Below are positions 1 to 10,371 of a stretch of DNA of 10,371 bases, one piece after another. The notes under the pieces are model-generated. The model was not told the DNA's origin and ran no database searches. It saw only the letters and a list, made by a program, of their open reading frames with translations. The stretch spans positions 1-10,371 of the forward strand of contig CAMVBP010000057.1 in the NCBI GenBank assembly GCA_947165795.1, read 5' to 3'. Position numbers and translations under genes: made by a program. This DNA is from an uncultured Treponema sp. GTDB lineage: Bacteria > Spirochaetota > Spirochaetia > Treponematales > Treponemataceae. Numbering within the stretch: position 1 is the first letter of the stretch; each line of letters opens with the position of its first letter.

Positions 1-698
1 TACGCGACCTTTGGGAAATGTACACTCACCTGGCAGAACGCAAGGGCTGGAAAACAGAAACAATGGAAGCTCAGGAAACTGAAGTTGGCGGCTTTAACAA
101 AATCGTAACTTCTATCAGCGGAAAATTTGTTTACGGAACTTTGCGCTGGGAATCTGGTGTACACCGCGTTCAGCGTGTTCCTCAGACAGAAAGCCAGGGA
201 CGCCTTCAGACTTCTACTGCTACTGTTGCCGTTTTGCCGGAAGCAGAAGAAACAGAAATTGAAATTAAACCGGGCGATGTTCGTGTTGACGTTATGCGCG
301 CCGGTGGACCTGGCGGACAGTGTGTAAATACAACTGACTCTGCAGTTCGTCTTACTCATATTCCAACAGGTCTTGTTGTTATTCAGCAGGATGAAAAGTC
401 TCAGATTAAGAATAAGGAAAAGGCCTTCCGCGTACTCCGCGCCCGCCTCTTTGATCTTGAAGAAAGCAAAAAGCAGGAAGAACGCGCCGCAGCACGTTCA
501 AGCATGGTTGGTTCGGGAGCTCGTTCTGAAAAAATCAGAACTTACAACTTCCCTCAGGACCGCGTAACAGACCACCGCATTAATCTTTCGCTCCATAATT
601 TGCCGGGCTTTATGATGGGAAATATGGATGAAATGCTTGATGCTCTGAACGTTTACGCAAAAGAAGAACAGCTGGCCGCAGACATTACAGAACTCTAA
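1..698 (+). CDS. prfA: Peptide chain release factor 1 (RF1), 5' end cut off by the window
   Basis: RF1 reads UAA and UAG in the ribosomal A site and triggers hydrolysis of peptidyl-tRNA. The reading frame is open from base 3, and 231 residues are visible. Against a usual length near 360, about 125-130 N-terminal residues lie upstream. The PxT anticodon-like tripeptide is Pro-Gln-Thr at 180-188, which marks RF1; RF2 would have SPF. The catalytic GGQ is at 312-320, followed by Cys and then VNTTDSAVR. The C-terminal block with RTYNFPQ and RVTDHR is intact. One oddity is that the loop after PxT reads GRLQTS where class I release factors normally have GR(I/R)HTS, so the stop-codon-contacting His is Gln (codon 207-209). 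In many bacteria prmC, which methylates the GGQ Gln, follows prfA; it does not here. The ATG at base 18 is internal and is not the start. Identity is very secure. Confidence 0.97.
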
Positions 699-702
699 TC
701 CA

Positions 703-724
703 TTGCCACGCTCCTGCGGGGCAA
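703..724 (+). repeat. Hairpin in the prfA downstream spacer, with an alternative pairing partner
   Basis: TTGCC and GGCAA pair, then an A-G mismatch, then CGC pairs with GCG around a TCCT loop. The hairpin starts 4 bases after the prfA stop. It is followed by a run of A rather than T, so it is not a standard intrinsic terminator on this strand, and on the minus strand the T run comes before the stem. Part of the same stem, TGCGGGG at 715-721, can instead pair perfectly with CCCCGCA at 743-749, giving a mutually exclusive structure. The function is unknown; mRNA 3'-end stabilisation or a dispersed repeat are both possible. Confidence 0.45.
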
Positions 725-769
725 AAAAATCTTCAACTAATCCCCCGCAACATCCCGATAATAAATTAA

Positions 770-1417
770 ATGAAAAGAATATTTTATATTCATTTATTTT
801 TCTTTTATATTCTCTCGTTTAGTTTCGCGCAAAAAATTACAATGCCAAAAACGGCACAAACCGTAGATCCGTTTGAAGCCGCAGGCATTAAAAGACAGGA
901 ACCTCTTGTCCCAAACTGGTGGACACTAATTATTTACCGTCCAGAAAACAGCGAAGGCATGAACGATATAAGATGCTTTTTAAAAATTGAAGACGCAGAA
1001 ACAAAAGAAGACGTTACGGCAACAGCTGCTAAAATCGGTTATCAATATGTTGTAGATGTTCCTAAAGGAAAAGAGACAGATCCGCGTTCCATTGCTTCAA
1101 TATTTAACGAACCGGAAATTCCACTTTACACTTATAAAAAAACACCATTCTTAAGCGGCGGAATGGCAATGTATTTATATATAAAAAAAGGAAAATATAA
1201 TTTTACCTTTACTACACCAAAAGATAAAACCTATGATTTTCCTTGCGATAATACAGAAGACTGGGAATCTAATACTTTTTATTACGACACCTCAAATCCA
1301 ACAAACGTAATATTTGTTTTTCCGGAAGCAAATGACAACGGTTTTTACACCGGCCGCTGGTACATAGATTACAAGGCGCCGAAATTCTATAAATTCACAA
1401 AACCAAAGCAGCAGTAA
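770..1417 (+). CDS. Small exported protein of unknown function
   Basis: I do not recognise the family. The 215-residue product begins MKR followed by an aromatic-rich hydrophobic stretch (residues 4-19) and ends its leader at Ser-Phe-Ala before Gln21. This is a plausible signal peptidase I site. There is no lipobox Cys, so a lipoprotein is unlikely. The mature part is about 195 residues, rich in Tyr, Phe, Trp and Lys. It has WW at 50-51, two Cys (69 and 159) that could form a disulfide outside the cytoplasm, and a strand-rich middle (about 132-150) ending in a Lys-rich tail. This suggests a beta-sandwich periplasmic or surface protein, but that is inference. The ATG start has no clear Shine-Dalgarno sequence. 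The gene begins 71 bases after prfA and ends in tandem TAA TAA codons, 8 bases before the end of the convergent ABC gene. Coding status is supported by length, leader structure and codon use similar to its neighbours. Confidence 0.82.
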   Translation: MKRIFYIHLFFFYILSFSFAQKITMPKTAQTVDPFEAAGIKRQEPLVPNWWTLIIYRPENSEGMNDIRCFLKIEDAETKEDVTATAAKIGYQYVVDVPKGKETDPRSIASIFNEPEIPLYTYKKTPFLSGGMAMYLYIKKGKYNFTFTTPKDKTYDFPCDNTEDWESNTFYYDTSNPTNVIFVFPEANDNGFYTGRWYIDYKAPKFYKFTKPKQQ

Positions 1418-1428
1418 TAATTATTCTG

Positions 1429-3393
1429 CTATTCATCCAAAGAAATTTTATTTCCTGTATAAAGGAAGTAGTATCTTCCTTTGGCGGCAATTAACTGCTC
1501 ATGCGAACCGCGTTCAATAATTTTTCCATGCTCCAGAACAATAATTTCATCTGCATTTCTTACTGTAGAAAGACGGTGGGCAATTACAAAAGTTGTTCTT
1601 CCCTTCATAAGTGAATCCATTCCATCTTCAATAAGCTTTTCAGTTCTTGTATCAATAGAAGAAGTTGCTTCGTCCAAAATTAATACCGGTGGATTTGCTA
1701 CGGCTGCGCGTGCAATTGCAAGAAGCTGTCTTTGCCCCTGACTAAGGCTGGCGCCATCACCGGTAATTACAGTATCATAACCTTTTTCAAGATGATTTAT
1801 AAAATTATCTGCATTTGCAAGTTTTGCAGCTTCGTAAACCTGAGAATTACTTGCTTCAAGATTTCCATAACGAATATTTTCACGAATAGTTCCTGTAAAC
1901 AAATGTGTATTCTGCTGAACCATTCCAAGCGATTTTCTTAAAGATGATTTTGCAATTTCGTTAAGCGGAATTCCATCATAAGTAATTGTTCCGCATTCCT
2001 GAGGAACATCATAAAATCTTGAAAGAAGATTTATGGTAGTTGTTTTTCCGGAACCTGTAGAACCGACAAGGGCAATTTTCTGTCCAGGCTTTGCATGAAT
2101 ACAAATGTCATGAAGAATTGTTTTTTCTTTTTTATAACCGAATGTTACATGATCAAAAACAACTTCGCCTTTTAGCTGATGCAAGGAATTATCTACAGGA
2201 TTTTTCCATGCCCATTCTCCCGTATAAGCATAAGACTGAACAAGCTTTCTTTCGCCGGAATTTGTAAGTGCTTCATAAGCATTTACAAGCGTATACTTTC
2301 CTTCATCAATTTCCGGTTCTTCATCAATTACTGCAAAAATTCTTTCCGCGCCGGCAAGTGCATTCAATACACTGTTTGCCTGCATTCCCATCATGGAAAT
2401 AGGCTGACTGAAGCTTCTTGTATATTGTAAAAAAGCTGCAATTGTTCCCAAATCAAGAACACCAATAAACCAGTTGGAAGTCTGCGCAGTGTTAAAGCCT
2501 GCAATCATAAGAACTGCGGCAATTATTGCAACAATCGCATACTGCATATGACTCATATTATTCATAACAGGGCCCATCAGACCTCCGTAAGTCATGGCGG
2601 CAGTTCCAGCCTTGCGAAGATTTGAATTTAATTCTTCAAAGCGCTGCTTTGCCTTTGGTTCGTAATTGAATACTTTTACAACCTTTTGTCCTTCAATCAT
2701 TTCTTCTATAAAACCGTTAAGCTGGCCAACACATTTCTGATTTTCGCGGAAAGCGGCAGCTGAACGTTTTCCTATTAAAGAAATAAGCAGACTTATTAAA
2801 AACATTGAAAGAATCATTATTAAGGTAAGAAGCGGGCTTAAAATAACCATCATAATAAAAACTGCAATTACAGTTATTATTGAAGAAAACAGCTGAGGAA
2901 TTGTCTGGCTCATCATTTCGCGAAGAGTGTCCGTATCGTTTGTAAAGCGCGACATTAATTCACCGTGAGTATGAGAGTCGTAATATTTTATAGGAAGCTT
3001 TTCCAGCTTTGTAAACAAATCAACTCGAATATTGTATAGAAGATTTGTTGAAATATAGAGCATTATCCGGCCGTTGCACCAGGAAGCAAATGCACCGACA
3101 AGAAAAACACACATAACTCCCAGAATCATAAAACCAAAGTTTTTTATTCCAAGAGCTATTTCCGGAGTAACATTTCCTGCCAGAAGGAATTTTTCCAGGA
3201 GAGGAAGTACAAATTTATTTAAGGCAATTTTTGTAAACATACCTCCGGCAACAGAAGCACCGGAATTTACGAGCACGCATAAAAACACAAGAATCCACAG
3301 GGATTTAAATTTCCCCATATATTCAATTATTCTTCTGATTGTCTTTTTTGTATCCTTAGGTTTTCCAAATCCTTTAGGTTTCATAGGTGGCAT
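1429..3393 (-). CDS. ABC exporter half-transporter, catalytically intact subunit of a heterodimer (TM288-like)
   Basis: This is a type IV (ABCB-like) exporter half of 654 residues: a six-helix transmembrane domain (about 28-340), a linker, then an ATPase domain (about 410-654). Walker A is GSTGSGKT at 444-451, the Q-loop Gln is near 494, Walker B LILDE ends with catalytic Glu575, and the switch His is 606. The signature reads LSQGQ (550-554) instead of LSGGQ. In heterodimers of this type that change falls in the composite site completed by the partner's degenerate residues. An extra segment of about 35 residues (about 366-400, with TLVNAYEAL and GEWAWKNP) sits between the membrane and ATPase domains. 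I chose the ATG at 3393 because AAGGAG lies 9 bases upstream; a TTG at 3468 would add 25 residues of spacer translation and lacks such a site. The gene lies 87 bases downstream of its partner. The substrate cannot be read from sequence; drug, lipid or peptide export are options. Confidence 0.93.
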   Translation of the reverse strand: MPPMKPKGFGKPKDTKKTIRRIIEYMGKFKSLWILVFLCVLVNSGASVAGGMFTKIALNKFVLPLLEKFLLAGNVTPEIALGIKNFGFMILGVMCVFLVGAFASWCNGRIMLYISTNLLYNIRVDLFTKLEKLPIKYYDSHTHGELMSRFTNDTDTLREMMSQTIPQLFSSIITVIAVFIMMVILSPLLTLIMILSMFLISLLISLIGKRSAAAFRENQKCVGQLNGFIEEMIEGQKVVKVFNYEPKAKQRFEELNSNLRKAGTAAMTYGGLMGPVMNNMSHMQYAIVAIIAAVLMIAGFNTAQTSNWFIGVLDLGTIAAFLQYTRSFSQPISMMGMQANSVLNALAGAERIFAVIDEEPEIDEGKYTLVNAYEALTNSGERKLVQSYAYTGEWAWKNPVDNSLHQLKGEVVFDHVTFGYKKEKTILHDICIHAKPGQKIALVGSTGSGKTTTINLLSRFYDVPQECGTITYDGIPLNEIAKSSLRKSLGMVQQNTHLFTGTIRENIRYGNLEASNSQVYEAAKLANADNFINHLEKGYDTVITGDGASLSQGQRQLLAIARAAVANPPVLILDEATSSIDTRTEKLIEDGMDSLMKGRTTFVIAHRLSTVRNADEIIVLEHGKIIERGSHEQLIAAKGRYYFLYTGNKISLDE

Positions 3394-3402
3394 ATTTTCA
3401 TA

Positions 3403-3408
3403 CTCCTT
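3403..3408 (-). promoter_or_regulatory. Ribosome binding site of the second ABC subunit
   Basis: On the minus strand the sequence is AAGGAG, 9 bases before the ATG at 3393. It decides the start of this gene in favour of the Met that opens MPPMKPKG, rather than the longer TTG-initiated frame. Confidence 0.8.
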
Positions 3409-3427
3409 ATATTCACCGCGATTTTTT

Positions 3428-3445
3428 TTACGCACGGCTGCGCAA
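3428..3445 (-). repeat. Hairpin in the spacer between the two ABC genes
   Basis: In minus-strand RNA, UUGCGCA and UGCGUAA form a 7-pair stem with one G-U wobble and a GCCG loop, followed by an A run. It lies about 35 bases before the start of the second ABC gene. It has no following U tract, so it should not terminate transcription. It may affect mRNA processing or stability between the two subunits, or be part of a dispersed repeat also seen near 703-750. Confidence 0.4.
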
Positions 3446-3480
3446 TAAAACAGTTTTGTCCCCCGCAAAAGGGAATTAAC

Positions 3481-5229
3481 TTAAGATAAATCGGCGTCTC
3501 CGCTTCCCTGCTGCTGAGATTCAAATACCTCTTTATAAATCCTGTTGGATTTTAAAAGCTCGTCATGATTTCCTATTCCGCAGATTTTTCCGTCATCAAG
3601 AACTACAATCATATCTGCTTCTTTTACCGAAGATATTCTCTGTGCAATTATAATTTTTGTTGTTTCAGGAGCAATTTCTTTTAACGCTGTGCGAATACGT
3701 GTTTCTGTTGCAGTATCTACTGCCGAAGTGCTGTCATCAAGAATAAGCACCTTTGGATTTTTTAATAAAGCACGCGCAATACAAAGCCTCTGCTTCTGTC
3801 CGCCGGAAACATTTACTCCACCCTGACCAAGTTCAGTTTCGTAACCGTCTGTAAAAGAAGTGATAAATGAATGAGCATCGCTTGCTTTACAGGCCGCTTC
3901 TATCTGCTCTTGAGTTGCATTTTCGTTTCCCCACAAAAGATTTTCTTTTATAGTTCCGCTGAACAAAACATTTTTCTGAAGGACCATGGCAACAGCATCA
4001 CGAAGAACTTTAATATCATATTTTCTTATATCTACTCCGCCCAAAAGAATTTGTCCTGAAGAAACATCATAAAGTCGAGGCAAAAGAGAAACCAGCGTTG
4101 TTTTTGATGAACCTGTTCCACCAATTATTCCAATAACAGAACCACCGGGAATTTCAAAATTGATATTCTTTAAAACAAGATTATCTACATTTTTGCCATA
4201 GCAGAAATTTACGTTCTCAAATTTTATTGAACTGTCCTTTATATTTAAAACAGGATTATCGCAATTTGCAATATCAGGAACTTCATCCAGAACTTCTATA
4301 ATACGATGATTAGAAGCCTGAACCATTACAAGAGAAACGAACACCATGCCAAGCATCATCATTGAAGAAAGAACCTGTGTTACATAAGTAAAGAAGCTGA
4401 TAAGTTCACCGGACTGCATTGTTCCAAAAATAACCTGCTTGCCGCCAAACCACATAACAGCAATCATCGCGCTGTACATTACAATCTGTAAAAGCGGCAT
4501 TAAAAGGATGATTAATTTTTCTGCATGAGCCTGAGCCTTCTTTACATCTTCTGCTGCTTTTTTAAATTTATCTTCTTCGAAGGACTGCCTTACATAAGCT
4601 TTTACAATTCTTATTCCGATCAGGTTTTCCTGAATTGCTCCGTTCATTACGTCAAACTTTTTCATCATTTTTTCAAAACGTGGAAAAGCTAAAATAGAAA
4701 TTAATATAATTCCCAGGGCAATAACAGGAATCGCAATTAAAAACAACATGGCCATTTTTGAATTCAAACGGAATGCCATAATTGTTCCTGCAATCATCAT
4801 AAACGGAGAACGCACGCACATATGAATAAGCATTCTGTATACATTCTGTGCCATATTCACATCGGTTGTAAGACGGGTTACAAGAGAAGCTGTACTGAAT
4901 TTGTCGATATTTGCAAACGAGAAAGTCTGAATCTTATTATAGAGGCGTTTTCGTAAATTATAACCGAAGCCCTGTGCCGCAACTGTAGAAAATCTGGTTC
5001 CAAGCATTCCGCAGCACAAAGAAATAATTGCCAGTGCAACCATTGTAAGTCCGTAACGAATTACAAACGGAAGATCGCTGTTATAAATTCCTTCATCAAT
5101 AATTTTTGCCATAATAAATGGAATAATAACTTCCATTACAACTTCTCCAATCATTGCAATTGGAGACAGGACTGTATTCACAACATATTTTTTTTCCAGT
5201 CCCGAAACAAGCTTTCTTACTGTAGACAT
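3481..5229 (-). CDS. ABC exporter half-transporter, subunit with degenerate ATP site (TM287-like)
   Basis: A 582-residue ABCB-type half-exporter with membrane helices over about 15-305 and an ATPase domain from about 335. Walker A is GGTGSSKT (370-377), with Ser in place of the last Gly. The Q-loop Gln is 418 and the signature VSGGQ (474-478) is canonical. Walker B ends Asp498-Asp499, so the catalytic Glu is Asp, and the switch His is Gln530. Asp plus Gln is the known pattern of the noncatalytic subunit in heterodimers such as TM287/TM288, where one ATP site binds but barely hydrolyses. Its intact signature would complete the active site of the product encoded at 1429-3393, and that partner's altered signature would complete this degenerate site. 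The pair is therefore complementary. The ATG at 5229 opens MSTVRKLVSG; no strong Shine-Dalgarno sequence is visible. It follows the DUF4230-type gene by 41 bases, suggesting co-transcription. Confidence 0.94.
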   Translation of the reverse strand: MSTVRKLVSGLEKKYVVNTVLSPIAMIGEVVMEVIIPFIMAKIIDEGIYNSDLPFVIRYGLTMVALAIISLCCGMLGTRFSTVAAQGFGYNLRKRLYNKIQTFSFANIDKFSTASLVTRLTTDVNMAQNVYRMLIHMCVRSPFMMIAGTIMAFRLNSKMAMLFLIAIPVIALGIILISILAFPRFEKMMKKFDVMNGAIQENLIGIRIVKAYVRQSFEEDKFKKAAEDVKKAQAHAEKLIILLMPLLQIVMYSAMIAVMWFGGKQVIFGTMQSGELISFFTYVTQVLSSMMMLGMVFVSLVMVQASNHRIIEVLDEVPDIANCDNPVLNIKDSSIKFENVNFCYGKNVDNLVLKNINFEIPGGSVIGIIGGTGSSKTTLVSLLPRLYDVSSGQILLGGVDIRKYDIKVLRDAVAMVLQKNVLFSGTIKENLLWGNENATQEQIEAACKASDAHSFITSFTDGYETELGQGGVNVSGGQKQRLCIARALLKNPKVLILDDSTSAVDTATETRIRTALKEIAPETTKIIIAQRISSVKEADMIVVLDDGKICGIGNHDELLKSNRIYKEVFESQQQGSGDADLS

Positions 5230-5270
5230 AATTTAAAAGTTATAAAAATATAATAATAAATTCAAGTCGG

Positions 5271-5963
5271 CTAAATAAAAATTACTTCGTCAAAACCAAT
5301 TCCAAGCATAAACTGTTTTATAATGCGTTTAGCGTATTCTTCGCTCTCTCTAAGAATGCCTTCATCGATCATGCCTTCTGCCGCGGCAATTCTTGCAGCG
5401 TTTATTTCATCCATTATTTCCTGCGTAGTAATAGGAACAAAAATACTCTGTTTGTCATCAAAAATTTCCTGCTTAACAATTTCGTTTCCAAGAATTTCTG
5501 CGGCCGGTAAATGAATCTTTACGGAATTATCTGCTTCGTTTATCTGATAAGATATTTCTGTAAAATCTGCAATTCCAACACGGATTATTCCCGAATATTT
5601 TATAATACTGTAGCTTTTTGCAAAGCCCGAAGTCTTTTTAAGGGAAATAATATCACTGTAACGATATTTGCTTGTTACAAGCTCCTGACAAAAAGAAAGC
5701 TGACGGTCAATCAGTGCCGCCTTAGATTCAGATTTTGTTTCAAAAAAGTCAGAAAAATGCCGCGAAGCAAACCAGAAAGTTCCGCAGCCTAAAATGAAAA
5801 TTACAATAATAGTTACAATCCTAAGCACGACACGGGTAAAAATCGGATGCTTTTTTGTGCGCTCAGAACGGTTTCTTACAGACTCTGCCTTTTTTAAAAG
5901 TCCGTTATTGCCGGCTTTTTCAGTTGATTTATCTTTCATACAAATATTATACACGTTTACCAT
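5271..5963 (-). CDS. Membrane-anchored DUF4230-type protein of unknown function
   Basis: The product is up to 230 residues: a basic cytoplasmic N-terminus (about 9-43), one membrane helix (about 44-66), and an outward-facing domain (about 85-230). The SKYRYSDI, IKYSGIIRVGI, LPAAEIL and late Arg/Glu-rich amphipathic helix pattern resembles the DUF4230 family as I know it. That family is found near the membrane in many bacteria and has no assigned function. The call is from pattern recall, not a search. The start is uncertain. The ATG at 5963 has no Shine-Dalgarno sequence; the next in-frame ATG at 5939 also lacks one, but a TATAAT at 5946-5951 (minus) lies just upstream of it, which would fit a leaderless start giving 222 residues. 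It heads the operon with the two ABC exporter genes and is divergent from hflK, so it may work with the exporter or share its regulation. Confidence 0.85.
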   Translation of the reverse strand: MVNVYNICMKDKSTEKAGNNGLLKKAESVRNRSERTKKHPIFTRVVLRIVTIIVIFILGCGTFWFASRHFSDFFETKSESKAALIDRQLSFCQELVTSKYRYSDIISLKKTSGFAKSYSIIKYSGIIRVGIADFTEISYQINEADNSVKIHLPAAEILGNEIVKQEIFDDKQSIFVPITTQEIMDEINAARIAAAEGMIDEGILRESEEYAKRIIKQFMLGIGFDEVIFI

Positions 5964-5968
5964 ATTTT

Positions 5969-5998
5969 TTGTTGTTTTTTTTATATATTTTTTATATT
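5969..5998 (+). promoter_or_regulatory. Possible promoter of the hflKC operon in the divergent spacer
   Basis: TTGTTG (5969-5974) and TATATT (5993-5998) are spaced 18 bases apart, placing a start of transcription near 6005, just before the hflK ribosome binding site. The spacer is almost pure A/T, so the match is weak evidence. On the opposite strand TATAAT at 5951-5946 is a possible -10 for the DUF4230 gene, but its -35 position is poor (CAACAA). Confidence 0.35.
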
Positions 5999-6007
5999 TT
6001 TAAAAAT

Positions 6008-6012
6008 GGAGG
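6008..6012 (+). promoter_or_regulatory. Ribosome binding site of hflK
   Basis: GGAGG lies 7 bases before the ATG at 6020. It fixes the start at MEDESKIQ and excludes the 55-codon upstream extension to 5855, which would run back through the divergent promoter region and into the opposite-strand gene. Confidence 0.85.
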
Positions 6013-6019
6013 ACTTAAC

Positions 6020-6985
6020 ATGGAAGACGAGTCAAAAATTCAAAAAAAGCGTGTAAAAAAGACATTTACACCGGCAATCCTAATCTGGCTGATTATTATT
6101 GGCCTTGCAGTAATCGCAGGTTTTTCAAGTTTTTATATTGTAGATGAAACTGAAAACGTAGTTGTAACCCGATTTGGAAAATACACACAGACTGTAGGTT
6201 CAGGACTTCATGCTAAACTTCCATTTGGAATTGATAAAGCATATAACGTTCCTGTAAAAGTTGTTCAGACAGAACAGTTTGGATTTAAAACTGTAAAAGC
6301 CGGACGCAACAATGAATACAAAAACAATATCGGAACAGAAAGCACAATGCTTACAGGCGACTTAAATATTGTTGATGTTGAATGGATTATTCAGTACAGA
6401 ATTGTAGATCCTAAACAGTGGCTTTTTGGAGTTTATGAAAAGGAACAGACTATCCGCGATATTTCACGTTCCGTAATTAACACTCTTGTAGGCGACCGCG
6501 CAATTCTCGACGTTATGGGAAGTGAGCGAACAAATATTGAAACACTTGCCCTTGATATGATGAATGAAAACTTTACTCAGCTTGGGCTTGGAATTAGTGT
6601 AATTGCAGTAAAGCTTCAGAATATTGTTCCTCCCAGCGGAGTTCAGGATGCTTTCGAAGATGTAAACAAGGCTATTCAGGATATGAATCGTTTTATAAAT
6701 GAAGGAAAAGAAGCCTATAATGCAGAAATTCCAAAGGCACAGGGAGAAGCAGACCGACAGCTTCAGGTAGCAGAAGGTTATGCTGCAGAACGTGTAAACA
6801 TGGCAAAAGGTGATGTAGCCCGATTCAATGCAGTTTACGAAGAATATAAGCGTTCACCAAAAGTAACAAGAGAACGAATTTATCTTGAAACTATGAATGA
6901 AATTTTTGGTTCAGAAACAAAACCGGAACTTATCGACAGTGAACTGAATAATGTTCTTCCTATCAAAAATTTAAAGGCTAACTAG
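6020..6985 (+). CDS. hflK: HflK, SPFH-family regulator of membrane proteolysis
   Basis: HflK pairs with HflC in a membrane-anchored SPFH/prohibitin complex which, in E. coli, encloses the FtsH protease and restrains its access to membrane substrates. The product is 321 residues: a short basic N-terminus, one membrane helix (about 18-40), the SPFH domain starting at VVVTRFGKY (48-56), then a long helical region (about 210-275). The segment with MLTGD and VEWIIQYR (110-127) and TRERIYLETMNEI (283-295) are HflK hallmarks that distinguish it from HflC. It is shorter than E. coli HflK (419), lacking the Gly-rich cytoplasmic N-terminus and the long C-terminal tail. It is first in a three-gene operon; hflC follows after 15 bases. 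FtsH is not encoded nearby. Confidence 0.94.
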   Translation: MEDESKIQKKRVKKTFTPAILIWLIIIGLAVIAGFSSFYIVDETENVVVTRFGKYTQTVGSGLHAKLPFGIDKAYNVPVKVVQTEQFGFKTVKAGRNNEYKNNIGTESTMLTGDLNIVDVEWIIQYRIVDPKQWLFGVYEKEQTIRDISRSVINTLVGDRAILDVMGSERTNIETLALDMMNENFTQLGLGISVIAVKLQNIVPPSGVQDAFEDVNKAIQDMNRFINEGKEAYNAEIPKAQGEADRQLQVAEGYAAERVNMAKGDVARFNAVYEEYKRSPKVTRERIYLETMNEIFGSETKPELIDSELNNVLPIKNLKAN

Positions 6986-6986
6986 G

Positions 6987-6993
6987 AAGGGGG
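6987..6993 (+). promoter_or_regulatory. Ribosome binding site of hflC
   Basis: AAGGGGG sits directly after the hflK stop, 7 bases before the hflC ATG. This is the strongest purine-rich site in the window and argues for robust independent initiation on hflC within the operon. Confidence 0.7.
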
Positions 6994-7000
6994 TAAAAAA

Positions 7001-7987
7001 ATGTCAAAAGCTATGAGAAAATTTTTCGGCTGGTTAATTGCTATAGTTATTTTACTGATTGTTTTCCTGTTTATGGGACCTTTCTATATAGTAAATGAAG
7101 GAAATCAGGTTGTTGTTACCCGCTTTGGTAGTATTGTAGATACTCACACAGATTCAGGACTTTACTTTAAAATTCCTTTCCTTGATAAAGTAACAACTTA
7201 TCCAAAACTTGTACTTTCTCTGGATGGAGATGAACAGCGAATTCCTACTAAAGAAAATCAGTTTATTATTGTAGATACAACTTCAAGATGGAGAATAAGT
7301 GATCCTGCAAAATTCTATCAGAGTCTTACAAATCTTGATAACGCCTACAACAAACTTTCTGATATTATTGATTCTTCATGCAGAACTGTAATTACTCAGA
7401 ACAGACTTTCTGAAATTGTAAGAAGTTCAAATATTATAAATGAATCTTCTACAAATACAGACGAAGAAAATGAAGAAGCAAAGGAAATTGTTGAACTTGT
7501 AAACGAAGCTGCTTCCAACGAAATTGTTACAAAAGGAAGAAGTGAACTCTGCCGCCTTATGACAGTAGAAGCAAACAAACTTGTTCCGGAATATGGTATT
7601 GATTTGATTGATATTGTTCCGCGCCAGATTAAATATTCAGATGAACTGACTGAATCTGTATATAATAGAATGATTAAGGACAGAAATCAGGTTGCACAGG
7701 CATACCGTTCTCTTGGAGAAGGTAAAAAAGCTGAATGGCTTGGTAAGCTCGAAAGCGATAAAAGAACAATTGCTTCTGAAGCATACCGCAAAAGCGAGGA
7801 AATAAAAGGTAACGCAGATGCAGAAGCTGCAGCCATTTATTCACAGGCCTACAACCGCGATCCTGAATTCTATATGTTCTGGAAGAGTATGGAATCTTAT
7901 AAAGCAAATTTAAAGGATTACCCTGCTACTTACAGTACAGACATGGATTATTTTGATTATCTTTACAGCCCGGATGGAAAGCGATGA
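7001..7987 (+). CDS. hflC: HflC, SPFH-family partner of HflK
   Basis: HflC is the second subunit of the HflKC complex. The product is 328 residues, close to E. coli HflC (334). The layout is a short N-terminus, one membrane helix (about 9-28), the SPFH domain from VVVTRFGSIV (37-46), a coiled-coil region (about 215-280) and the diagnostic DPEFYMFWKSMESY (287-300) near the C-terminus. The DTTSRWRI and DPAKFYQS segments (92-107) are also typical. An acidic, Ser/Asn/Glu-rich stretch (about 147-172) falls where the family normally has the variable loop with the Arg/Glu-rich helix. A strong ribosome binding site precedes it. The last codons overlap the next gene: its ATG at 7984 shares four bases (ATGA) with this stop, so the two are probably translationally coupled. 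Confidence 0.95.
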   Translation: MSKAMRKFFGWLIAIVILLIVFLFMGPFYIVNEGNQVVVTRFGSIVDTHTDSGLYFKIPFLDKVTTYPKLVLSLDGDEQRIPTKENQFIIVDTTSRWRISDPAKFYQSLTNLDNAYNKLSDIIDSSCRTVITQNRLSEIVRSSNIINESSTNTDEENEEAKEIVELVNEAASNEIVTKGRSELCRLMTVEANKLVPEYGIDLIDIVPRQIKYSDELTESVYNRMIKDRNQVAQAYRSLGEGKKAEWLGKLESDKRTIASEAYRKSEEIKGNADAEAAAIYSQAYNRDPEFYMFWKSMESYKANLKDYPATYSTDMDYFDYLYSPDGKR

Positions 7988-9672
7988 AACTGATTGAACT
8001 TGTTGATGAACAGTTAAGATTAAATTCACATCTTAATGAATATTCTTTTGGAAAAACAAATTATGAAGCTGCACTGGCACAGGAAGGAAAATTTTGGGAT
8101 GGAAAGAAATTTTCTAACTGGTCATTCAATGATGTTCAATCATTCAACGTAGAAGGCAAAGAAGAAAGATTTGTTTTTTACTGCGGAGATAATCCGCTCG
8201 GTAAGAAATTCAAATCACTGCAGGAATACTTTGAAGAAGGCGGAGAACAGATGTTTTCTGCCGCAAAGCTTATGTGCAAAGTTCTCACAGAAGCTGCAGA
8301 AGAAGAAATAGAAATTCCTAAGGTTGGTCCCGCAGGAATTCTTATTAATTCAGATAATTCCATTCTGTTTATGCCTCAGGATTTATTTATTAATTCTACA
8401 AACGGGCTTTCAAAAACAGAACAATTTTATGCGCAATATGTAATTTTAAATCAGACGCTTTCTGAACTGCCTTCTTTATGTTTTACAAGGGCATGTATTG
8501 CTTACAAAGCACTCACAGGATTTTTCCCGTTCCAGAATGAAGAACTTGTTGAACGCAATTCCGATATTCTGGACCGGAATTTTATGCCTGTTGAATTATG
8601 CATTCAAAACCTGAATCCGCAGCTTGCTAAAGAAATTAACAGAGGCTTAAAACTAAATTCAAATATTGTAAACATTCCGGGAAAAAGAAAAAAAGGAAAA
8701 TCTAACGAAGATTTAACTCCTGTAAAGGAATTTCCTGTAGAACTTTTAGATGAAGCCTGGAAGCTTGCAAAAGAACAGCAGAAGAACGGCAACAAGGAAT
8801 TCGAAGAACGTGCCAGAAATTATATGAAGGCAAAAAAATCACGGATTTCTGCAAAAAGAAAACTCAGAAAAAATTCAATTACAATTGTTGCTGTTTTTAT
8901 TGTTGCTGCAGTTGCCGGTTTAATAACTTTAGATACAGTAAAATCAAAGCAGTCTGAATTCACTTCCAAAGGCTTAAATTCCGAACAGACAATTCAGGCT
9001 TTCTTTTACGGTGTAAATACACAGGCTACAACTCTTCTGGATAATATTTCCAAAGGAAAAAGCTCAAAGCGCTTTATAGATACAGTAAGTCAGGTTTTTG
9101 TTTTAAGCAAACAGCGCGAATCTTACGGTTCAAAAGGATTTGTAACTCCGGAAAACTGGCTTATCTACTCTACTACAGAACAACGCTATAACAATTCAGC
9201 AATCTATGGAATTACAAATTTACGAATTGATGGTTCAAATAAAATTTCCGAGCTTGATGTAAAAATGTCTACATTTAAAGATAAGCCTGAGCCTGTAACA
9301 AAAGAAGGCAATGTAAGCTTATCAAAAGGTTCGGTTTTCGTTCATACTGCAGATTATTATTTTATTCACACAGAAGACGAAGAACATTTCTTCCAGGTAG
9401 AAAAAAGACATTCAACCTTTACGCTTACCTACATTAAAGACAGGTGGATAATAACTGATATTGTTTCCGATGCAGAAGTTCTGGACGTTGACTGCAACAA
9501 ATTCAAATCTGATTATTTCAATGCTTTGACGGAATTTAATTATAACCAGCTTGAAGCCACAGCTTCTTTAAGGGAAAAATACAACTGGCTTCCAACTGAT
9601 TATGCAATGAAAATAGAAAACGACAGACTTATCTGGGAAGCAGAACATCCAATGGAAGTTCTTGGATTCTAA
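7984..9672 (+). CDS. Single-pass membrane protein with a kinase-like (probable pseudokinase) cytoplasmic domain, coupled to hflKC
   Basis: I know no named family for this 562-residue protein. A cytoplasmic part (1-296) ends in a very basic stretch (282-296). One membrane helix (about 298-316) and an outward domain of about 245 residues follow. Residues 62-227 run in the order of a Ser/Thr kinase C-lobe. FYCGDNPLGKKFKSLQEYF resembles the hinge and helix D. GPAGILINSDNSILFMPQ (115-132) resembles the catalytic loop (KPANILI...) and DFG strand. FTRACIAYKALTGFFPF (167-183) resembles helix F with LTGxxPF. LNPQLAKEINRGLKLN (210-225) resembles the final helix. The HRD Asp, catalytic-loop Asn and DFG Asp are all absent, and no Gly-rich loop or VAIK Lys is visible, so it should be inactive. 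The outer domain ends in a strand (FTLTYIKDRWIITDI) loosely like NTF2-fold proteins. The start overlaps the hflC stop (ATGA), suggesting a stoichiometric HflKC partner. The kinase relation is by eye only. Confidence 0.9.
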   Translation: MKLIELVDEQLRLNSHLNEYSFGKTNYEAALAQEGKFWDGKKFSNWSFNDVQSFNVEGKEERFVFYCGDNPLGKKFKSLQEYFEEGGEQMFSAAKLMCKVLTEAAEEEIEIPKVGPAGILINSDNSILFMPQDLFINSTNGLSKTEQFYAQYVILNQTLSELPSLCFTRACIAYKALTGFFPFQNEELVERNSDILDRNFMPVELCIQNLNPQLAKEINRGLKLNSNIVNIPGKRKKGKSNEDLTPVKEFPVELLDEAWKLAKEQQKNGNKEFEERARNYMKAKKSRISAKRKLRKNSITIVAVFIVAAVAGLITLDTVKSKQSEFTSKGLNSEQTIQAFFYGVNTQATTLLDNISKGKSSKRFIDTVSQVFVLSKQRESYGSKGFVTPENWLIYSTTEQRYNNSAIYGITNLRIDGSNKISELDVKMSTFKDKPEPVTKEGNVSLSKGSVFVHTADYYFIHTEDEEHFFQVEKRHSTFTLTYIKDRWIITDIVSDAEVLDVDCNKFKSDYFNALTEFNYNQLEATASLREKYNWLPTDYAMKIENDRLIWEAEHPMEVLGF

Positions 9673-9678
9673 ATTTAC

Positions 9679-9696
9679 ATGGCCGATTACGGCCAT
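9679..9696 (+). terminator. Perfect hairpin after the hflKC operon, possible terminator
   Basis: ATGGCCG and CGGCCAT form a 7-base-pair GC-rich stem with an ATTA loop, starting 7 bases after the stop of the third operon gene. The position fits a transcript end. No T tract follows (next bases TATCCGCTG), so this is either a weak or factor-assisted terminator or a 3' stabilising hairpin. Confidence 0.45.
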
Positions 9697-9731
9697 TATC
9701 CGCTGCCAAAACACAGAACCTCATTTTATTT

Positions 9732-9754
9732 TGACAAAATTTTAATTTTTGTCA
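9732..9754. promoter_or_regulatory. Palindrome abutting the carboxylase promoter, possible operator
   Basis: TGACAAAA (9732-9739) and TTTTGTCA (9747-9754) are perfect 8-base inverted arms separated by 7 A/T bases. The second arm ends directly against the -35 hexamer at 9755. The size and placement suit a dimeric repressor or activator site. It is too A/T-rich and lacks the T tail expected of a terminator. The regulator cannot be identified from sequence. Confidence 0.45.
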
Positions 9755-9783
9755 TTGACACTCTAACACTCTTTTAATATTAT
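9755..9783 (+). promoter_or_regulatory. Near-consensus sigma-70 promoter of the carboxyltransferase gene
   Basis: A perfect -35 TTGACA (9755-9760) is followed by a 17-base spacer and TATTAT (9778-9783, five of six consensus). Transcription should start near 9790, about 23 bases before the ATG. GAGG at 9804-9807 lies 5 bases before the start codon. It is the best promoter in the window. Confidence 0.75.
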
Positions 9784-9812
9784 TAAACCAACAATTATTT
9801 CACGAGGTTATT

Positions 9813-10371
9813 ATGGAATACAATGTTGAAAAACAGCACGCAAAGGGAAAACTTCACGCTATTGAGCGTATCAATGCACTTTGCGACAAAGGAACATTCG
9901 TAGAGACTTATCAGGGTGTTAAGCATAACTGCACAAGCTTTGGAATGGATAAAAAAGATATTCCTTATGATGGTGTAATTACTGGTTTTGGAAAAATAAA
10001 CGGACGTAAAGTTGCTGTTTATGCACAGGACTTTACAATTCAGGGTGGTTCGCTCGGACATATGCACGGCCGCAAAATTGCTGACCTTACAAAAATGGCA
10101 ATCGATGCACGCTGTCCTGTAATTGGAATTAACGACTCGGGTGGAGCCCGCATTCAGGAAGGTGTAGAAGCGCTCGGCGGATACGGTAACGTATTCAACC
10201 AGAACGTTCGCGCTTCCGGTGCCATTCCTCAGATTTCTATCATCGCTGGTCCTTGTGCTGGTGGTGCCGTATATTCACCAGGAATTACAGACTTTATTTT
10301 TACTGTTGATAAGGTTACTCAGATGTTCATTACAGGACCAAAGGTTGTTAAATCTGTAATGTTTATGGATA
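9813..10371 (+). CDS. Biotin-dependent acyl-CoA carboxyltransferase/decarboxylase subunit, 3' end cut off
   Basis: The visible 186 residues match the N-terminal carboxyltransferase domain shared by propionyl-CoA carboxylase beta, methylmalonyl-CoA decarboxylase alpha (MmdA) and related decarboxylases, usually about 510 residues. These move CO2 between biotin and an acyl-CoA. Seen in order are VEKQHAKGKL (5-14), AQDFTIQGGSLGHMHGRK (71-88), GINDSGGARIQEGVEALGGY (105-124) and GPCAGGAVYSP (146-156), the last two carrying the oxyanion-hole glycines that bind the CoA thioester. FITGPKVVKSV (172-182) follows. The protein starts about 20-25 residues later than many homologues. No upstream in-frame start exists (TGA at 9756-9758), and a good promoter and GAGG site precede the ATG, so the short form is real. 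The substrate cannot be fixed here; in an anaerobic spirochaete a role in methylmalonyl-CoA/propionyl-CoA interconversion is likely. Downstream genes (biotin carrier, membrane beta subunit or biotin carboxylase) would decide. Confidence 0.94.
   Translation, partial: MEYNVEKQHAKGKLHAIERINALCDKGTFVETYQGVKHNCTSFGMDKKDIPYDGVITGFGKINGRKVAVYAQDFTIQGGSLGHMHGRKIADLTKMAIDARCPVIGINDSGGARIQEGVEALGGYGNVFNQNVRASGAIPQISIIAGPCAGGAVYSPGITDFIFTVDKVTQMFITGPKVVKSVMFMD

Follow-up and report, generated by a model that had tools for sequence, protein, structure and literature searches.

The third gene of the hflK-hflC operon in an uncultured Treponema sp. probably, though by no means certainly, encodes a spirochete scaffold protein of EssB/YukC-like character: a transmembrane pseudokinase with an NTF2-like outer domain, which is co-expressed with HflKC in Treponema and is a separate module able to act without it. 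The parts of this reading that were computed are the fold, the loss of the HRD and DFG residues in every member read, the pattern of topology, the distribution across spirochetes, and the gene order. The window (the whole stretch of DNA analyzed; 10,371 nt, GCA_947165795.1, contig CAMVBP010000057.1, positions 1 to 10,371, forward strand) carries the operon and its two border genes as follows:

5271–5963, minus strand: DUF4230 gene, divergent, the upstream border of the locus (PF14014, E 4.8e-19; adjoins the third gene in the hflKC-less loci L075, L080, and L090)
6020–6985, plus strand: hflK, operon gene 1 (TIGR01933 equivalog model, E 1.4e-93)
7001–7987, plus strand: hflC, operon gene 2 (TIGR01932 equivalog model, E 8.1e-94; ATGA overlap with the third gene)
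7984–9672, plus strand: third gene, predicted single-pass transmembrane pseudokinase of 562 a.a (ORF, homologues, AF2 model and fold search, hhalign with controls)
9813–10371, plus strand: carboxyltransferase gene (partial), the downstream border of the locus (PF01039, E 2.4e-63; directly follows the third gene in 11 of 20 such loci read without hflKC)

The third gene starts inside the ATGA of the hflC stop, and its product matched no Pfam or NCBIfam model at or above the model's own cut-off. The DUF4230 gene, divergent to hflK, may perhaps share a function with the pseudokinase gene. A promoter-like site close to consensus (11 of 12; 9755–9783, plus strand) is situated after the third gene and before the carboxyltransferase gene, to which it may give a separate promoter; the promoter scan of the window returned 11 sites vs. 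12.3 expected from shuffles (i.e., no excess), and no terminator-like site was found on the plus strand from 8000 to 9900. Further upstream lie a gene for a 215-a.a protein whose start resembles a signal peptide (770–1417, plus strand; no NCBIfam match) and what we take, from familiar motifs, to be two ordinary-looking tandem ABC half-transporters (1429–5229, minus strand).

The first-pass annotation had described the third protein as a pseudokinase followed by a basic linker, one membrane helix, and an extracytoplasmic domain, and the predicted layout bears this out:

7984–8664, plus strand: cytoplasmic pseudokinase domain, residues 1–227, with N-lobe strands at 1–78 and C-lobe helices at 79–223 in the AF2 model (AF2 secondary structure; VIA alignment of 1..256 to PknB; hhalign 60–227)
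8314–8376, plus strand: catalytic-loop-to-DFG remnant, residues 111–131, IPKVGPAGILINSDNSILFMP (hhalign register; column counts)
8665–8874, plus strand: linker and basic helical stalk, residues 228–297 (AF2 pLDDT < 50 at 228–241, long helix at 271–323; K/R excess preceding the membrane helix)
8875–8937, plus strand: transmembrane helix, about residues 298–318 (hydropathy across 88 members, positive-inside pattern)
8956–9669, plus strand: extracytoplasmic part, residues 325–562, a predicted NTF2-like domain (about 325–500) plus C-terminal helices (AF2, Foldseek/VIA)

The AF2 model of the cytoplasmic domain, with Foldseek and VIA, displayed a protein-kinase-like fold of two lobes with C-lobe helices E, F, G, and H in order, the topology expected of a kinase C-lobe, and hhalign of the C-lobe agreed, with controls that rule out a chance match to kinases. 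The best fold and profile matches were PknB-type kinases (Foldseek, VIA, PDB profile search, and hhalign). A profile of the family (A3) matched 134 PDB sequences at E ≤ 1 (best E 0.001), and all of the 60 matches listed were kinase-domain proteins; within genomes, the same profile also picked up canonical kinases in G003 and G002, at sites marked by PF00069. A deep family member (L183) itself gave a sub-cut-off match to PF00069 (E 0.025), while a PDB search with the third protein as a single sequence returned one match, a non-kinase at E 1.4. A K/R excess ahead of the membrane helix was seen in all 88 members compared. The outer part, modeled alone, gave a pLDDT of 94.6 and a pTM of 0.90 (AF2), and its top Foldseek/VIA rows were NTF2-like folds of modest strength; on this modeling, we predict an NTF2 (cystatin-like) alpha+beta fold. 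The original observation of a membrane-anchored pseudokinase is confirmed.

The catalytic residues are gone. Residue counts were made over 88 members, each at least 420 residues long and no pair more than 95% identical (three fragments < 420 a.a and two repeat readings were left out); of the other sets, A1 comprised 37 of the 120 proteins listed and A4 comprised 46 of 48 pieces (excluding L116 and L121). In the hhalign register, HRD is replaced by I-P-K, the catalytic-loop Asn by G118, and the DFG Asp by P131. Glycine occupies position 118 in 60 of the 88 members and position 115 in 63, proline occupies position 131 in 78, and Asp is found at 131 in a single member. An HRDLK-like or DFG-like motif occurs within the first 330 residues of none of the 88, so the annotated absence of the HRD Asp, the Asn, and the DFG Asp, residues expected of an active Hanks-type Ser/Thr kinase, holds across the members compared. 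The stretch from the DFG position to helix F also seems too short to hold a complete activation segment, and no active-kinase ancestor adjoining hflC was found among the distant members read. This combination of a kinase fold without catalytic residues (VIA, motif counts, and hhalign) belongs to a conserved family, as 168 of the 195 genomes of one taxonomic family match the A2 profile (built without L040, which has an internal stop), which rules out a decaying gene. Ten of the matched genomes listed have a stop inside the matched frame (G032, G048, G063, G104, G111, G116, G122, G180, G187, and G193), which we attribute to errors of assembly or to local loss. In G007, a second member of the family lies away from the first (G007:C1:799758-801299, E 1.7e-85).

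The link to hflKC is strong near the window. Those relatives that have an organism name are Treponema or members of Spirochaetales, Spirochaetia, and Spirochaetaceae, and many come from rumen or faeces, judging by record titles. Across 43 close loci taken from named records, identity to the window proteins was 33–87% for the third protein and 57–99% for HflK and HflC. HflC lies directly upstream in 41 of these loci, the other two (L004 and L030) beginning at a contig end. The gene order hflK-hflC-third gene, whose conservation the first-pass annotation had left to a genome survey, is therefore kept. The spacing between hflC and the third gene in the 41 loci was an overlap in 5 (exactly -4 in 2), 0–40 bases in 24, 41–100 in 5, and over 100 in 7. 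The ATGA overlap had been taken to imply coupled synthesis with HflC; it is indeed present in the window, but its occurrence in just 2 of 41 relatives rules out conserved translational coupling.

Among the 195 family genomes, hflC was found in 141 at E ≤ 1e-15 (138 over the cut-off); 125 genomes have both genes, 43 the third gene alone, 16 hflC alone, and 11 neither. The third gene is downstream of hflC on the same strand within 2.5 kb in 113 of the 125, and the remaining 12 have the genes on different contigs (7) or far apart on one contig (5). Among the 16 genomes with hflC alone, at least two (L099 and L107; the loci read exclude G029) have contigs that end just past hflC. Six genomes carry the third gene at a distance from hflC or on a different long contig, four of them beside tgt, and six of the 12 non-adjacent genomes (G036, G046, G053, G060, G067, and G074) form one branch of the tree. 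Of the five read from this branch, G046, G053, G067, and G074 have the gene one base before tgt, and no tgt-like gene was seen beside it in G036; tgt was identified by Pfam in one locus (E 1.8e-150), and the rest were recognized by similarity; the copy in G074 is split. At loci L156, L157, L159, and L160, of one clade, the pseudokinase gene stands one base upstream of tgt (queuine tRNA-ribosyltransferase) and far from hflC.

The 43 genomes with the third gene and no hflC match at E ≤ 1e-15 (genome completeness not given) include none with hflK over the curated cut-off. In 42 of them there are only weaker SPFH matches, of a kind also present in G001 and G003 besides hflK; G005 has seven hflK-model matches, among them additional SPFH genes (contigs 1 and 3). 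We read 20 of these gene-only loci and found neither hflK nor hflC in any, although L078 and L093 have < 300 bases upstream. The carboxyltransferase gene is two genes on in one more locus (L074) besides those where it comes next, and a DUF4230 gene is found in five (L075, L079, L080, L090, and L091), adjoining the third gene in three. Altogether, 15 of the 20 still have a border marker (the carboxyltransferase gene no more than two genes away, or the DUF4230 gene), which indicates the same locus minus hflKC; the other five have neither border marker nearby.

In a quick tree of the 88 members (24 open forks, arbitrary root; 16 protein-only rows with P ids were set as hflC-adjacent with their loci unseen, as was L115, though its contig has no hflC), the genes from loci without hflKC make up a grade surrounding the clade of the window, which requires either four losses or a single loss plus a regain; the starred forks alone force two changes. 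This grade suggests that the gene survived repeated loss of hflKC, or one loss and one regain. All 16 genomes tested have FtsH, including 14 that lack hflKC, so a link to FtsH may still exist.

The association with hflKC weakens further out. Among 296 genomes of the phylum, 94 match A3, of which 73 do so at E ≤ 2e-7 (41 of those also in the family search); the other 21, probably canonical kinases, match only parts of residues 58–315 (E 8e-6 to 9e-4). Of 20 deeper loci, 19 gave a called member (L197, with no member ORF called, was left out of the neighbor count), with hflC adjacent in four (L181, L183, L184, and L185), an NFACT gene at the locus and hflC absent there in 10, and neither in five. 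By genome, hflC is present in 17 of the 20, adjacent in those four and elsewhere in 13, and was not found in three; the protein is thus not tied to hflKC across the phylum. Over all 20 loci, NFACT occurs in 11 and Memo in five, both named by Pfam in L189 only and elsewhere by similarity to L189. The loci shared with NFACT, which is RqcH-type (L187, L189, L190, L191, L194–L196, and L198–L200), some of which also have a Memo-like gene, form a neighborhood linked to translation quality control, and L196 additionally has Mur-ligase-domain and IPP-transferase genes. In G441, G376, and G428, hflC and the pseudokinase gene are about 13–26 kb apart, perhaps a trace of an older neighborhood.

These data bear most directly on the proposal, made in the first-pass annotation, that the protein is a subunit of the SPFH/FtsH complex. 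As a dedicated subunit or modulator of HflKC(-FtsH) wherever the genes adjoin, the protein would contact the periplasmic SPFH cage through its NTF2-like domain and recruit FtsH substrates with its pseudokinase domain. The adjacency described above, which extends to divergent lineages, and an hflC-to-third-gene distance of at most 40 bases, overlaps included, in 29 of 41 loci speak for this, as does the binding of FloA to EssB discussed below. Against it stand the 43 genomes that keep the gene without hflC or a qualifying hflK, the six relocations, the 16 genomes with hflC and no detected third gene, and the deeper loci, where NFACT rather than hflC shares the locus in 10 of 19. An obligate subunit, present only with hflK or hflC, is rejected, since 43 of the 168 gene-bearing genomes lack hflC; a dedicated role confined to the adjoining genes is unlikely, if far from fanciful. 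We instead favor the separate scaffold module, for which the operon shared with HflKC in Treponema suggests a common membrane-protein quality-control task and not obligate complex membership.

EssB/YukC of the type VIIb secretion system in Bacillota offers the closest known architecture. It is described as an interaction hub in which all three catalytic motifs are degraded and the activation loop is shortened (PMC12599244, PMC13037476), and it has, like the third protein, a cytosolic N-terminal pseudokinase, one membrane helix, and a C-terminal outer domain. The outer domain is helical there, whereas an NTF2-like alpha+beta domain is modeled here. As a sequence relative, EssB/YukC is rejected, with no YukC/EssB Pfam match for the window protein (E ≤ 1) or for three deep, one hflKC-less, and 33 A3 members (E ≤ 0.1); EssB/YukC was also absent among the 50 Foldseek/VIA matches listed for the third protein, which is no evidence either way. 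EssB is reported to co-purify with the SPFH protein (flotillin) FloA in S. aureus (PMC5718613), so the pairing of an SPFH protein with a transmembrane pseudokinase has a precedent. The HflK, HflC, and FtsH complex of E. coli, whose operon context is as in the window, is described with no pseudokinase named in the portions of the literature available.

TraF of plasmid pIP501, from Gram-positive type IV secretion, is a further likeness, with a pseudokinase N-domain, one TM region, an outer domain, and a place in a membrane complex, and in the accessible text its pseudokinase domain, like that of EssB/YukC, is reported or proposed as a hub (PMC12599244, PMC13037476). It differs in its helical outer domain, conjugative plasmid, and Gram-positive host. 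The likeness to CaMKII is that of a kinase-fold domain followed by an NTF2-like hub, and full-length CaMKII was among the Foldseek matches of the whole model and the CaMKII hub among those of the outer domain. CaMKII is, however, soluble, active, and eukaryotic, while the third protein has a membrane helix between its domains and has lost its catalytic residues, so convergence probably accounts for the likeness. PknB has the same order of kinase, TM, and outer domain as the third protein. Compared with these PknB/PASTA receptor-type serine/threonine kinases, the catalytic residues are lost here and the outer domain is NTF2-like instead of PASTA.

A search of the open-access literature by title and start of abstract, a scope outside which subscription papers and preprints fall, returned no description of the spirochete family, and the main text of a 2025 review of bacterial pseudokinase families contains no "spiroch-", "Treponem-", or "NTF2". 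Transmembrane pseudokinases are already known; within the literature searched, no spirochete family whose outer domain is NTF2-like has been described.

The clade-varying neighbors admit a broader and quite speculative view, to which we give only a small chance, that HflKC, NFACT/RqcH-type, and Tgt with IPP transferase are outputs of one spirochete pseudokinase hub, which would read the periplasm via its NTF2-like domain and control cytoplasmic quality control by contact alone. If true, HflKC would be its membrane proteolysis arm, NFACT/RqcH-type its stalled-ribosome arm, and Tgt plus IPP transferase its tRNA modification arm.

It is very unlikely that the protein is an allosteric partner or decoy of a canonical PknB-like kinase and FHA system. 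A canonical kinase match (PF00069) occurs in 11 of 17 chosen genomes, an FHA gene in 7 of 12 (near that kinase in six of the seven), and the YukC pseudokinase domain binds an FHA domain in the available text of PMC13037476. However, genomes with both have the kinase and the pseudokinase at different places, and G005, G036, G053, and G067 have the pseudokinase with no match to PF00069 (E ≤ 0.01) or FHA (E ≤ 1e-5). That the protein depends on a Hanks kinase or an FHA system is therefore not supported, and these four genomes, together with retention in the absence of hflKC, support the independent module.

That the kinase fold has been turned to other chemistry, such as SelO-type AMPylation or SidJ-type glutamylation, making the protein an enzyme and not a scaffold, is more doubtful still. 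The strongly kept positions of the old site (Gly115, Gly118, and Pro131) could mark a new one, but glycine, proline, and hydrophobic residues, which are what was kept, fit a structural role; across the 88 members there is no conserved acidic residue at the former catalytic or metal positions, and no Lys column before residue 110 is common to more than 52 members (the N-lobe register, and with it the place of the VAIK Lys, is uncertain). Finally, it is scarcely credible that a general envelope-stability protein incidentally rides in any nearby operon, since, although the neighbors differ by clade (hflKC, tgt, and NFACT/Memo), linkage to hflKC recurs on well-separated tree branches and is stabler than chance placement.

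By analogy with EssB/YukC, the pseudokinase would act as a non-catalytic scaffold or relay, in which the periplasmic NTF2-like domain may bind a ligand (as a sensor) or oligomerize and the pseudokinase domain may hold or release a cytoplasmic client protein via protein-protein contacts. In Treponema and its near relatives, the protein would be produced alongside HflKC, probably for the same task of membrane-protein quality control; as spirochete relatives exist without hflKC, it is probably more than a part of the HflKC complex. Few bacterial transmembrane pseudokinases have been studied (EssB/YukC and TraF, from the sources available), and the spirochete family would be a further one with a different outer domain. 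The hflKC-less lineages that keep the gene represent a natural experiment on this protein acting alone.
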